DNA of 64,000 nucleotides, from the NCBI RefSeq assembly GCF_000193495.2, contig NZ_AP023410.1, positions 1,116,001 to 1,180,000 of the forward strand, in the 5' to 3' direction. Made by a program: the position numbers and the translations under genes. The notes beneath the pieces are model-generated. The model made no database searches. It was given only the letters and a program-made list of their open reading frames with translations, and had not been told where the DNA came from. This stretch comes from Acetobacter aceti NBRC 14818. GTDB lineage: Bacteria > Pseudomonadota > Alphaproteobacteria > Acetobacterales > Acetobacteraceae. Shown piece after piece: positions 1 through 64,000 of the stretch (positions are counted from its first letter, which is position 1; each line of letters begins with the position of its first letter).

Positions 1-2
1 CG

Positions 3-1346
3 TCCGTCGCAGCCGATGCGCGCGCCCTTTCCGAACGGTGGTCGGATGGCGGTCTCTCGGCGCTGGCGCTCACTATTGAAGATCGACTGGAAGACAATGT
101 CGATGATGACGCCCTGTATCTGCTGGTGGACCCGCAGGGCGAGCGTATAGCGGGCAATCTTCCCGCATGGCCGGAAGCCGTGGCCATGAGCAACGTCTGG
201 TATCAGCTCACCATCAAACGGGCCGGTGTCCGGGGCGTTGCCGAAGTCCAGTCTTTTGATCTTCCCAAGCACTATCGGCTTCTTGTCGGAAGAGATGTTC
301 GCGGAAGGTCGACGCTGCGTCACCTGCTCACCGACACCCTGTTCTGGGCATGGGGCGTCATTACCATCCTGACATTCATCGGCGCCTTTTTCGTCCGAAG
401 CATGTTCAGGCGCATGATTTCCTCGATTGCGCGTACGACCTCCGCCATTGCCCACGGCGATATGGACCGTCGGATCCCTCTTTCCGGGCGTGGTGATGAA
501 ATTGATGAAGTTGCTGAAGCCATCAATGAGATGCTTGATCGCATCAAACGCCTGATGGACGGTGTGAAGCAGGTTTCGAATGCGATCGCCCATGATTTGC
601 GCACGCCCATCACACGTGCACGTGCGCAGCTCGAATATGCCGCCCTGCACGCCAAGGATGAACACGCTTTACGTGCCGCCATTGAAGAAGGCGTCAGCGA
701 CCTCGACAATATTACAGCCGTGTTCGAAGCCCTTCTGAGAATTGCACAGATCGAAGCGGGCTCAAGACGGTCGGCTTTTGCAACTTTCGATCTCATGCCT
801 GTGCTCAGTGATATTGTGGAGCTTTACGAACCGCTGGCCGATGATCAGGGCAGTAGAATCGTTCTGCGTGCGCCGGAACATCTTCAGTTCTACGGCGATC
901 GCTCGATGATTCAGCAGGCGGTTTCAAACCTTATTGATAACGCCATCAAGTTTTCGCCAGATGATGGCACCATAACCGTTGCTGTCGCTACCGGCTTCAA
1001 CCCCGCCCCCGCCGATCGGGCGGGCGGACGGATCGTCACAATCGACGTCAGCGATCAGGGACAGGGCATGACGGACGCAGACATGGAGAGGGCGTCCGAG
1101 CGCTTCTTCCGTGCTGACGCCGCCCGAAATACACCGGGTTCCGGCCTTGGTCTTTCACTTGTACAGGCTATCGTCCAGCTTCACGGCGGTGTGTTGCAAT
1201 TTTATTCCCGCAGTCCCGGTCTTTGCGTGAGAATGTATCTGCCGCTTCCTGAGGATGATGGCAAAAAGCAGGATACAGATATGACGGAGGATTCACGGAC
1301 TTACCATCCGCAAGACAGACCCGATCTGTTAATGTCTCAATCATGA
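3..1346 (+). CDS. Sensor histidine kinase (5' partial)
   Basis: C-terminal part of a membrane-bound two-component sensor kinase. The frame is open to the window edge, so the true start lies upstream. Order: part of a periplasmic sensor region, a membrane segment (WAWGVITILTFIGAFFV, near base 350-400), a HAMP linker, a HisKA dimerisation domain with the phospho-acceptor motif AIAHDLRTPIT (near base 585), and a HATPase domain with the N box NLIDNAIKFS, G1 box DQGQGM and G2 box GSGLGLSLVQAI. All catalytic boxes are intact, so it should be active. Its response regulator is probably just upstream, outside the window. The next gene starts inside its stop codon (ATGA), suggesting one transcript. The ligand is unknown. 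Confidence 0.93.
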   Translation, partial: SVAADARALSERWSDGGLSALALTIEDRLEDNVDDDALYLLVDPQGERIAGNLPAWPEAVAMSNVWYQLTIKRAGVRGVAEVQSFDLPKHYRLLVGRDVRGRSTLRHLLTDTLFWAWGVITILTFIGAFFVRSMFRRMISSIARTTSAIAHGDMDRRIPLSGRGDEIDEVAEAINEMLDRIKRLMDGVKQVSNAIAHDLRTPITRARAQLEYAALHAKDEHALRAAIEEGVSDLDNITAVFEALLRIAQIEAGSRRSAFATFDLMPVLSDIVELYEPLADDQGSRIVLRAPEHLQFYGDRSMIQQAVSNLIDNAIKFSPDDGTITVAVATGFNPAPADRAGGRIVTIDVSDQGQGMTDADMERASERFFRADAARNTPGSGLGLSLVQAIVQLHGGVLQFYSRSPGLCVRMYLPLPEDDGKKQDTDMTEDSRTYHPQDRPDLLMSQS

Positions 1347-1753
1347 TACGGATCATACTTTTAATTGCGGCGCCGATTCTGCTGATCGGCCTATGTGGAG
1401 CAGCCGCGGCGCAGACCGGAGAATCATCCGTTCATACGCTCTTTCCTGACAAGCCCCTGACCGAGAGAGATCTCTCTCGGGGTACGAATGTCGCCTCCAT
1501 CGTTCAGACAGCAGAACGGGGTGACACCTCACCTACTGAAGTGGGGATGGAAGTCACATCCGACAGTCGGGATTACTGCTCCCGACTGATGCGCACGATT
1601 GACACATACAACGCACAGTCCCATTCCGAAACTGATGTCACAGCGCTCAGAAAAGAAGGCCAGCGCCTGTGTAGTCAGGGCTATGTCAGATTGGGCGTCA
1701 CCCGGCTGAGGGAAGCTCTCGCCATTCTCAAAGGCAGGAATATTCGCCAATGA
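1343..1753 (+). CDS. Small exported protein of unknown function
   Basis: I do not recognise the family. The 136-residue product starts with a clear signal peptide (hydrophobic IILLIAAPILLIGL, ending near AAAAQ at residue 24). The mature part is about 112 residues, polar, with two cysteines, which could form one disulphide. ATGA overlaps join it to the sensor kinase upstream and to the SIMPL gene downstream, so the three are probably translated from one message and may share an envelope role. A perfect 20-bp palindrome at 1461-1480 lies inside the coding region. Confidence 0.75.
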   Translation: MIRIILLIAAPILLIGLCGAAAAQTGESSVHTLFPDKPLTERDLSRGTNVASIVQTAERGDTSPTEVGMEVTSDSRDYCSRLMRTIDTYNAQSHSETDVTALRKEGQRLCSQGYVRLGVTRLREALAILKGRNIRQ

Positions 1754-2454
1754 TCCCTTCAAAATCGCTGTATCTTGTAACCTGCGGGATAGCCCTGATG
1801 GGCAGTGTATCGGTCGGGGCAACTTATGCTGCCGAGCCGGCAACACCTGACAACACGACCCGCCTGAATGTAACGGGTTCCGGGTCCGTCGATGCCGCTC
1901 CCGATCTGGTGACAGCAACCCTGCTTGTACAGAATGAAGCGACAAAGGCTGTGGACGCGCAGGCCCGCACCAACGATGCTGCGCATAATGCGGTGACAAA
2001 AGCTGAAAAAATCTCAGGGTTTACGGTTCTCACCGATTCCTATGACGTGTCGGAAAATCGCAAGGACAACAAACCTTCAAGCTGGACCGCCCGACAGACC
2101 ATCCAGATCAAAGCCAAGGATGCCTCTGCCCTCTTGGATCTGGTCGGCAAGCTTCAGGCCAGCGGATTACTGCTCGAAGGCGTGTCATGGTCCCTTTCCC
2201 CGGAACATCAGAAAGACCTGTATCGGCAGGCAGAGAAAAAGGCAGTCGATGATCTGCGCAGCCGTTCCAATGAGATTGCTGGCGATCTTGGTTTGAGAGT
2301 GGCGTCAATCTCTTCCATTTCAGTCGGTGAACCGCTGACAGCCCGTCCGGTCGCCTTTATGGCGCGCGCTGCGATGGCTGCTCCCACCATGCGTTCGGAA
2401 GACCAGACGGTGAGCGCCACCATTCGGGCGACAGTTATATTGAAACCTCAATAA
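1750..2454 (+). CDS. SIMPL domain (DUF541) periplasmic protein
   Basis: A 234-residue exported protein with a signal peptide (cleavage probably after TYAAE, near residue 27) followed by one SIMPL/DUF541 domain. Family-like features are the opening VTGSGSVDAAPDLVTATLLVQ, the middle WTARQTIQIKAKDASALLDLVGKL and the end ATIRATVILKP. SIMPL proteins are periplasmic or outer-membrane-facing and some form large ring assemblies; their function is mostly unknown. The start overlaps the stop of the preceding gene by four bases. It is the last gene of this operon; the next gene is convergent, 139 bp away. The family call is strong, the role open. Confidence 0.88.
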   Translation: MIPSKSLYLVTCGIALMGSVSVGATYAAEPATPDNTTRLNVTGSGSVDAAPDLVTATLLVQNEATKAVDAQARTNDAAHNAVTKAEKISGFTVLTDSYDVSENRKDNKPSSWTARQTIQIKAKDASALLDLVGKLQASGLLLEGVSWSLSPEHQKDLYRQAEKKAVDDLRSRSNEIAGDLGLRVASISSISVGEPLTARPVAFMARAAMAAPTMRSEDQTVSATIRATVILKPQ

Positions 2455-2593
2455 ACACAGAGGGTTTATTTTCCTCCACAGTTAAGGCCTTTCTCGCAAG
2501 CATCCAGAGCCGTCTTTCGTGATTTCATGCAATCTCCAAACCATCCAATCGTTCAGTTGGTCGGATCCGTGATGGAGCGTTACAGTTCACTGT

Positions 2594-3667
2594 TCAGCTA
2601 GGTAAATTCAAGCTCTGGAATGTTGGCGGTGTGGCCATACTGTTCTCCTCCAGCCCAGAAATGACGGTGTCGCGCGTTGCCGAAGCATCGATAACGCTGT
2701 CAGCCTCTCCGCGCGCGACCGACGCCCTTTTCCCCAGCCCAAGAAGAGCCATCTCAGTACCGGCTATGGCTCGAAGCTGCTCCGGACGATATCCTGCTTT
2801 GGTAAATGCCCAGACTACCAGCCAAAACGATTTAAAGACTGTTCTCCTTGGGTGTTGCATACGTGGCGCAATCCGCAAAAGCGCGATTGCATTGCGAATA
2901 CGCGTTTCAAAATCCCCCACCCGCCGACCGTTGGTCAACCAGCCTCCGTAGACATGCTTGAACCTCGAATAGTTGTCGAAGCAACTCGTCAGAAGGCGTA
3001 CTTCCTGACGCGGATCGATTCCGTCCTTGGTGAAACTCACATAGATGGGACCGCTGTAAAGCGGGCGGACATGAACCATAGGTACTTCATCGACGATTGC
3101 CGCACGGAAGGCCGGATCCTCCATGAGCATTGTCCAGATGAGATCAGTTCCCCATCCCGTGAAATGCCGCTCGAACATCGGTAGGAGCGTGCGCAGATAC
3201 GAAGACTTGATGCAGCAGGACATTGATTCGAGAAAATTACTGTATCGCAACCGAAAGCCGGGTACGCGCAAGACAATCTCGTGGGAGACGTAGCTATCAT
3301 GTGTCATGGCCGGCTGCGCCATGGTGAGATCGTGTTCCACCGCAATATCAAATAGTCTGCTTATATCAGCGGACTTCATCCGCAAGTCATCATCCGGAAG
3401 CATGATATAGTCATAACGATCAAGCAGTTCAGGATTTGCTTTAAAATGACGGGCTATACTGTCCCATTTCGTTCCATAGTCAAAGACGGTAGGCAGATCG
3501 CCATCGAAAGAAAGCGAATGGTCTTTTGCATAGACATTCAGCTGAAGATCCCAGTTGCGTGGCGTTGTGTCATCCGCAATCCATTCACGATGCAATGAAT
3601 CCTCTCCGACACGCGCGAGAACCAGAAAACGTCTTTTTCCAGACTGAAACCCTTCTTCGTTTTTCAT
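2594..3667 (-). CDS. DUF707-like protein, possible GT-A-type glycosyltransferase
   Basis: A 357-residue cytoplasmic protein with no signal peptide or membrane segment. It resembles the DUF707 family: an N-terminal FLVLARVGEDSLHREW segment, DYIMLPDDDLRM near residues 103-114, and later HFTGWGTDLIWTMLM and VDEVPMVHVRP. The acidic DDD triplet followed by a conserved WGxD segment is what one expects of a GT-A-fold transferase, but that function is inference. It is the last gene of a minus-strand nucleotide-sugar operon, 183 bp after the RmlC-like epimerase, which supports a glycan role. Converges with the SIMPL gene. Confidence 0.75.
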   Translation of the reverse strand: MKNEEGFQSGKRRFLVLARVGEDSLHREWIADDTTPRNWDLQLNVYAKDHSLSFDGDLPTVFDYGTKWDSIARHFKANPELLDRYDYIMLPDDDLRMKSADISRLFDIAVEHDLTMAQPAMTHDSYVSHEIVLRVPGFRLRYSNFLESMSCCIKSSYLRTLLPMFERHFTGWGTDLIWTMLMEDPAFRAAIVDEVPMVHVRPLYSGPIYVSFTKDGIDPRQEVRLLTSCFDNYSRFKHVYGGWLTNGRRVGDFETRIRNAIALLRIAPRMQHPRRTVFKSFWLVVWAFTKAGYRPEQLRAIAGTEMALLGLGKRASVARGEADSVIDASATRDTVISGLEENSMATPPTFQSLNLPS

Positions 3668-3850
3668 CAGAAACTCCAGGCATCAGGAACAGAAGACATT
3701 CCGAGGCTTCATCTCCTGAAACTAACCTATATTTAAACCGATATGGCTTACGAGAAATTATAGCAGAAACAGGAAGTATTCAGGTTATTCACATCACCGT
3801 GTTCCCGTCAGATTCCTCACAGAGCATGAGACGCCTTTGCAGGAAATACA

Positions 3851-4405
3851 TTAGAAAATTGGAGGCTGCCCCTGCTGCAAAAACGGCCATGATGCGTCTT
3901 TAATTGATAAATCAATGACTTCTAGAGGCCATGAGATCCCAAGCAGTGGATCGTTGTAGCACAACCCTCCTTCCGCGCTGGGCGTATAAGCTGCGCTCAC
4001 AGGATAAAAAACCTCTGTATTATCAGTAAGTGTTTGAAATCCGTGAGCGAATCCGGGTGGAACGTACAGCATATGATGATTTTCTGCACTCAGGACAAAA
4101 GACTCGTGTTTCAGATAGGTCACGGAATCTCCACGAAGATCCACGATTACGTCGGCAACCCTGCCTCTGGTGCATCGTATGAGCTTGGCCTCGGCGTGAA
4201 CGCCACGTTGAAAATGAAGTCCCCGAACCGTCCCTTTATTCCGTGAAAATGACATATTATGTTGTACAAAATCGGAAATCAGACCATGTTGCGTGAATTC
4301 CTCCCGGCACATCATCCGGGAGAAAAAGCCACGATTATCCTCTATCAGTTGTGGCTCGATAATCATGGCATCCTTCAGTGTGGTTTCATGAAAGATCACA
4401 GGCAC
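3851..4405 (-). CDS. rfbC: dTDP-4-dehydrorhamnose 3,5-epimerase-like protein
   Basis: A 184-residue cupin of the RmlC/RfbC family. Visible family marks are DNRGFFSR, the catalytic-histidine motif VRGLHFQ, VADVIVDLR, the YVPPGFAHGF strand, and FYPVSAAYTPSAEGG followed by YNDP. Family members epimerise C3 and/or C5 of 4-keto-6-deoxy nucleotide sugars. The neighbouring cytidylyltransferase suggests a CDP-linked rather than dTDP-linked substrate. The longest start is a GTG at 4405 overlapping the previous gene by 20 bases, but a GGAGG lies directly against it and is spaced six bases from the in-frame GTG at 4399, which may be the true start. Confidence 0.88.
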   Translation of the reverse strand: MPVIFHETTLKDAMIIEPQLIEDNRGFFSRMMCREEFTQHGLISDFVQHNMSFSRNKGTVRGLHFQRGVHAEAKLIRCTRGRVADVIVDLRGDSVTYLKHESFVLSAENHHMLYVPPGFAHGFQTLTDNTEVFYPVSAAYTPSAEGGLCYNDPLLGISWPLEVIDLSIKDASWPFLQQGQPPIF

Positions 4406-5744
4406 CCTCCATGATCATCTCGCGTGGTGCAAACTCCCTCTCCTGCTCGGTATAAAGACAATCGATGGTTCTTCCTTCCGGCAGATCAATATCTGCAAAG
4501 GTCAAAGGGCGATCACGAGGAACGTGTCTACGAACCGTAGAACCTATGGCAAGACCGAGAGGAATAAGATTTTCCGCTCTTATGGTTTCGATATTTTCAA
4601 TCATTCCATAGGCTTCGAAACCACCGAGTTCGGCGATTGTCTCACCCGGGACCAGGTCTTTCTTGGCCAGAGCGATAACGCCGACAACAGGGCCAGCTTG
4701 CGGCGCAAGCGTCGCGTCGCCGAACAGAACGGCGCGCGCCACAGACCCAGGAACTTCAAAATGACACAGATGAAACGGGGTGTAGAAGCAATAATAGGGC
4801 CCCGGTCCCATCTTGTAATAATTCAGAAAATGACGCTGCTTTACGTCATCCATCGTCCCAAGCACAAAAACACCCGGCCCTGGTCGTGCCCCGATCACAT
4901 AATCGACCACTCCAGGTCCCCCCGCCGCAAGATGTGCGTCCAGAAGTGGAGAAAAAGCTTTCGCAACATCTTCAAGCGGCACCAATGGCGTATCAGGATT
5001 GCCGCCAGAGAAATCGGGACCAAGCATGCCGCGCTGGGCTACTTTCATACCTGTGCCATTGGCAATCACTGTCTGCTCAAAGGAGATCTTGGTTCCATCA
5101 GCAAAAGATGCCGCCATGGCAGGCTGCAGACCCCATTTTTCCGCAAAGGATATCTGCGTGTCCGGCGTGCGATAAGGATCGTAGAGTCCCTTGATGCTGC
5201 CGCACAAAACCGGACGCACGCCGATCCCCTTCATGAAGCGAACCAGATTCATCATGACGCCCGGCTGATCACCATCGCCCGCGGTATAGACGACGTTGGC
5301 GAGGTCAGCTTTCTTTTTCAGAATAGGGCCAACCGTTCCATCAAGCTCCGCGTTTACCTGAATCAGATGTTTGCCACCTTCGATCGCTGCCAGCGCTGCT
5401 CTGGCAGCGTATTCCATGGAACCAGTCGCCTCGATGATCGCATCGATTCCACTGGCCTGAGCCAGAAGCACCGGATCGCTGGTCACTACCCGCTGCCCAG
5501 ACGCAAGGGCACGTTCAAGCGACTGAGCGTCCGGACACCACACTGGCTCAAGTCCCAACTCTTCAAACAGGGCTTCACCATGGGCGCGTGTACGGTTGCA
5601 AACAGCCACTACGCGCATCCCGGGTGTGGCTGTTTCAATGGTGCGCGCGATGGCCTTCGCCTGCGTCCCTGCACCAATCAGGGCTACTGTCACTGGCCGC
5701 CCTTCGGCTTCGCGACGCTTTAATGCCGTATCGACAATAATCAT
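4386..5744 (-). CDS. NAD(P)-dependent oxidoreductase with C-terminal SAF domain
   Basis: A 452-residue protein of the predicted homoserine dehydrogenase-like family (COG4091 type). The N-terminal Rossmann fold shows VALIGAGTQAKAIART near residues 19-34 and IDAIIEATGSMEYAARAAL. The middle holds YTAGDGDQPGVMMNLVRFMKG, and the C-terminal part resembles an SAF domain. These proteins recur in surface-polysaccharide clusters beside cytidylyltransferases, but their exact reaction is not settled. ATG start with GGAG upstream. It lies between rfbF and the RmlC-like gene, overlapping the latter, so it probably acts on the same sugar nucleotide rather than in threonine synthesis. Confidence 0.82.
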   Translation of the reverse strand: MIIVDTALKRREAEGRPVTVALIGAGTQAKAIARTIETATPGMRVVAVCNRTRAHGEALFEELGLEPVWCPDAQSLERALASGQRVVTSDPVLLAQASGIDAIIEATGSMEYAARAALAAIEGGKHLIQVNAELDGTVGPILKKKADLANVVYTAGDGDQPGVMMNLVRFMKGIGVRPVLCGSIKGLYDPYRTPDTQISFAEKWGLQPAMAASFADGTKISFEQTVIANGTGMKVAQRGMLGPDFSGGNPDTPLVPLEDVAKAFSPLLDAHLAAGGPGVVDYVIGARPGPGVFVLGTMDDVKQRHFLNYYKMGPGPYYCFYTPFHLCHFEVPGSVARAVLFGDATLAPQAGPVVGVIALAKKDLVPGETIAELGGFEAYGMIENIETIRAENLIPLGLAIGSTVRRHVPRDRPLTFADIDLPEGRTIDCLYTEQEREFAPREMIMEGACDLS

Positions 5745-5806
5745 GTTCCGGCTCCAGATTTATTACTATGAAGTTCTAGGACAGAGTGGTTTTCGTCGGG
5801 ACATTC

Positions 5807-6586
5807 TCAGTCGGACCAGACTTTCCACGGGGCAGCCCCCGTTGCCCATGTGGCCTCCAGAACCTGCTTGTCACGCAGGGTGTCCATATTTTGCCAGTAC
5901 CGATCATGCACAAAGCTCGACAGCTTCCCTCGCTCGATCAGCCTGCTCATCGGTTCTGCTTCCCATGTCGTCAGATCGTCATCGATTAGGTCGAGAACCT
6001 GCGGTTCGCATACGAAGAAACCGCCATTGATCAATCCACCATCACCGGCGCGCTTCTCACCGAAGCCGCTTACCGACATCGCATTATCAGTAAGCTCCAG
6101 CGCGCCAAAGCGACCGGGCTGCACTACGGCTGTCAGTGTACACCAAGCGGCACGCGACCGATGAAATGCCAAAAGATCAGCAATATTCACGTCACTTACA
6201 CCATCACCGTAAGTGAGACAGAACGTACTGTCCTCAAGATAACGACGTGCACGGAGAATGCGTCCACCTGTCAGGGATTCCAGTCCTGTATCCAGTATTG
6301 TGACGCGCCAGTTGTCGGTCTGGGCTTCCAGCCAGCGCACATCCCCCGTGCCGAGGTCTATGGTGAAATCGCTGCGCGAAGAGCGATAGCGCATGAAATA
6401 ATCACGTATGAAATCTATGCGATAACCACCAAGAATGACAAAATCAGAGAACCCATAATGGGAATATATCTTCATGATATGCCAGAGTATTGGTCGTCCG
6501 CCGATTTCAGCCATAGGCTTGGGGCGGATCATTGTCTCTTCACTGAGCCTTGTACCGAAACCACCAGCAAGAATTGCGACCTTCAT
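5807..6586 (-). CDS. rfbF: Glucose-1-phosphate cytidylyltransferase
   Basis: Makes CDP-glucose from CTP and glucose-1-phosphate, the first step to CDP-linked deoxy sugars. The 259-residue length is normal. Diagnostic features are the nucleotide-binding start MKVAILAGGFGTRLSEE, the MAEIGGRPILWHIMKIYSHYG segment, LTYGDGVSDVN, GFGEKRAGDGGLINGGFFV and the end YWQNMDTLRDK. These match RfbF rather than the dTDP enzyme RmlA. It follows the SDR gene by 98 bp and precedes the SAF oxidoreductase by 62 bp. Classical partners rfbG (CDP-glucose 4,6-dehydratase) and rfbH are not recognisable in the window. Confidence 0.93.
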   Translation of the reverse strand: MKVAILAGGFGTRLSEETMIRPKPMAEIGGRPILWHIMKIYSHYGFSDFVILGGYRIDFIRDYFMRYRSSRSDFTIDLGTGDVRWLEAQTDNWRVTILDTGLESLTGGRILRARRYLEDSTFCLTYGDGVSDVNIADLLAFHRSRAAWCTLTAVVQPGRFGALELTDNAMSVSGFGEKRAGDGGLINGGFFVCEPQVLDLIDDDLTTWEAEPMSRLIERGKLSSFVHDRYWQNMDTLRDKQVLEATWATGAAPWKVWSD

Positions 6587-6684
6587 CTATTTTTTTCCTT
6601 TTGCCGCAAAACATTTTTAAAGCGATTACCTTGAAGACAGAGCTGTTTTCAGCTGGTGACTATCAAGGATGGGGATATTCAAAT

Positions 6685-7752
6685 TCAGTAATTACATTGG
6701 GATTGCTCCTCGCATCGCCAGACAAGAGAACGATTGAGTCGTCCGGCAGCCATATGGCTCTCCAGAACTTTCAGTCGTATCAGGCTTGAATCGCGAAATT
6801 CCTTGTCCTCAAAGCCCATTCCGACCAGACCGGATTTAAGATGAGAAATCGAATCCTCAAGAGTCATCTTGGGCTGGTGATTGGGCGCCAGTGACTTGTA
6901 CAAACCGAAATCGACCTGATACGATCGGCTATCAACTGCTGAATTTTTGTTTATATTTAGCGCGGTGCCCGGCAAGGCCTGGGCGACAGCCTCAGCAATC
7001 TGACGGACCTGATAATTCCGCTCATCGCTGCCTACGTTTACGACCAGATAACGTCCGCCATTATCTGGCGAACGACTCACCGCCCAGTCCACCGCCCGGG
7101 CCATATCAAGTGTGTCAATCAGCGGTCTCCAGGGCGTTCCGTCCGAAAGAATGCTTATTTTTCCAGTAACCATCGCAGAAGCGACAAAATCGTTCAGCAC
7201 AAGATCCAGTCGAAGGCGATCCGACATACCGCAGGCTGTGGCGAAACGCAGACAAGTGACTGTCATGGCGCTATCAATCTGCTCCAGTGCTTTTTCCGCA
7301 CCGATCTTGGATTTTGCGTAAGTAGTAACCGGGTTGAGCGGATCCCTCTCCCTGCGGGGACCACCCTCGGCAACTCCATAAATACTGCAACTGGATGCAA
7401 AGACGAAGTGTTTTACACCGGCCGCAGATGCAGCCCGCGCCAAGGCTACCGTTGCATTTTGATTGATGTCGAGCGTGACATCCTGAAACCTGTCCCCCAT
7501 GGGATCGTTCGAAATTGCGGCAAGCTGAACGACAGCATCGTAACCTGCAAGAAATCCATCTGAAAAATCCCTGACATCTCCAAAAAACTGGGTATCAAGG
7601 GCTCTCTCGGGCAGACGCGCAACTCCTGTGAGGCAATGAGCAAAGTAAGCATTGTCAAAACCATGTAATACATTCTGTGGCCATGTCCGCCTTAACTGCG
7701 CCGAGACGGCAGGCCCCACGTAACCCATATTTCCGACGATCAGAACTCGCAT
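6685..7752 (-). CDS. NAD-dependent epimerase/dehydratase (extended SDR)
   Basis: A 355-residue extended short-chain dehydrogenase. The cofactor motif is MRVLIVGNMGYVGPAV (GxxGxxG type). VVQLAAISNDPMGD follows, then the catalytic serine region FASSCSIYG and the YxxxK motif TYAKSKIGAEKAL. It could be a 4-epimerase, a 4,6-dehydratase or a 4-reductase; the sequence alone does not decide. Since the operon has a cytidylyltransferase but no obvious RfbG, this enzyme is the natural candidate for the missing step on CDP-glucose (inference). It is the first gene of the operon; the promoter should lie in the AT-rich 250 bp up to the IS element at 8005. Confidence 0.85.
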   Translation of the reverse strand: MRVLIVGNMGYVGPAVSAQLRRTWPQNVLHGFDNAYFAHCLTGVARLPERALDTQFFGDVRDFSDGFLAGYDAVVQLAAISNDPMGDRFQDVTLDINQNATVALARAASAAGVKHFVFASSCSIYGVAEGGPRRERDPLNPVTTYAKSKIGAEKALEQIDSAMTVTCLRFATACGMSDRLRLDLVLNDFVASAMVTGKISILSDGTPWRPLIDTLDMARAVDWAVSRSPDNGGRYLVVNVGSDERNYQVRQIAEAVAQALPGTALNINKNSAVDSRSYQVDFGLYKSLAPNHQPKMTLEDSISHLKSGLVGMGFEDKEFRDSSLIRLKVLESHMAAGRLNRSLVWRCEEQSQCNY

Positions 7753-8004
7753 GTTCGCCTTCTCTCACTTGTATCAAAAGAGCCGAATTTCAATCAGTTA
7801 CGTCAGCAACCCTGTGGCTTTGTAGCGACATTATTGACCTCTCAAAAAATATACTTGCGGTGACATGTGACAATTTACAAAAAAGATTTCTACAAACATG
7901 GCTTTCTGAAATAAATACCTATATTTTCTCTACACACTGAAGGTAAATATAAATACTCACTTAAAAATAAAAGTAATAAAACAGAGTAGACTTCATTTGT
8001 TTTA

Positions 8005-8909
8005 GAGCCCTTTTGGAAATTCACGGATGAGCGTTTCGGCGTAGCATGAGGCTTCCCATGGCGATGTGGATCATGGCCTCTGCGACGTCGATCCGCTGTT
8101 CGTAGTCCTTCACAAGGCGACGCCAGCGGATCATCCAACCGAAGGTCCGTTCCACAACCCACCGACGCGGCAGGATTTCAAACCCTTTTGCTGTCTCTGA
8201 CCGCCGGATGATCTCGACTGTGAAGTCGAGAAAAGTGGCCTTATCCATCAACTGGAGGCGGTCATAGGCTCCATCGGCGAACAGGTGCTTCACCCAAGGC
8301 CAGCGTTTACGAATGGCATCAAGGATCATCTGTCCTCCTGCACTGTCCGAAATATCGGCTGTTGTCAGCTGGACCAGGAGAAGGCGGCCATCCGTATCAA
8401 CTGCGATGTGACGTTTCCGACCGACGATCTTCTTGCCTGCGTCATAACCACGTGTCTTTGCGTGGGGTGCCTTGATACTCTGGCTATCAATGACACCACC
8501 CGATGGACTGGTTTCGCGTCCTGCCGCTTCACGATCAAGCATCAGACAGACATCATGAATGGTCTGGAACAGGAAACGGCGCATCAGCCTGCGGAACCAC
8601 CAGTAAACCGTTTGCCATGGGCCAAAATGAACCGGAAGCATCTCCCAACCGCAGCCTGAGCGCACGAGATAGCGCAGAGCATTGATGATCTCACGGAAAT
8701 CGGTTGTCCGTTTCCGACCACGCCGGTTCGCAGGGGGCATCAGAGGCGCTATGCGCTCCCATTCCTCATCTGTCAGATCAGACGGATAGCGTTTCGTCTT
8801 GCGTGTAATTTCGGCCATGCGGCCTCGTTGTGCTGGCGTCCACATCCTGCCTTTGAATCACGCTCAAAACCTCTTGAAAACCTATCATAGCGAATTTCCA
8901 AAAGGGCTC
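8005..8909 (-). mobile_element. IS5-family element, IS1031/IS12528-like, complete
   Basis: A complete 905-bp insertion sequence. Perfect 18-bp terminal inverted repeats, GAGCCCTTTTGGAAATTC, lie at 8005-8022 and, as the reverse complement, 8892-8909. A 3-bp TTA duplication flanks it (8002-8004 and 8910-8912), matching the TNA target of the IS1031 group. It holds one intact transposase gene. The perfect ends, duplicated target and intact gene suggest recent or ongoing activity. It inserted in AT-rich non-coding DNA about 250 bp upstream of the sugar operon. Confidence 0.95.
8021..8845 (-). CDS. IS5-family (IS1031 group) transposase
   Basis: DDE transposase of 274 residues that cuts and joins the ends of its own IS. 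The N-terminal domain holds YPSDLTDEEWERIAPLMPP and RYLVRSGCGWEMLP. The catalytic aspartates lie in GVIDSQSIKAP and LFADGAYDR, and the glutamate in VVERTFGWMIRWRRLVKDYE. All three are present and the frame is intact. The stop codon falls inside the terminal inverted repeat, as is common in this group. A second in-frame methionine at residue 10 (MAEITRKTKR) is an alternative start. Confidence 0.93.
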   Translation of the reverse strand: MWTPAQRGRMAEITRKTKRYPSDLTDEEWERIAPLMPPANRRGRKRTTDFREIINALRYLVRSGCGWEMLPVHFGPWQTVYWWFRRLMRRFLFQTIHDVCLMLDREAAGRETSPSGGVIDSQSIKAPHAKTRGYDAGKKIVGRKRHIAVDTDGRLLLVQLTTADISDSAGGQMILDAIRKRWPWVKHLFADGAYDRLQLMDKATFLDFTVEIIRRSETAKGFEILPRRWVVERTFGWMIRWRRLVKDYEQRIDVAEAMIHIAMGSLMLRRNAHP

Positions 8910-9681
8910 TTAGAGATCAATCCAAACCATAATTCATCTGGAACAGAAAAATTAAACCTAAACACAACTATTTTAGGAATATACAAAAAACTTACAAACT
9001 ATCTAATATCATCAGAAACTGACATCAATTTCCGTCGTATTATTTTCGTTTATTCCTTATCTTAGAAACTGATCCGGACCTTCTTCGCTTTCACATGTTT
9101 TTATTTATTTTTAAGAATAACCGGATATGCAGCTACGTTACACATAAAATAGAAAGCATGTCATCAAAAATGTAGCGAACAACACTATAGAATGACATCG
9201 CGCCGCATACTGCGACGCCTTATAACTTATTAATTTTATTGAATAAAAAAAATTAAATTAATTGATTTTAATAAATAATAAACCAGCATCTTTACAGAAT
9301 TTACCATATATTTAGTACGGATTCTTGTGATCACACTCTCTATTTCGTGATCGCTCAATCGCCTCATCGACATTTCCTTTTTACTATAATCACGCAAATG
9401 TAGGGCGTGACGTCTGAATGGGACGTTGGTGTAGTGTGGGTTGATTATTCTTCTTTCTTTGAAAGAAAGGCGATCATGGTGATGGCCGTGCATGACGCGA
9501 TCTGTCATGTGTTTGCCTTTATTTGATCTCGTCTTTTTTGTAATAACACTTCGGATGAAGACAATAATGATCGCTCGTATAGTGGGAATAGGAACATGCT
9601 TGCAGGCAAGAGCAATGCAAGCCTTGCCGCATATCCTATGACTGCGGTTCCTATGAGTATCGGATTGGGATCGTAGATTTA
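8910..9681. other. AT-rich stretch between two IS elements, no convincing gene
   Basis: About 770 bp, clearly more AT-rich than its surroundings, with no homologous-looking gene. The best candidate is a 43-codon minus-strand frame at 9236-9367 (start MRRLSDHEIESVI) with an AAGGA seven bases before its ATG; it may be the start of a truncated gene or chance. A near-palindrome of CTTTCTTT and AAAGAAAG lies around 9455-9472. The stretch looks like acquired or decayed DNA that has served as an IS landing site. Confidence 0.5.
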
Positions 9682-10531
9682 GGAGGGATCGACATTCAGG
9701 ATTCCCAAATGGGGTGAAGGCTGATTCATAGGCATCCGTGTTGAGGCGCGGAGCGAATGATGGGGATCAAACGGTATGAGTTGAGCGAGACGCAGTGGTC
9801 GCGGATTGCCTCGCTGGTTCCGGGCAAGGCGTCTGATCCCGGCCGAACGAGTGGGGATAACCGTTTGTTCGTAAACGGATGCTTGTGGGTGCTGCGCTCT
9901 GGCGCCCATTGGTGCGATCTGCCGGAACGCTATGGCAAGTGGAAGACGGTGCATCGGCGTTTCAGCCGCTGGTGCCATGCCGGCGTGTGGGAGCGGGTAT
10001 TCGAGGCGCTGACGGCAGACCGCGATAACACGTATCTGATGATCGACAGCACCATCGTTCGCGCCCACCAGCAGGCCGCGACCGGAAAAGGGGGGCCAAG
10101 GATCAGGCGCTGGGGCGTTCCCGAGGTGGACTGACGACCAAGATCCACATGCTCGCCGACACGTTCGGCCGGCCTTTGCGTTTCCGTATCACGCCTGGGC
10201 AGGCCAGCGACATCGCTTCCGCGTCCGATCTGCTCGAAGGTCGGCGAGGTGGAGCGGTTCTTGCCGACAAAGCGTATGACGGCAACGACTTACGCAAACG
10301 GATCGCAGACATGAACGCCGAGGCGGTGATCCCATCCAAGCGCAATCGCAAGGTCACCATCTCGCACGACGCAGGCATCTACAAGCATCGCAACCAGATC
10401 GAACGCTGCTTTGGACGCCTTAAGCATTTCCGTCGCTTCGCTACCCGCTACGACCGACGCACCATCCACTTCACAGGCTTCGTCCATCTCGCCGCTGCCA
10501 TGATATGGCTACGCTGAATGTCGATCCCGCC
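9682..10531 (+). mobile_element. IS5-family element, IS427-like, complete with frameshift
   Basis: About 850 bp, the normal size for IS427-group elements. The terminal inverted repeats are GGAGGGATCGACATTCA (9682-9698) and TGAATGTCGATCCCGCC (10515-10531), matching at 16 of 17 positions. TA dinucleotides flank both ends (9680-9681, 10532-10533), the expected target duplication. The transposase is split into two overlapping frames joined at an A4G6 run, as in related elements that use programmed frameshifting. No further damage is visible. Confidence 0.88.
9757..10517 (+). CDS. IS427-like transposase, two frames joined by -1 frameshift
   Basis: Frame A (9757-10134) starts MMGIKRYELSETQWSRIASL, includes the first catalytic aspartate in LMIDSTIVRAHQQA, and runs into a stop at 10134. 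The rest continues one frame back: after the slippery AAAAGGGGGG at 10086-10095, a -1 shift gives AKDQALGRSRGGLTTKIHML, the second aspartate in VLADKAYDGNDLR and the glutamate in NQIERCFGRLKHFRR. The joined product of about 253 residues has the full DDE set. A later ATG at 10149 would give only the C-terminal part. Known relatives shift frame at similar A/G runs, so this is probably programmed and not a mutation. Confidence 0.88.
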
Positions 10532-10533
10532 TA

Positions 10534-11110
10534 GCTGTCGGCGTTTTAAGGATTGTGCATGTCGTCATGCGACGTTCCGGTGCGTATAGCATTGTGCGGG
10601 TCCTGCGCTGTGGGCGCACTGACCTCTAAGGGCTGGCATGGATTACGTAAAAAGCTTTTTACTCACGGATTGTTTTAACATTAATCTTTGGATTTCCGAC
10701 GACTTCTGCCATCTTGTTCTTCAGGTGGATGAGCAATCACGGCGGCAGGATTCTGCACTTGCAAGACTGGTGACCGAGACAGGAATTTCCGAATCGACAT
10801 TAAGAAAACAGTGAAGGAAGGGATGACATGACGACAGACATCGCTATCGTTCGACTGTATATTGTCAGTAAATACATATCCTTTGCTGATACTGGCATTC
10901 CCGTCGATCGCGCCAGTTTCCACGAGACTGAAAGGCATGTGAGAAGCGATTTCTCTGCTGCGCGTGTCGCAACATGACATCGTTCGGTCTGTCGGAGGCG
11001 AGCAAGACCAGACCATGCCGCCATCAGTATCAGATCTTCGTCGTCGGAAGGAATGAGTCAAAAGTAATCCTGATAGCCCACGGCAGTTGGGTTATACGGT
11101 TTGTAAGCCC
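10534..11110. other. Non-coding or decayed DNA with small frames
   Basis: No standard gene. Two short plus-strand frames stand out: 10638-10814 (58 codons), whose last 20 residues, ALARLVTETGISESTLRKQ, read like a helix-turn-helix; and 10828-10977 (49 codons, starting MTTDIAIVRLYIVSKY). Neither has a strong ribosome binding site and I recognise no family. They may be remnants of genes broken by earlier rearrangement next to the IS. The stretch ends at the acyltransferase start. Confidence 0.4.
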
Positions 11111-12163
11111 ATGATAGCTGCAGATATTTCGTTAGCGAGCGAAAAAGATAGAAGCTATCCAATGCTTCAATTGCTGCGCATGCTCGTCGCACTCAGTATT
11201 TTTACCGGTCACTGGGGGGAAGCCTATGTGGGGCGGTTGTGGCCTCAGGGGCAGATCGCCATCGACATTTTTTTCATGATCGAAGGTTTCCTCGCAATGG
11301 GCTTTCTATCACAGCCCACTGTTATCAGTATGAACAGGTGGCAGATTATCCGCAGCCGCCTCGTTCATATCTATCCGGTTTACGCCATCGCACTCGTAGT
11401 CAGCTTCTGTTCCTTCGCTCCGCAGGCACTCGCCAATGCGGGGGGATGGACGATCACAAACTGGGTCGGCGCTTTCATTTCCGGTCTTGTCCTGATGCCT
11501 TTCTTCTCCACTCTCGTTTATGGCTCGGTCTTCCCGCTCAATCCACCCAGCTGGGCTATCGTGCTGGAGTTGTTCGGTTTTGCCCTTCTGGTCTGTCTAC
11601 GTGTTCATGATGCTCCCAGACGGTTGTTTGTTCTATGGATTGGCGCGGCTTTCATCTACTTCACCCTGAGCATGATGTGGCGCGATCTCAATGCTGGCTG
11701 GGCATCAGTGCATTACTGGGGTGGATGGCCTCGTATGATTCTGAGCTTCGCCGGGGGCGCATGGTTGCGCCATCTGCATGCGGAGTATGGGGCGCGCACC
11801 CCGAAAATCCACCCAGTCACCGTTCTCGCACTATTCGTTGGCATGCACCTGCCGAAAATTCACCTCATCGGCGCGCCATTACTGGGCATCGGCGTACCTC
11901 TGTTAGTGTGGTTAGGTGCATCATGCCCATGCCCCGCCTGGCTCGAAACCGTCGCAGCCTTTGCCAAAAGGAACACGCTCTCGATCTATTTGCTTGGCTA
12001 TCCCATCATGATGATCTGGCGATACGCCAATACCATCTTCATGGTGCCTCTTTCTTTCGCCGGAAGTCTCGCAGGATTGGCTCTGGTTCTTGGCAGTTTG
12101 CTGGTTGCAGGTATGATTCTGACTTACATAACGGAAAACATGACATTAGAGCGCGAAGTTTGA
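11111..12163 (+). CDS. Acyltransferase 3 family membrane protein
   Basis: About 350 residues, mostly hydrophobic, with roughly ten membrane segments. The N-terminal LQLLRMLVALSIFTGHWGEAY carries the family's Arg (RMLVAL) and the active-site-like His in FTGHW; IAIDIFFMIEGFLAMGF and RSRLVHIYPVYAIALV follow, then NPPSWAIVLELFGF, all typical of OafA/WecH-type O-acyltransferases. Such enzymes acetylate or acylate surface polysaccharides in the inner membrane. The start is uncertain: ATG at 11111 is used here; a TTG at 11087 would add eight residues, and neither has a clear Shine-Dalgarno. Surrounded by IS and decayed DNA, so possibly acquired. Confidence 0.85.
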   Translation: MIAADISLASEKDRSYPMLQLLRMLVALSIFTGHWGEAYVGRLWPQGQIAIDIFFMIEGFLAMGFLSQPTVISMNRWQIIRSRLVHIYPVYAIALVVSFCSFAPQALANAGGWTITNWVGAFISGLVLMPFFSTLVYGSVFPLNPPSWAIVLELFGFALLVCLRVHDAPRRLFVLWIGAAFIYFTLSMMWRDLNAGWASVHYWGGWPRMILSFAGGAWLRHLHAEYGARTPKIHPVTVLALFVGMHLPKIHLIGAPLLGIGVPLLVWLGASCPCPAWLETVAAFAKRNTLSIYLLGYPIMMIWRYANTIFMVPLSFAGSLAGLALVLGSLLVAGMILTYITENMTLEREV

Positions 12164-12181
12164 TGAAGCTCGCACTCTTGC

Positions 12182-12686
12182 TTGATCTGTGATTGTGACC
12201 CTGTAGCATTCCGTAAAGACAAAACTATTCTCCCAAATATCACCAATGATCAGATCAAGACGGCGAATAAGACTTGCACCGAAGTGAATGAAAAACCTTG
12301 GAATCAGACTTACAAGAATGTGGGCATCCAGTGGAAATCGGTAAACACTGGCACGACCATGAATGATTCGGGCCTTCTTCCCTATGAAGCGTGGAAGCAA
12401 AACACCCTGAACCCTACGTAGGTCCCTAACGGCACCATCTGGTACGATCACTGGGAAGAACAACGACATTGCTACCAGTGACAAGACCCACGATCTCAAC
12501 GTCAGTAGTTATCGTGCCAACCCTAATGCCGGCGCGGCGCGCGTGGAAGCCAGCGTGGACAAAATAATGGGATATAAAACAGATCGGTCAAAAATAGAAA
12601 AAGAGCCGGTAGTCTCATTCGAAGCAATAGCTATAAACAATATACTCTTGATCTTGCCGTGCCGCATCTCATCGATCCAGATATAA
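12182..12686 (+). pseudogene. Probable decayed reading frame of unknown family
   Basis: Protein-like sequence runs from 12182 (through KTANKTCTEVNEKPWNQTYK) to a TAG at 12419-12421, continues in the same frame (VPNGTIWYDHWEEQ), and then appears to resume one frame over from about 12465 (DIATSDKTHDLNVSSYRAN) to a TAA at 12684. One in-frame stop and one shift would explain it. I do not recognise the family. It ends 24 bp before a CdiI-like immunity gene, the position where a toxin C-terminus would be expected, but the toxin link is only positional. Confidence 0.4.
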
Positions 12687-12710
12687 TGGAAGCACAGACA
12701 AGGTAGCATC

Positions 12711-13298
12711 ATGAAAAAGTTCAAAAAGATTATCAAGCGTCGTCATCCATTCGGTACAAAATATAAATCCTGTCAGATCAACCGCACTGATCGTTGGATT
12801 TCCGTTGTGTCAAATGTGATTTTTGGTGGATTGCACTTTTCTCCGACCGGTTTCGCGGTCCATTCGTCGCGTGATGTCACGCCCGAATGGATCGGCGCGG
12901 CTGTCCGGCAGGCCCTTGATACAAGCGAATATCTGACGCCAATGGAGGACATCGAACGAGAACCTCTCATCCTCATGAAAGCCAGCTCGAACGAGCGGCG
13001 CCTCGCCTTCTGGGAAGATCTCGCCAGCGCCTATGGCTACAAAAACAGGGAAGCGACCTGGAACAAATATGATTCCCTGTTTGTTCGCTGGTTCTACGAA
13101 GTAGAACCGGACATCGAAATCGTTTCCACCAAAAGCTCCAGAACAGGAGCCCATTCGGCCTGGCCCAGAAATATGAACGAAGGCAGAGTGTTTCATGTGC
13201 CTTTCGCCGCGTCCGATGCTGAAATCGGCGACATGGTACTCAGGACGTTCTCACGCTGTGAAGGTCCCGGCAAATCAACAGAGCCGCTGTTTCCGTAA
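12711..13298 (+). CDS. CdiI-like immunity protein (DUF1436 type)
   Basis: A 195-residue cytoplasmic protein. The C-terminal two thirds fit the DUF1436/CdiI immunity family: EWIGAAVRQALDTSEY, then FWEDLASAYGYKNREATW, the short-strand region around residues 120-145, and the closing VPFAASDAEIGDMVLRTFSRCEG. Family members bind and neutralise the toxic C-terminus of contact-dependent inhibition (CdiA) or related polymorphic toxins. No intact toxin or transporter gene lies nearby; a decayed frame precedes it and a strong terminator follows. It looks like an orphan immunity gene, which could still protect against neighbours' toxins. Family call from remembered pattern, so moderate confidence. Confidence 0.7.
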   Translation: MKKFKKIIKRRHPFGTKYKSCQINRTDRWISVVSNVIFGGLHFSPTGFAVHSSRDVTPEWIGAAVRQALDTSEYLTPMEDIEREPLILMKASSNERRLAFWEDLASAYGYKNREATWNKYDSLFVRWFYEVEPDIEIVSTKSSRTGAHSAWPRNMNEGRVFHVPFAASDAEIGDMVLRTFSRCEGPGKSTEPLFP

Positions 13299-13325
13299 AA
13301 ACGATCTGAAAAAGTTGCCAAAAAA

Positions 13326-13355
13326 AACTTTCAGAAGCTTATACTTCTGAAAGTT
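13326..13355. terminator. Bidirectional intrinsic terminator
   Basis: A perfect 12-bp stem (AACTTTCAGAAG / CTTCTGAAAGTT) with a six-base loop lies between the convergent CdiI-like and DJ-1 genes. Read on the minus strand it is followed by a run of eight or nine T, so it should end the DJ-1 transcript well; on the plus strand the tail is weaker (CCTCTTT). Confidence 0.88.
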
Positions 13356-13375
13356 CCTCTTTGAATAACAGGATT

Positions 13376-13954
13376 TCAGGGAGAAACATTGGCCCCCAAA
13401 ACCTTTAGAAACTGGGACAGCCACGCCGGATGTGCTGGCCACGCCGGGGCCGTCACCAGCTCTCCGTCCGTAATGGCTTCCGTTACCGGAATATCGACAT
13501 ACGTCCCACCAGCCATCTCAACTTCCGGACGGCAGGCTGGATAAGCCGAGACCTTACGCCCCTTCACAATACCAGCCGCTGTCAGAATCTGGATACCATG
13601 ACAGATGCAGGCGATTGGGCGATCTGAAAACTCTTTGACGATATCAAGGACTCTCTGATCGAGACGCAGATATTCCGGCATCCGTCCGCCCGGCACGACC
13701 AGTCCGACATAATCATCGAGAACAACCTTGTCGAAGTCCGCTGTCAGGGCGAAGTGATGACCGGGTTTCTCGCTATAGGTCTGGGCGCCTTCAAAATCAT
13801 GAATGGCCGTAATGACCTTGTCGCCTTTCTTCTTGTCCGGAGACACGACGTCAACGGTGTAACCCACCATGGTCAGCGCCTGATACGGAACCATGATTTC
13901 GTAATCCTCGACGTAATCACCAGCAAGCATCAGAATCTTGATATCGTCGGCCAT
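13376..13954 (-). CDS. DJ-1/PfpI family protein
   Basis: A 192-residue class I glutamine amidotransferase-like protein. It starts [19 protein letters not shown], contains [15 protein letters not shown], and has the nucleophile elbow [16 protein letters not shown] with the catalytic cysteine followed by histidine. Members act as deglycases, chaperones or proteases in stress responses; the exact activity cannot be set here. I start it at 13954 because AAGGAG lies nine bases upstream; the frame stays open 16 codons further. moaB ends 13 bp upstream on the same strand, so the two are probably cotranscribed. Confidence 0.9.
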
Positions 13955-13967
13955 GTCGTCGTCTCCT

Positions 13968-14504
13968 TTATCGTTCCTGCAGACGGGGCATAAGCTCCAC
14001 AAAATTGCAGGGCATGTGGCGGCTGTCGAGTTGGAACACCAGAATGTCGTCCCAGCCGTCTTTCACTGCACCGCTCGAACCGGGAAGCGCAAACAGGTAA
14101 GTACCGCGCGCCACGCCCGCCAAAGCACGTGACTGGATCGTGGATGTGCCGATCTTCTGATAGGACAGCATCCGGAACAGTTCGCCAAAACCTTCGATAC
14201 GTTTTTCTATCACACGTTCGAACGCTTCGGGCGTGACATCGCGACCGGTGACACCAGTGCCACCGCTTGTAATCACGACGTCAATCTGGGAATCGGCGAT
14301 CCATTCTTCCAGACGCGCGACAATCCTGTCAGCGTCATCGGGTTCGATCGAACGGGCCGCCAGCACATGCCCGGCGGCCTGAAGGCGATCGACAAGGATC
14401 TGGCCGGACTTGTCCGTTTCCAGAGTGCGTGTATCGGACACCGTCATCACGGCGATCCGGACAGGCAGAAAGGGTTTTGTTGTATCAATGCGCGTCATGC
14501 GCAC
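13968..14504 (-). CDS. moaB: Molybdenum cofactor biosynthesis protein B
   Basis: A 178-residue MoaB/Mog-type protein. Visible motifs: [20 protein letters not shown] at the N-terminus, the molybdopterin-binding loop [18 protein letters not shown] near residues 77-94, and [19 protein letters not shown] near the end. The family adenylates molybdopterin or assists molybdenum insertion for molybdoenzymes. It is followed closely by the DJ-1 gene and preceded by the ornithine decarboxylase with a hairpin between them. No other moa genes are in the window. Confidence 0.92.
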
Positions 14505-14522
14505 AGCATATCTTGAGAGAAC

Positions 14523-14548
14523 GGCAGGGCGTCAACAACTGCCCTGCC
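14523..14548 (-). terminator. Terminator-like hairpin after ornithine decarboxylase
   Basis: Perfect 8-bp stem GGCAGGGC / GCCCTGCC with a ten-base loop, nine bases past the decarboxylase stop. The minus-strand tail is TTCTCT, only moderately U-rich, so termination may be partial and allow read-through to moaB. Confidence 0.55.
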
Positions 14549-14556
14549 ATACCGTA

Positions 14557-15687
14557 TCAGATATAATGTTCCGCCAGCGGTGCGAAGCCGTTGAAACGGG
14601 TCGCGCAGTAGGTGGAAACGTAGGCGCCCGTTCCAAGAAGCTCGACACGATCACCGGATTCGAGAGCGAGCGGCAGTTCGTAATGCGTCTTCTCGTACAT
14701 GATATCCGCGCCATCACAGGTCGGACCGGCGAGCGCCACCGCGCCTGTCTGCCCACCATCACGCGGCGTACGAATCGCGTAACGGATCGCCTCGCCTTCC
14801 GTTTCGGCCAGACCACCAAAGCGGCCGATATCGAGATAGACCCAACGCGGACCGCCTTCGCGTCCACGCTGGCTGACCAGCACGACTTCAGCGGAAACCA
14901 CGCCAGCAGCGCCAACGATAAAGCGACCCGGCTCGATCAGCATTTCCGGCAGGGCATTGCCGAAGTGCTTTTTCATCGCCGTCGAGATCGCCTCACCGAA
15001 ATCGTCAATGTGCGGCACGTCCTCACGGTAACGGATGGGGAATCCGCCGCCGAGATTGACCATGCGCAGATCGAGACCGGCTTCAGACAGATCGGACACC
15101 AGAGCGGCGACACGGCTGATCGCCATTTCGTAGCTACCGGTTTCAACCTGTTGGCTTCCCACATGGAAGGACAGACCATACGGATCGAGACCAAGATCGC
15201 GGGCCTTGAGCATCAGTTCGCGGGCGCTTTCGACCGTCGTGCCGAACTTGCGGGACAGCGGCCATTCGGCTCCGTAATTGTCCACCAGAAGACGGCAATA
15301 AACCTTCGAGCCTGGCGCATGCTGGGCGAGCTTGTTCAGCTCTTCCTCGCAGTCAAAGACAAAGAGACGGACACCGGCGGCATAAGCGGCCTTGATCGCG
15401 CCGACTTTCTTCACGGTGTTGCCGAAAGAGATGTCATCAGCGTCTGCGCCTGCATTCAGGCACATTTCGATCTCTTCCCACGAAGCCGCATCGAAGCTGG
15501 AACCAAGGGAGACCAGTCGGGTCAGGATCGCCTCGGCCGGATTGGCTTTCACGGCATAATAGATGCGGGCAAGAGGAAGTGCGACCTGAAGGGCACGATA
15601 ACGGTTTTCGACCTCATCGACATCGACGACGAGGCACGGGGTTGCGGGTTTTTCTTCCGCAAGAAACTGAGAGATTTTGGGTGTCAT
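14557..15687 (-). CDS. Ornithine decarboxylase, fold type III (PLP)
   Basis: A 376-residue alanine-racemase-fold decarboxylase that makes putrescine from ornithine, possibly also cadaverine from lysine. Marks: the PLP lysine in IYYAVKANP, FDAASWEEIEMCLNAGA, SFGNTVKK, YGLSFHVGSQQ, the glycine loop NLGGGFPIRY, IEPGRFIVG, and the substrate cysteine region GPTCDGADIM with the final YCATRFNGF. Length and motifs fit alphaproteobacterial L/ODC enzymes. ATG at 15687 is preferred (MTPKISQFLAEE); a TTG at 15768 in the same frame is less likely. Its 5' region holds a leader frame and a hairpin, suggesting control by polyamines or ornithine. Confidence 0.93.
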   Translation of the reverse strand: MTPKISQFLAEEKPATPCLVVDVDEVENRYRALQVALPLARIYYAVKANPAEAILTRLVSLGSSFDAASWEEIEMCLNAGADADDISFGNTVKKVGAIKAAYAAGVRLFVFDCEEELNKLAQHAPGSKVYCRLLVDNYGAEWPLSRKFGTTVESARELMLKARDLGLDPYGLSFHVGSQQVETGSYEMAISRVAALVSDLSEAGLDLRMVNLGGGFPIRYREDVPHIDDFGEAISTAMKKHFGNALPEMLIEPGRFIVGAAGVVSAEVVLVSQRGREGGPRWVYLDIGRFGGLAETEGEAIRYAIRTPRDGGQTGAVALAGPTCDGADIMYEKTHYELPLALESGDRVELLGTGAYVSTYCATRFNGFAPLAEHYI

Positions 15688-15705
15688 CGCACCTATCCCT
15701 TGCTG

Positions 15706-15733
15706 GCCTGCCAGATAAGGAGCCGTGGCAGGC
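15706..15733 (-). promoter_or_regulatory. Perfect hairpin just upstream of the decarboxylase start
   Basis: GCCTGCCA (15706-15713) and TGGCAGGC (15726-15733) pair perfectly around a 12-base loop. On the message it ends 18 bases before the decarboxylase ATG and begins 16 bases after the stop of a 42-codon frame. The position suits control of ribosome access or attenuation. The hairpin is seen; regulation is inferred. Confidence 0.6.
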
Positions 15734-15749
15734 TGTGTTGCGAAACGGT

Positions 15750-15878
15750 CTAACGGACCAGCGACCAAGACTGAATCCCGAAGGATCCCAGTTGCCAGAA
15801 CGCTTGACGTCGTTGCGTAACCTCAGTGGGCCAGTGGCACGTGCGTTGCTGCGTGAGGGGGCATATGGGGCGTTTCAT
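15750..15878 (-). CDS. Candidate leader peptide of the ornithine decarboxylase
   Basis: A 42-codon frame starting MKRPICPLTQQR and ending QSWSLVR-stop (TAG), in the 5' region of the decarboxylase gene and in another frame. The Shine-Dalgarno is weak. It is followed after 16 bases by a perfect hairpin and then the decarboxylase. In enterobacteria the speF operon is controlled by a leader peptide that also ends in arginine-stop and stalls with ornithine; the layout here is analogous but the sequence is not alike. It could be chance. The remaining 243 bp up to the divergent yihY start (15879-16121) hold no gene but contain two small hairpins at 15988-16024. Confidence 0.35.
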   Translation of the reverse strand: MKRPICPLTQQRTCHWPTEVTQRRQAFWQLGSFGIQSWSLVR

Positions 15879-16121
15879 GCCCGAATGCAACAGATTTTTT
15901 TATTACACCGAAAAAACTGGAAAACCCCTTCTCTCTTCCTTTAAGACATTCAATAACTGTCTTTCATGAAACAGAAACTTTCGCAGTAGAATCTTCGGAT
16001 TCTGGTGGGCTGTCTGTCCACCCAACTCTACTCCGAGCGCCTCCTCAACTCAGGGCGCGCCCTGCACTCCCGGCAATCGCTGCAGGCTTCACCGAATATA
16101 GTTTGAGGTTGACGACATCTG

Positions 16122-17120
16122 ATGAGTTCTTCCCTGTCCAATGTTCCCCTTGAACCCAAGCTTGAAACAGGAATGCCTGCGGGCGATTCTGGGGCGACCG
16201 AACAGAAAGACAAACCTCGCCGCCACCTGTCCTCCCCTTTCGCACTGACCCGAGCTGACTGGAAAGCCGTCTGCAAATCGACGGTGACGTCCATCATTGC
16301 CGGACCGACCACGCTGATTGCCGCAGGCTGCGCATTTTATGCCACGCTGGCGCTCTTTCCTGCCATCAGCACCCTGATCTCCATTTACGGCCTCGCTTTT
16401 GACGTACAGAGCGTCGCCACGCAGCTGAACTCCATAAGGCAACTGCTTCCACCAGCCGCTTTCACAATCATTGAAAACAGGGTCAACGAACTCGTTTCGG
16501 TGCCTCACAGCTCCCTGACCATGAATCTGGCCATCTCGACATCCATCGCGCTCTGGTCAGCATCAGCCGGCATCAAATCCATTCTTTCAGCCCTGAACAT
16601 TGCCTATGGCACCACTGAAACACGCAGTTTCATCGCGTTTCAGGCGCTGGCCCTCGCCCTGACACTGTCCGCGATTCTGGAAATCTGCCTTGGGGTAGCG
16701 ATCATGGTCGCGGTTCCCATCCTGTTTCAGCTCCTGCCGGTTATCCTGCAGATTGATCCGCCGCCCGGTTCCATCGAACTGGGCGTCCGGCTGGCGGGTC
16801 TCAGCATCATGTCCGTGCTGATCATTCTCGCCTACATGCTGCTTTACCGCGTGGGTCCGAGCGGCCATCACGCCAAATGGCGGTGGGTCATTCCAGGCGC
16901 TGTTGCAGCGACCTTCATCTGGATTCTGGCCGCCTCCGGCTTTTCCTATTACGTCGCCAACATCGCGAGCTATGGCTCGACCTACGGACCCCTCGGTGCC
17001 GTCATCGCTATCATGATGTGGTTTTTTGTCAGTGCATGGGTCGTTCTGCTGGGTGCCGAATTCAACGCTGAGCTGGAAGCGCGGGCGCAGTCGACCACAC
17101 GGGAAATCCTGAGAGTCTGA
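16122..17120 (+). CDS. YihY/BrkB family membrane protein
   Basis: A 332-residue inner-membrane protein of the YihY (formerly BrkB) family with about six membrane segments after a cytoplasmic N-terminus of roughly 55 residues. Family marks include TTLIAAGCAFYATLALFPAI (the conserved A-FY--LALFP segment) near residues 62-81, LWSASAGIKSILSALNIAYG near 148-167, and YGPLGAVIAIMMWFFVSAWVVLLGAEFNAELE near the end. Despite old naming as ribonuclease BN it is not an RNase; the function is unknown. It is a single-gene unit ended by a bidirectional terminator. Confidence 0.93.
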   Translation: MSSSLSNVPLEPKLETGMPAGDSGATEQKDKPRRHLSSPFALTRADWKAVCKSTVTSIIAGPTTLIAAGCAFYATLALFPAISTLISIYGLAFDVQSVATQLNSIRQLLPPAAFTIIENRVNELVSVPHSSLTMNLAISTSIALWSASAGIKSILSALNIAYGTTETRSFIAFQALALALTLSAILEICLGVAIMVAVPILFQLLPVILQIDPPPGSIELGVRLAGLSIMSVLIILAYMLLYRVGPSGHHAKWRWVIPGAVAATFIWILAASGFSYYVANIASYGSTYGPLGAVIAIMMWFFVSAWVVLLGAEFNAELEARAQSTTREILRV

Positions 17121-17266
17121 AGTGGAATACCGGCCAGCAAATTTCACAAAGGGACACAGCCCCTTTGATCCCGCCTTACTTAAAATGAATGGATACAAGA
17201 GAGCTGTGGCCTCTCCCGACATGGAGAAAACCGGCGGCTCTCCTGTCTGCAAAGTATAATTACAGC

Positions 17267-17308
17267 AAAAAAGGCCTGACACGCATTGGGCGTATCAGAC
17301 CTTTTTAC
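17267..17308. terminator. Bidirectional intrinsic terminator
   Basis: AAAAAGGCCTGACACGC pairs with GCGTATCAGACCTTTTT, allowing two G-U pairs, between the convergent yihY and rlpA genes. The A-run and T-run on its two sides let it act in both directions. Confidence 0.82.
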
Positions 17309-17358
17309 TGAAGAATCACTGTTCCTGACGGGTGTGGCCTCAGCATAACATCAAAAGA

Positions 17359-17886
17359 TTACTCGGGTGCCTGAGCAACCTCGAGAGCTTCTTCTTCCGT
17401 CAGCGGGCTGACCGCCACATGCGCAACACCCTTGCGCAACATCCCCAGTTGCGCCGCCGCTGCATGTGACAGATCAATCACACGCCCACCTTTATAAGGG
17501 CCGCGATCATTGACGGTCACGACGATCTGTCGACCGGTTTCCTCGGACCGCACAAGAAGCTTGCTGCCAAGCGGTGCGGAAGGATGGGCAGCCGTCATCT
17601 GGGAAGGATCAAACCGCTCGCCAGTCGCGGTGCCACGATGCGCAAAACGACCGCCATACCAGCTCGCCATTCCATGCTGGATGTGATGAGCCAGCGACGT
17701 TGCTCCAGCGGCCTGTTTCGCAAGGGCTTCCTTTACCGATGCAGCCCAGCTTGTGTGAACGGGAGGTGTCGAAAAACCGGAATCATGCGCCTGCGTGGCT
17801 GCCTTGGCCTCGGCGACACCGACTGTCCATGACAGGGCCAGCATTGCGAAAAGCCCGGAACCGTTTTTTCCACGCGAAAACAGCAC
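17359..17886 (-). CDS. rlpA: RlpA-like septal ring lytic transglycosylase, short form
   Basis: A 175-residue exported protein with a signal-like N-terminus (FAMLALSWTVGVAEA) and one double-psi beta-barrel domain: HGMASWYGGRFAHRGTATGE near residues 71-90, the catalytic-type MTAAHPSAPLGSKLLV, and VTVNDRGPYKGGRVIDLSHAAA. RlpA cleaves glycan strands lacking stem peptides at the septum. Unlike the longer enterobacterial form it has no C-terminal SPOR domain to bind denuded glycan, and no lipobox cysteine is visible. It therefore may be soluble in the periplasm. Single-gene unit. Confidence 0.9.
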   Translation of the reverse strand: MLFSRGKNGSGLFAMLALSWTVGVAEAKAATQAHDSGFSTPPVHTSWAASVKEALAKQAAGATSLAHHIQHGMASWYGGRFAHRGTATGERFDPSQMTAAHPSAPLGSKLLVRSEETGRQIVVTVNDRGPYKGGRVIDLSHAAAAQLGMLRKGVAHVAVSPLTEEEALEVAQAPE

Positions 17887-18217
17887 GCATTCACCAGATT
17901 TCTGTTGAGACTTTAGTCAGTAAAGCCGATTTTTCCGAGAAATTCAACCCTGACAGACAGTCAGTGCGGTGAGCCGTTAATTGCAACAATCACAAGCTGA
18001 TCTGAAAGGCTCCTTCAAAAAATTTTACTTCTGTAAAAGCAGCTTAAATCACACAAGTTACTACAGTAATTTTCAAGACAAACTCTCAATCGCTGAATTT
18101 ACACCAATATTCCGCCATTTCTTTTCCACAAAGAGATTACATTACGAAACATATCATGCAAAAAATGATGAACCGACTCTTGGAGTTAAGGAATGGGCGT
18201 GCTAACGGCGCGCAGTT
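17887..18217. other. AT-rich intergenic region between rlpA and aroQ
   Basis: A divergent intergenic region of 331 bp that should carry the promoters of rlpA and of the aroQ-accB-accC operon. It is AT-rich from about 17990 to 18180. A 74-codon plus-strand frame covers much of it but shows no family likeness or ribosome binding site. I could not place promoters with confidence. Confidence 0.5.
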
Positions 18218-18673
18218 ATGGAACGCCCCCTCATCGCCGTCCTCAACGGTCCCAACCTGAATATGCTCGGCCTCCGCCAACCGGAAGTCTACGGCAGAAC
18301 GACACTCGATGATGTCGAGCAGCTTTGCGCGCAGAACGCTGAAAAGCTGGATGTCGGCATTGATTTCCGGCAGACCAATGGGGAGGGAGAGCTGATTTCC
18401 TGGGTTCAGGAATGTCGGGGACGGGCACAGGGCATCATCATCAACCCGGCAGGCTACACACACACTTCCATCGCCCTGCTCGATGCGCTGCTGGCTGTCG
18501 ATCTGCCTGTGATCGAGGTCCATATTTCCAATATCCATCGCCGTGAGCCATTCAGACATCATTCTTATGTCTCGCGCGCTGCGGTGGGCGTCATCTGTGG
18601 TCTGGGTGTGCAGGGCTACGCGCTTGCACTTCAGGCAATGACCGACATACTTTTGAACGAGGAAACGCAATGA
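18218..18673 (+). CDS. aroQ: Type II 3-dehydroquinate dehydratase
   Basis: Catalyses the third step of the shikimate pathway, 3-dehydroquinate to 3-dehydroshikimate. The 151-residue length is normal for the dodecameric type II enzyme. Motifs: VLNGPNLNMLGLRQPEVYG with the catalytic tyrosine and flexible lid arginine, NGEGELISWVQE, IINPAGYTHTSIALLDAL, and the histidine-containing EVHISNIHRREPFRHHSY. It is the first gene of an operon; accB starts in its stop codon (ATGA), a pairing of aroQ with the acetyl-CoA carboxylase genes common in proteobacteria. Confidence 0.97.
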   Translation: MERPLIAVLNGPNLNMLGLRQPEVYGRTTLDDVEQLCAQNAEKLDVGIDFRQTNGEGELISWVQECRGRAQGIIINPAGYTHTSIALLDALLAVDLPVIEVHISNIHRREPFRHHSYVSRAAVGVICGLGVQGYALALQAMTDILLNEETQ

Positions 18674-19128
18674 GCCGACTGCTCGTAGACGCAGATGCCA
18701 TACGGGCACTGGCCGATATCCTGACGGACACCGGGCTGACCGAGATTGAAGTCGCCGAAAAGGACAGCCGTATCCGCGTTGTTCGTGCTGCCTCCACGGT
18801 CGCCGCAGCCCCGGTGCAGGTGACCGCCCCAGTGGTCCCGACGCCTGCTGCGGCATCCCCGGCCGCCGCCGCACCTGCCGATCTGTCCAAGCATCCGGGC
18901 GCCGTCAACAGCCCGATGGTCGGCGTGGCCTATCTCAGCCCTGACCCGTCTTCTCCGCCCTTCATCACGGAAGGGCAGACTGTAACAGCCGGCCAGACGC
19001 TGATGCTGATCGAAGCGATGAAGACCTTCAACCAGATCAAGGCCCCGAAAGCCGGCACGGTAAAACAGATTCTCGTGGCATCCAACGATCCTGTTGAGTT
19101 CGGCCAGCCACTTGTCATTATTGAATAA
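18670..19128 (+). CDS. accB: Biotin carboxyl carrier protein of acetyl-CoA carboxylase
   Basis: A 152-residue carrier whose C-terminal biotinyl domain moves CO2 between biotin carboxylase and the carboxyltransferase. The biotinylated lysine lies in [14 protein letters not shown], near residue 117; the usual MKMMN is MKTFN here, still within family variation. Residues 40-75 form an Ala/Pro/Val-rich flexible linker. The N-terminal helix region ([17 protein letters not shown]) is typical. It overlaps aroQ by four bases and accC by one. Confidence 0.96.
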
Positions 19129-20471
19129 TGTTTTCCAAAATCCTCATCGCCAATCGCGGCGAAATCGCATTGCGCGTCCTGCGGGCCTGTCGCGAGATGG
19201 GCATCCGCTCGGTCGCGGTCCACTCAACCGCCGATGCGGACGCCATGCATGTCCGTCTCGCTGACGAGGCTGTCTGCATCGGACCGCCTTCGGCTCGCGA
19301 CTCTTATCTGAATGTGGCGGCGATCCTCTCCGCAGCGACGATCACGGGCGCAGAAGCCATCCATCCCGGCTACGGCTTCCTGTCCGAAAACGCTGACTTC
19401 GCCGAGACCGTCGAAGCGCATGGCCTCGCCTTCATTGGCCCGACCGCGGAACATATCCGCACCATGGGCGACAAGATCAGCGCCAAGACCACGATGGAAG
19501 CCCTCGGCGTTCCTCTGGTTCCGGGTTCGGACGGCGAACTCCTCAGCATTGAGGAAGCCTACGAAGTTGCTGACCGCGTTGGCTACCCGGTCCTGATCAA
19601 GGCTGCCGCCGGTGGCGGTGGTCGTGGCATGAAGGTCGCCCAGACACGCGAAGAACTGCCCGAAGCCTGGAGCGTCGCCCGCACCGAGTCCCTCGCAGCC
19701 TTCGGTAATGACGCGGTCTATCTCGAGAAATATCTCGACAAGCCGCGCCACATCGAATTGCAGATTATGGGCGATACGCACGGCAACGTCGTGCATTTTG
19801 GTGAGCGTGACTGTTCGCTCCAGCGTCGTCACCAGAAGCTGCTGGAAGAGGCAGGCTCCCCTGCCCTCACAGCGGAAGAACGTGACGCCATTGGCGCGAC
19901 GGCGACGGCGGCACTTTCCAAGATGGGCTACCGCAACGCGGGCACACTGGAATTCCTGTATCAGGATGGTCAGTTCTGCTTCATCGAGATGAACACCCGC
20001 CTTCAGGTCGAGCATCCGGTGACGGAGATGGTCTGTGATGTGGACCTTGTCCGTGAGCAGATCCGCATCGCGGCTGGCGAACCGCTTGGCTACAGCCAGA
20101 AGGACATTACCTTCTCCGGTCATGCTATCGAGTGCCGCATCAATGCGGAAGACCCAGACACGTTCATCCCAAGCCCCGGCACAATTACGGTCTATCACCC
20201 GCCGGGTGGACTCGGCGTGCGTATCGATAGCGCCGTCTATGCCGGTTACCGCGTGCCGCCTTACTATGACAGCATGATCGCCAAGCTGATCGTCCATGCT
20301 CCGACACGTGCCGCTGCCATCGCACGCATGAGTCGGGCGCTGGATGAGCTGGTGGTCGAGGGCGTGAGCACAGTCGTTCCTCTGCACCGCCGTATCCTTG
20401 CAGATCCGGAGTTTCAGAAGGGCGACTATACGATCCACTGGCTGGAAAACTTCACCGCCCGCGGAAAATAA
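19128..20471 (+). CDS. accC: Biotin carboxylase subunit of acetyl-CoA carboxylase
   Basis: ATP-dependent carboxylation of biotin on AccB, the first half-reaction of fatty acid synthesis. Length (447 residues) is typical. N-terminal domain [23 protein letters not shown]-grasp glycine loop [14 protein letters not shown] near residues 160-172; [19 protein letters not shown]; catalytic [17 protein letters not shown] near 286-302; and the C-terminal [20 protein letters not shown]. It ends the aroQ-accB-accC operon and is followed by two hairpins. Confidence 0.97.
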
Positions 20472-20479
20472 CAAGGCGG

Positions 20480-20509
20480 AGGCGCAGCGGGTCGAAACAC
20501 GCTGCGCCT
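20480..20509 (+). terminator. Hairpin after accC
   Basis: Perfect 10-bp stem AGGCGCAGCG / CGCTGCGCCT with a ten-base loop, followed by TTGTTCTG. The U-tract is short, so this may be the first and weaker of two terminators. Confidence 0.65.
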
Positions 20510-20551
20510 TTGTTCTGAATAGCAGAATCTGGAAAATCCAGCCGCTTTTCC

Positions 20552-20575
20552 GTCCGGGTCACTCCCGGACTTTTT
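20552..20575 (+). terminator. Intrinsic terminator of aroQ-accB-accC
   Basis: GTCCGGG / CCCGGAC stem with a five-base loop followed at once by TTTTT. A textbook terminator, lying about 80 bases past the accC stop and before purH. Confidence 0.85.
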
Positions 20576-20690
20576 CTCGTTGCGGTTGCCACATCGCAAC
20601 CACTTCACTAAGCACGCCGCCAACGACGCCTGACCGACGTTTTGCCAGACCGTCGTTTTGATGGACTCCTTCGCGAAAGACTCGACTTCG

Positions 20691-22271
20691 ATGAGCCAGA
20701 CCAGCCTGTTGCCTGTAAAGCGCGCCCTTCTCTCCGTCTCCGACAAGACCGGATTGATCGAACTGGGTCGCGCCCTCGTTGCTCAGGGAGCAGAAATCCT
20801 GTCCACCGGCGGTTCCGCAAAAGCCCTGCGTGACGCTGGCCTGCCCGTCGTCGAAGTCTCCGACCATACCGGTTTTCCCGAAATCCTGGATGGCCGCGTC
20901 AAGACACTGGTTCCGCAGATTCACGGCGGCATCCTCGGCCGTCGCGATCTGCCCGCGCATGTCGCACAGATGGAAGAACACAAGATCGCACCGATCGATC
21001 TGGTCGCCGTCAATCTTTATCCGTTTGAGGCAACCGTCGCGTCCGGCGCTTCTGCTGACGACTGCATCGAGAACATCGACATTGGCGGTCCTGCGCTGAT
21101 CCGTGCTGCGGCCAAGAACCACGGCCACGTCGCGGTGCTGACCAGCCCGGACCAGTATGGCGCCATCATTGAAGCGCTTCAGGCTGGCGGCACAACGCTG
21201 GAAGCCCGCCGTGCACTGGCTGGCGCAGCTTATGCCCGCACCTCAGCCTACGATGCCGCCATCGCTGGATGGTTCGCCAAGGAGCGCCACGACACGTTCC
21301 CGGAACGCTTCACCCTGTCGGGCATGCGTCGGGAAGTCCTGCGTTATGGCGAAAACCCACACCAGCAGGCCGCTTTCTATACTGACGGCAGCAAGCGTCC
21401 CGGTGTGGCGACAGCGCGTCAGGTGCAAGGCAAGTCCCTGTCCTACAACAACCTCAACGACACGGACGCTGCCTTCGAAGCCGTCGCCGAATTCAAGGAT
21501 CCGGCCGTCGTTATCGTCAAGCACGCCAACCCCTGTGGCGTGGCGACTGCCGCCAACCTCAGCGCGGCGTGGGACAGCGCCCTGCGTTGCGATCCGGTGT
21601 CGGCCTTTGGCGGTATCGTGGCTCTGAACGGCACGCTGGACGAAGAGACGGCAAAGAAGATCTCTGCGATCTTCACGGAAGTCATTGTCGCTCCCGATGC
21701 AACCGAAGCGGCGCAGGCCGTCCTCGCCAGCAAGAAAAACCTCCGTCTGCTGCTGACCGGCGCTCTGCCCAACCCGACCGAAGGCGGCGTGATCGTCCGT
21801 TCCGTCGCGGGTGGTTTCCTCGCCCAGACGCGCGACAATGGTCGGATCGAGAAAAGCGCGCTGAAAGTCGTGACGAAGCGTGCACCGACCGCCGAGGAAA
21901 TGCGCGATCTCATCTTCGCCTTCCGCGTCGCCAAGCACGTCAAGTCGAACGCCATTGTTTACGCCAAAGACGGCGCGACTGTTGGCGTGGGTGCAGGCCA
22001 GATGAGCCGTGTGGATTCCGCGCGTATCGCCGTCAGCAAAAGTCTTGAAGCGGCGAAAGCTCTCGGCCAGTCCGAGCCGCTGACCCGTGGCAGTGTGGCG
22101 GCCTCAGACGCCTTCTTCCCGTTCGCCGATGGTCTGGAGACCATTGTGGCTGCCGGTGCTACCGCCGTGATCCAGCCGGGTGGCTCCATCCGTGATGACG
22201 AAGTCATTGCAGCCGCTGACAAAGCCGGAATTGCCATGGTGCTGACCGGTATGCGTCATTTCAGGCACTGA
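20691..22271 (+). CDS. purH: Bifunctional AICAR formyltransferase/IMP cyclohydrolase
   Basis: Last two steps of IMP synthesis. The N-terminal MGS-like cyclohydrolase domain shows [32 protein letters not shown] and [13 protein letters not shown]; the C-terminal formyltransferase domain shows [26 protein letters not shown] and the catalytic KHANPCGVA, ending [11 protein letters not shown] and [13 protein letters not shown]. From the ATG at 20691 it is about 526 residues, the usual size; in-frame starts at 20658 (TTG) and 20661 (ATG) would add about ten residues, and none has a good Shine-Dalgarno. Stands alone between terminators, away from the other pur genes. Confidence 0.95.
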
Positions 22272-22290
22272 TCCGCATACGAAAAGGCTT

Positions 22291-22335
22291 GTCCGGATAC
22301 GTCACTCGTGGCGATATCCGGACTGCTTTATTTTT
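22291..22335 (+). terminator. Intrinsic terminator of purH
   Basis: Perfect 9-bp arms GTCCGGATA (22291-22299) and TATCCGGAC (22315-22323) followed by TGCTTTATTTTT. Lies 19 bases past the purH stop. Confidence 0.82.
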
Positions 22336-22396
22336 CGCGCTTTTCCGGCCTGTTCGCTCTCTGCCAGCAAACGGCCAGTGAACGATTGGACCAGTC

Positions 22397-23125
22397 ATGC
22401 GCCACCTGTTACGCCTTGCAGTCATTGCCGCCGGTTCCGCCGCGGCGCTTAGTGCTTCTCCCGTTCTGGCGGCCTCATCATCAGCCGAAAGCGGCCCCGC
22501 CTCGGTCTACGATCTGTCCGTGCTCCCTTCGTTCAGCGGGACTGTGACACAGTATATCCCTTCAGCGGGAGGTGGCGTGACCGGTCTGCTTCTCTCCGAT
22601 GGTATGCAGGTTCTCGTTTCACAGGATCTGTCGTGGGATATCCCCAAGATCGTCAAGCCGGGCGAAAAGATCACCGGCACCGGCCTGAAGGGGAAAGTTC
22701 TTCCCATTATTCAGGCCTTTTCTCTCTCTGGGCCACGTGGCAGCCGTTCCGAGGATGTTGGCATTGCCATGCCGCAGCACTCTCCTGAAATGGTCGCCGG
22801 ACCTGACATTGTAGTGCATGGCGAGATCACTCACCCACTCTACAACATTCAGGGCGTACTGATTGGTGCCATTCTGAAGGATCATACGGTGATCCGTATC
22901 CCAACCCGCGATGCAGCAAAGATCGCAGCATGGCTGAAGCCTGGAGCCATGCTCTATGCAGCGGGACCGGGCGCTACGGGTGTTTATGGAACGGCCATCA
23001 ACGCGCATCAGATCGGACCGGATGCCCAGCAGCTACTTTCCGTAACGGCGGATGATCTGCCGCCTCCGGGCCCGCCGCCCGGTTCAGCAGGCTATGATGT
23101 GATCAAGTCGGCGGAGACGCACTGA
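22397..23125 (+). CDS. Exported protein of unknown function with repeated strand-rich modules
   Basis: I do not recognise the family. The 242-residue product has a clear signal peptide (LLRLAVIAAGSAAALSA, cleavage near PVLAAS at residue 26). The mature protein seems to contain two similar strand-rich halves: FSGTVTQYIPSAGGGVTGLLLSDGMQVLV near residue 50 and VVHGEITHPLYNIQGVLIGAILKDHTVIRIP near 141; both read 'G-[VI]-T-Y--...G-[LI]-L-DG/DH...V-[VI]', suggesting two OB-like folds. It ends in a proline-rich tail. Likely periplasmic. Single gene between purH and a convergent nucleotidyltransferase. Confidence 0.75.
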   Translation: MRHLLRLAVIAAGSAAALSASPVLAASSSAESGPASVYDLSVLPSFSGTVTQYIPSAGGGVTGLLLSDGMQVLVSQDLSWDIPKIVKPGEKITGTGLKGKVLPIIQAFSLSGPRGSRSEDVGIAMPQHSPEMVAGPDIVVHGEITHPLYNIQGVLIGAILKDHTVIRIPTRDAAKIAAWLKPGAMLYAAGPGATGVYGTAINAHQIGPDAQQLLSVTADDLPPPGPPPGSAGYDVIKSAETH

Positions 23126-23193
23126 CGCGCTCGAAAGCTGTTGGCGTCTCTCCCTCGGCGATTGGGAAGTGCGTTTTGTCAGGAAAGACACTT

Positions 23194-23231
23194 ATAACGG
23201 CTTGTAGCCTTCCCTGACTACAGGCCGTTAT
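23194..23231. terminator. Terminator-like hairpin between convergent genes
   Basis: ATAACGGC / GCCGTTAT plus inner TGTAG / CTACA pairing form a long stem between the exported protein gene and the convergent nucleotidyltransferase. No clear T-run on either side, so it may be Rho-assisted or an mRNA end protector. Confidence 0.45.
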
Positions 23232-23259
23232 ACTGATCGATGCAGATCGTCTATCAACC

Positions 23260-24072
23260 TTACGAAACTGGACCACGGACAATCGTGCGGAACAGAGTCT
23301 CCGCTTCTGCGTGCAAACCTGCGGCTGGCGGGACAGAGGCCTGCTCCCTGGCCCACTCAAATTCCGTTTCAATCAGGGTGTCGAGAACCAGTACAGACGG
23401 TCCCAACGCGTTCTCGCCCAGCTTCATCTTCAGAGCGAGCAGACGGCCGATCTCCGTCTTTTCTTGAGCATTTAAGCCAACCCCTGCGCAGAGCTCCTGA
23501 AAATTCATTGGCGGGACAACTCCCGGCTTCATTCGTATCCAGCGGATGGCCATCGCAGGCCGCAGGGCATAGAACAGTCTTTTGTAATGGGTAACGCCTG
23601 TCTTTGCGCAGGCCATTTCCGCAAGATGCTTCTGCTGGCTTCCCAGACGCAGATAATGGTGCAGATAGGCTGTTGAATCACCAGTCTTACGTCCCAACGC
23701 CACCAGTTGATCAGCCGCATCACTCCACCGGTAATGGACAGGACTGGAAAGCCATTCGACAAGAACCGGATTGGGCTTGAGAAGCAGATTCAGCGCCTTA
23801 CGGATATCCCAGCCATTGATATCCCAGAACTCGGTCACGGGTTGCTCTATAACATCCCGTCCGGGTGTAAGGGAGAGATACCAGTCTTCCTCATGCACAT
23901 AGACGAACCGCACGTCATAATCGCTGTCGGCAGACGGAAAGCCCCATGCCCGGCTGCCACTCTCGACAGCAAAGAGAATACGAACGGCATGTTCCCGTTC
24001 GATATCGAACAGCTTCTGGTCGATTTCTTTACGGATGGCAGGATTGATGAGAGGAAGACGGTCAAGCGACAT
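23260..24072 (-). CDS. Predicted nucleotidyltransferase (YcgL/COG3541 type)
   Basis: A 270-residue protein of the DNA polymerase beta-like nucleotidyltransferase superfamily. The catalytic G-S...D-D motif is SGSRAWGFPSADSDYDVRFVYV near residues 39-60, with Asp pairs suited to metal binding. YKRLFYALRPAMAIRWI and the alpha-helical C-terminus match the COG3541 group. The substrate is unknown; relatives are sometimes found with RNA-processing or phage-linked genes. It stands alone; the upstream side toward trmB contains a 24-bp inverted repeat. Confidence 0.83.
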   Translation of the reverse strand: MSLDRLPLINPAIRKEIDQKLFDIEREHAVRILFAVESGSRAWGFPSADSDYDVRFVYVHEEDWYLSLTPGRDVIEQPVTEFWDINGWDIRKALNLLLKPNPVLVEWLSSPVHYRWSDAADQLVALGRKTGDSTAYLHHYLRLGSQQKHLAEMACAKTGVTHYKRLFYALRPAMAIRWIRMKPGVVPPMNFQELCAGVGLNAQEKTEIGRLLALKMKLGENALGPSVLVLDTLIETEFEWAREQASVPPAAGLHAEAETLFRTIVRGPVS

Positions 24073-24218
24073 GGACGCATTTCTATAAAAGACAAGGCGA
24101 AGTTTAAGATTCCCTGTCTATCTTATTTTAACCTGTAATTCTCAACAGCAACTTACCGAGCGCAAGACGATAATGCAGCTCAACGAATGAAGCTGAAAGC
24201 AATAAGGAAGTTTTTGGT

Positions 24219-24242
24219 GAAGCTTTTTCCAAAAAGCTTCAT
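24219..24242. repeat. Perfect inverted repeat, terminator-like
   Basis: TGAAGCTTTTT and AAAAAGCTTCA are exact inverted copies separated by two bases, between trmB and the nucleotidyltransferase gene. Read on the minus strand it follows the trmB stop by about 20 bases. The T and A runs lie inside the stem, unusual for a simple terminator, so it may belong to a dispersed intergenic repeat. Confidence 0.6.
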
Positions 24243-24262
24243 GGAACGCCGTTTTCCTGAAA

Positions 24263-25018
24263 CTACTTCCGAACAAACGTCCAGTACATCGGCTGACGTC
24301 CGGCTTTGATAGCCTTTGCCTCATAACGCGTCGGAGGCCAGCCTTCCGGACGCTCAAGCGCAGGAGGAGCCGTCTCGAAGAAATCCTGATTGTCCATGAC
24401 CTCTTCGACCCATGCCTGATAGGTCGGATCATCACTTGCTACACGCCAGATTGCACCGGGCTTCAGCGCACGAGCCACAAACGGCAGATTGCCGGGGTGG
24501 ACAAAGCGACGTTTGGCATGGCGCTTTTTCGGCCATGGGTCCGGGAACATCAGAAACATCCGGTCCAGCGACGCTTCCGGCAGATTCTGGAGCAGCAGAC
24601 GCGCATCATCGTCCCACAGACGCAGAAGCGGCGGCACAGGTGAGGTTGCTTCCTCACGTGATGGGAACAACGGCGCGAGAAGCGAGCAGAGCCCGTTCTC
24701 AAACACTTCCGAGGCAATGTAGCCAACGGAAGGATGCATCTCGATCTGGGAGAGAACATGCTCTCCACCACCAAAACCGACTTCCAGCCAGACCTGCTCA
24801 GGCTGGGTATCGAACGCCGCTTTCGGATCGGAGGCTTTGTCTTCCGGAAACCTTATCCGGGGCAGCGCCTCATCAATCAGGCGCTGCTGGCGGTCGCGCA
24901 GCGGATGACCCCGCTGGCGACCGTAAAGACGCTGAGCCGGTGGCTTCAGAGTGGAAGCGGTCTTCTCCTCACTCTCATGCGGAGTAACCGCGCCACTCTT
25001 TTCACCCACCACACTCAT
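24263..25018 (-). CDS. trmB: tRNA (guanine-N7-)-methyltransferase
   Basis: Methylates N7 of G46 in tRNA using SAM. The product is about 251 residues: a variable N-terminus, RLYGRQRGHPLRDRQQRL, the SAM-binding loop VWLEVGFGGGEHVLSQ, IASEVFENGLCSLL, the signature MFPDPWPKKRHAKRRFV, and the end PPTRYEAKAIKAGRQPMYW. I start it at 25018 (MSVVGEKS), 10 bp after the metK stop; an upstream in-frame start at 25093 would overlap metK by 65 bp. The gene directly follows metK, which makes its methyl donor. Confidence 0.94.
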   Translation of the reverse strand: MSVVGEKSGAVTPHESEEKTASTLKPPAQRLYGRQRGHPLRDRQQRLIDEALPRIRFPEDKASDPKAAFDTQPEQVWLEVGFGGGEHVLSQIEMHPSVGYIASEVFENGLCSLLAPLFPSREEATSPVPPLLRLWDDDARLLLQNLPEASLDRMFLMFPDPWPKKRHAKRRFVHPGNLPFVARALKPGAIWRVASDDPTYQAWVEEVMDNQDFFETAPPALERPEGWPPTRYEAKAIKAGRQPMYWTFVRK

Positions 25019-25028
25019 CGTCCTGCTT

Positions 25029-26216
25029 TCAGCGGTTGAAAGCGTTACGCAGCGCGTCGACGAGATCCGTGCGCTCCCACGGGAACGTGTCACGGGCTTC
25101 GTCAGGCGTACGACCGAAGTGACCGTAAGCGGACGTCTCGGTGTAGATCGGACGGTTCAGACGCAGGTGCTGACGGATGCCGCGCGGGGAAAGGTTCATG
25201 ACCTCGCGCAGAACCTTCACCAGCTTGGCCTCGTCGATGTCCTTGCCTGTGCCGTCGAAGTCGACATAGACGGAAAGCGGATGCGACACGCCGATGGCGT
25301 AGGACAACTGAAGCGTGCAACGGTCAGCAAGACCAGCAGCGACAACGTTCTTCGCCAGATAGCGGGCGGCGTAGGCTGCGGAGCGGTCAACCTTTGTCGG
25401 ATCCTTGCCGGAGAACGCGCCACCGCCGTGAGGAGCCGCACCGCCGTATGTGTCGACGATGATCTTGCGGCCTGTCAGACCGGCGTCGCCGTCCGGACCA
25501 CCGATCACGAAGATGCCGGTCGGGTTGACGTAGAATTCCTTGTCGGCAGGCATCCAGCCTTCCGGCAGCACGTCCTTGACGATGTTGTGCAGCTCATTGC
25601 GGATGACGTTCTGGTCCACGCCTTCGTCATGCTGCGTCGAGATCACGACAGATGTCGCTTCGACCGGCTTGCCGTTGAGGTAGCGCAGGGTCACCTGGCT
25701 CTTGGCGTCCGGCTGCAAGCCCTTCGCACGCGGATCACCAGCGCGACGCAGGTCACGCATCGTCTTGAGGATCTTGTGGGAGTAGTACAGCGGCGCCGGC
25801 ATGAGCGTCTCGGTCTCGTTGGTCGCGAAGCCGAACATGATGCCCTGATCGCCAGCACCCTCGTCCTTCTCGCCTGCGCTATCGACGCCAACAGCGATGT
25901 CAGCGGACTGCGCGTGCAGGTAGTTGCTGATTTCAGCATTCTTCCAGGAGAAGCCTGCCTGATCGTAACCGATGTCACGGATCGCTTCACGGGCGGCTTC
26001 GATCAGACCTTCCGATGTGATGGAAGACGGACCGCGGACTTCACCGGCAAGAATGACGCGGTTGGTTGTCACCAGCGTCTCACAGGCAACACGTGCTTCC
26101 GGGTCTGCCGTCAGATAAGCATCCAGAACCGTATCGCTGATCCGGTCCGCCACTTTGTCGGGATGGCCTTCGGACACCGATTCCGAGGTAAACAGGAAGT
26201 CGCCTTGCTTGAGCAT
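25029..26216 (-). CDS. metK: S-adenosylmethionine synthase
   Basis: Makes SAM from methionine and ATP. Motifs in order: [20 protein letters not shown] near residue 10, the EVRG strand, [13 protein letters not shown] near 120-132, [31 protein letters not shown], and [19 protein letters not shown] near 275. About 395 residues from ATG 26216 ([13 protein letters not shown]), the family's usual start; the frame stays open 33 codons upstream but those residues are not family-like. A 16-bp inverted repeat lies 33 bases upstream of the start. trmB follows. Confidence 0.97.
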
Positions 26217-26248
26217 GATTGTGCCAACTGCCTCGCTATTAGTGAGAA

Positions 26249-26264
26249 TTCGCGATCTCGCGAA
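26249..26264. promoter_or_regulatory. Inverted repeat upstream of metK, possible operator
   Basis: TTCGCGA-TC-TCGCGAA, exact 7-bp arms with a two-base spacer, 33 bp before the metK ATG in the metK-dapB gap. The size and symmetry suit a dimeric repressor. The regulator is unknown. Confidence 0.45.
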
Positions 26265-26363
26265 GATCTCGGTATGAGAGTTCTGTCGTTTGGCGGATGA
26301 CGGCGGCGGGGTCAAGCTGCAAGGCTTTCCCGGTTGCGCTGCAAGAAATCCGTTCTGACAACC

Positions 26364-27170
26364 TCAGGAGAGGCCGAGAACGTCTTCCATATTGTAAAGT
26401 CCCGCTATTTTGCCGCTGACCCACTCGGCGGCCTGCACTGCGCCATCTGCAAAAACCCGTCGGTCAAAGGCACGATGACCAAGGGTGATCTGTTCGGTGG
26501 CGGATGTGAACAGAAGCTCGTGCTCTCCCACGATCTGTCCTCCGCGCAATGCAGCAAATCCGATTTCACCCGTCTTGCGTGCGCCACAGTGTCCTTCCCG
26601 CGCCGGCGCACGCACGTCGGAAAGCTTCACGCCACGCCCCTGCGCCACAGCTTCACCAATGGCCAGCGCTGTCCCGGATGGCGCGTCCACCTTCTGCCGA
26701 TGATGCATCTCGACAATTTCCGCATCAAAACGCTCAGCCGACAGAGCCATGCCCATTTCACGCGCCAGCCGGAGCACCAGCGTGACGCCAGCAGAGAAAT
26801 TCGCAGCCTGCACAACGCCGATTGTCTGCGCGGCCTCATCCACTGCGCGCTGATCCTTCTCCGACAGTCCGGTCGTGCCAAGCACCCAGGGCACACCAGC
26901 ATCCTTCAGAGCCGCAGCATGATCAATCACGGACGACACATGCGTGAAATCGATGACAACATCAGAGATGTCCGCAAGCTGACGCATATCCGCACAGAGC
27001 GTGATCGAACCGTCCCGGGTCAGTTCAGCCATGCTGAACGATGTGGCACCCGGATCACGGCATGTGCCGCCGGCAACGACACAACCTGCGTCGAGCGCGC
27101 TTTTCACCAGCCCCTGCCCCATCCGTCCTGAAAGTCCTGCAATTCCGACGCGCAAGGGAGAGGAAGTCAT
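26364..27170 (-). CDS. dapB: 4-hydroxy-tetrahydrodipicolinate reductase
   Basis: Lysine and meso-diaminopimelate synthesis, supplying the residue added by MurE. About 268 residues: NAD(P)-binding VGIAGLSGRMGQGLVK at the N-terminus, VVIDFTHVSSVIDH, VLGTTGLSEKDQ, and the catalytic EMHHRQKVDAPSGTALAIGE near residues 150-168. ATG at 27170 is preferred over an in-frame GTG six bases upstream. It is on the same strand as metK, 147 bp ahead of it. Confidence 0.96.
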   Translation of the reverse strand: MTSSPLRVGIAGLSGRMGQGLVKSALDAGCVVAGGTCRDPGATSFSMAELTRDGSITLCADMRQLADISDVVIDFTHVSSVIDHAAALKDAGVPWVLGTTGLSEKDQRAVDEAAQTIGVVQAANFSAGVTLVLRLAREMGMALSAERFDAEIVEMHHRQKVDAPSGTALAIGEAVAQGRGVKLSDVRAPAREGHCGARKTGEIGFAALRGGQIVGEHELLFTSATEQITLGHRAFDRRVFADGAVQAAEWVSGKIAGLYNMEDVLGLS

Positions 27171-27309
27171 CACCACACCATACTTCTAAGTTATTGCCTG
27201 TCGTGACACGCCAGCATTATCTGCAAGGTCACGGCCAGCTGTTTCCGGTGTTTTTCCTACGCCGTTTGCCCCCCTAACTCAACAATCCCGCCTTTGACTG
27301 CCAGCAGGG

Positions 27310-28677
27310 CTAGAGATAGGGCGAAAACAGCCGCATCGCCGCATCCCGCAGTTTGACCGGGAGAATGCGCTCATCAAGATCATGGTGTGTCAGCCGTCCA
27401 CGCCGGTGACTGCATATGAAATCGTCGATCTTCTCCGCAAAACCGGCCTGATAGCTCTCCACATTGATCTCGAAATTGAGCCGCAGGCTTCTGGTATCGA
27501 AATTGGAGCTTCCGACAAAAGCCCATTCCCGATCGACCACCATCAGTTTGGCGTGGTTGAAAGGCGGTCCGCTGAGCCAGACACGACATCCGGCGTCCAG
27601 CATCGGATGGATATCGGCCCGGCACGCCCAGTCCATGATGCGATGATTACTCTGCCGGGGAACGATAATCTCGACCTGCACCCCTCGCAACGCGGCCAGA
27701 GCCAGTTCGGACTGGAGGCGCGTGCCGGGAAGAAAATAGGGGGTCATCAGCCTCACACTGTGACGCGCCAGAGTAATAGCCTGCAAAGCCGTATACTCGA
27801 TCTTTTCAAGATCCGTGTCCGGTCCGGCCGTCACTACCCGCAGCAGTTCGGTCCCCTCTTCCGTGAGCGGCGGGAACCATGTCCTTCCAGCCAGCTCCTC
27901 GCCACAGGTAAACGACCAGTCCCAGGCAAAAGCCTCGGCCAGTTGTCTGACCACCGGCCCTCGTACACGGAAATGCATGTCACCGACACGTTTTGCGATG
28001 TCGGTCGCACCACAATTCTCATCACCGATATTCAGGCCACCGAGAAAGCCTGTTGCCCCGTCAGTCACCAGAATTTTGCGATGATTACGAAGGTTGATGA
28101 ACGGCATGCGCCACGGGAGAACGGAATGGAGAAACCGCTCGCAGGGCACGCCTGCCTCCTGCAACGCCTTTGCCGCAGGACATAAGAAATATCCCGCGCC
28201 GATACCGTCGAGCAGGACGCGCACTGCCACACCGCGTCGATGAGCCTCAATCAGGGCTGATACAAATATTTTTCCGATCCGGTCGTACCTGAAAATATAG
28301 GACGACAGCATGATGCTGGACTCAGCCTGACGAATCGCCTCCAGCATGACCGGGTAGGCATTGTCGCCATCGATCAGGATATCAAGCTGATTGCCCCCGA
28401 GCAACGGACGACCGGTGATCCGTCCAACCATCCGTGAGAGCAGTCGGAATGATCCTGTGTCTCCCCTGCTCCACCTGACTACCGGATCGGCCCCGCTTTC
28501 CTGTGGATTGCGGGCCTGCACAAGTTTACGCGCCAGACGGTGAACACGGTTGATGCCGAAAAAGAGATAAAGACAAACCCCGAAAAACGGCACAACCAGC
28601 ACCGTTCCAATCCATCCGATCGCCGCAGACGTATCCCGTTTTGTCAGGAGAATATGCCCGGCGGCTATCATGGCCAC
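27310..28677 (-). CDS. cls: Cardiolipin synthase
   Basis: Joins phosphatidylglycerol molecules to cardiolipin in the inner membrane. Two phospholipase D motifs are present: NHRKILVTDGATGFLGGLN near residue 206 and FNHAKLMVVDREWAFVGSSNFD near 381, each with HxK and the following D. The N-terminus is hydrophobic (IGWIGTVLVVPFFGVCLYLFFG). The start is doubtful: this GTG gives a shortened first membrane segment, while the frame runs upstream through LTLDGLLISHCAVAM with no ATG/GTG/TTG but with AAGGAAG upstream of an ATT codon. The true start may be non-standard. Confidence 0.92.
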   Translation of the reverse strand: MAMIAAGHILLTKRDTSAAIGWIGTVLVVPFFGVCLYLFFGINRVHRLARKLVQARNPQESGADPVVRWSRGDTGSFRLLSRMVGRITGRPLLGGNQLDILIDGDNAYPVMLEAIRQAESSIMLSSYIFRYDRIGKIFVSALIEAHRRGVAVRVLLDGIGAGYFLCPAAKALQEAGVPCERFLHSVLPWRMPFINLRNHRKILVTDGATGFLGGLNIGDENCGATDIAKRVGDMHFRVRGPVVRQLAEAFAWDWSFTCGEELAGRTWFPPLTEEGTELLRVVTAGPDTDLEKIEYTALQAITLARHSVRLMTPYFLPGTRLQSELALAALRGVQVEIIVPRQSNHRIMDWACRADIHPMLDAGCRVWLSGPPFNHAKLMVVDREWAFVGSSNFDTRSLRLNFEINVESYQAGFAEKIDDFICSHRRGRLTHHDLDERILPVKLRDAAMRLFSPYL

Positions 28678-28795
28678 CGCACAGTGACTGATCAGCAGGC
28701 CATCCAGCGTGAGGGTTGTAGCGTTTGGCAGAATTCTCTCTTCCTTTCACCTCTGTTTAAGGAAATTCTTACCTTACCGGGAGACAACCGGGAGA

Positions 28796-29191
28796 ATGCA
28801 AACGCACCAACATTCCCTCATATCCCGGCAGCCGGAACGTGGCCGCACTGCCTGGCGGAATGGCGTGCAGGCTGAAACCATCGCCGAGCAGGCGCTTCTC
28901 TCGCATGGATGGCAGATTCTCCTGCGCCGCGCCCGTACACCGGCTGGTGAAATCGATCTCGTCGCACTCAAAAACGGACAACTGAGCTTTATCGAAGTCA
29001 AGAAGCGGACAACATATGCCCGCGCGGCAGAAGCAATCAGTGAACGGCAACGCCACCGGATCATGAAGGCAGCCGAATGTCTTCTCGCCACCCATCCTGA
29101 ATGGATTTATGACACGGTCGTATTCGATGTCATTCTTGTAGATGAAACTGGTGTTCCCAGAAGAATCCGGAATGCTTTCTGGCAAAGCTGA
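28796..29191 (+). CDS. YraN family (UPF0102) endonuclease-like protein
   Basis: A 131-residue protein with the Holliday-junction-resolvase-like nuclease fold. Conserved parts: GVQAETIAEQALLSHGWQIL, then RRARTPAGEIDLVALKNGQLSFIEVKKR with the acidic D and E-x-K triad, then ISERQRHRIMKAAECLL. ATG at 28796 with GGGAG upstream is chosen; the frame stays open 29 codons earlier without family likeness. Function in DNA repair or recombination is presumed, not shown. Divergent from cls. Confidence 0.9.
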   Translation: MQTHQHSLISRQPERGRTAWRNGVQAETIAEQALLSHGWQILLRRARTPAGEIDLVALKNGQLSFIEVKKRTTYARAAEAISERQRHRIMKAAECLLATHPEWIYDTVVFDVILVDETGVPRRIRNAFWQS

Positions 29192-29250
29192 CGTATCAGA
29201 AAGACAAGGGCACCCGGGAAAGAAACTGAGGGACTAACCCTGATAAACAA

Positions 29251-29279
29251 AAAGCCATCCGACACTGTCAGATGGCTTT
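29251..29279. terminator. Bidirectional intrinsic terminator
   Basis: AAAGCCATC / GATGGCTTT, a perfect 9-bp stem between yraN and the convergent small exported protein gene. On the minus strand it is followed by TTGTTT and continues the T run, so it best serves the minus-strand gene. Confidence 0.8.
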
Positions 29280-29303
29280 CCACTTCATAGCACTGAGAAA
29301 ACG

Positions 29304-29636
29304 TCAGGTACGATTGCGCACATGGGCAGAATGAGACGCTTTCTTCGCGACATGGAATGACACCAGGTGAATCATGGGATGAGTGGACTGCGCACGGGAG
29401 GCCAGAACAGTGCGCCCCCGCGAAGCAGCGGCAACTGAATGACGTGCCACAGCATGATGCACGACCGGATGATAAACAGGCACAGCCGTCAAGGACTCGA
29501 GGGTCAGCTTGCTGGCTTCATAATCGGAAATGACGCGCTCGGCGTGAGCCGATTTGACGTGAGTGACAGCAACAACCGCAGAAACACCTGCCGTGATAAT
29601 CGTCAGCTTCCGCAGTATCGTCCTGATCATTTTCAT
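29304..29636 (-). CDS. Small exported histidine-rich protein, unknown
   Basis: I do not recognise the family. About 110 residues starting MKMIRTILRKLTIITAG, a basic then hydrophobic signal peptide with likely cleavage after SAHAE. The mature part is about 80 residues, rich in His, Ala, Val and Ser (for example VYHPVVHHAVARHSV), with no cysteine. The frame is open 12 codons further upstream. The composition recalls the histidine/threonine tail of FtsL in this window. Followed by a good terminator; single gene. Confidence 0.6.
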   Translation of the reverse strand: MKMIRTILRKLTIITAGVSAVVAVTHVKSAHAERVISDYEASKLTLESLTAVPVYHPVVHHAVARHSVAAASRGRTVLASRAQSTHPMIHLVSFHVAKKASHSAHVRNRT

Positions 29637-29793
29637 CCCCGGATTTCGTTTCTCCACACGAGTATACGTCATTGCGTGACGCTCACAACCCGCTGATTGT
29701 GCCTAAAGGGAGTAAATTACTATTTCATTTCTATCGTTCGTCAGATGGGGGAACGATATATACTGGCCTGAAAGAACAAATCAAAAACAGAAA

Positions 29794-29825
29794 CCTGCAA
29801 TATCGTGGCAAACCGATATTGCAGG
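29794..29825 (-). terminator. Terminator of the purine-bolA-grxD operon
   Basis: Perfect 12-bp stem CCTGCAATATCG / CGATATTGCAGG with an eight-base loop, ten bases past the grxD stop. The minus-strand tail reads TTTCTGTTTTTG. Confidence 0.88.
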
Positions 29826-29834
29826 CGGGAAACC

Positions 29835-30170
29835 TTACGCAGCAGCAGAGGCGATTCCCTTTTCCTTAAGCAGTGTCTGCAGCTCGCCGGACTGGGCCAT
29901 TTCCATCACGATATCGCAGCCGCCGACGAACTCGCCCTTGACGTAAAGCTGCGGAATGGTGGGCCAGTCAGAGAAGATCTTGATGCCTTCGCGCATTTCA
30001 GGATCAGCCAGAACGTTCTCGGCCTTGAAAGGCACGCCGAGGTGGTTCAGCACCTGAACGACACGGGCGGAGAACCCGCACTGCGGGAAATCCGGTGTGC
30101 CCTTCATGAACAGCATGACGGGGTTTTCTTCAACAAGCGCCTGAATGCGCTGACCAACAGGTGTGGACAT
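29835..30170 (-). CDS. grxD: Monothiol glutaredoxin, Grx4 family
   Basis: A 111-residue monothiol glutaredoxin. The active site is [10 protein letters not shown] (CGFS), with [12 protein letters not shown] before it and [24 protein letters not shown] after it. CGFS glutaredoxins bind an Fe-S cluster with glutathione and act with BolA proteins in iron-sulphur trafficking and iron sensing. The bolA gene lies 77 bp upstream on the same strand, the usual partnership. Last gene of the operon. Confidence 0.96.
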
Positions 30171-30247
30171 CTCTGCTTACTCCAGTTTCCGGGCAGACCC
30201 GCATCAACTGAGGAGTCTGCCCGGTTTTATTCAGAAAATCGGGGACA

Positions 30248-30478
30248 TCAGGGGGCTGACGTCTTGAGCGCAAGCGCGTGCAACGTTCCGCCCATGTGCC
30301 CTTCGAGCGCATTATAGACCAGCTTGTGCTGTTTCACCCGCGGCAATCCACGAAAGGCTTCACTGACGACAGTGCAGGCGTAATGATCGCCGTCGCCCGC
30401 CAGATCGTCGATGCTCACTTTTGCGTCAGGAAACGCCTTGAGGATGTAGGCCTCGATATCTGCCGCACTCATGGCCAT
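30248..30478 (-). CDS. BolA family protein
   Basis: A 76-residue BolA/IbaG-type protein. It shows IEAYILKAFPDAKVSIDDLAGDGDHYACTV followed by GLPRVKQHKLVYNALEGHMGGTLHALAL, with the conserved histidine near the C-terminus used for Fe-S binding with Grx. Three ATG codons lie close together; AAAGGAG is seven bases before the one at 30478, so I choose it. Paired with the CGFS glutaredoxin downstream. Preceded by purL, 45 bp away, probably in the same transcript. Confidence 0.93.
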   Translation of the reverse strand: MAMSAADIEAYILKAFPDAKVSIDDLAGDGDHYACTVVSEAFRGLPRVKQHKLVYNALEGHMGGTLHALALKTSAP

Positions 30479-30523
30479 GACCATTCTCCTTTGATAACCG
30501 ATGAATCCGGTCCGAAACGTCGC

Positions 30524-32734
30524 TCAGCGATCCATCAGGGCGGGGAAGAACGCAGCATGGGCCACATTCATACGCGCCGCAGACACTCGCGCCCCACTTG
30601 GAAGAACCAGACAGTCACCACCGATGGCTGCTGCCACCCGCGCGGGAACACCTGCTTTCTCCGCCGCAGCGAGGAACGCCTTGCCGTCACCTTCGACCGC
30701 AACCAGATAGCGCCCCTGATCCTCACCGAACCAGAACGCTTCCGGACGCATGCCCGACTGCGGCGGCTCAAGCGTGCAGCCATTGCCGGTCGCCATGACC
30801 ATCTCGGCGGCTGCGATCAGAATGCCACCGTCAGAGACGTCATGGCAGGCTTTCACCGCACCGGACGTGATCTGTTCACGCACGAAGTCGCCATTGCGAC
30901 GTTCTGCGGCCAGATCCACATCCGGCGCATCACCCGTTTCGCGTCCAAGGATTTCCCGCAGCCAGAGCGACTGGCCGAGGTGGCCTTTCGTCTCGCCCAC
31001 GAGGATCAGCGTGCCGTTCTCAGGCATACCGAGCCCGACATTCTTCGTGACATCATCCAGCACACCCAGACCACCGAGAGCCGGGGTCGGCAGGATGGCT
31101 GAGGTCGTGCCATCCGGATTGCGGGTCTCGTTATAAAGCGAGACGTTGCCGCTCACGATCGGGAAGTCGAGCGCACGGCAGGCTTCGCCGATGCCTTCGA
31201 TGGCACCGACGAACTGCGCCATGATCTCGGGCTTCTCGGGATTACCGAAGTTCAGGTTGTCCGTCACGGCGAGTGGACGGGCGCCTGTCGCCGTGATGTT
31301 GCGCCATGCCTCGGCAACCGCCTGCGCCCCACCCTTCTTCGGGTTGGCGCGGCAATAGCGCGGTGTGCAATCCGTGGTCAGCGCCAGACCAATGGATGTG
31401 TCCTCGACCTTGACGATGGCCGCATCCGCGCCACCCGGACGACGCACGGTCTGTCCACCGACTGTGCTGTCATACTGGTTCCAGATCCATGCGCGCGAGG
31501 CGATATCCGGACAGCCGACCAGACGGATAAGCGTCTGCTCCAGACCGAGCGGATCATGGATGTCACCAACAGGCTCCGGCGCGGGCAGAGGTACGGTCGG
31601 ACGATCGTAGATCGGAGCCTGCTCCGCCAGCGGGTCCAGCGGAATATCGGCTTCGACCTGCCCCTTGTGGCGCACGACGATGTTGCCGGTGTCGGTCAGA
31701 TGACCGATGACCGCGAAATCCAGTTCCCACTTCTCGAAGATCGCACGCGCGACCTCGGTGCGTTCCGGCTTGATGACGATGAGCATGCGCTCCTGACTCT
31801 CGGAGAGCATCATCTCATAAGCCGTCATGTTCGGCTCACGCTGCGGAACAGCATCAAGATCAAGGTCGATGCCGACACCGCCCTTGCCCGCCATTTCGAC
31901 GGACGAGGAGGTCAGACCGGCAGCGCCCATATCCTGAATGGCGACAATCGCATCGGTCGCCATCAGCTCAAGGCACGCCTCGATCAGCAGCTTCTCGACG
32001 AACGGATCGCCGACCTGCACGGTTGGGCGCTTGGCCAGCGCGTTCTCGTCGAACTCGGCGGAAGACATGGTTGCGCCATGGATACCGTCGCGGCCCGTCT
32101 TGGAGCCGACATACACAACCGGATTACCGATACCCGCAGCAGCCGACAGAAAGATCTTGTCCTGACGGGCAACGCCGACCGTCATGGCGTTGACCAGCGG
32201 ATTGCCGTCATAGGCCGGGTGGAAGTTTACTTCCCCGCCGACCGTCGGCACGCCGACGCAGTTGCCGTAACCGCCGATGCCACGCACCACACCATCCACG
32301 ATCTGACGTGTGCGGGGTGTTTCCGGCGAACCGAAGCGCAGGGCGTTCAGGTTGGCGACAGGACGCGCACCCATGGTGAACACGTCACGCAGGATGCCGC
32401 CGACGCCCGTCGCTGCGCCCTGATAGGGCTCGATGAAGGACGGATGGTTGTGGCTCTCCATCTTGAAGATGGCGGCCAGTCCCTGCCCGATATCGACCAC
32501 ACCGGCGTTCTCGCCCGGACCGTGGATGACCCACGGCGCCGTGGTCGGCAGGGTGCGCAGCCACTTGCGGGATGACTTGTAGGAACAGTGCTCGGACCAC
32601 ATGACCGAAAACACGCCCAGCTCCGTCAGGCTCGGCGTGCGACCCATGATGGCGAGGACGCGATCATATTCCTCGGCGGAGAGGCCGAATTCGCGGGCCA
32701 GATCGGCGTTGACCGCTTTCTGCTTGCTGCTCAT
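30524..32734 (-). CDS. purL: Phosphoribosylformylglycinamidine synthase subunit PurL
   Basis: Small-type PurL of 736 residues, the synthetase subunit that makes FGAM with PurQ and PurS. Motifs: [14 protein letters not shown] near residue 45, [71 protein letters not shown], and the C-terminal [17 protein letters not shown]. Its start overlaps the purQ stop (ATGA). As in other alphaproteobacteria, PurS and PurQ are separate proteins here, not fused as in E. coli. Confidence 0.97.
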
Positions 32735-33432
32735 CGGACCAGAGCCTCCACCAGACTTTCGAACAGGGGCTTGCCGTCTTCACCGCCCATCAGCGGATCA
32801 ACGAGGTCTTCCGGATGCGGCATCATGCCGCAGATGCGGGAGTTGGCGCTCAGGATACCGGCGATAGCGTCGAGGCTGCCATTCGGATTGCTGTCGCGGT
32901 CAGCCGCGTCAACCTTGCCGTTCGGCGCAGAGTAGCGAAACGCCACGCGGTTCTCGCCATGAAGCGTCTTCAGCGTCTCGGCGTCCGCGACATAGTTACC
33001 GTCACCGTGGGCGAGCGGCGTACGGAACACATCGCCCTTCTTCCAGCGGCGCGTGAACGGTGTCTCGGCGTTCTCGACACGAAGATGGCAGTCCTGCGAC
33101 AGAAAGCGCAGACCAGCATTCCGCAGCAGCGCACCCGGCAGCAGGCCGGTTTCCGTCAGGATCTGGAAGCCGTTACAAACGCCGAGGATGTGGCCACCCT
33201 TTTCGGCGAATGCGCGGATTTCCCGCATGATCGGGGAGTGCGCAGCCATTGCGCCACAGCGAAGGTAATCGCCATAGCTGAAGCCGCCGGGCAGCACGAC
33301 GAGATCAAGCTCGGGAAGCTCGGTGTCCCTGTGCCAGAGGATTTTCGGAGCGTGACCGGTAACCGCCTTCAGGGCGATCGCCATGTCGCGCTCCCGGTTG
33401 GTCCCCGGAAAAACGACGATACCGGCTTTCAT
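32731..33432 (-). CDS. purQ: Phosphoribosylformylglycinamidine synthase subunit PurQ
   Basis: Glutaminase subunit of FGAM synthase, 233 residues. Class I glutamine amidotransferase features: [15 protein letters not shown] at the N-terminus, [20 protein letters not shown], the catalytic cysteine in [14 protein letters not shown], and the His/Glu pair in [10 protein letters not shown]. It supplies ammonia to PurL, encoded directly downstream with a four-base overlap. The upstream neighbour is the Rap1a-like gene, also overlapping by four bases. Confidence 0.97.
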
Positions 33433-33833
33433 TTCTTCTGTTCCGCGGGCTTGGAGGAAGCAGCACAGGGGTAGGAATCATGCAGGGCCATGAACACGCC
33501 CTCACCCACCGGTTTCTGCAGCACGTCCTTGTGCGCCTTCAGCCAGGTGATGACATTGTTGCGCATGGCCGCGCTTGTTTCCGTGGCGGGAATGCAGAAA
33601 CCGGCAGGGGCGTTCGGATCGCCTTCATTGCGATCATTGATCTTTGACAGCGTTCCGGCGTCGGCCAGTCCGGAAATATAGGCGTCACATACGGACGCGC
33701 CGGCAGGACGAGTGCAGATACGGTCGAAATTACCAGCCGTCATCGGCGAGACGCGCTGCGCCATGGCTGCATCGGCAACAAACAGGCCGGACGCAAGGAG
33801 AAGAGCGGTCGAGAAAACGGAAAAACGGCTCAT
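33429..33833 (-). CDS. Rap1a/Tai-like exported protein inside the purine operon
   Basis: A 134-residue exported protein with a signal peptide ([19 protein letters not shown], cleavage near AQR). The mature part resembles the Rap1a/Tai immunity domain: a cysteine pair in [20 protein letters not shown], then [26 protein letters not shown] and [11 protein letters not shown], four cysteines in all, consistent with two disulphides. Rap1a proteins neutralise type VI amidase toxins, but many relatives are standalone periplasmic proteins of unknown role. Four-base ATGA overlaps on both sides couple it to purS and purQ. Confidence 0.75.
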
Positions 33834-34072
33834 TTCACCACCTCCACAGCAAAGTCTTCGATCACTTCATTGGCGAGAAGCTGCTTCGCCATCTCTGTGG
33901 CGCGCGCCTCAACCTTTGCTGCGTCCGAGCCTTCAACATCTAGCTCGATCACCTTGCCGACCCGGACTTCTTTCACTTCCGGAAATTCCAGCACATGAAG
34001 GGCGTGGCCAATGGCCTTCCCCTGCGGGTCAAGCACACCCTCTTTCAGAGAAACAGTCACGCGAACCTTCAT
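33830..34072 (-). CDS. purS: Phosphoribosylformylglycinamidine synthase subunit PurS
   Basis: The 80-residue accessory subunit that bridges PurQ and PurL. Family marks: MKVRVTVSLKEGVLDPQGKAI at the start, LEFPEVKEVRVGKVIELDVEG in the middle, and QLLANEVIEDFAVEVV at the end. The start at 34072 is set by GGAGGG just upstream and by homology; the frame is open for 81 more codons upstream but that part overlaps purC. It follows purC by 55 bp. Confidence 0.95.
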   Translation of the reverse strand: MKVRVTVSLKEGVLDPQGKAIGHALHVLEFPEVKEVRVGKVIELDVEGSDAAKVEARATEMAKQLLANEVIEDFAVEVVK

Positions 34073-34127
34073 ACCGCCCTCCGGCCTTCTGGCCTTAACT
34101 CTTTCAAACACACCCTTAACGGCGTGC

Positions 34128-34892
34128 TTACTGCATTGTTTCAGAACCTTTGAGATCGCCGTTTCCGGCCTCGGGCAGAATGCCGAGACGACGGGCGACC
34201 TCCTGATAAGCTTCCTCGACCTGACCCATATCCCGACGGAAACGGTCCTTGTCGAGCTTCTCGTTTGTCTTGGCGTCCCACAGGCGGCAGTTATCCGGAG
34301 AAATCTCATCCGCAAGGATGATGCGCATCTCCTCGCCTTCCCAGAGACGACCGAACTCCAGCTTGAAATCGACCAGCGAAATCCCGACGCCGGCGAACAG
34401 GCCCATCAGGAAATCATTCACACGTAGCGACATGGCGACCATGTCATCCAGATCGTGCGGACCGGCCCAGCCAAACGCCGTGATGTGCTCTTCAGCCACC
34501 ATTGGGTCACCCAGAGCATCGTTCTTGTAATAATACTCGACGATCGAACGCGGCAGACGGGTGCCTTCCGGAATCCCCAGACGCTTGGCGATGCTGCCGG
34601 CTGCGATATTCCGGATCACGATCTCCAGTGGAATGATTTCCACCTCACGGATCAACTGCTCCCGCATGTTGATGCGACGGATGAAGTGCGTCGGGATGCC
34701 AATTTCCTGCAACCGCAGCATGATGTACTCGCTGATGCGGTTGTTCAGGACACCCTTGCCGGTGATGATGCCATGTTTCGCGCCATTCCCTGCCGTGGCG
34801 TCGTCCTTGAAATACTGCACGAGGGTTCCGGGTTCCGGCCCTTCAAACAGGATCTTGGCTTTACCTTCATACAGCTGGCGGCGGCGGGCCAT
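34128..34892 (-). CDS. purC: SAICAR synthase
   Basis: Phosphoribosylaminoimidazole-succinocarboxamide synthase, 254 residues. N-terminal [82 protein letters not shown]; and [10 protein letters not shown]. This is the first gene of the purC-purS-(Rap1a-like)-purQ-purL-bolA-grxD chain on the minus strand, so the operon promoter should lie in the 239-bp gap between 34893 and 35131, which otherwise shows no feature I can support. Confidence 0.97.
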
Positions 34893-35131
34893 GGTCGTTC
34901 TTGCTCACTCTCGGCTTGCGGGAAGACTGAAACAGACCCACCCGCAGTTTTCCGGCCCAACACAGGCCTCCTGCGGCTGCCTCTTAGCAGCCTTCGAAGC
35001 GAGATGATACTGCCGGGTTGGAGAAACGCACCCGGACGCTGCCGCACGGAAAGAACTCTCGGGAATTAAACATGCACATTAGATGCATATTATTTTAGCC
35101 GAAAAAATGGTGAAAAACGCGCAAAACAGGC

Positions 35132-35731
35132 TCAAAAAGTCGAAAAACCCGTTCGATCGTCCAAAGTGATGGACCGTATGACCTTACACGGCACGCCCGC
35201 CGCGATGACGTTGGGAGGAATATCCTTCGTCACAACACTTCCTGAACCGACAATACTGTTATCGCCGATCGTAACGCCCGGATTGATATGAACCCCGGCA
35301 CCGATCCAGACGCGATTTCCAATCACCACAGGTCTGGCGTAACAGGCCCCAGCGGCGCGTTCATCAGGATCAATGGCATGATTGGCCGTGTAAATGCCCA
35401 CCCGAGGGCCAAACAGCACACTGTCGCCAATGGATACTGTCGCCGCATCAAGAATGATGCAGTCAAAGTTGGCGTAGAATTTTTCACCGACGGAAATGTT
35501 GAAGCCAAACTCGCACCGGAAGCGCGGTTCGAAATGGGCTCCGCTGCCCACATGATGCAGGAGAGTTCGCAGGAGTTGCTCACGCTCTGCCTGCGGACGG
35601 CCGAAACTGTCGTTGTAACGGTCAGAAAGATGGACGGCCCGCGCCCGGGCATCAACCAGTTCAGGCGTCAGATCATTGTAACAGGAACCTGTCAGCATGT
35701 GCCGACGCTGTGCGATCAGATCCATCTGCAA
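35132..35731 (-). CDS. Sugar O-acetyltransferase (maltose/NodL type)
   Basis: A 199-residue left-handed beta-helix acetyltransferase of the LacA/Maa/NodL group. N-terminal MLTGSCYNDLTPELVDARARA is the typical Mac domain; the hexapeptide repeats include FGFNISVGEKFYANFDCII, VLFGPRVGIYTANHAID with the catalytic histidine, and WIGAGVHINPGVTIGDNSIVGSGSVV. It acetylates a sugar hydroxyl using acetyl-CoA; the substrate is unknown. It stands between purB and purC on the same strand. A terminator-like hairpin separates it from purB. Confidence 0.92.
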   Translation of the reverse strand: MQMDLIAQRRHMLTGSCYNDLTPELVDARARAVHLSDRYNDSFGRPQAEREQLLRTLLHHVGSGAHFEPRFRCEFGFNISVGEKFYANFDCIILDAATVSIGDSVLFGPRVGIYTANHAIDPDERAAGACYARPVVIGNRVWIGAGVHINPGVTIGDNSIVGSGSVVTKDIPPNVIAAGVPCKVIRSITLDDRTGFSTF

Positions 35732-35756
35732 CCGCCCATATATTATATAAAGACTG

Positions 35757-35802
35757 AACCGCCTTTCCGGAAAGCAAAACCGCTTCCTCAGAAAAGGCGG
35801 TT
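35757..35802 (-). terminator. Terminator-like hairpin after purB
   Basis: AACCGCCTTT / AAAGGCGGTT, a perfect 10-bp stem with a 26-base loop that can also pair partly, ten bases past the purB stop. The tail CAGTCTTTATAT is only weakly U-rich. Confidence 0.5.
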
Positions 35803-35812
35803 TCAGGATAAA

Positions 35813-37162
35813 TCAGGCCTGCGGACCAGCCTCGCCGAAGATCAGCTTGTAGCGATCATCAACAGCTTTCAGGTGAGAGCGGCTATCCATGGCGGCATCC
35901 AGCACCTCAGGTGCGATCCGACCGGCGATTTCTGGATCAGCGTCCAGATTTTCACGGAAGGTCTTGAAGCCCGGCTTGCCGAGTTTGGTCCATGTCTCCA
36001 TCGCGCAACGCTGCACGATGCGATAGGCGTCCTCACGCAGCACGCCCGCACGGGCCAGAGCCAGCAGCACCTCGCCGGAATGCACGACACCACCAAGGCT
36101 TTCGATGTTGGCGGCCATCTGGTCCGGATAGACCAGCAGCTTGTCCATCATGCCCGCGAGACGAGCCAATGCGAAGTCGAGACCAATGGTCGCATCCGGG
36201 CAAATGTTACGCTCAACTGAAGAGTGACTGATATCGCGCTCATGCCACAGCGCCACGTTTTCCAGAGCCGGAATGACAGCGGCACGCACCAGACGGGCCA
36301 GACCTGTCAGGTTCTCGGACAGAACCGGATTCCGCTTGTGCGGCATCGCGGACGAACCCTTCTGGCCCTTGTGGAAGAACTCTTCCGCCTCGCGCACTTC
36401 CGAACGCTGGAGATGACGCACTTCCGTCGCCAGACGCTCGATACCGCTGGCAATGACGGCCAGCGCACAGAAATAGGCGGCGTGACGGTCGCGCGGAATG
36501 ACCTGCGTGGAGACCGGCTCCGGCTTCAGGCCCAGCTTGTCGGCGACATAGGCTTCCACACGCGGGTCGAGATGCGCAAAGGTGCCGACGGCACCCGAAA
36601 TGGCGCAGGTGGCGATCTCGGCGCGAGCCGTTTCCAGACGTTTCTTGTTACGGTCAAACTCGGCGTAATGACCAGCCATCTTCAGACCGAACGACGTCGG
36701 CTCGGCGTGGATGCCATGGCTGCGACCAATGGTCAGCGTGTATTTGTGTTCGAAAGCCTGCTTCTTCAGCGCAGCCAAAACCGTATCGAGGTCGGCCAGC
36801 AGAAGGTCCGTCGCCTGCGTAAGCTGGACCGAGAGGCAGGTATCAAGCACGTCGGACGATGTCATGCCAAGATGCACGAAGCGGCTGTCGGGGCCGATCT
36901 TTTCCGCTAGCCACGTCAGGAAGGCGATCACATCGTGACGGGTCTCGGCCTCAATCGCGTCGATGCGGTCGAGATCGGTCTGCGAGAACGCGGCCATCGC
37001 GGCGTCGCCCTTCTCGCGGATGGTGCGGGCGGATTCCTTGGGGATCTCGCCCAGTTCGGCCATCGCCTCACACGCCAGAGCCTCGATTTCGAACCAGATC
37101 CGATAACGATTTTCGGGGGCCCAGATAGCCAGCATTGCGGGTCGTGTGTAGCGAGGCACCAT
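35813..37162 (-). CDS. purB: Adenylosuccinate lyase
   Basis: Acts twice in purine synthesis, on SAICAR and on adenylosuccinate, releasing fumarate. Length 449 residues. Motifs: RYTRPAMLAIWAPENRYRIW at the N-terminus, FVHLGMTSSDVLDTCLSVQL near residue 95, the catalytic histidine in IGRSHGIHAEPTSFGLK, and the superfamily signature GSSAMPHKRNPVLSEN near 271-287. ATG at 37162. No overlap with other pur genes; its own promoter is expected just upstream. Confidence 0.97.
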   Translation of the reverse strand: MVPRYTRPAMLAIWAPENRYRIWFEIEALACEAMAELGEIPKESARTIREKGDAAMAAFSQTDLDRIDAIEAETRHDVIAFLTWLAEKIGPDSRFVHLGMTSSDVLDTCLSVQLTQATDLLLADLDTVLAALKKQAFEHKYTLTIGRSHGIHAEPTSFGLKMAGHYAEFDRNKKRLETARAEIATCAISGAVGTFAHLDPRVEAYVADKLGLKPEPVSTQVIPRDRHAAYFCALAVIASGIERLATEVRHLQRSEVREAEEFFHKGQKGSSAMPHKRNPVLSENLTGLARLVRAAVIPALENVALWHERDISHSSVERNICPDATIGLDFALARLAGMMDKLLVYPDQMAANIESLGGVVHSGEVLLALARAGVLREDAYRIVQRCAMETWTKLGKPGFKTFRENLDADPEIAGRIAPEVLDAAMDSRSHLKAVDDRYKLIFGEAGPQA

Positions 37163-37462
37163 GGGCGCGTTTCCTCTTTCTGCTCAAAATCAGGCTGCTA
37201 CGAGCCTCATCACCACGACCATTAGGGAGCATCAGGACGTCATGGAGCGCTCGCGCGCCCTGACAGAACAAGCATTCCCCTTATGGTCTTTCGAGCCTCC
37301 TAGAACATTTCGGCGGGCGACGGAATGGCCTGAGCCATTCTATCCGGGTTTTCTGCCGTTCTGAGGCGCTCCATCGAGCAGAATTCTGTAAAAACCGTCC
37401 TCAACTTCGCTTTCCCTACCCTAAAGCCATTCGCATCTACGCGTCTCCCTCTGACCCATTTT
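37163..37462. other. Intergenic region between purB and the TonB receptor gene
   Basis: 300 bp that lie upstream of purB and downstream of the TonB receptor gene. A 67-codon plus-strand frame (37161-37364) has no family likeness or ribosome binding site. I see no RNA gene I can name and no strong terminator for the receptor gene. Confidence 0.4.
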
Positions 37463-39646
37463 CTACAGGTCGAAACGCGCGCTCAGCGTCACAGTACGAG
37501 GTGCGCCGGGAAACAGATTTCGGCTCCCCCTGCTCAGCCAGTACCGGACATTGCCGACATTCTCGACCGCCGCCCGAAACACCATCGGATGTCCCCCGAC
37601 ATTCACGGCGTACGATGCGCCAACATTTCCCACGATATAGGATGGAAGGCGGATTGTGTTGGCGGCATCAAGCCAGTTCCGTGAGACAAAATTGAAACCG
37701 GCGTTTACACTGAGTCCCTTGACCGGGCGTATCCGGTAATCGGCATTGAAAGCAGCCTGAAACGGCGCCACCGCTTCCAGTTTATGGCCTGCATAGCCGA
37801 CAGCGGCTTTCACATAGCGGGCGTCCAGATAGGCAAGACTGCCATTGACGTTCAGATCCCGCGTCAGAAGCCATGAGGCCGATGCCTCCACACCCTGATA
37901 ACGGGACTTGCCGTCCTGAACGTAATAATTCTGGGCATTTGTATAGGCGGCCCCTGTATCCATACGGAAGACAGCCAGTGTGCCACTGAAGGTTTTGCGC
38001 TGTACCTTGATGCCGGCTTCGTACTGATCGCTTCGGATCGGGCCGAACACCTGCATGTAGTTCACATTGCTCGAACCCGCCTGCCCTCCAGCCTGCATGG
38101 CCTGCACCCAGCTGAAATAGGCATTGATTTCCGGGGTGATTTTATAACTCAGCGAGACGATAGGCGTGACGGGATTATTACGATGGGCTGCTGTCCTGCT
38201 ACCCGTTTTCGAATAATCGTTTTCCATATAATCCGTGTAACGGGCTCCCGCCATCAGGGACCATTTTCCATAGCTGAATGTATCACTCCAGAATGGGGCG
38301 ACCTGCTGGTAATCAATGTAGCGATACATGCGAGGATTAAAATTCGTCGCATTCGAGATGATCGGCCTCCCATCATGAATGTTACCGTATTCAAGAGGAC
38401 CAAGAGCGCCTGAATTGGCGTCTGCATCGAACATCTGCCGCAGCCAGGTGATGCCCACGATTACATCCTGACGGACCGGGCCAGTCGTGAAATGTCCCTG
38501 CGTGATGGCATCTACCTGATGATAAGTCAGAACACGTTTCTGCTCGAATGCCTGATTATAATAATCTCCATCCGGACTGGTGAAGGTGATCTGGTTGGAT
38601 GGAAACTGTTCGTTGAGGTGGGTGTAGCCATATGTCAGTGCGGCAGACCAGTTTTTTGCAAACTCCCAGTCGAATCCGGTGCTGAACCGCTTCATATCGT
38701 TTGTCTTCCAGGAATTTTTCGCGCCGAAGACAGAGCGTCCGCTGATCGTCTCAATAGCACCCACACCATTTGCAGATGCGATCGTGTTGACCATGCCTTT
38801 CTGGAGAGTGTTCAGATAAAAACTGTTGAAATGCCAATGCAATTTATCAGTAATACGGATGTCAGTAGTAAAAGAGGTCGAAAGATTTCTCACAAAGCTG
38901 GCGTTATACTGGTTCCCGACCTCGCTAGCGAAAGAAAGACGTGTCTGGACACGATGCGCGGAATCAAGCGAGCCGCCGACATCCAGCATCTGCCGGAACA
39001 CCGCGTCTGAACGGTAACCCGCCTCCAGTGTGACTTTCCTATTTTCAACCGGCGCTTTCAGCCGGTAATCCAGAACGCCGCCCGGCGACCCAAAACCATA
39101 CATGAAAGCGGATGCTCCCTTGAAAACCTGAATGGTATCAAAATTGGCAACGGGCAGATCAATATACCAGTAAGGGATCGCCATCCCGTCTATTTTATAA
39201 CCGTTGGTCCAGTCCAGATTGAGCCCACGCACGCGGACGCTCGAGCCTGACGCCGTGGACGTTCCGTTGGAATTGGCCTGAACGCCGGGTTCATACCGCA
39301 TGACATCGTTAATGTCGGACGCCTGCATCGCTTCAATCTTGGCCGCTGAAACAGAACTAACCGAAAAAGGCGTGTCAAATTCGGATTTGTTTCCAAGCGC
39401 ACCCAGCGGTACATGCCGGGCAAGCCGAGGAGCATTACGGACTGTCCGCACCGTAATAACTTCTGATCCGCCCGTAACATGTTTTGGAGCTACCGCGTGC
39501 TTTTCAACAGCTTTTGGTGCTGCCGTCGCCTGCGGGTTGCGCACACGCACGGCATGGTCACTTGAGGCATACGGTGTCGCGGCATGGGCTGTAGAAATGC
39601 CGGAGAGTGAGGCGATCAGAAAGGAACGCAACCCGATGTGGGCCAT
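37463..39646 (-). CDS. TonB-dependent outer-membrane receptor
   Basis: A 727-residue outer-membrane channel of the siderophore-receptor type. After a signal peptide (SFLIASLSGISTAHA) and a Lys/Val/Ala-rich N-terminal stretch, a TonB-box-like EVITVR lies near residue 62. The plug domain holds FDTPFSVSSVSAAKIEAM, DVMRYEPGVQANSNG, SVRVRGL, KGASAFMYGFGSPGGVLDY; the beta-barrel follows and ends LFPGAPRTVTLSARFDL with the C-terminal phenylalanine pattern. No STN signalling domain is visible. It is 56 bp downstream of an SsuD-like monooxygenase, so its substrate may be an organosulphur compound or its metal complex and not an iron siderophore (inference). Confidence 0.93.
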   Translation of the reverse strand: MAHIGLRSFLIASLSGISTAHAATPYASSDHAVRVRNPQATAAPKAVEKHAVAPKHVTGGSEVITVRTVRNAPRLARHVPLGALGNKSEFDTPFSVSSVSAAKIEAMQASDINDVMRYEPGVQANSNGTSTASGSSVRVRGLNLDWTNGYKIDGMAIPYWYIDLPVANFDTIQVFKGASAFMYGFGSPGGVLDYRLKAPVENRKVTLEAGYRSDAVFRQMLDVGGSLDSAHRVQTRLSFASEVGNQYNASFVRNLSTSFTTDIRITDKLHWHFNSFYLNTLQKGMVNTIASANGVGAIETISGRSVFGAKNSWKTNDMKRFSTGFDWEFAKNWSAALTYGYTHLNEQFPSNQITFTSPDGDYYNQAFEQKRVLTYHQVDAITQGHFTTGPVRQDVIVGITWLRQMFDADANSGALGPLEYGNIHDGRPIISNATNFNPRMYRYIDYQQVAPFWSDTFSYGKWSLMAGARYTDYMENDYSKTGSRTAAHRNNPVTPIVSLSYKITPEINAYFSWVQAMQAGGQAGSSNVNYMQVFGPIRSDQYEAGIKVQRKTFSGTLAVFRMDTGAAYTNAQNYYVQDGKSRYQGVEASASWLLTRDLNVNGSLAYLDARYVKAAVGYAGHKLEAVAPFQAAFNADYRIRPVKGLSVNAGFNFVSRNWLDAANTIRLPSYIVGNVGASYAVNVGGHPMVFRAAVENVGNVRYWLSRGSRNLFPGAPRTVTLSARFDL

Positions 39647-39702
39647 AAAAATTATCCCCGAAAAACAATGATGGCAGCATGTGTTGTTTAATTTTCATGA
39701 TG

Positions 39703-40821
39703 TTATCTGCCACATCGTTCTTCACGTTCGACAAGCGCCTTGACCCGGGGAATAAGCTCACTGCCATAAGTCAGGGCGTCTGAAAGCGGATCAAAACCAC
39801 GGATCAGAAAAGTCTCGATCCCGATCCTGTAATAACGGAGCAGGCTCTCCGCGACCTGATCCGCCGTCCCGACCAGCGATGTGGAATTCCATCGCCCGCC
39901 CGTCGCCTGAGCAACGCCCGTCCATAGCCGCTCATCATGGCGGTTGCTTCTGGCCGCAATTTTCTGAAGACGTTTTGATCCTTCATTGGTCGGCAGGTTT
40001 TCCACTGTTGGCCTCTGACCTGCACGATCAAGACCGATGCCTGTCGGCCCCTTCTCTTCTTCCTGCCGTTTTTCAAGAAGCGCCTGAATGGCGGCAGCAC
40101 GCTCCCATGCCAGCTCTTCGGTTTTCTCTATGATCGGACGAAAAGAAACGGAAAATCTTATCTTTCTTCCATTCTGGGCCGCGGCATCCTTTACCCGCCC
40201 GACCAGTTCACCCGCTTCCTTGAGCGGCTCACCCCACAAGGCATAGCCATCAGCATACTTGCCAGTAACAGCAATAGCTTCTTCAGAGGCTCCACCAAAA
40301 TAAATCGGGATACCGGCAGCGCTGACGGGCCGCACATCCGAATGAGCGCCTCTGACCTGATAATAATCTCCACCATGATCGAAAGGCGCGTTTTCCTGCC
40401 ATTCCTGACGAACGATCTGGATATATTCAGCCGCGCGACTGTAGCGTTCCGCTTTCGTCAGATGATCGCCATCCGCCTGCAACTCCCTGTCATTGCCGCC
40501 CGTAATGACGTGCATGGCGACACGGCCACCTGTCAGTTGATCCAGTGTTGCAAACTGACGGGCGGCAAGAGTCGGTGCAGCAAAACCTGGACGATGGGCA
40601 ATCAGCAATCCCAGACGTGTTGTTGCAGACGCCGCATGTTGCGCAACCACGAGACTGTCGGGTGAACTGGAGTGAAACGCGATCAGGGCACGGTCGAAAC
40701 CACCCCGTTCCTGAAGAAGCGCACTACTGGCAATATATTCGGGGTCTACAACAGGTCCATTTGGACCAACGACCTCCGTCTGCTCCTGAGCGCTGACATA
40801 ACCGATAAATTCGACTGACAT
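39703..40821 (-). CDS. SsuD-like FMNH2-dependent alkanesulfonate monooxygenase
   Basis: A 372-residue bacterial luciferase-like (LLM) flavin monooxygenase. Family marks: FHSSSPDSLVVAQHAAS, LLIAHRPGFAAPTLAARQFATLDQLTGGR, HVITGGNDRELQADGD, RAAEYIQIVRQEW, IPIYFGGASEEAI and ADGYALWGEPL. This is the SsuD pattern, which releases sulphite from alkanesulfonates using reduced FMN from a partner reductase; sulphate-ester or other sulphur substrates are possible. No ssuABC transporter or SsuE reductase is nearby; a TonB receptor is. The first gene of the pair; an AT-rich promoter region lies upstream. Confidence 0.9.
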   Translation of the reverse strand: MSVEFIGYVSAQEQTEVVGPNGPVVDPEYIASSALLQERGGFDRALIAFHSSSPDSLVVAQHAASATTRLGLLIAHRPGFAAPTLAARQFATLDQLTGGRVAMHVITGGNDRELQADGDHLTKAERYSRAAEYIQIVRQEWQENAPFDHGGDYYQVRGAHSDVRPVSAAGIPIYFGGASEEAIAVTGKYADGYALWGEPLKEAGELVGRVKDAAAQNGRKIRFSVSFRPIIEKTEELAWERAAAIQALLEKRQEEEKGPTGIGLDRAGQRPTVENLPTNEGSKRLQKIAARSNRHDERLWTGVAQATGGRWNSTSLVGTADQVAESLLRYYRIGIETFLIRGFDPLSDALTYGSELIPRVKALVEREERCGR

Positions 40822-41143
40822 TATCCGATGATCCTGAGAGAGGCATGTCTCCCGAGAATGAATTGGATCATGAGTAAAATCACATCAAAAATACTCACAT
40901 ACACTATAATGGATTTTTATATACAATACATATATAAATACTAAAAATATAAAATCGACAATATAAAAACTATACCTATTAAGTTAAAATATTTACAGTA
41001 AAAATTAAACAAAACCAAAATCACTTCTGGTAACTTTTTTGTTTCCATCAGTTCATTTCGGGATAGCAGTTACGCTTTCCGGCATCTATCCCCACACTCG
41101 CCGTGGCGCTACAGATTTCAGAAATGGAAAACAAGGGGTATCA
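40822..41143. other. Very AT-rich divergent promoter region
   Basis: 322 bp between the SsuD-like gene and the plus-strand membrane protein gene. Bases from about 40880 to 41030 are almost entirely A and T. It must hold the promoter of the sulphur/TonB pair and probably that of the membrane protein. No gene seen; no operator I can name. Confidence 0.5.
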
Positions 41144-41656
41144 ATGAGCGCTACATGGGGCGATTTTCAGGCTGTGATACAGCTTTCAGCTGGTCTCAAT
41201 GTCGCCATTCTCAGTTTTGTGGATATCAGCCTTCCCGCCATCAAGGAGCGGCGGCGCGTTTTCGCCAAGGCGCGTCAGGAACTGGATATCCACCGCAAGA
41301 ATCCTCACAAACGGACTGCGGAAGAGAAATCCAGCCATGCCGATGCCGTGGGCGACGTTGACCGTATGCTGTTCGACCTGTGGCGGGAAACATCCGCCTT
41401 CGAAGCCATTGAAGATTCCCTGATGAAATCGACCGGAGTTTTCGGAATCTTTGGAGCGATTCTCGGGCTCGGGCTGCTCTGGTATTCAGCCGTGCATTAT
41501 GACGCTGAAATGTCTCTCACTGGAGAAATCCTGACTACTTTCTCATTTCTTTCACTCGCGGGCGCGTTTCTGATCAATTTCTTTACCGCCTCAAAAGCAT
41601 CTACTTATGCCAAGCGGTGCAACGAATTACGGGATCACATGCGTGTTCATCTCTGA
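41144..41656 (+). CDS. Small membrane protein of unknown function
   Basis: I do not recognise the family. The 170-residue product starts MSATWGDFQAVIQL, chosen because AAGGGG lies seven bases upstream; the frame is open 35 codons earlier. Three hydrophobic segments appear: near residues 10-30 (LSAGLNVAILSFVDISL), 96-115 (VFGIFGAILGLGLLW) and 127-148 (ILTTFSFLSLAGAFLINFF). Between the first and second lies a charged, helical, probably cytoplasmic region of about 60 residues. The layout resembles small effector- or sensor-type membrane proteins, but nothing proves a role. Confidence 0.65.
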   Translation: MSATWGDFQAVIQLSAGLNVAILSFVDISLPAIKERRRVFAKARQELDIHRKNPHKRTAEEKSSHADAVGDVDRMLFDLWRETSAFEAIEDSLMKSTGVFGIFGAILGLGLLWYSAVHYDAEMSLTGEILTTFSFLSLAGAFLINFFTASKASTYAKRCNELRDHMRVHL

Positions 41657-41733
41657 GTAGTAGCGGCAACCTCAGCAGCTTCCTTCTTATTGAAGGTCAC
41701 AAAACCGCAGCCGGTTTCAGGTCAGGTCAGCGG

Positions 41734-42807
41734 TTATTTCCGCGCTCTGAACACAGCGCGCAGCGCCCGTCCACTCTGATGCAGAACCCATCGCGCCTTT
41801 CTCATCATGGGGTAAAACTGAAGAAACCCATGCAGTGTGCCGCGAACGCAGGTGTAGCTGACCACGTTTCCTGCCTCCGCGAGACGCCGGCCATAAAGCG
41901 CTCCTTCATCCCTGAGCGGATCGCACTCTGCTGTCATGATCCATGCGGAAGGAAGCCCGGACAGGTCTTTCTGTAATGCTGGCGCGAAGTCAGGGTTGAG
42001 CAGATCTTCATCCGAAGAAGCATACTGACTCCCATACCATTCCATCATCGCTTTCGTAAGAAAATATCCGTGAGCAAATTTCTCCCGGGATGGCGTTTCC
42101 TCTCGTCCAAGCGTGGCCGGATAATAGAGTACCTGCATGACGGGAGCCGGAGGTGACGGGTTTGCGCCACTCCGATGAGCCTCTCTTACTTTCTGGCACA
42201 GAACGGCCGCCAATGTTCCGCCCGCACTATCGCCCGCGACAGCAACAGCGCCGCCCCACCTCCAGGCTTCCGACGCCAGCCAGTTGAAAGCCGCCCACAC
42301 ATCCTCGACCGCTGCCGGAAATTTATGCTCAGGCGCCAGACTGTAATCAAACGACAGAACAGCAGCACCGGACGCACGCGCCAGACGACAGCATATCCCG
42401 TGATGGGAATTGAGGCCGCAATGCACAAAGCCTCCGCCATGAAGGAACAGCACGACACCCCTCACCTTTCCATAAGGAATATACAGGCGTGCTGGCCTGA
42501 GTTCCGCAGCGCCCGGCACACGCAGATCAATGACCCGCTTCAGAGGAAGCGCGGAAAGGCGCATGGGAAAAGACGGACGATTTGTCAGACGCCTTATATA
42601 AGCAAGCGATGCGGCGGATACTGTGTGCGGAATGACCGGGGCCGCCTGCGGAGCTTTGAGGGTCTGCCGGTGTTTGCGGCGTCTCTGGCTGGCGGCATGA
42701 AGCCCTCGCAGCAGGAGACGGGAGGTCAGATCCGGTTTGTCTCTGGTGAAAGAGCCAGAGAATTTTCTGGCAGACAGACGTTCCGTGAGCATTTCAATCT
42801 TCAGCAT
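41734..42807 (-). CDS. Alpha/beta hydrolase, hormone-sensitive lipase type
   Basis: A 357-residue esterase-like protein. The oxyanion-hole motif is VVLFLHGGGFVHCG near residue 136; FDYSLAPEHKFPAAVEDVWAAFNWL follows; the nucleophile serine is in AVAGDSAGGTLAAVL near 193; the catalytic aspartate and histidine are likely in TAECDPLRDEG and RGTLHGFLQF. This is the HGGG/GDSAG pattern of the HSL family. The substrate is unknown, probably short acyl esters. The first 45 residues are basic; ATG at 42807 or, five codons later, 42792. Convergent with the membrane protein gene. Confidence 0.9.
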   Translation of the reverse strand: MLKIEMLTERLSARKFSGSFTRDKPDLTSRLLLRGLHAASQRRRKHRQTLKAPQAAPVIPHTVSAASLAYIRRLTNRPSFPMRLSALPLKRVIDLRVPGAAELRPARLYIPYGKVRGVVLFLHGGGFVHCGLNSHHGICCRLARASGAAVLSFDYSLAPEHKFPAAVEDVWAAFNWLASEAWRWGGAVAVAGDSAGGTLAAVLCQKVREAHRSGANPSPPAPVMQVLYYPATLGREETPSREKFAHGYFLTKAMMEWYGSQYASSDEDLLNPDFAPALQKDLSGLPSAWIMTAECDPLRDEGALYGRRLAEAGNVVSYTCVRGTLHGFLQFYPMMRKARWVLHQSGRALRAVFRARK

Positions 42808-42888
42808 GACCCAGACAGGCTGTGGCGTACGTCAGAATATGTCCAGCCGTATCTTGACGGAACAGTTCTGCACGCGCAGGGTCCGCGC

Positions 42889-43283
<395 letters not shown>

Positions 43284-43614
43284 TCTGATTTCCTGAAATC
43301 CGCAAAAGAAACGAATCGTGTTTTCTGGATGAAACAGGCAGCAGCCGATTCTTCCCGGCGCTCCGATTTTTAATATAGCGATAAGAAATGCGCAAAAGAA
43401 CATAACGAGAACAATCGTTTTTGTTAACGGATACCTGCTTTCTGGAAACCTTTTAGGAACGAAGTACGACAGACTTGTCTTTTTTCGCGGTTTTCTGCCA
43501 ATTTTTATTACAGATTCATTTGACGTCCCATAAAATCCCATGATATCCCAGAATCAACCAAACGGCCCCAACAACCTCGGACCGCACCCCTGCGCATGAA
43601 GGATTTCCAACCCG
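43284..43614. other. Intergenic region between rnpB and mraZ
   Basis: 331 bp holding the end of rnpB transcription and the dcw promoter region. AT-rich parts around 43360-43520. It contains the three-repeat MraZ operator at 43526-43550. No gene is credible here; minus-strand frames crossing it also cross rnpB. Confidence 0.6.
43526..43550 (+). promoter_or_regulatory. MraZ operator, three TCCCA repeats
   Basis: TCCCA occurs at 43526-43530, 43536-43540 and 43546-43550, each separated by exactly five bases (10-bp period, one helical turn). On the other strand these are TGGGA repeats, the known binding pattern of MraZ. They lie 65-89 bp before mraZ, so MraZ should autoregulate the cluster from here. 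Confidence 0.88.
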
Positions 43615-44091
43615 GTGAGCGTGTTTCTCGGCACACACCAGAATCGAATCGACGCCAAGGGGCGTGTTTCGATTCCAGCCGGGTTCCGCACGGTACTGCG
43701 CAACCAGACGGTGGAAGGTGAGGCTCTGATGGTTTTGCGCCCTTCCCACACACAGCCCTGCATCGAGGCATGGCCATCTGCCGCTTTTGCTTCTCTGGCG
43801 CAACCGCTGGACAGGCTCGACATGTTCTCGGATGAACATGACGACCTTGCCGCCGCACTGTACGCCGATGCCTATCCAATGGACTCCGACCGTGAAGGGC
43901 GGATCATCATTCCCGATTTCCTGAGAGAGCATGCCGGTCTTTCCGACAGCGTGGCTTTCATGGGACTTGGCCGGATCTTCCAGATCTGGGAACCGAAGGC
44001 CGCCGAGCAGCGTCGGGCCGAAGCGCGGCTCCGTTCCCGCCGCGTAACATTGCCGGGTAACCGCACCGGTGAGTCGGGAGGAGCGGCATGA
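43615..44091 (+). CDS. mraZ: Transcriptional regulator MraZ
   Basis: DNA-binding regulator of the dcw cluster with two SpoVT/AbrB-like halves, 158 residues. First half: [25 protein letters not shown] near residues 4-29; second half: [36 protein letters not shown] near 95-130. MraZ forms rings that bind repeated TGGG boxes; three such boxes lie upstream. The start is GTG at 43615 (GTG AGC GTG TTT) after GATTTCCAACCCG. Overlaps rsmH by four bases. Confidence 0.95.
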
Positions 44092-45173
44092 ACGCGATGA
44101 ATTCTCCTGTTGTGCCCCATCCGGACTACGATCCCGGTCATGTTCCAGTGATGCGGAGTGAGGTGCTTGCGTGCCTCGCCCCCAAAGATGGCGAAGTGTA
44201 TGTGGACGGCACCTTTGGTGGTGGCGGTTACACAAATGCCGTGCTGGCAGCAGCGAACTGCTACATCTGGGGCATCGATCGTGACCCGGACGCTATTGCG
44301 CGAGGCGAGGCTCTTGCCCGTGTGTGGGGTGAAGGTCCGGACGGCACGCCGCGCCTGCGGATGCTGCACGGCGGTTTCGGCACGATGCAGGAGATGCTGC
44401 ACACCGCCGGAACAGATCATGTCGATGGCGTCATGCTCGACCTTGGCGTGTCTTCCTTTCAGATTGACGAGGCGGAGCGCGGCTTCTCCTTCCGCCACGA
44501 TGGCCCGCTCGACATGCGGATGGGAAAAGCCGGTCGTTCCGCAGCGGATATCGTCAATACGGCCTCCGAAGCCGAGCTGGCTGACATCTTCCATTATTAT
44601 GGTGAGGAGCGGCACGCACGCCGTGTAGCGCGCACTGTCGTGGAAGCTCGCAAGGACACGGAACTGAAGACCACCCTTCAGTTGGCTGAAGTCATCCGCT
44701 CCGTCGTGCCGTCTGACAAGTCGGGCATCGACGCCGCGACCCGAAGCTTTCAGGGGCTGCGGATTGCCGTAAATGACGAACTGGGTGAAATCGAGCGCGG
44801 CCTGGAACAGGCGCTCGCTCTTCTTTCACCGGGCGGACGTCTGGTCGTTGTGTCTTTCCATTCCCTGGAAGACCGCATTGTAAAACGCGTGATGGCGGCA
44901 GCGGCGGGTCAGGAACCCGGCCTGTCCCGTTACGATCCGCGCTCCATGAGTCGCGGGAAGAAAGCAGCGTCGTTCAGCCTCCTGTTCCGCAAGGCGATGA
45001 AGCCTTCGGACGAGGAATGTCGACGCAACCCACGGGCCCGGAGTTCCAAGCTCCGTGCCCTGAGTCGGCTCGGATTGTCAGATGACTGTTTGGGTTCACA
45101 GACCGTGCATGCGGAACCACAGGCGAATGTCGGCGCCGGTTCCGTAAAATCTTCCGACAAAGGAACAGTCTGA
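44088..45173 (+). CDS. rsmH: 16S rRNA m4C1402 methyltransferase
   Basis: SAM-dependent methyltransferase (also called MraW), 361 residues. [32 protein letters not shown] contains the SAM loop; [22 protein letters not shown] and [12 protein letters not shown] are family signatures; [22 protein letters not shown] and [15 protein letters not shown] follow; SRGKKAASF near the C-terminus. Second gene of the dcw operon, coupled to mraZ (ATGA) and to ftsL (TGATG). Confidence 0.96.
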
Positions 45174-46183
45174 TGTTCAGGCCCTTCACTTTCTTCTGTG
45201 CGTTACTGGCCGGTTCGTCGGGAATGTACCTCTACACGAAGAAACATCAGACAACCGTTCTGGATCAGCAGATTTCAAAGATAGTCGGTGACACCCAGCA
45301 TATCCGTCAGCAGACAGCCGTGCTGCAGACGCAGTGGGCGCTGCTCAACCAGCCTGACCGCCTGAACCACCTTGCCGCCCGCTTTGACTCCAGCCTCAAG
45401 CCGATGGAGCCGAAGCAGTTTGTCCGCATGACGGATCTGAAACAGCACCTGCCGCCTGCCGTGAGCGTTCATGATGCTGTCGTCGCCCGTGCCGACACGC
45501 CTGTTGCGCCGACCGCTGCTGCCGAGGTCCACACACCTGCGCCTGTCGTCATGGCATCCAGCACTGCACCGGAACATGAACGTGTTCAGGATATTGCTGT
45601 AAAGCCAGCCGCTTCCGGTGTTGCTGAAGCACCCGCCAGAAAAGCGCCGGTTGTTCTGGCAAAGGCTGAAACACCAGCTTTTCCGGCACACATGCGTGAG
45701 TCGCATGTGACGGAAACCCATATGGCAAGTGAATCGCACAGGCTGACAAGCGAAAGCCCGAAACCGCAGATGCTGGCCCTGTCGGACGCCACACCGGCTG
45801 TCACGCATAAAAGCCATCATACGGCCACGACGCCGGCATCGACCGATGCACTGGCTCTGGCCTTGGGCGAAAAACCTGAAGCGGCGACCGTTCATCACAG
45901 CGCCCACACTGTCGTGGCAGACAACAGCGTGACGCACCATGTCGCCACGCATGAGACAACAGACCTGAGTGAAGTCGTTCACACCACACATCACACAGTG
46001 ACCCATGTGGCGAGCAGTGATACAGCGCGTCACACGACATCACTTTCACCGGTCACTGTTGCGGCATGGCGTCCGGCAGCGGCTCCGCGCTATGTGGAAG
46101 CCCGCGCAACCTATAGCGGCTCCCTACTTGGGCACTCGGCCATCGGAGGTGGACTGCCGCCTCCAATGCCAGTTTCAAACTAA
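45173..46183 (+). CDS. ftsL: FtsL-like division protein with long His/Thr-rich tail
   Basis: At the ftsL position between rsmH and ftsI. Residues 1-100 look like FtsL: a short cytoplasmic end, a membrane segment (FTFFCALLAGSSGMYLY), then a coiled-coil-like region (VLDQQISKIVGDTQHIRQQT, then LQTQWALLNQPDRLNHLAARF). FtsL links FtsB and FtsQ and helps activate FtsWI. Most family members stop near here, but this one runs to 336 residues. The extra periplasmic part is low-complexity, rich in Ala, Pro, Thr and His; residues 211-289 hold 14 histidines. A terminator-like hairpin follows the gene. Only the first third can be assigned from sequence; position supports the rest. Confidence 0.85.
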   Translation: MFRPFTFFCALLAGSSGMYLYTKKHQTTVLDQQISKIVGDTQHIRQQTAVLQTQWALLNQPDRLNHLAARFDSSLKPMEPKQFVRMTDLKQHLPPAVSVHDAVVARADTPVAPTAAAEVHTPAPVVMASSTAPEHERVQDIAVKPAASGVAEAPARKAPVVLAKAETPAFPAHMRESHVTETHMASESHRLTSESPKPQMLALSDATPAVTHKSHHTATTPASTDALALALGEKPEAATVHHSAHTVVADNSVTHHVATHETTDLSEVVHTTHHTVTHVASSDTARHTTSLSPVTVAAWRPAAAPRYVEARATYSGSLLGHSAIGGGLPPPMPVSN

Positions 46184-46211
46184 GGCCACAGTTTTCGGTT
46201 TCCATAGTGTC

Positions 46212-46236
46212 GTGCCGGTCTGACCGGCACGGACTC
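46212..46236 (+). terminator. Terminator-like hairpin between ftsL and ftsI
   Basis: GTGCCGGT / ACCGGCAC, a perfect 8-bp GC-rich stem with a three-base loop, followed by GGACTCTTTTT. Lies in the only 100-bp-plus gap in the first sixteen kilobases of the dcw cluster. It could lower transcription into ftsI and beyond. Confidence 0.6.
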
Positions 46237-46306
46237 TTTTTCAGACCTTCATTCCGGCACACGTGTTTCCAGATGTTTCCGGGCCCTCGAGGATACGCCG
46301 CCCCTC

Positions 46307-48397
46307 ATGCCTCGCCAGTCGTCGCCACCTGAGTCTCCCTCATCCGATCACGAGCATCCTCCACAGGATGTCCGGATCACGAGCGCAGATCTGCGTGAAC
46401 GGGCCCAGCTGGAGCGGATGCATGTGCGACTGCTCGGAGTCGCCGCCGGGTTCTGTCTGCTGTTTGGAACGGTGGCGCTGAAAGCCACGTTCGCCACCAT
46501 CATCTCACCCATGGCGCCGGAAGCACGGCAGTTGCGTCCGCAGGTGCCGGACATTCCGAAGGTCGATCCGAAAAGCACGCTGACCAGCACGCTGACCATG
46601 CCGCAGGTCAGGCGCGCCATGATTGTGGACCGCAACAATCAGGTGCTGGCCGTCTCGCTGCCAGTTGCACAGCTTTACGCCAACCCGCGGGAACTGATTG
46701 ATCCGCAGGATGTCGCGAAGAAGCTGAAGTCCGTTCTGCCGCAACTGAATGAAGAGGAGACGGTCAAACGTCTCTCGATGGCGAAACAGTTCGTCTATCT
46801 GGCGCGCAACATCACGCTCCAGCAGGAACTGGCGATCAACAATTTCGGTATTCCGGGCATTTACTTCGAGGCCGGTGAGCGTCGCCATTATCCGCAGGGA
46901 CAGGTTGCCGCCCAGATCCTCGGCAGCGTGGATATTGACGATCATGGCATCGCCGGTGTGGAGCGTTACTTCGACAAACGCCTGATCAGTGACAAGAATC
47001 CGCTGAAACTGTCACTCGACGTGCGTGTGCAGGGCGTGGCGCGTGAAGAACTCGCGGCCGCCATGCAGACGTTCGAGGCGATCGGGGCCTGCGCCATCGT
47101 GATGGACGTCAACAGCGGCGAAATCATCGCCATGGTCAGTCTGCCGGATTATGACGCGAATGATTTCGCCCATGCGCCCGGTGACGCCCGCTTTAACCGC
47201 GCCGTGACGGGCATGTATGAGCCCGGCTCCACCTTCAAGCTCCAGACCGCCGCCATGGCGCTCCAGCTTGGTGTCGCACAGATCTGGGACCGCTTCTCGT
47301 CCATTCCCATCCATATCGGCAGGTTCACCATCGCCGACATGAAGACGGACCATTTCGCCCCCTGGCTGTCGCTGCCGGAAGTGATGGCGTTCTCGTCCAA
47401 CCCTGCCGCCGCCCATATCGCACTGGATGTTGGCGCCCAGAGGCAGCAGGACTGGCTCAGGGGCATGGGGTTCTTCGCACCGGTTCCGGTCGAACTGCCG
47501 GAAGCGGGACACCCGATCATCCCGGCGCACCGGAACTGGGGCATTTCTACTGTCATGACGGTCGGCTTCGGTCATGGTGTGGCTGAACCACCGCTCGCCA
47601 TCGTGCGCGGCACGGCTGCAACGGTAAATGGCGGCATTCTGGTCAAGCCGACCCTGCTTGCGCGTGATGAGGATACCAACTCCCGGAATACGCCGGAAAT
47701 GGCGTCTGGACCGTCCATTTCGGGTGGACCGGAAACCGGAGACGCGATCCCTGACGCAACAACCAGCGTGGAAGGAGGCGACGCAGCCGATGCGCCCGTT
47801 ACACCTCAGGGTCAGCGCGTCTTTTCACCCGAAATCTCCGAGACACTTCGCAAGATCCTGCGTCTGGACGTCAAGCTTGGCACCGGCAAAACCGCAGAAG
47901 TTCCGGGATATTTCGTCGGCGGAAAAACCGGCACCGCCGAGAAGATCGGTCCACATGGCGGCTATCTCAAGCATGTGAACATTGCTGCTTTCACCAGCAT
48001 CTTTCCGATGAATGCACCACATTACGCCGTCTATGTCATGCTGGACAGCCCGAAAGGAACGACAGCGACGCACGGCTGGACCACAGCCGCGTGGAACGCC
48101 GCCCCGACTGTCGCCCGGATCATCTCCCGCATTGGACCGATGTTGCAGGTATTCCCCGACACGGCTCACGCCCAGCAGATTGACGCAGAACTCTCCATTC
48201 CGATGCGTCCCTCTCCGCCAAGAGGCGTAAGACCCCTCGGTCCCGGCAATGATCCGGGCGACCCACGTCACGCTGCCGAGGAGAAGCGGGTCGAGGAAGA
48301 GGAGAAAAAGAAGTCATTGAAAGCCGGCGACGCGAACGCCATGAAGCACGCTGCAAACAGACAGAACAGTTCCCAACAGGAAGGCGGACAGGGCTAG
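46307..48397 (+). CDS. ftsI: Penicillin-binding protein 3, septal transpeptidase
   Basis: Cross-links septal peptidoglycan with FtsW. 696 residues, longer than E. coli FtsI (588). An N-terminal cytoplasmic part of about 45 residues precedes one membrane segment (LLGVAAGFCLLFGTVAL). The PBP dimerisation domain holds RAMIVDRNNQVLAVSLPV and YPQGQVAAQILGSVDIDDHG. Transpeptidase motifs: nucleophile EPGSTFKLQTAAM, SSNPAAAHIA and GKTGTAEKIG. The last 60 residues are charged, rich in Lys, Glu and Asp. ATG at 46307 is the first in frame after ftsL; the 123-bp gap and hairpin separate them. murE follows after three bases. Confidence 0.95.
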   Translation: MPRQSSPPESPSSDHEHPPQDVRITSADLRERAQLERMHVRLLGVAAGFCLLFGTVALKATFATIISPMAPEARQLRPQVPDIPKVDPKSTLTSTLTMPQVRRAMIVDRNNQVLAVSLPVAQLYANPRELIDPQDVAKKLKSVLPQLNEEETVKRLSMAKQFVYLARNITLQQELAINNFGIPGIYFEAGERRHYPQGQVAAQILGSVDIDDHGIAGVERYFDKRLISDKNPLKLSLDVRVQGVAREELAAAMQTFEAIGACAIVMDVNSGEIIAMVSLPDYDANDFAHAPGDARFNRAVTGMYEPGSTFKLQTAAMALQLGVAQIWDRFSSIPIHIGRFTIADMKTDHFAPWLSLPEVMAFSSNPAAAHIALDVGAQRQQDWLRGMGFFAPVPVELPEAGHPIIPAHRNWGISTVMTVGFGHGVAEPPLAIVRGTAATVNGGILVKPTLLARDEDTNSRNTPEMASGPSISGGPETGDAIPDATTSVEGGDAADAPVTPQGQRVFSPEISETLRKILRLDVKLGTGKTAEVPGYFVGGKTGTAEKIGPHGGYLKHVNIAAFTSIFPMNAPHYAVYVMLDSPKGTTATHGWTTAAWNAAPTVARIISRIGPMLQVFPDTAHAQQIDAELSIPMRPSPPRGVRPLGPGNDPGDPRHAAEEKRVEEEEKKKSLKAGDANAMKHAANRQNSSQQEGGQG

Positions 48398-48400
48398 ATC

Positions 48401-49873
48401 ATGAAACTTTCCTCTCTCCTTTCCCAGTCCGGCCTGACGTCAGCTTCTCTGGCGACAGATGACCCGGAGATTACGTCAGTCACGGCTGACAGCCGACAGG
48501 TTCAGCCCGGTTCCCTGTTCGTGACGCTTCCGGGAACTCAGGAAGACGGCAGCATCTATATCCCCGATGCGCTGGCTGCCGGTGCCGCTGCTATTCTCGT
48601 GCCAGATGGAGAACAGGCCATAGAAGGCCAGGTCCCGACCGCCTTCACAAAGACGCCGCGACGCTCGCTTGCCCTTCTGGCCGCAACCCTTGCCGGTCCG
48701 CAGCCTGAGCATATCGTCGCTGTCACGGGCACGAATGGGAAAACCAGCACCGTCGATTTTCTGCGTCAGATCTGGCAGGGCATGGGCCGCACGTCTGCGA
48801 GTTTTGGCACGCTGGGACTGATTTCTCCGGTCGAACTGCCGTTCCGCATCCCTTCCCTCACCACGCCGGACCCGGTGACACTGGCGAAAGCGCTGGCTGC
48901 TCTGCGTGAACGTGGCGTCACGGATGTGGCGATGGAGGCTTCCTCTCACGGTCTGGACCAGCGCCGTCTGGATGGCGTGAAGATTTCCGCCGCCGGCTTT
49001 ACCAATCTGACCCGCGATCACCTTGATTATCACGGCTCGCTGGAAGCCTATCGCACGGCCAAGCTGCGTCTATTCGACACACTCCTTCCCGGTGGCGGCC
49101 TTGCAGCGGCCAATGCCGATATGGATGAGGACACACTCGACGCCCTGCGCGATATCCAGCGCCGCCGGGATCTCGACCTGCGGCTGGTCGGGCGCAAGGG
49201 CACCACGATCCGTCTTGTTGCACACAAGGCTCTGCCGAACGGGCATCAGCTTCTGCGGCTTGAAATCGACAGGAAGGAAATGGATGTGACCCTGCCTTTG
49301 CCGGGTCGTTTTCAGGTGGATAACGCCCTGCTCGCCGTGGCTCTGGCAGGACCAGACACGACCGACATGGAAGAGGCTTTGACCCTGCTACCGACGCTGC
49401 GTGGCGTGCGCGGACGCATGGAACAGGCCGTCATGCTGCCCAACGGCGCTTCCGTGTATGTCGATTACGCCCACACCCCGGATGCGCTGGCGCGTGCGCT
49501 CGACAGCCTGCGCCCGCATGTCAAAGGGCGTCTGCTGATCCTGTTCGGGGCAGGAGGTGATCGTGACAAGGGCAAGAGACCGCTGATGGCGCAGGAAGCC
49601 ACGCAGCGGGCTGACGTGGTGTTCGTCACAGACGACAATCCTCGCAGTGAAGATGCAGCCGACATCCGACGCGATATTCTGGCTGGTGCCCCCAAGGAGG
49701 TCATCGAATTCCCCGATCGCAGAAAAGCCATTGGTGAAGCGCTGCATCAGCTTCAGCCGGGTGATGTGCTGCTGGTCGCGGGCAAGGGACATGAGCAGGG
49801 CCAGATCATCGGCGACGTCGTGCAGCCTTTTGACGATGTGAGTGTGGTGAAAGATCTGGCGGCGGCACTGTGA
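48401..49873 (+). CDS. murE: UDP-MurNAc-L-Ala-D-Glu:meso-DAP ligase
   Basis: Cytoplasmic Mur ligase adding the third stem residue, 490 residues. N-terminal SVTADSRQVQPGSLFVTLPG; ATP-binding AVTGTNGKTSTVDFLRQI near residue 107; LTTPDPVTL; FTNLTRDHLDYHGSLE with the carbamylated-lysine region; YVDYAHTPDALARAL; and VTDDNPRSEDAADIRRDI, whose DNPR signature favours meso-diaminopimelate over lysine. dapB in this window feeds that substrate. murF starts in its stop codon. Confidence 0.97.
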   Translation: MKLSSLLSQSGLTSASLATDDPEITSVTADSRQVQPGSLFVTLPGTQEDGSIYIPDALAAGAAAILVPDGEQAIEGQVPTAFTKTPRRSLALLAATLAGPQPEHIVAVTGTNGKTSTVDFLRQIWQGMGRTSASFGTLGLISPVELPFRIPSLTTPDPVTLAKALAALRERGVTDVAMEASSHGLDQRRLDGVKISAAGFTNLTRDHLDYHGSLEAYRTAKLRLFDTLLPGGGLAAANADMDEDTLDALRDIQRRRDLDLRLVGRKGTTIRLVAHKALPNGHQLLRLEIDRKEMDVTLPLPGRFQVDNALLAVALAGPDTTDMEEALTLLPTLRGVRGRMEQAVMLPNGASVYVDYAHTPDALARALDSLRPHVKGRLLILFGAGGDRDKGKRPLMAQEATQRADVVFVTDDNPRSEDAADIRRDILAGAPKEVIEFPDRRKAIGEALHQLQPGDVLLVAGKGHEQGQIIGDVVQPFDDVSVVKDLAAAL

Positions 49874-51273
49874 GCATTCTCTGGACAGGCGAAGAACTGG
49901 CCGCCGCGACACAAGGACGCTTTGGCTCCGGAAAGGGTCATGCGATCACGGTCTCCGGCGTGTCGATCGACACGCGTACCCTTGAAACAGGCGATCTGTT
50001 TATTGCCCTGCTGGGCGAGAACTCGGACGGTCATGCCCATGTCGCCATGGCGCTGGACAAGGGTGCTGCGACGGTGCTGGTGCATCGCACGGACGAACTG
50101 GAAGGTGTTGATCCCACGGATCCGCGCCTGCTGATTGTCGGCGATACGATGGTCGGATTGTGGGATCTGGCGCGGGCGGCGCGGGCCCGCTTCACAGGCG
50201 ATGTCGTCGCCGTGACAGGCAGCGTCGGCAAGACCACGACCAAGGAAATGCTGCGGGTGGCGCTTGGCGCACTTGGCAAGACGCACGCCTCAGCCGCTTC
50301 CTACAATAATCACTGGGGCGTGCCCCTGACGCTGGCGCGACTGCCGCGTGACGCCGTGTTCTGTGTCAGTGAAATCGGCATGAATCATCCCGGCGAAATC
50401 GCCCCACTGGCTGAACTGGTGCGGCCCGATGTCGCCGTCATTTCCACGATCGGCTCGGCGCATCTTGGGCATATGGGCAGTCTGGACGCCATTGCGCAGG
50501 AAAAGGCCTCCATCATCGCAGCTCTCCCACGCGGCGGCATCGCCATCGTGCCGGATGATGCGGAAGGTCAGGCGATCTTTACTGATGTAGCGCAGGCTTC
50601 CGGCGTCACGCTCTGGCGGTCCGGCTTTGACGAGACCAGTGAAGCACGTATCACCGATCTTGAACTCTCTGGCGAAGGCAGCCGGTTTGTCGTGCATGTG
50701 GCGGGAACGGCCGTTCCGGTCGAAATTCATGCGCCCGGCGAGCATCTCGCCCGCAACGCTTTGTCCACTCTGGCGGTCGTCGCAGCCCTGCATGGCAGCG
50801 ACTCTGAAGTCAGTCGGGCAGCGGAGGCTCTCACCAGCTTCACACCCGGCACGGGACGTGGTGCGGCGTCCCCCATTCTCGACGGCGAGGCTCTCCTGCT
50901 GGATGAGAGCTACAACGCCTCCGTCCTGTCGATCAAAGCCGCCCTTGGTGTGCTCGCACTTCTGCCAGCAAAACGCCGCATTGCCGTGTTGGGAGACATC
51001 CGCGAACTGGGTGACTTCGCTCGCGAGGAACATCTCTCCCTTGAGCCTGCGGTCAGTGCCGCGGCCGATCTTGTATTCTGTTGTGGACCGCACATGAAAG
51101 ACCTGTTTGACGCCCTGCCCTCTTCCCGTCGGGGAAGCTGGGAGGAAACCTCTACGGCGCTTGCGCCGCGTGTGCGGGCCGTCCTGCAACCCGGTGACGC
51201 CGTGCTGGTCAAGGGCAGCTTCGGCAGCCGGATGAAGGTTGTGGTGGATGCGCTGAAAGCGGAGAGCGTCTGA
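49870..51273 (+). CDS. murF: UDP-MurNAc-tripeptide:D-Ala-D-Ala ligase
   Basis: Adds D-Ala-D-Ala to the UDP-MurNAc-tripeptide, 467 residues. Starts with GTG at 49870, overlapping the murE stop by four bases. Motifs: [29 protein letters not shown] loop [15 protein letters not shown] near residue 114, [26 protein letters not shown], and [17 protein letters not shown]. Sits between murE and mraY, both joined by overlaps. Confidence 0.97.
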
Positions 51274-52364
51274 TGCTGTATCTGCTGGTCGCCCATCATG
51301 CGCATGGTCACACGACGTTCCTCAATCTGTTCCGCTACCTCACCTTTCGCGCGGGCGGAGCCTGTCTGACCGCGCTGGCGATTGCCCTGCTGCTCGGCAA
51401 TCCGGTGATCCGTGAGCTCAAGCGCATCCAGCGTGAGGGCCAGCCCATCCGCGCGCTCGGTCCTGAGCGTCACATTCTGGAGAAGGCCGGGACGCCGACC
51501 ATGGGCGGTATCCTGATCCTGATTGCGCTGTTTGTGTCCACGCTCCTGTGGGCTGACCTACAGAACGGGTTCGTCTGGGCCGTGCTGTTCGTTACGGCGG
51601 CGTTCGGCGCTGTCGGTTTTGCGGACGACTATCTCAAGCTTTCCCGACGCAATACGGATGGTGTGTCCAAGAAGGCCCGTCTGACCTGCGAATTCGCCAC
51701 CTCCCTGATCGCTGGCTGGTGGATGCAGCAGATGATGCCTCCTGAACTGGCCAACCACCTCGCCTTTCCATTCGTGAAGGATTTCCTTCTACCGCTCGGC
51801 ATCGCTTTCCCGATCTTTGCGATGGTGACGATCGCTGGTTTCGGTAACGCCGTGAACTTCACGGATGGACTGGACGGGCTGGCGACAGTACCTGTGGTGA
51901 TCGCAGCACTGGTGTTCGCACTGATCGCCTATCTGGTCGGCAACCATGTTTTCGCCGACTATCTTCAGCTTCACGCGGTTCCGGGCACGGGTGAACTTGC
52001 CATCTTCTGCGCGGCGCTGGTCGGTGCGGGGCTGGGCTTTCTCTGGTTCAACGCGCCCCCTGCCTCCGTGTTCATGGGTGATACGGGTTCGCTGTCCCTC
52101 GGCGGGGCGCTCGGTGCCGTGGCGGTCGCCACCAAGCATGAACTGGTGCTGTGCATTGTCGGCGGTCTGTTTGTAATCGAGACACTTTCCGTGGTGATTC
52201 AGGTCTTCTGGTACAAGCGCACCAAACGCCGCGTGTTTCTTATGGCCCCTCTGCACCATCACTTTGAAAAGAAGGGCTGGCAGGAACCGAAGATTGTCGT
52301 CCGGTTCTGGATCGTCTCCGTCGTGCTGGGGCTGTTTGGCCTCGCCACGCTGAAGCTGCGCTGA
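51273..52364 (+). CDS. mraY: Phospho-MurNAc-pentapeptide transferase
   Basis: Makes lipid I by moving phospho-MurNAc-pentapeptide onto undecaprenyl phosphate in the inner membrane. 363 residues, about ten membrane segments. Catalytic and family motifs: [17 protein letters not shown] near residue 69, [19 protein letters not shown] near 116, [17 protein letters not shown] near 193, and [12 protein letters not shown] near 266. TGATG overlap with murF; 12 bp before murD. Confidence 0.97.
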
Positions 52365-52376
52365 GGAGACCCTGCC

Positions 52377-53771
52377 TTGCCCGCTAAAACTTCATTTCCC
52401 GCTGATCTGTTCGCTGGCCACCGTTTTGCGGTGCTCGGGTTGGGCCGCAATGGCACACCGGCCGCCAAGGCGCTGGCAAGCATGGGAGCAGCCGTACAGG
52501 CATGGGATGATGGCGAGGCCGGGCGAAAAGTTCTTGAGGGCTGGAAGTCTTCATCTGGCAAGCTGACCGTCGCCCCATTTGAGAATCTGGACGGATTTGA
52601 TGCGCTGGTCATGTCACCGGGCATCCCGCATATCCTGCCGAGCGTGCATCCGGTCGCGGCCATGGCGAAAGCCGCAGGTGTGCCGATCCTCTCCGATGCC
52701 GACCTGCTGTTTCAGGCGGTTCGCAAAAGCGGGTCCAAGGCACGTTTTGCAGGCATCACCGGCACCAACGGCAAGTCCACCACCACGGCACTGCTGGCTC
52801 ATCTGCTGCGTCATGCCGGCCTGCCGGTTGCTGAGGGTGGCAATCTTGGCCCCGCCTCGCTCTCCCTGCCGCTGCTGCCGGACAATGGCGTGTATGTGCT
52901 GGAAATGTCGTCCTACATGCTGGAGCGGTTGGCGACGCTGCATTTCGACACGGCCTGCCTGCTGAACCTGACACCGGATCATCTCGACCGGCATGGCGAC
53001 ATGGCAGGCTATGCCGCCGCCAAGGCCCATATCTTCGACCGGATGACCGGCTCCGATCTGGCCGTTATCGGCAATGGTGACGCATGGTGCCGGGATATCG
53101 CCGCCAGCGTGAAAGCGCGGGATATTCCCGTTGAGACCATTTCGGGACAGGATGACGAGACGGCTGATTTTCACCTGCATGAAGGCGCTGTCGTCAGTCA
53201 TGGCATGGTCATCGCCCGGCCCGGCAAGACATTGCCCGGCACACACAACGCCGAAAACGCCTGCGCGGCGCTCGCCATGGCGCTACGTCTCGGTGTCGCT
53301 TCCAGCAGTCTGGCCAGCGGGATTGGAGATTTCGCCGGACTGGCGCATCGTCAGAAGCATGTCGCGGACATCAACGGCGTAGCCTATGTCGATGACAGCA
53401 AGGCGACCAATGCCGACGCCGCATCCCGTGCGCTTGGCTGCTACAGCAGGATCGTCTGGATCGCGGGCGGTGTGGCCAAGGCAGGTGGTATTGCCGACCT
53501 CGTTCCGTATTTCTCACGGATCACCAAAACCTTCCTGATCGGCAAGGATGCGCCGATACTGGCGGAAACGCTGGCCGCGCATAAGGTGCCTTACGAGATT
53601 GTGGGCGATCTGGAACATGCCATTCCCACCGCCCGTCAGGCCGCCGAAACGGAAGATGCCGAGGTCGTACTGCTCTCCCCTGCCTGCGCCAGTTTTGACC
53701 AGTTCCCGGGCTTCGAGGCACGCGGCCTCCGCTTTGCCGAACTGGTGCACGCGCTGAAGGATCACGCCTGA
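52377..53771 (+). CDS. murD: UDP-MurNAc-L-Ala:D-Glu ligase
   Basis: Adds D-glutamate, 464 residues. The start is TTG at 52377, supported by GAGGAG upstream and because the next residues (PAKTSFPADLFAGHRFAVLGLGRNG) match the family start. ATP loop GITGTNGKSTTTALLAH near residue 123; LEMSSYMLERL; LNLTPDHLDRHGDM; YVDDSKATNADAASRAL; and WIAGGVAKAGG. One base is shared with ftsW. Confidence 0.96.
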   Translation: MPAKTSFPADLFAGHRFAVLGLGRNGTPAAKALASMGAAVQAWDDGEAGRKVLEGWKSSSGKLTVAPFENLDGFDALVMSPGIPHILPSVHPVAAMAKAAGVPILSDADLLFQAVRKSGSKARFAGITGTNGKSTTTALLAHLLRHAGLPVAEGGNLGPASLSLPLLPDNGVYVLEMSSYMLERLATLHFDTACLLNLTPDHLDRHGDMAGYAAAKAHIFDRMTGSDLAVIGNGDAWCRDIAASVKARDIPVETISGQDDETADFHLHEGAVVSHGMVIARPGKTLPGTHNAENACAALAMALRLGVASSSLASGIGDFAGLAHRQKHVADINGVAYVDDSKATNADAASRALGCYSRIVWIAGGVAKAGGIADLVPYFSRITKTFLIGKDAPILAETLAAHKVPYEIVGDLEHAIPTARQAAETEDAEVVLLSPACASFDQFPGFEARGLRFAELVHALKDHA

Positions 53772-54940
53772 TGGCCCGGTTTTCCCGCATCGACAACTCG
53801 GTGCTCGGGCGCTGGTGGCGCAGCGTCGATCATGTGACGCTGGCCTGCGTGGGGATCCTGATCGGCTTCGGCTATATCCTGATGCTCGCCGCCAGTCCTG
53901 CGGTTGCTGTGCGTATCGGCGCATCGCGCAACATGTTCATCTTCAAGCAGGTCTTCTTCCTCACGCTTGCCGGATGCGTGACCATCGCGGTGTCGATGCT
54001 CTCCCGCAAAGGCGTGATCAGGCTTGGCTTTATCGGCGGCGCGATCGCCATCGCCGCCACGGCGATGACGCTGGTGCATGGCATCGAGATCAAGGGCGCG
54101 CGTCGTTGGATCGCGCTGCCGATGATGTCCGTGCAGCCGTCAGAATTTCTAAAGCCGTGCTTCGCCGTGATGACGGCGTGGCTTCTCGCCAAACGGCATG
54201 AAGTCCGACGTTTTCCGGGCATGTTGCTGGCTCTCGCCTGTTACGCGGTCATCCTGATCCTGCTGAAATCCCAGCCGGATATCGGGATGCTCACCGTTGT
54301 CTCGGCCGTCTTTCTGGCCCAGCTTTTTGTGGACGGGCTGAACCTGATTCTGGTCGCGGGCGGTGTTGGCATCATGATCGCGGCCGGTATCGCGGCCTTT
54401 TTTCTGTTCCCGCACGTGCATTCCCGTGTGGAACGCTTCCTGCATCCGGATGTGGGTGACCATTACCAGATCGACACTGCCCTGCGCGCTTTCGGCAATG
54501 GCGGCCTGCTCGGACGCGGACCGGGTGAAGGTCGCGTGAAGGATCTGCTGCCTGACGCCCACGCCGACTTCGTGTTCGCCGTGGCGGGCGAGGAATACGG
54601 TCTGCTGATCTGCCTGTTCATCATCGCGGTGTTCGCGACCATCGTCATCCGTGCGCTTCTGAGGCTGCTGCGGGACGACGATCCGTTTCTCATCATGGCG
54701 ACGGCGGGTCTTGTCACCGGCTTCGGGCTACAGGCCTTCGTCAACATGGCTTCCACCCTGCATCTCATCCCGACCAAGGGCATGACGCTGCCGTTCATTT
54801 CCTATGGCGGCTCTTCCGCGCTCTCGATCTCGCTGGCCATCGGCATGGTGCTCGCGCTGACGCGGCAGCGTGTGGGGCAAAGCAGGCTCAGCCGCTCACT
54901 GACGGAAACCACCCGGGGCACATGGAAAACAGCGACATGA
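53771..54940 (+). CDS. ftsW: SEDS septal glycosyltransferase FtsW
   Basis: Peptidoglycan polymerase of the SEDS family, partner of FtsI. 389 residues with about ten membrane segments. Family marks: IEIKGARRWIALPMMSVQPSEFLKPCF near residues 104-130, LLKSQPDIGMLTVV, the periplasmic loop with YQIDTALRAFGNGGLLGRGPGEG, DFVFAVAGEEYGL with the key acidic residue, and LIPTKGMTLPFISYGGSSAL. Lies between murD and murG. Confidence 0.97.
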   Translation: MARFSRIDNSVLGRWWRSVDHVTLACVGILIGFGYILMLAASPAVAVRIGASRNMFIFKQVFFLTLAGCVTIAVSMLSRKGVIRLGFIGGAIAIAATAMTLVHGIEIKGARRWIALPMMSVQPSEFLKPCFAVMTAWLLAKRHEVRRFPGMLLALACYAVILILLKSQPDIGMLTVVSAVFLAQLFVDGLNLILVAGGVGIMIAAGIAAFFLFPHVHSRVERFLHPDVGDHYQIDTALRAFGNGGLLGRGPGEGRVKDLLPDAHADFVFAVAGEEYGLLICLFIIAVFATIVIRALLRLLRDDDPFLIMATAGLVTGFGLQAFVNMASTLHLIPTKGMTLPFISYGGSSALSISLAIGMVLALTRQRVGQSRLSRSLTETTRGTWKTAT

Positions 54941-56154
54941 ACACGCAGGCGAACCTCTCCCCGACCGGGCCCATCGTCATCGCAGCAGGCGGCTCCGGCG
55001 GTCACTTTTTCCCCGCCGAGGCGCTTGCCGATGTGCTGGTCGGGCGCGGCTACCGTGTCGCCCTGATGACGGATGCGCGTGCGGGCAAACGCACTTCCGG
55101 CGTTTTCGCCACGGCGGATCAGTTCATCCTGCCGGGCGCAGGCGTCGCAGGACGCGGACCAGTCCGCGCGCTCAAGGGTGGCCTCGCCCTTCTGCGTGGC
55201 GCGAACGAAGCCCGCAGCATCATGGCGAAACTGCGCCCGGCTGCCGTGGTCGGATTTGGCGGTTATCCATCCGTTCCCCCCTTGCTCGGTGCGCGTCTAC
55301 TGCCCGGTTCATCGCGTCCGAAGATCATCCTGCATGAAGGCAACGCCGTTCTGGGCAAGGCCAACGCCTTCCTTGCCCGGTTCGCGGACGGGATCGGCAC
55401 GTCTTTCAATGAAGTCAAAGGGCTGCCTTCCGGTGCCCATGTCGCGCTGACCGGCATGCCCGTGCGTCCCGCCATCGCCGCACTTGCAGGCGAAGGCTAC
55501 ACACCGCCCGGCGATCTCATCCATCTGCTGATCTGGGGTGGCTCGCTGGGGGCGCGGATCTTTTCCGACATCGTCCCCGGCGCTCTGGCGGCCCTGCCGC
55601 TCGCCATTCGTGAGCGCCTGCAGATCACGCAGCAGGTGCGTGCCGAGGATCTCGAACGGGTTCGGACAGCCTATGAATCCTATGGCATCGCGGCCACCTT
55701 GGCACCTTTCTTCCCAAATGTGGCCGAACTCATGCAGCAGGCTCATCTGGTGATCGGTCGCGCAGGCGGTTCATCGGTGGCTGAATTGGAAGTAGCCGGT
55801 CGTCCCTCCATTCTCGTGCCGCTGCCGGTCGCCGCGAGTGACGAACAGACCGCCAATGCTCAGGCCCTTGAAGGCGTTGGCGCAGCCTGGCTCTTCCGGC
55901 AGCCAACCTTCACCGTGGACGCCCTGACGCCTCTGCTGACCATGATGCTGACCGACACGGGCATTCTCACCGCCGCTGCTTCCGCCGCCGCAAAGCTGGG
56001 CCGTTCGGATGCGGCGGAACGTCTGGCCGATCTGGTCGAGACGACCTTGCATCACGGGTCCGGTGGACGCTATTCCTCGCCAATTCCCCCTTCCCCTGCG
56101 TCTTCCCATTCCTCTTCGGGACACGCTGCCACGACTGTGGAGTCCAAGCCATGA
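54937..56154 (+). CDS. murG: Lipid II synthase MurG
   Basis: Adds GlcNAc to lipid I to give lipid II at the inner face of the membrane. About 405 residues. Motifs: [22 protein letters not shown] near the N-terminus (GGxGGH), [72 protein letters not shown] and [10 protein letters not shown]. Start at 54937 uses an ATGA overlap with ftsW; an ATG five codons upstream (54922) is possible. The C-terminal 30 residues are Ser/Pro-rich and not conserved. Confidence 0.96.
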
Positions 56155-57578
56155 GAGCCCTGCCGCTGACAATCGGTACCATTCATTTCGTCGGTATCGG
56201 CGGCATCGGCATGTCGGGCATCGCCGAAGTGCTCCATATGCTGGGCTACAAGGTGCAGGGCTCGGACATGAGCGACGGCGCGAACGTCCAGCGTCTTCGG
56301 GCTCTGGGCATTTCCGTCACAATCGGGCACGATGCAGCCAATCTTGGACAGGCACAGGTTGTGGTGATTTCCACTGCCGTCAAGCGCGACAATCCGGAAG
56401 TGGTCGCCGCCCGTTCGCGCCTGATCCCGGTTGTGCGTCGTGCGGAAATGCTCGCCGAACTGATGCGTCTGCGCTGGTCCGTCGCCGTCGGCGGCACACA
56501 CGGCAAGACGACCACAACCAGCCTGATCGCCGCTGTTCTGGAAGCGTCCAAGCTCGACCCGACCGTCATCAACGGTGGCATCATCGAGGCCTATGGCACC
56601 AACACGCGCATGGGCAAAGGCGAGTGGATGGTGGTGGAAGCCGACGAAAGCGATGGCTCCTTTCTGCGTCTGCCTTCCGTGATCTCCGTCGTCACCAACA
56701 TGGACCCGGAGCATCTCGATCACTGGGGTACGGCGGAAGCAATGGAAGCGGGCTATGATCAGTTCGTCTCCAACGTGCCTTTCTATGGATTTGCCGTTCT
56801 CTGCATCGATCATCCGGCAGTACAGCAGATGATCCCGCGTCTTTCGGATCACCGGGTCGTCACCTACGGCTTCTCGCCGCAGGCCGATGTGCGGGCCGAG
56901 AAAGTCATCACCGACAAGCTCGGCGCGACCTTTGAAGTGCAGATCACCGATCGCACCCGTCGCCGCACCCGCAAGGCCGGTCCGTTCCGTCTGCCGATGC
57001 TCGGCAACCACAACGTGCAGAATGCTCTCGCCGCCATCGCCGTCGCCACCGAGATGGACATCGACGACGCCACCATCCGTTCGGGTCTGGCGTCCTTCCG
57101 TGGTGTGAAGCGTCGCTTCACCCGTTGTGGCGAGGCGAACGGCATCACCGTGATCGACGATTATGGTCATCACCCGGTCGAGATCGCCGCCGTGCTGAAG
57201 GCCGCCCGTCAGGCTGGAGCACGTCAGGTCATCGCCGTGATGCAGCCGCACCGCTATTCCCGCATGCAGATGCTGTTCAACGATTTCTGCACCTGCATGA
57301 ACGACGCTGACACGGTCATTGTGTCCGATGTTTATGCTGCCGGTGAAGATCCCATCGAAGGTTTCAACCGTGACAGGCTGGTCGAAGGTCTGCGTGAGCG
57401 TGGTCATCGCTCGGTTGTGCCGCTGACCGACCCGGCGCATCTGGCGGAGATGATCAACGCCATGGCCAAGCCGGGCGATTATGTCGTCTGCCTCGGCGCA
57501 GGCACCATCACCAACTGGGCTCATGCGCTACCGGGCGAACTTCTGGCGCTTCAGGCGAAGCAGAAAGGCGCGGCATGA
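56151..57578 (+). CDS. murC: UDP-MurNAc:L-alanine ligase
   Basis: First Mur ligase, 475 residues. N-terminal [25 protein letters not shown] loop [17 protein letters not shown] near residue 113; [54 protein letters not shown] near 320-347; and [14 protein letters not shown]. Overlaps murG and murB by four bases each. Confidence 0.97.
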
Positions 57579-58546
57579 CCAACGCCCCCGCCTCTTCGCA
57601 CCTGACGGCTGGCGACGTTATCGCCGCTTCGCTTGGCGATGTGCGGGGACGTGTGTCCGTCAATCAGCCTCTGGGCGCACGCAGCTGGTTCCGCGTCGGT
57701 GGCCCGGCTGAATGTCTGTTCCAGCCCGCTGACACGGATGACCTTGTCACAGCCATGCAGCGTCTTTCGCCGGAAATCCCGGTGACGACGCTTGGAGCCT
57801 GCTCGAATGTCATCATTCGTGATGGCGGCATTCCCGGTCTGGTGATTCGTCTGGGCGGTGCTTTTGCCGGCATCGAGGTTGACGGAAACGGTCTGATTGT
57901 AGGTGGCGCAGCGCTTGATGCGACGGTGGCCGAGACGTCGGCCAGCAAAGGTCTTGGCGGGCTTGAATTTCTCGCGGGAATCCCCGGTTCCATCGGAGGC
58001 GCCGTTCGCATGAATGCCGGGGCCTACGGGTCCGATATGGCGGCGGTTCTGGACTGGGCCGAGATTGTTTCCCGCGACGGTACGCTACTGCATCTTGAAG
58101 CCTCCGCACTGCGGTTCGGCTATCGCCGCTCCGCCCTACCGGACGGTGCTGTGGTGGTGCGGACGCGTCTGCGTGGCGAACCGGCGGAACAGAGCATTGT
58201 CTCTGGCCGTATCGCGGAAATCCGTGCCGCGCGTGAAGGTTCGCAACCTGTGCGGGCGCGGACCGGCGGTTCAACGTTCCGTAATCCCTCGCCTGATATC
58301 AGCGACAAGAAGGCGTGGCAGCTTGTCGACAGGGCGGGCTGCCGTGGTCTGACCATTGGTGGGGCGCAGATCAGCGAGAAGCACTGCAACTTCATGCTCA
58401 ATACCGGCGATGCGACAGCGGCGGATCTGGAAGCGCTGGGCGAAGAAGTCCGCAAGCGCGTGCTGGAGAAATCAGGCGTCAATCTTCAGTGGGAAATCAA
58501 GCGCATCGGGCTGAAAGCCTCTGAAACAAAGGGAGACGCGGCATGA
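57575..58546 (+). CDS. murB: UDP-N-acetylenolpyruvoylglucosamine reductase
   Basis: FAD- and NADPH-dependent reductase making UDP-MurNAc, 323 residues. FAD domain: [20 protein letters not shown] near residue 36 and [45 protein letters not shown] near 130; catalytic serine and later glutamate in [11 protein letters not shown] and [21 protein letters not shown]. This is the type II-like form lacking the Y-loop insertion (inferred from its length). ATGA overlaps on both sides. Confidence 0.96.
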
Positions 58547-59526
58547 GCGCGCCACAGCAGAACAAGGGACGGATTACAGTTCTGATGGGGGGTGCCTCGG
58601 CAGAACGCGAGGTCAGTCTGTCCTCCGGCAAAGGCGTGGTCGCGGCTATGAAGGAAGCTGGTTACGATGCACAGGGGCTGGATGTTACCCGTGATCTGGC
58701 GGCGGTTGTCGCCGGTCTTGCCGAACAGAAGCCTGTTGCCGTTTTCAACGCGCTGCATGGTCGTTTTGGCGAGGATGGGGCCATTCAGGGCGTGCTGGAA
58801 TGGCTCGGTCTGCCTTACACGCATTCCGGCCTCCGGGCGTCGGCCAACGCCATGGACAAGGAAGCGTCCCGACAGATTTTCATGACGGCAGGACTTCCCG
58901 TTGCCGAAGGGCGCGTCGTCTTGATCAGCGAACTGGCGGAGCAGGATCCACTGCCCCTGCCCTACGTGGTGAAGCCGCTTGATGAAGGCTCGTCTGTCGG
59001 CGTTTCCATCGTGCGCAACACCAACCAGCGTGCGCAGGTTGTCGAAGAATGGCGTTACGGCCCCGTAGCGCTGGTGGAGCAGTATATTCCCGGTCGCGAA
59101 ATCACGGTCGGCGTCCTTGATGATGGACCGGACGGTCCTCGTGCCCTTACCGTCACGGACATCACACCCAACGCTGGGTCCGGGCATGACTTCTATGATT
59201 ACGCCGCGAAGTATGGTGCGGGCGGCAGTCGTCACACGCTGCCTGCCGAGATTCATCCGGACGATTTCGCCCGCGCCTGCGAACTGGCGGTCGCAGCGCA
59301 CAAGGCTCTCGGCTGCTCCGGAGCCTCCCGTTCGGACTTCCGCTATGACGACACCAAAGGTGACGGACACGGACAGATCGTGCTGCTGGAAGTCAATACG
59401 CAGCCGGGCATGACGCCAACATCGCTTCTGCCGGAACAGGCGGCCTATTGCGGCATTTCCTATTCCGAACTCTGCGACCTACTGGTGCAGGACGCCCTCC
59501 GTCGGGCGGACGCCGCACGCCGATGA
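58543..59526 (+). CDS. ddl: D-alanine--D-alanine ligase
   Basis: ATP-grasp ligase making D-Ala-D-Ala for MurF, 327 residues. Motifs: VLMGGASAEREVSLSSGKGV near the N-terminus, VFNALHGRFGEDGAIQGVLEW, LPYTHSGLRASANAMDK with the serine/lysine region, VVKPLDEGSSVGVSIV near 145, VEQYIPGREITVGVL and VLLEVNTQPGMTPTSLLPEQA. Lies between murB and ftsQ in overlapping order. Confidence 0.96.
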   Translation: MSAPQQNKGRITVLMGGASAEREVSLSSGKGVVAAMKEAGYDAQGLDVTRDLAAVVAGLAEQKPVAVFNALHGRFGEDGAIQGVLEWLGLPYTHSGLRASANAMDKEASRQIFMTAGLPVAEGRVVLISELAEQDPLPLPYVVKPLDEGSSVGVSIVRNTNQRAQVVEEWRYGPVALVEQYIPGREITVGVLDDGPDGPRALTVTDITPNAGSGHDFYDYAAKYGAGGSRHTLPAEIHPDDFARACELAVAAHKALGCSGASRSDFRYDDTKGDGHGQIVLLEVNTQPGMTPTSLLPEQAAYCGISYSELCDLLVQDALRRADAARR

Positions 59527-60596
59527 AGCGACCATCTTCGCCTTCTCCGGAACGCCGCGAAGCAGGAAGCGGTGATCATTTCCGCCACACAAACAAGGCG
59601 GATCGACCGTCGGCGGTCGCCCTGTTTCTCCGTCGTCACAAGGGGAAGCTGAAGTTTCTGGCCACCACAGGCGTGCTGGGTGTGGGAGCGTGGGTGTTTC
59701 TGTCCATGCACGGAACACAGGGACTTGTTGCTCCGCTCAAGGCGAAGATCGAGGCGGAAATTCCTCTCAAGGTGACGGAAATCCGGGTCGAGGGAACGAA
59801 TCTCACCAGTCAGAACGCCATCCATGAAGCGCTCGGCGTGTCGGTCGGTGACCCGATGCTCGGCTTTGACGTCAAGGCGGCCCGTGAGCGCCTGAACGAT
59901 CTTCCCTTTGTCGAGAACGCTACGGTGGGACGGCGCTTTTCCGGACTGATCGTAGTGCATCTCACAGAACGGCCTCCTTTCGCCATCTGGCAGCACAAGG
60001 GTCAGTTCGTGCCTATCGACCGGGACGGCAATCCGGTTCCGGACAAGGGCATGACCAGCAGGGACGCTCAGGCATTCATGCAGCTTCCCCTTGTAGTCGG
60101 AGAAGGGGCTGATCATGCAGCGGCGGAACTTCTGGATGCTCTGGCTAAAACCCCGGATGTGAAAGCCCACATGACAGCCGCTACACTGATCAACATGCGG
60201 CGCTGGACACTGACCCTGAAGGACGGGGCTTCGGTTTACCTGCCGGAAGCGGCGGAACCCCAGGCGCTGACCCGACTGGAAGAACTTCAGAAACGCTTCG
60301 ATCTGCTTGATCGCCCGCTAGAGATCATCGACCTGCGCCTGCCAGACCGCCTGACCATCCGGGAACGTCCGGCTCCTGCCCCGGTTACCGGCGATGCCGC
60401 TGCTCCGGAAGATCAGGATCACACAGCGAAACCGACCGGACAGTCACAGGCTCCCGCAGCAGGCGATGAGATACCGCTCTCGAAGACGGCACCTGCGAAA
60501 AAGCCGAAACGCACGGACGAGGGTGACAGACGCCCCTCATCTCTCCACGATGACACCGAACATGCCCACAACAGCGGGGGAGCTCTTCCAGCATGA
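59523..60596 (+). CDS. ftsQ: Cell division protein FtsQ
   Basis: Bitopic divisome protein, about 357 residues. A basic cytoplasmic N-terminus of about 45 residues, one membrane segment (FLATTGVLGVGAWVFLSM), a POTRA domain (LKVTEIRVEGTNLTSQNAIHEALG to TERPPFAIWQHKG) and a beta domain to about residue 290, then a Pro/Ala/Lys-rich tail of about 65 residues, longer than in E. coli. Start at 59523 overlaps the ddl stop (ATGA); the frame is open 25 codons upstream inside ddl. Confidence 0.93.
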   Translation: MKRPSSPSPERREAGSGDHFRHTNKADRPSAVALFLRRHKGKLKFLATTGVLGVGAWVFLSMHGTQGLVAPLKAKIEAEIPLKVTEIRVEGTNLTSQNAIHEALGVSVGDPMLGFDVKAARERLNDLPFVENATVGRRFSGLIVVHLTERPPFAIWQHKGQFVPIDRDGNPVPDKGMTSRDAQAFMQLPLVVGEGADHAAAELLDALAKTPDVKAHMTAATLINMRRWTLTLKDGASVYLPEAAEPQALTRLEELQKRFDLLDRPLEIIDLRLPDRLTIRERPAPAPVTGDAAAPEDQDHTAKPTGQSQAPAAGDEIPLSKTAPAKKPKRTDEGDRRPSSLHDDTEHAHNSGGALPA

Positions 60597-61972
60597 ACGA
60601 TCTGATCGTTTCCGGACAGTCTTCCAGAGCGCTGAGCCTCAGCAAGACAGCGCGCGCCCGTAGTGGACAGGATCATTCTGACTCGCAGGACTCTGCCGGC
60701 AGCCTGCTCAATCTCGCCGAGGGCAAGCCGGAACAGCGGGCATGGCGCAGCGGCCTGGTGGGCGTTCTGGATATTGGCTCGACCAAGATTACCTGCCTGA
60801 TCGGCAAGGGCGAACCCAACGGCAAATTGCGAGTTCTGGGGCATGGCTGGCTGCGCTCCAATGGCGTCAAAAACGGCGCCATTGTCGATCTGAAAGCCGC
60901 CGAAGCCATCATCCGGCACGTGGTCGGCAACGCCGAGCGTGAGGCCGAGCGTTCACTGGACAAGGTTGTGGTCAACCTGTCCTGCGGTCATCCGGAAAGC
61001 CTCCTGTTCAATGTTCACTGGCCGATCGGCGGGCGTGAAATCACGGATGGCGATATCCGCCGGATCGTGACGGAAGGCCGGATGAAGGCGCAGTCGGAAG
61101 GTCGTGCCGTTATCCACACCCTGCCGCTGGATTTTGCGGTCGATGAAACGGACGGTGTGACCGATCCACGCGGACATCTGTGCGAACAGCTTCGCGCCCG
61201 CCTGCATGTAATCGACGCCTCCTCCACAGCGCTTCGGACGCTGGATGCTCTTCTGGGACGGGCGGAACTGAAGCTCGACGCTCTGGTGTCCGCCCCTCTG
61301 GCTGCTGGTCTGGCAGTCACCAACGCAGATCAGCGCATGGTGGGCACCACTGTGATCGAGATGGGCGGCGGCACAACGTCTCTTGCCGTTTTTGCGGAAG
61401 GCCAGCTTCTGCACACCGCCCAGATCGGAATCGGCGGGGAGCATGTCACCCGGGATATCGCCCGTGGTCTCGGAACATCCACGGATAACGCCGAGCGTCT
61501 CAAGACGATGCACGGCCACGCCGATCTTTCAGCCGACAATGACGGCGTCACCATCCGTATCGAGCGACAGGGCACGGACATGCCGATGTTCGAGGCCATT
61601 CCCCGTGCGATGCTGGGCGACATCATCCGCCCCAGAATCGAGGAAACCTTCGAGCTGGTGCGGGATCGTCTCGATAGTGCCGGACTGGGACATCTTGCGG
61701 ACGGACGTGTCATCCTCACCGGCGGCGGCTCGCTGCTGGACGGTGTCGGATCTGTCGCAGCCCGGATTCTGAACCGTCATGTCCGGCTCGGTCGTCCACA
61801 TAATGTCATCGGTCTGCCGGATGCCTGCACCACAGCAAGCTTCTCCACCACCGTGGGTCTGCTGACCTGGGCGGCCTCGGCGGAGCGTCCATTTGGCGAT
61901 ATCGAGTTCAGTGAAGAACGTCCGACAGGTTTTTTGAACCGTCTGGTCTCTTTCATCCGGGATCGCGTCTGA
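60593..61972 (+). CDS. ftsA: Cell division protein FtsA
   Basis: Actin-like membrane anchor of FtsZ, 459 residues. Phosphate-1 loop GVLDIGSTKITCLIGKGEP near residue 52; the SHS2 (1C) domain with INSREITDGDI-like VHWPIGGREITDGDIRRI and VIHTLPLDFAVDETDG; the phosphate-2 loop VIEMGGGTTSLAVFAEGQL near 253; and the adenosine motif VILTGGGSLLDGVGSVAARIL near 378. The C-terminal amphipathic helix FLNRLVSFIRDRV should bind the membrane. The N-terminus is about 45 residues longer than in E. coli. Overlaps ftsQ; 110 bp before ftsZ. Confidence 0.95.
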   Translation: MNDLIVSGQSSRALSLSKTARARSGQDHSDSQDSAGSLLNLAEGKPEQRAWRSGLVGVLDIGSTKITCLIGKGEPNGKLRVLGHGWLRSNGVKNGAIVDLKAAEAIIRHVVGNAEREAERSLDKVVVNLSCGHPESLLFNVHWPIGGREITDGDIRRIVTEGRMKAQSEGRAVIHTLPLDFAVDETDGVTDPRGHLCEQLRARLHVIDASSTALRTLDALLGRAELKLDALVSAPLAAGLAVTNADQRMVGTTVIEMGGGTTSLAVFAEGQLLHTAQIGIGGEHVTRDIARGLGTSTDNAERLKTMHGHADLSADNDGVTIRIERQGTDMPMFEAIPRAMLGDIIRPRIEETFELVRDRLDSAGLGHLADGRVILTGGGSLLDGVGSVAARILNRHVRLGRPHNVIGLPDACTTASFSTTVGLLTWAASAERPFGDIEFSEERPTGFLNRLVSFIRDRV

Positions 61973-62082
61973 CATGCTGTTATCGATATGTTTATAGTGT
62001 TGGATAAATTTCAATTCACCCATCGAGTCGCGCGATGTAGTATGGCGGCTCACCAGCGCCGGTCCCGTCCAAGGAAGTGTAA

Positions 62083-63585
62083 ATGACTCTGAACCTCACC
62101 GTTCCCCCGCAGCACCATGCAGATTTCTCACCGAAGATCACGGTCATCGGTGTGGGGGGTGGTGGTACGAACGCTGTGGACAACATGATTCTCGCCGATC
62201 TGAAGGGCGTGGAATTCGTGGTGGCCAATACGGATGCCCAGCAGCTCTCCAGCAGCCGTGCAGATCGCCGCATCCAGCTTGGTCCGCATCTGACTCAGGG
62301 ACTGGGCGCGGGCGCAAAACCGGAAATTGGACGGGCAGCGGCGGAAGAAGCGGCGGACGAGCTTTCCCGTCATCTTGAAGGCTCGCACATGGTCTTCGTG
62401 ACGGCGGGCATGGGCGGCGGTACAGGCACGGGTGCGGCACCGATCGTGGCGCGGATGGCGCGTGAGCGTGGCATTCTGACCGTCGGCGTGGTGACAAAGC
62501 CGTTCAGTTTCGAAGGGCCGCGCCGTGCGAAGGCTGCGGAAGAGGGCATCGCCGAGCTTCAGCAGTATGTCGACACGCTGATCGTCATTCCCAACCAGAA
62601 TCTTTTCCGCATGGCGAATGAACGCACCACCTACAAGGATGCGTTCAAGATGGCCGACAACGTCCTTTATATGGGCGTGCGTGGCGTGACCGATCTGATG
62701 GTGGCTCCGGGTCTCGTGAACCTCGATTTTGCCGATATCCGCACTGTCATGGCGGAAATGGGCAAGGCGATGATGGGCACTGGCGAGGCAGAGGGTGAAG
62801 ACCGCGCCCGTCTCGCCGCCGAAGCCGCGATTTCGAACCCGCTGCTCGAAGACACTTCCATGGCAGGCGCACGCGGACTGCTGATCAACATCACAGGTGG
62901 TGATGATCTGACGCTGTTCGAGGTCGATCAGGCCGCCAACCGTATCCGCGAGGAAGTGGCCGAAGACGCCAACATCATCTTCGGTTCCGCGATTGATCCC
63001 GATCTGGATGGCAAGATCCGTGTTTCCGTCGTGGCCACAGGCATCGACATGCCTTCCTCCAAGGCGCAGCAGGAGGCCGAGGAACAGGCTGCCGCCCAGC
63101 AACAGGAAGAACAGGCAGCCGCTGCCCAGAATGCCCCGCAGACAGGAGGTCAGCCGCCTATGTTCGGTGGTGGCATGCAGACAGTCCGCAACGCACCACC
63201 TGCCGGTCATCCGAATGGAGTCGCCGCCGGACAGCCGCAGCGTCAGACGCCAAACTTCAATCAGCAGCCCGCGCCGAAACAGTCAGCGCCGTCCAACGCA
63301 ACGCCGCGTGCTGCTTCGCCACGGGATGGACTGTTCACCAGCAACACACGCTCACCGGCCCCGGCTCCCCGCACCCCTGAGCCAGCTCCGGCGCGCAGCA
63401 GCCTGTTCGGTCTCATGACCGGCGTACTGCGTCGCCCTGCCGCCGAACCCCGTGAGACACGGCAGGAGCCCGCGCCACAGGTTACGCCAGCCCAGCGCAA
63501 CGAACAGCAGGAAGGTCCGACCGTTCGCCCCACACAGAGCGATGATGGCCTGGATATTCCGGCATTCATGCGCAGGCCTTCCTGA
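62083..63585 (+). CDS. ftsZ: Cell division protein FtsZ
   Basis: Tubulin-like GTPase forming the Z ring, 500 residues. [18 protein letters not shown] near residue 20; the tubulin signature [23 protein letters not shown] near 105; [54 protein letters not shown]. After the globular core (to about residue 320) a Gln/Ala/Pro-rich linker of about 160 residues follows, then the C-terminal peptide [14 protein letters not shown] that binds FtsA. Long linkers are usual in alphaproteobacteria. A 110-bp gap upstream could hold its own promoter; a strong terminator follows. Confidence 0.98.
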
Positions 63586-63620
63586 CAGGCTCGCATTAAA
63601 CTCTGACATTTCAGAAAATC

Positions 63621-63644
63621 GGGGCTTCACGGCCCCTTTTTTTT
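63621..63644 (+). terminator. Intrinsic terminator after ftsZ
   Basis: GGGGC / GCCCC stem with a six-base loop followed by eight T, 35 bp past the ftsZ stop. Marks the end of the dcw transcript and separates it from lpxC. Confidence 0.88.
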
Positions 63645-63812
63645 ACTGAAAAAATCTCTTTATTTGTTTCCGAAACGATCCGTCGGTCCTTGGTGAAGAT
63701 CTTTTCCCTTCCGGTAATACGACGCAATAAACATTGACTGGAACCATTATGTCTCCCGCGTATTGTAAGCTTCAAAATACAGGCTCCAAGAGCCCCAGTC
63801 AGACCGAGAGAT

Positions 63813-64000
63813 ATGTCAATGGAAAGCTTCAGTCCCGATCCCGTCGCGCTGCTCGAGAGGGATGATGAGGTCTTTTCATCCGCCATACCCACTTTCAGTA
63901 TCTATTCAAAACTATCAAAAGCGGTCGTAGCAGTGCGCCAGAATACCCTTCGTTCTCCCATAAAATGTGTGGGCACCGGCCTGCACACAGGGCGCAAAAT
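63813..64000 (+). CDS. lpxC: UDP-3-O-acyl-GlcNAc deacetylase (3' partial)
   Basis: Start of the zinc-dependent deacetylase that commits to lipid A synthesis; cut by the window end. The first 62 codons are present. Two ATG codons lie together at 63813 and 63819 (MSMESFSPDPVALLERDD). About 40 residues of non-conserved N-terminus precede the family start RQNTLRSPIKCVGTGLHTGRK, which matches the LpxC opening. This N-terminal extension is longer than in E. coli. lpxC downstream of ftsZ is the standard arrangement in proteobacteria. Confidence 0.88.
   Translation, partial: MSMESFSPDPVALLERDDEVFSSAIPTFSIYSKLSKAVVAVRQNTLRSPIKCVGTGLHTGRK

Follow-up and report, generated by a model that had tools for sequence, protein, structure and literature searches.

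The leader of the ornithine decarboxylase (ODC) gene in Acetobacter aceti NBRC 14818 is best explained as a cis-acting structured mRNA element, the Acetobacteraceae type of a family of leaders that precede polyamine genes in Alphaproteobacteria (probability roughly 0.7). It lies on the minus strand of the window, i.e. the whole stretch of 64,000 nucleotides analysed here, and is matched by R1, a covariance model trained on Acetobacteraceae only. An earlier note on this DNA had proposed a polyamine-responsive leader, perhaps working through an arrest peptide; a regulatory ODC leader related to other alphaproteobacterial leaders is very probably present, while the peptide is not borne out. The features are as follows.

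15885-15890, minus strand: predicted -35 box TTGCAT, pattern conserved in 107/114 relatives
15862-15867, minus strand: predicted -10 box CATATG, with the RNA start predicted near 15855
15750-15878, minus strand: 42-codon frame of the earlier note, judged not to be a gene
15736-15855, minus strand: conserved structured leader element of the Acetobacteraceae type (R1 match, about 120 nt)
15834-15855, minus strand: 5' strand ACGCAG..GCACGUGCC; its helix P0 covaries across Alphaproteobacteria
15854-15851 with 15803-15800, minus strand: P0, in which ACGC can pair with GCGU (pair counts; permutation p about 0.0002-0.0003)
15818-15833, minus strand: hairpin P1, UGGCC (15833-15829) with GGUUA (15822-15818) (alignments, pair counts, permutation p 0.04)
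15808-15816, minus strand: GCAACGACG, nearly invariant; forms the left foot of the long hairpin and is common to the ar45/speF leaders
15740-15816, minus strand: long bulged hairpin (RNAalifold, same fold in single sequences), with left strand 15816-15794, variable apical hairpin 15793-15763 and right strand 15762-15740
15706-15733, minus strand: terminal hairpin GCCTGCCA/TGGCAGGC, sequence not conserved
15696-15701, minus strand: probable ODC ribosome-binding site AAGGGA (from the sequence)
14560-15687, minus strand: ODC gene, 376 aa, PLP-dependent, alanine-racemase fold type (family and PDB homology)

The conserved leader and its gene

The leader was matched by DNA search in 132 of 150 Acetobacteraceae genomes (91 of 102 genera), and all 148 Acetobacteraceae leaders that were mapped lie directly upstream of ODC, whose start codon is AUG (GUG in one). 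The A. aceti genome contains the ODC copy only. The 5' part of the element has the order ACGCAGCAACGCACGUGCC, UGGCC, a variable loop and GGUUACGCAACGACGUCAAGCGUUCUGGCA; the 3' part consists of a variable hairpin of 0 to more than 60 nt followed by GUCGCUGGUYCGUUNGACCGUUUCGC. In 107 of 114 dereplicated leaders the element is preceded, at a distance of 5-10 nt, by a promoter pattern (TTGC, 16-18 nt, TAT-like -10 box). Two Acetobacteraceae genomes (L317, L323) carry a second copy, of the type with a U-run, before a paralogous decarboxylase.

The gene product belongs to the Orn/DAP/Arg decarboxylase family, with lysine/ornithine decarboxylases and eukaryotic ODCs as nearest PDB entries, and the identification of the decarboxylase in the earlier note therefore stands; its identity to the proteins of A. 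sp. UBA5411 and A. sicerae is 99% and 98%, respectively. The layout given there is likewise correct base for base: from TAG at 15750, the end of the 42-codon frame, a 16-base gap leads to an 8-bp hairpin (arms GCCTGCCA, 15733-15726, and TGGCAGGC, 15713-15706, around a 12-base loop), and an 18-base gap to the ODC ATG at 15687. This terminal hairpin, previously regarded as noteworthy, is an ordinary one. It is the least conserved part of the leader, and the stability of its segment is no better than that of shuffled sequences (z = +0.1; family mean -0.68); a role as the key element was ruled out, since as a class these hairpins are not more stable than shuffles. In a Roseomonas-like clade (L259-L297) the last hairpin by inspection overlaps the ODC ribosome site while its sequence changes (CCUUC..GAAGG, CCUCA..UGAGG, CCUCC..GGAGG). 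An N-terminal extension of ODC from TTG at 15768 was rejected because the distance between the conserved block and the ATG is random modulo 3.

RNA structure of the leader

Unguided folding of 60 sequences with RNAalifold yields the long bulged hairpin, in which the left strand GC-AACG-ac-GUC-AAgCG-uu-CUGGC and the right strand GCUGG-uc-CGUU-n-GAC-CGUU-uc-GC enclose a variable apical hairpin. Single sequences adopt the same fold with modest stability (mean z -1.7). Standard pairs occupy 99.4% of the long-hairpin cells in the family alignment, and nearly all changes keep the pairing (G-C to G-U, U-G to C-G or U-A, G-U to G-C or A-U). Two-sided changes are absent from this hairpin within the Acetobacteraceae family because the sequence is too conserved. 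Pair counts do not distinguish the long hairpin from a pair of local hairpins, ACGC/GCGU and GGUC/GACC; the latter alternative was discarded, as it is broken in three leaders (L241, L266, L268) where the long hairpin is intact.

The 5' domain comprises P1, whose loop varies among relatives from about 5 to 60 nt, and P0, which links the 5' end to the segment following GCAACGACG. The helix P0 has only 4 bp in A. aceti, and across Alphaproteobacteria it occurs as GACGC/GCGUC, GCCC/GGGC, CCGUC/GACGG and GACGU/ACGUC. In two permutation tests that ignore kinship, pairing is better between matched strands than after permutation (p 0.0003 and 0.00015), and two-sided changes number 15 as against 5.8 in shuffles (pair counts, alignment A2). 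P0 uses bases that also belong to the middle part of the long hairpin, so that the two partly exclude each other, which suggests a two-state switch. The folding energies would allow one: the enforced P0 and long-hairpin folds differ by 0.8 kcal/mol in A. aceti, and on average the long hairpin is favoured by 2.6 kcal/mol. Pairings of the 5' end with the hairpin loop that would be compatible with a pseudoknot can be drawn as well, in columns that are invariant.

Relation to ar45, speF and other leaders

The A. aceti leader is matched by no Rfam family, and the comparison with the Rfam speF RNA advocated in the earlier note has given a divided answer. The speF model (RF00518) finds nothing in the window at the gathering threshold (37 bits) or at E up to 10, and its only match in the A. 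aceti genome is a weak one at another site; the covariance model of ar45 (RF02347) does not match the leader either. A relation to the 5' half of such leaders, represented by ar45, emerges through intermediate families instead. The model R1 detects leaders in many other alphaproteobacterial families, with E-values, rough after a short calibration, down to 4e-10. In the class sample it gives 60 matches outside Acetobacteraceae. For 41 of these an ODC gene follows on the same strand at a distance of 8-359 nt; those examined among the remaining 19 mostly precede ODC paralogues or AdoMet decarboxylase plus spermidine synthase. Two of the R1 loci (L114, E 6e-8; L124, E 8e-9, both rough values) carry a weak ar45 match (E 0.02) at the same place. 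In one further locus (L178, 176-537) ar45 and speF matches lie end to end before ODC and give the appearance of a single element in two halves. Because R1 gives no direct match to speF-positive loci, the link is drawn through this chain of intermediates and the order of GCACGUGCC and GCAACGACG, by which the Acetobacteraceae element appears to be kin to ar45/speF across a weak bridge (E about 0.02). Of 385 class genomes, 79 contain the element according to a second model that includes some speF-type leaders (R2), and the matches of this model in the phylum sample are all alphaproteobacterial except a marginal one.

Like the A. aceti leader, ar45 presents GCACGUGCC, a variable stem and GCAACGACG in the same order and is closed by a P0 helix between the 5' strand and the segment after GCAACGACG; in L178 it stands directly before the speF leader and ODC. 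The ar45-type loci differ in having GCCC/GGGC and a U-run in place of ACGC/GCGU, the latter being followed in the Acetobacteraceae alignment by GCGUUCUGGCAA or close variants without a U-run. In the speF RNA as described by Corbino et al. (2005, PMC1273637), a stem carrying a large insertion precedes a long bulged stem-loop. This RNA lies before the same ODC gene (COG0019 type), and its conservation begins near the transcription start, as is predicted here; however, the speF leader is much longer and its 3' part has no counterpart in Acetobacteraceae. The Rfam entries ar45 and speF may thus be halves of one leader, and the Acetobacteraceae leaders seem to be missing from Rfam altogether.

The enterobacterial speF/SpeFL leader acts via an ornithine-sensing arrest peptide. 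It too precedes an ornithine decarboxylase and has alternative RNA folds, but SpeF is an unrelated type of decarboxylase, and a conserved peptide of the SpeFL type with a constant C-terminus was not found in the 114 dereplicated Acetobacteraceae leaders. The odc1 motif (uORF-25-1) is another alphaproteobacterial ODC leader (PMC8632094). It is an extended hairpin whose stem contains the ribosome site; it has tandem UUG codons as starts, encodes a peptide of 11 residues and is proposed to form a pseudoknot by pairing of its loop with the 5' end. Compared by description only, the A. aceti leader differs in its AUG start, the lack of a conserved peptide and the ribosome site outside the hairpin. 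Neither tandem UUG starts nor a conserved 11-residue uORF are seen in the Acetobacteraceae leaders, and the class sample holds no convincing case of odc1-like tandem UUG starts.

Target genes and possible modes of control

Copies away from ODC have polyamine synthesis as their common theme. They precede ODC paralogues of about 30-35% identity to ODC (13 loci), AdoMet decarboxylase plus spermidine synthase (L318), homospermidine synthase (L369, L371, L374; R2 matches) and a glutamine amidotransferase (L303). From the copies before ODC paralogues, homospermidine synthase and AdoMet decarboxylase/spermidine synthase it follows that the element is likely a polyamine-gene control element, and its occurrence before several polyamine-making genes across Alphaproteobacteria suggests that polyamine synthesis is controlled there by a common RNA device. 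The A. aceti genome has one spermidine synthase, which lacks the element. In other lineages P0 is followed by a segment (CCUUUUUGG or similar) with complementarity to a Shine-Dalgarno site (CCGAGAGGG), and in most of them an ATG 50-70 nt after GCAACGACG marks the start of a short uORF or of the enzyme. Acetobacteraceae no longer have this Shine-Dalgarno site; a ribosome site is lacking from the right strand of the long hairpin, and a further hairpin separates that strand from the ribosome site of ODC.

For A. aceti, the proposal is that transcription begins at the element itself and that the RNA folds into a 5' domain, made up of P0, P1 and the two conserved segments GCACGUGCC and GCAACGACG, plus the long bulged hairpin, with P0 and the middle of the latter competing for one left strand. 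Polyamine status, sensed directly or via a protein or the ribosome, would tip this balance, so that the leader refolds and ODC translation changes, probably in feedback control of polyamine synthesis. More speculatively, the leader might be the minimal natural form of an unrecognised polyamine-sensing RNA class, pseudoknotted or bistable, with homospermidine, norspermidine or an acetylated polyamine as ligand and ODC, its paralogues, homospermidine synthase and AdoMet decarboxylase/spermidine synthase as targets.

How polyamines are sensed in Alphaproteobacteria has been a standing question since speF failed its ligand tests in 2005. It is possible, if doubtful, that the element is a metabolite riboswitch with the 5' domain as aptamer, e.g. 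for homospermidine or another pathway compound, and the long hairpin as expression platform. The very high sequence conservation of so short an RNA, the compatible pseudoknotted alternatives and the single copy before each of several pathway genes are in keeping with this. On the other hand, in-line probing of the Agrobacterium speF RNA (-400 to +3) revealed binding of none of six related metabolites, namely ornithine, lysine, diaminopimelate, putrescine, cadaverine and spermidine, homospermidine being absent from the ligand list (PMC1273637). A homospermidine synthase query, run without a positive control, gave no match in the A. aceti genome, which also counts against the riboswitch reading. 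Further candidate ligands are suggested by the association of the element with the genes for homospermidine synthase and spermidine synthase. Being short, free of a uORF and immediately followed by ODC, the leader described here would allow cleaner ligand tests than the 400-nt speF leader.

Rather unlikely is recognition of GCACGUGCC and GCAACGACG by a protein, either a conserved regulator that binds RNA or a component of the ribosome; no candidate protein is known. The invariant unpaired segments would suit such a protein, as would the failure of the published probing to find small-ligand binding (PMC1273637).

A further reading, implied by the filing in Rfam under ar45, takes the 5' part for a self-standing small RNA that merely adjoins ODC; this appears improbable. 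In Bartonella, ar45 has been reported as expressed apart from speF just downstream (PMC7717549), and in ar45-type lineages P0 with its U-run resembles a terminator; premature termination where a U-run follows P0 would fit the separate Bartonella transcript. Yet the position before ODC is kept in more than 90 genera and other polyamine genes are preceded by the element as well, and in Acetobacteraceae a separate short RNA is unlikely because no U-run follows P0.

The remaining reading, namely that the 42-codon frame is translated and the ribosome stalls at its Arg-stop in response to ornithine, can practically be dismissed despite the open frame with this ending and the short frames that follow the element at constant distance in other lineages, some with a conserved peptide. 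The frame runs from ATG 15878 to TAG 15750 (translation MKRPICPLTQQRTCHWPTEVTQRRQAFWQLGSFGIQSWSLVR*) and its length alone is not beyond chance, as 111 ORFs of at least 25 codons occur in the surrounding 8 kb. With the RNA predicted to start near 15855, its ATG falls upstream of the transcript, into the promoter spacer between the -35 and -10 boxes. Among the 114 dereplicated leaders, the stop is retained in 8, and an ATG in register is present in 34, in 2 of them within the predicted transcript. The stop corresponds to a variable bulge base in the RNA fold (TAG/TCG/TGG). The lengths of the variable insert are not confined to multiples of three (44/36/34 modulo 3), the distances between blocks spread evenly across the three reading frames, and Shine-Dalgarno-like conservation ahead of the frame is lacking. 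The DNA is conserved above chance across 15869-15736, the part formerly read as coding, but a comparison of related leaders for coding bias and a constant C-terminus, as the earlier note had advised, finds variation equal at all three codon positions; the frame is not conserved, which by that note's own reasoning tells against the peptide. Judged from these comparisons, the 42-codon frame is not a gene.

Short frames of a different kind occur in relatives. In four loci (L369, L371, L374 and the truncated L382) the copy of the element before homospermidine synthase is followed by a frame of 14 codons that has a good ribosome site; its peptides are similar (MTGHSPAPIPRHDR, MNGHAPAPHPRTNR, MFGHMLAPPPRIER; weaker in L371) and mostly end in Arg-stop, which makes this frame a real leader-peptide candidate. 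In Rhodospirillales-like loci (L078, L085, L089, L093, L095, L099, L103) the frame between the element and ODC reaches 38-59 codons and has a recurring C-terminus, e.g. GRKNPLSSM or PSSIG.

Elsewhere in the window, a bacterial class A RNase P RNA gene is located at 42892-43283 on the plus strand.
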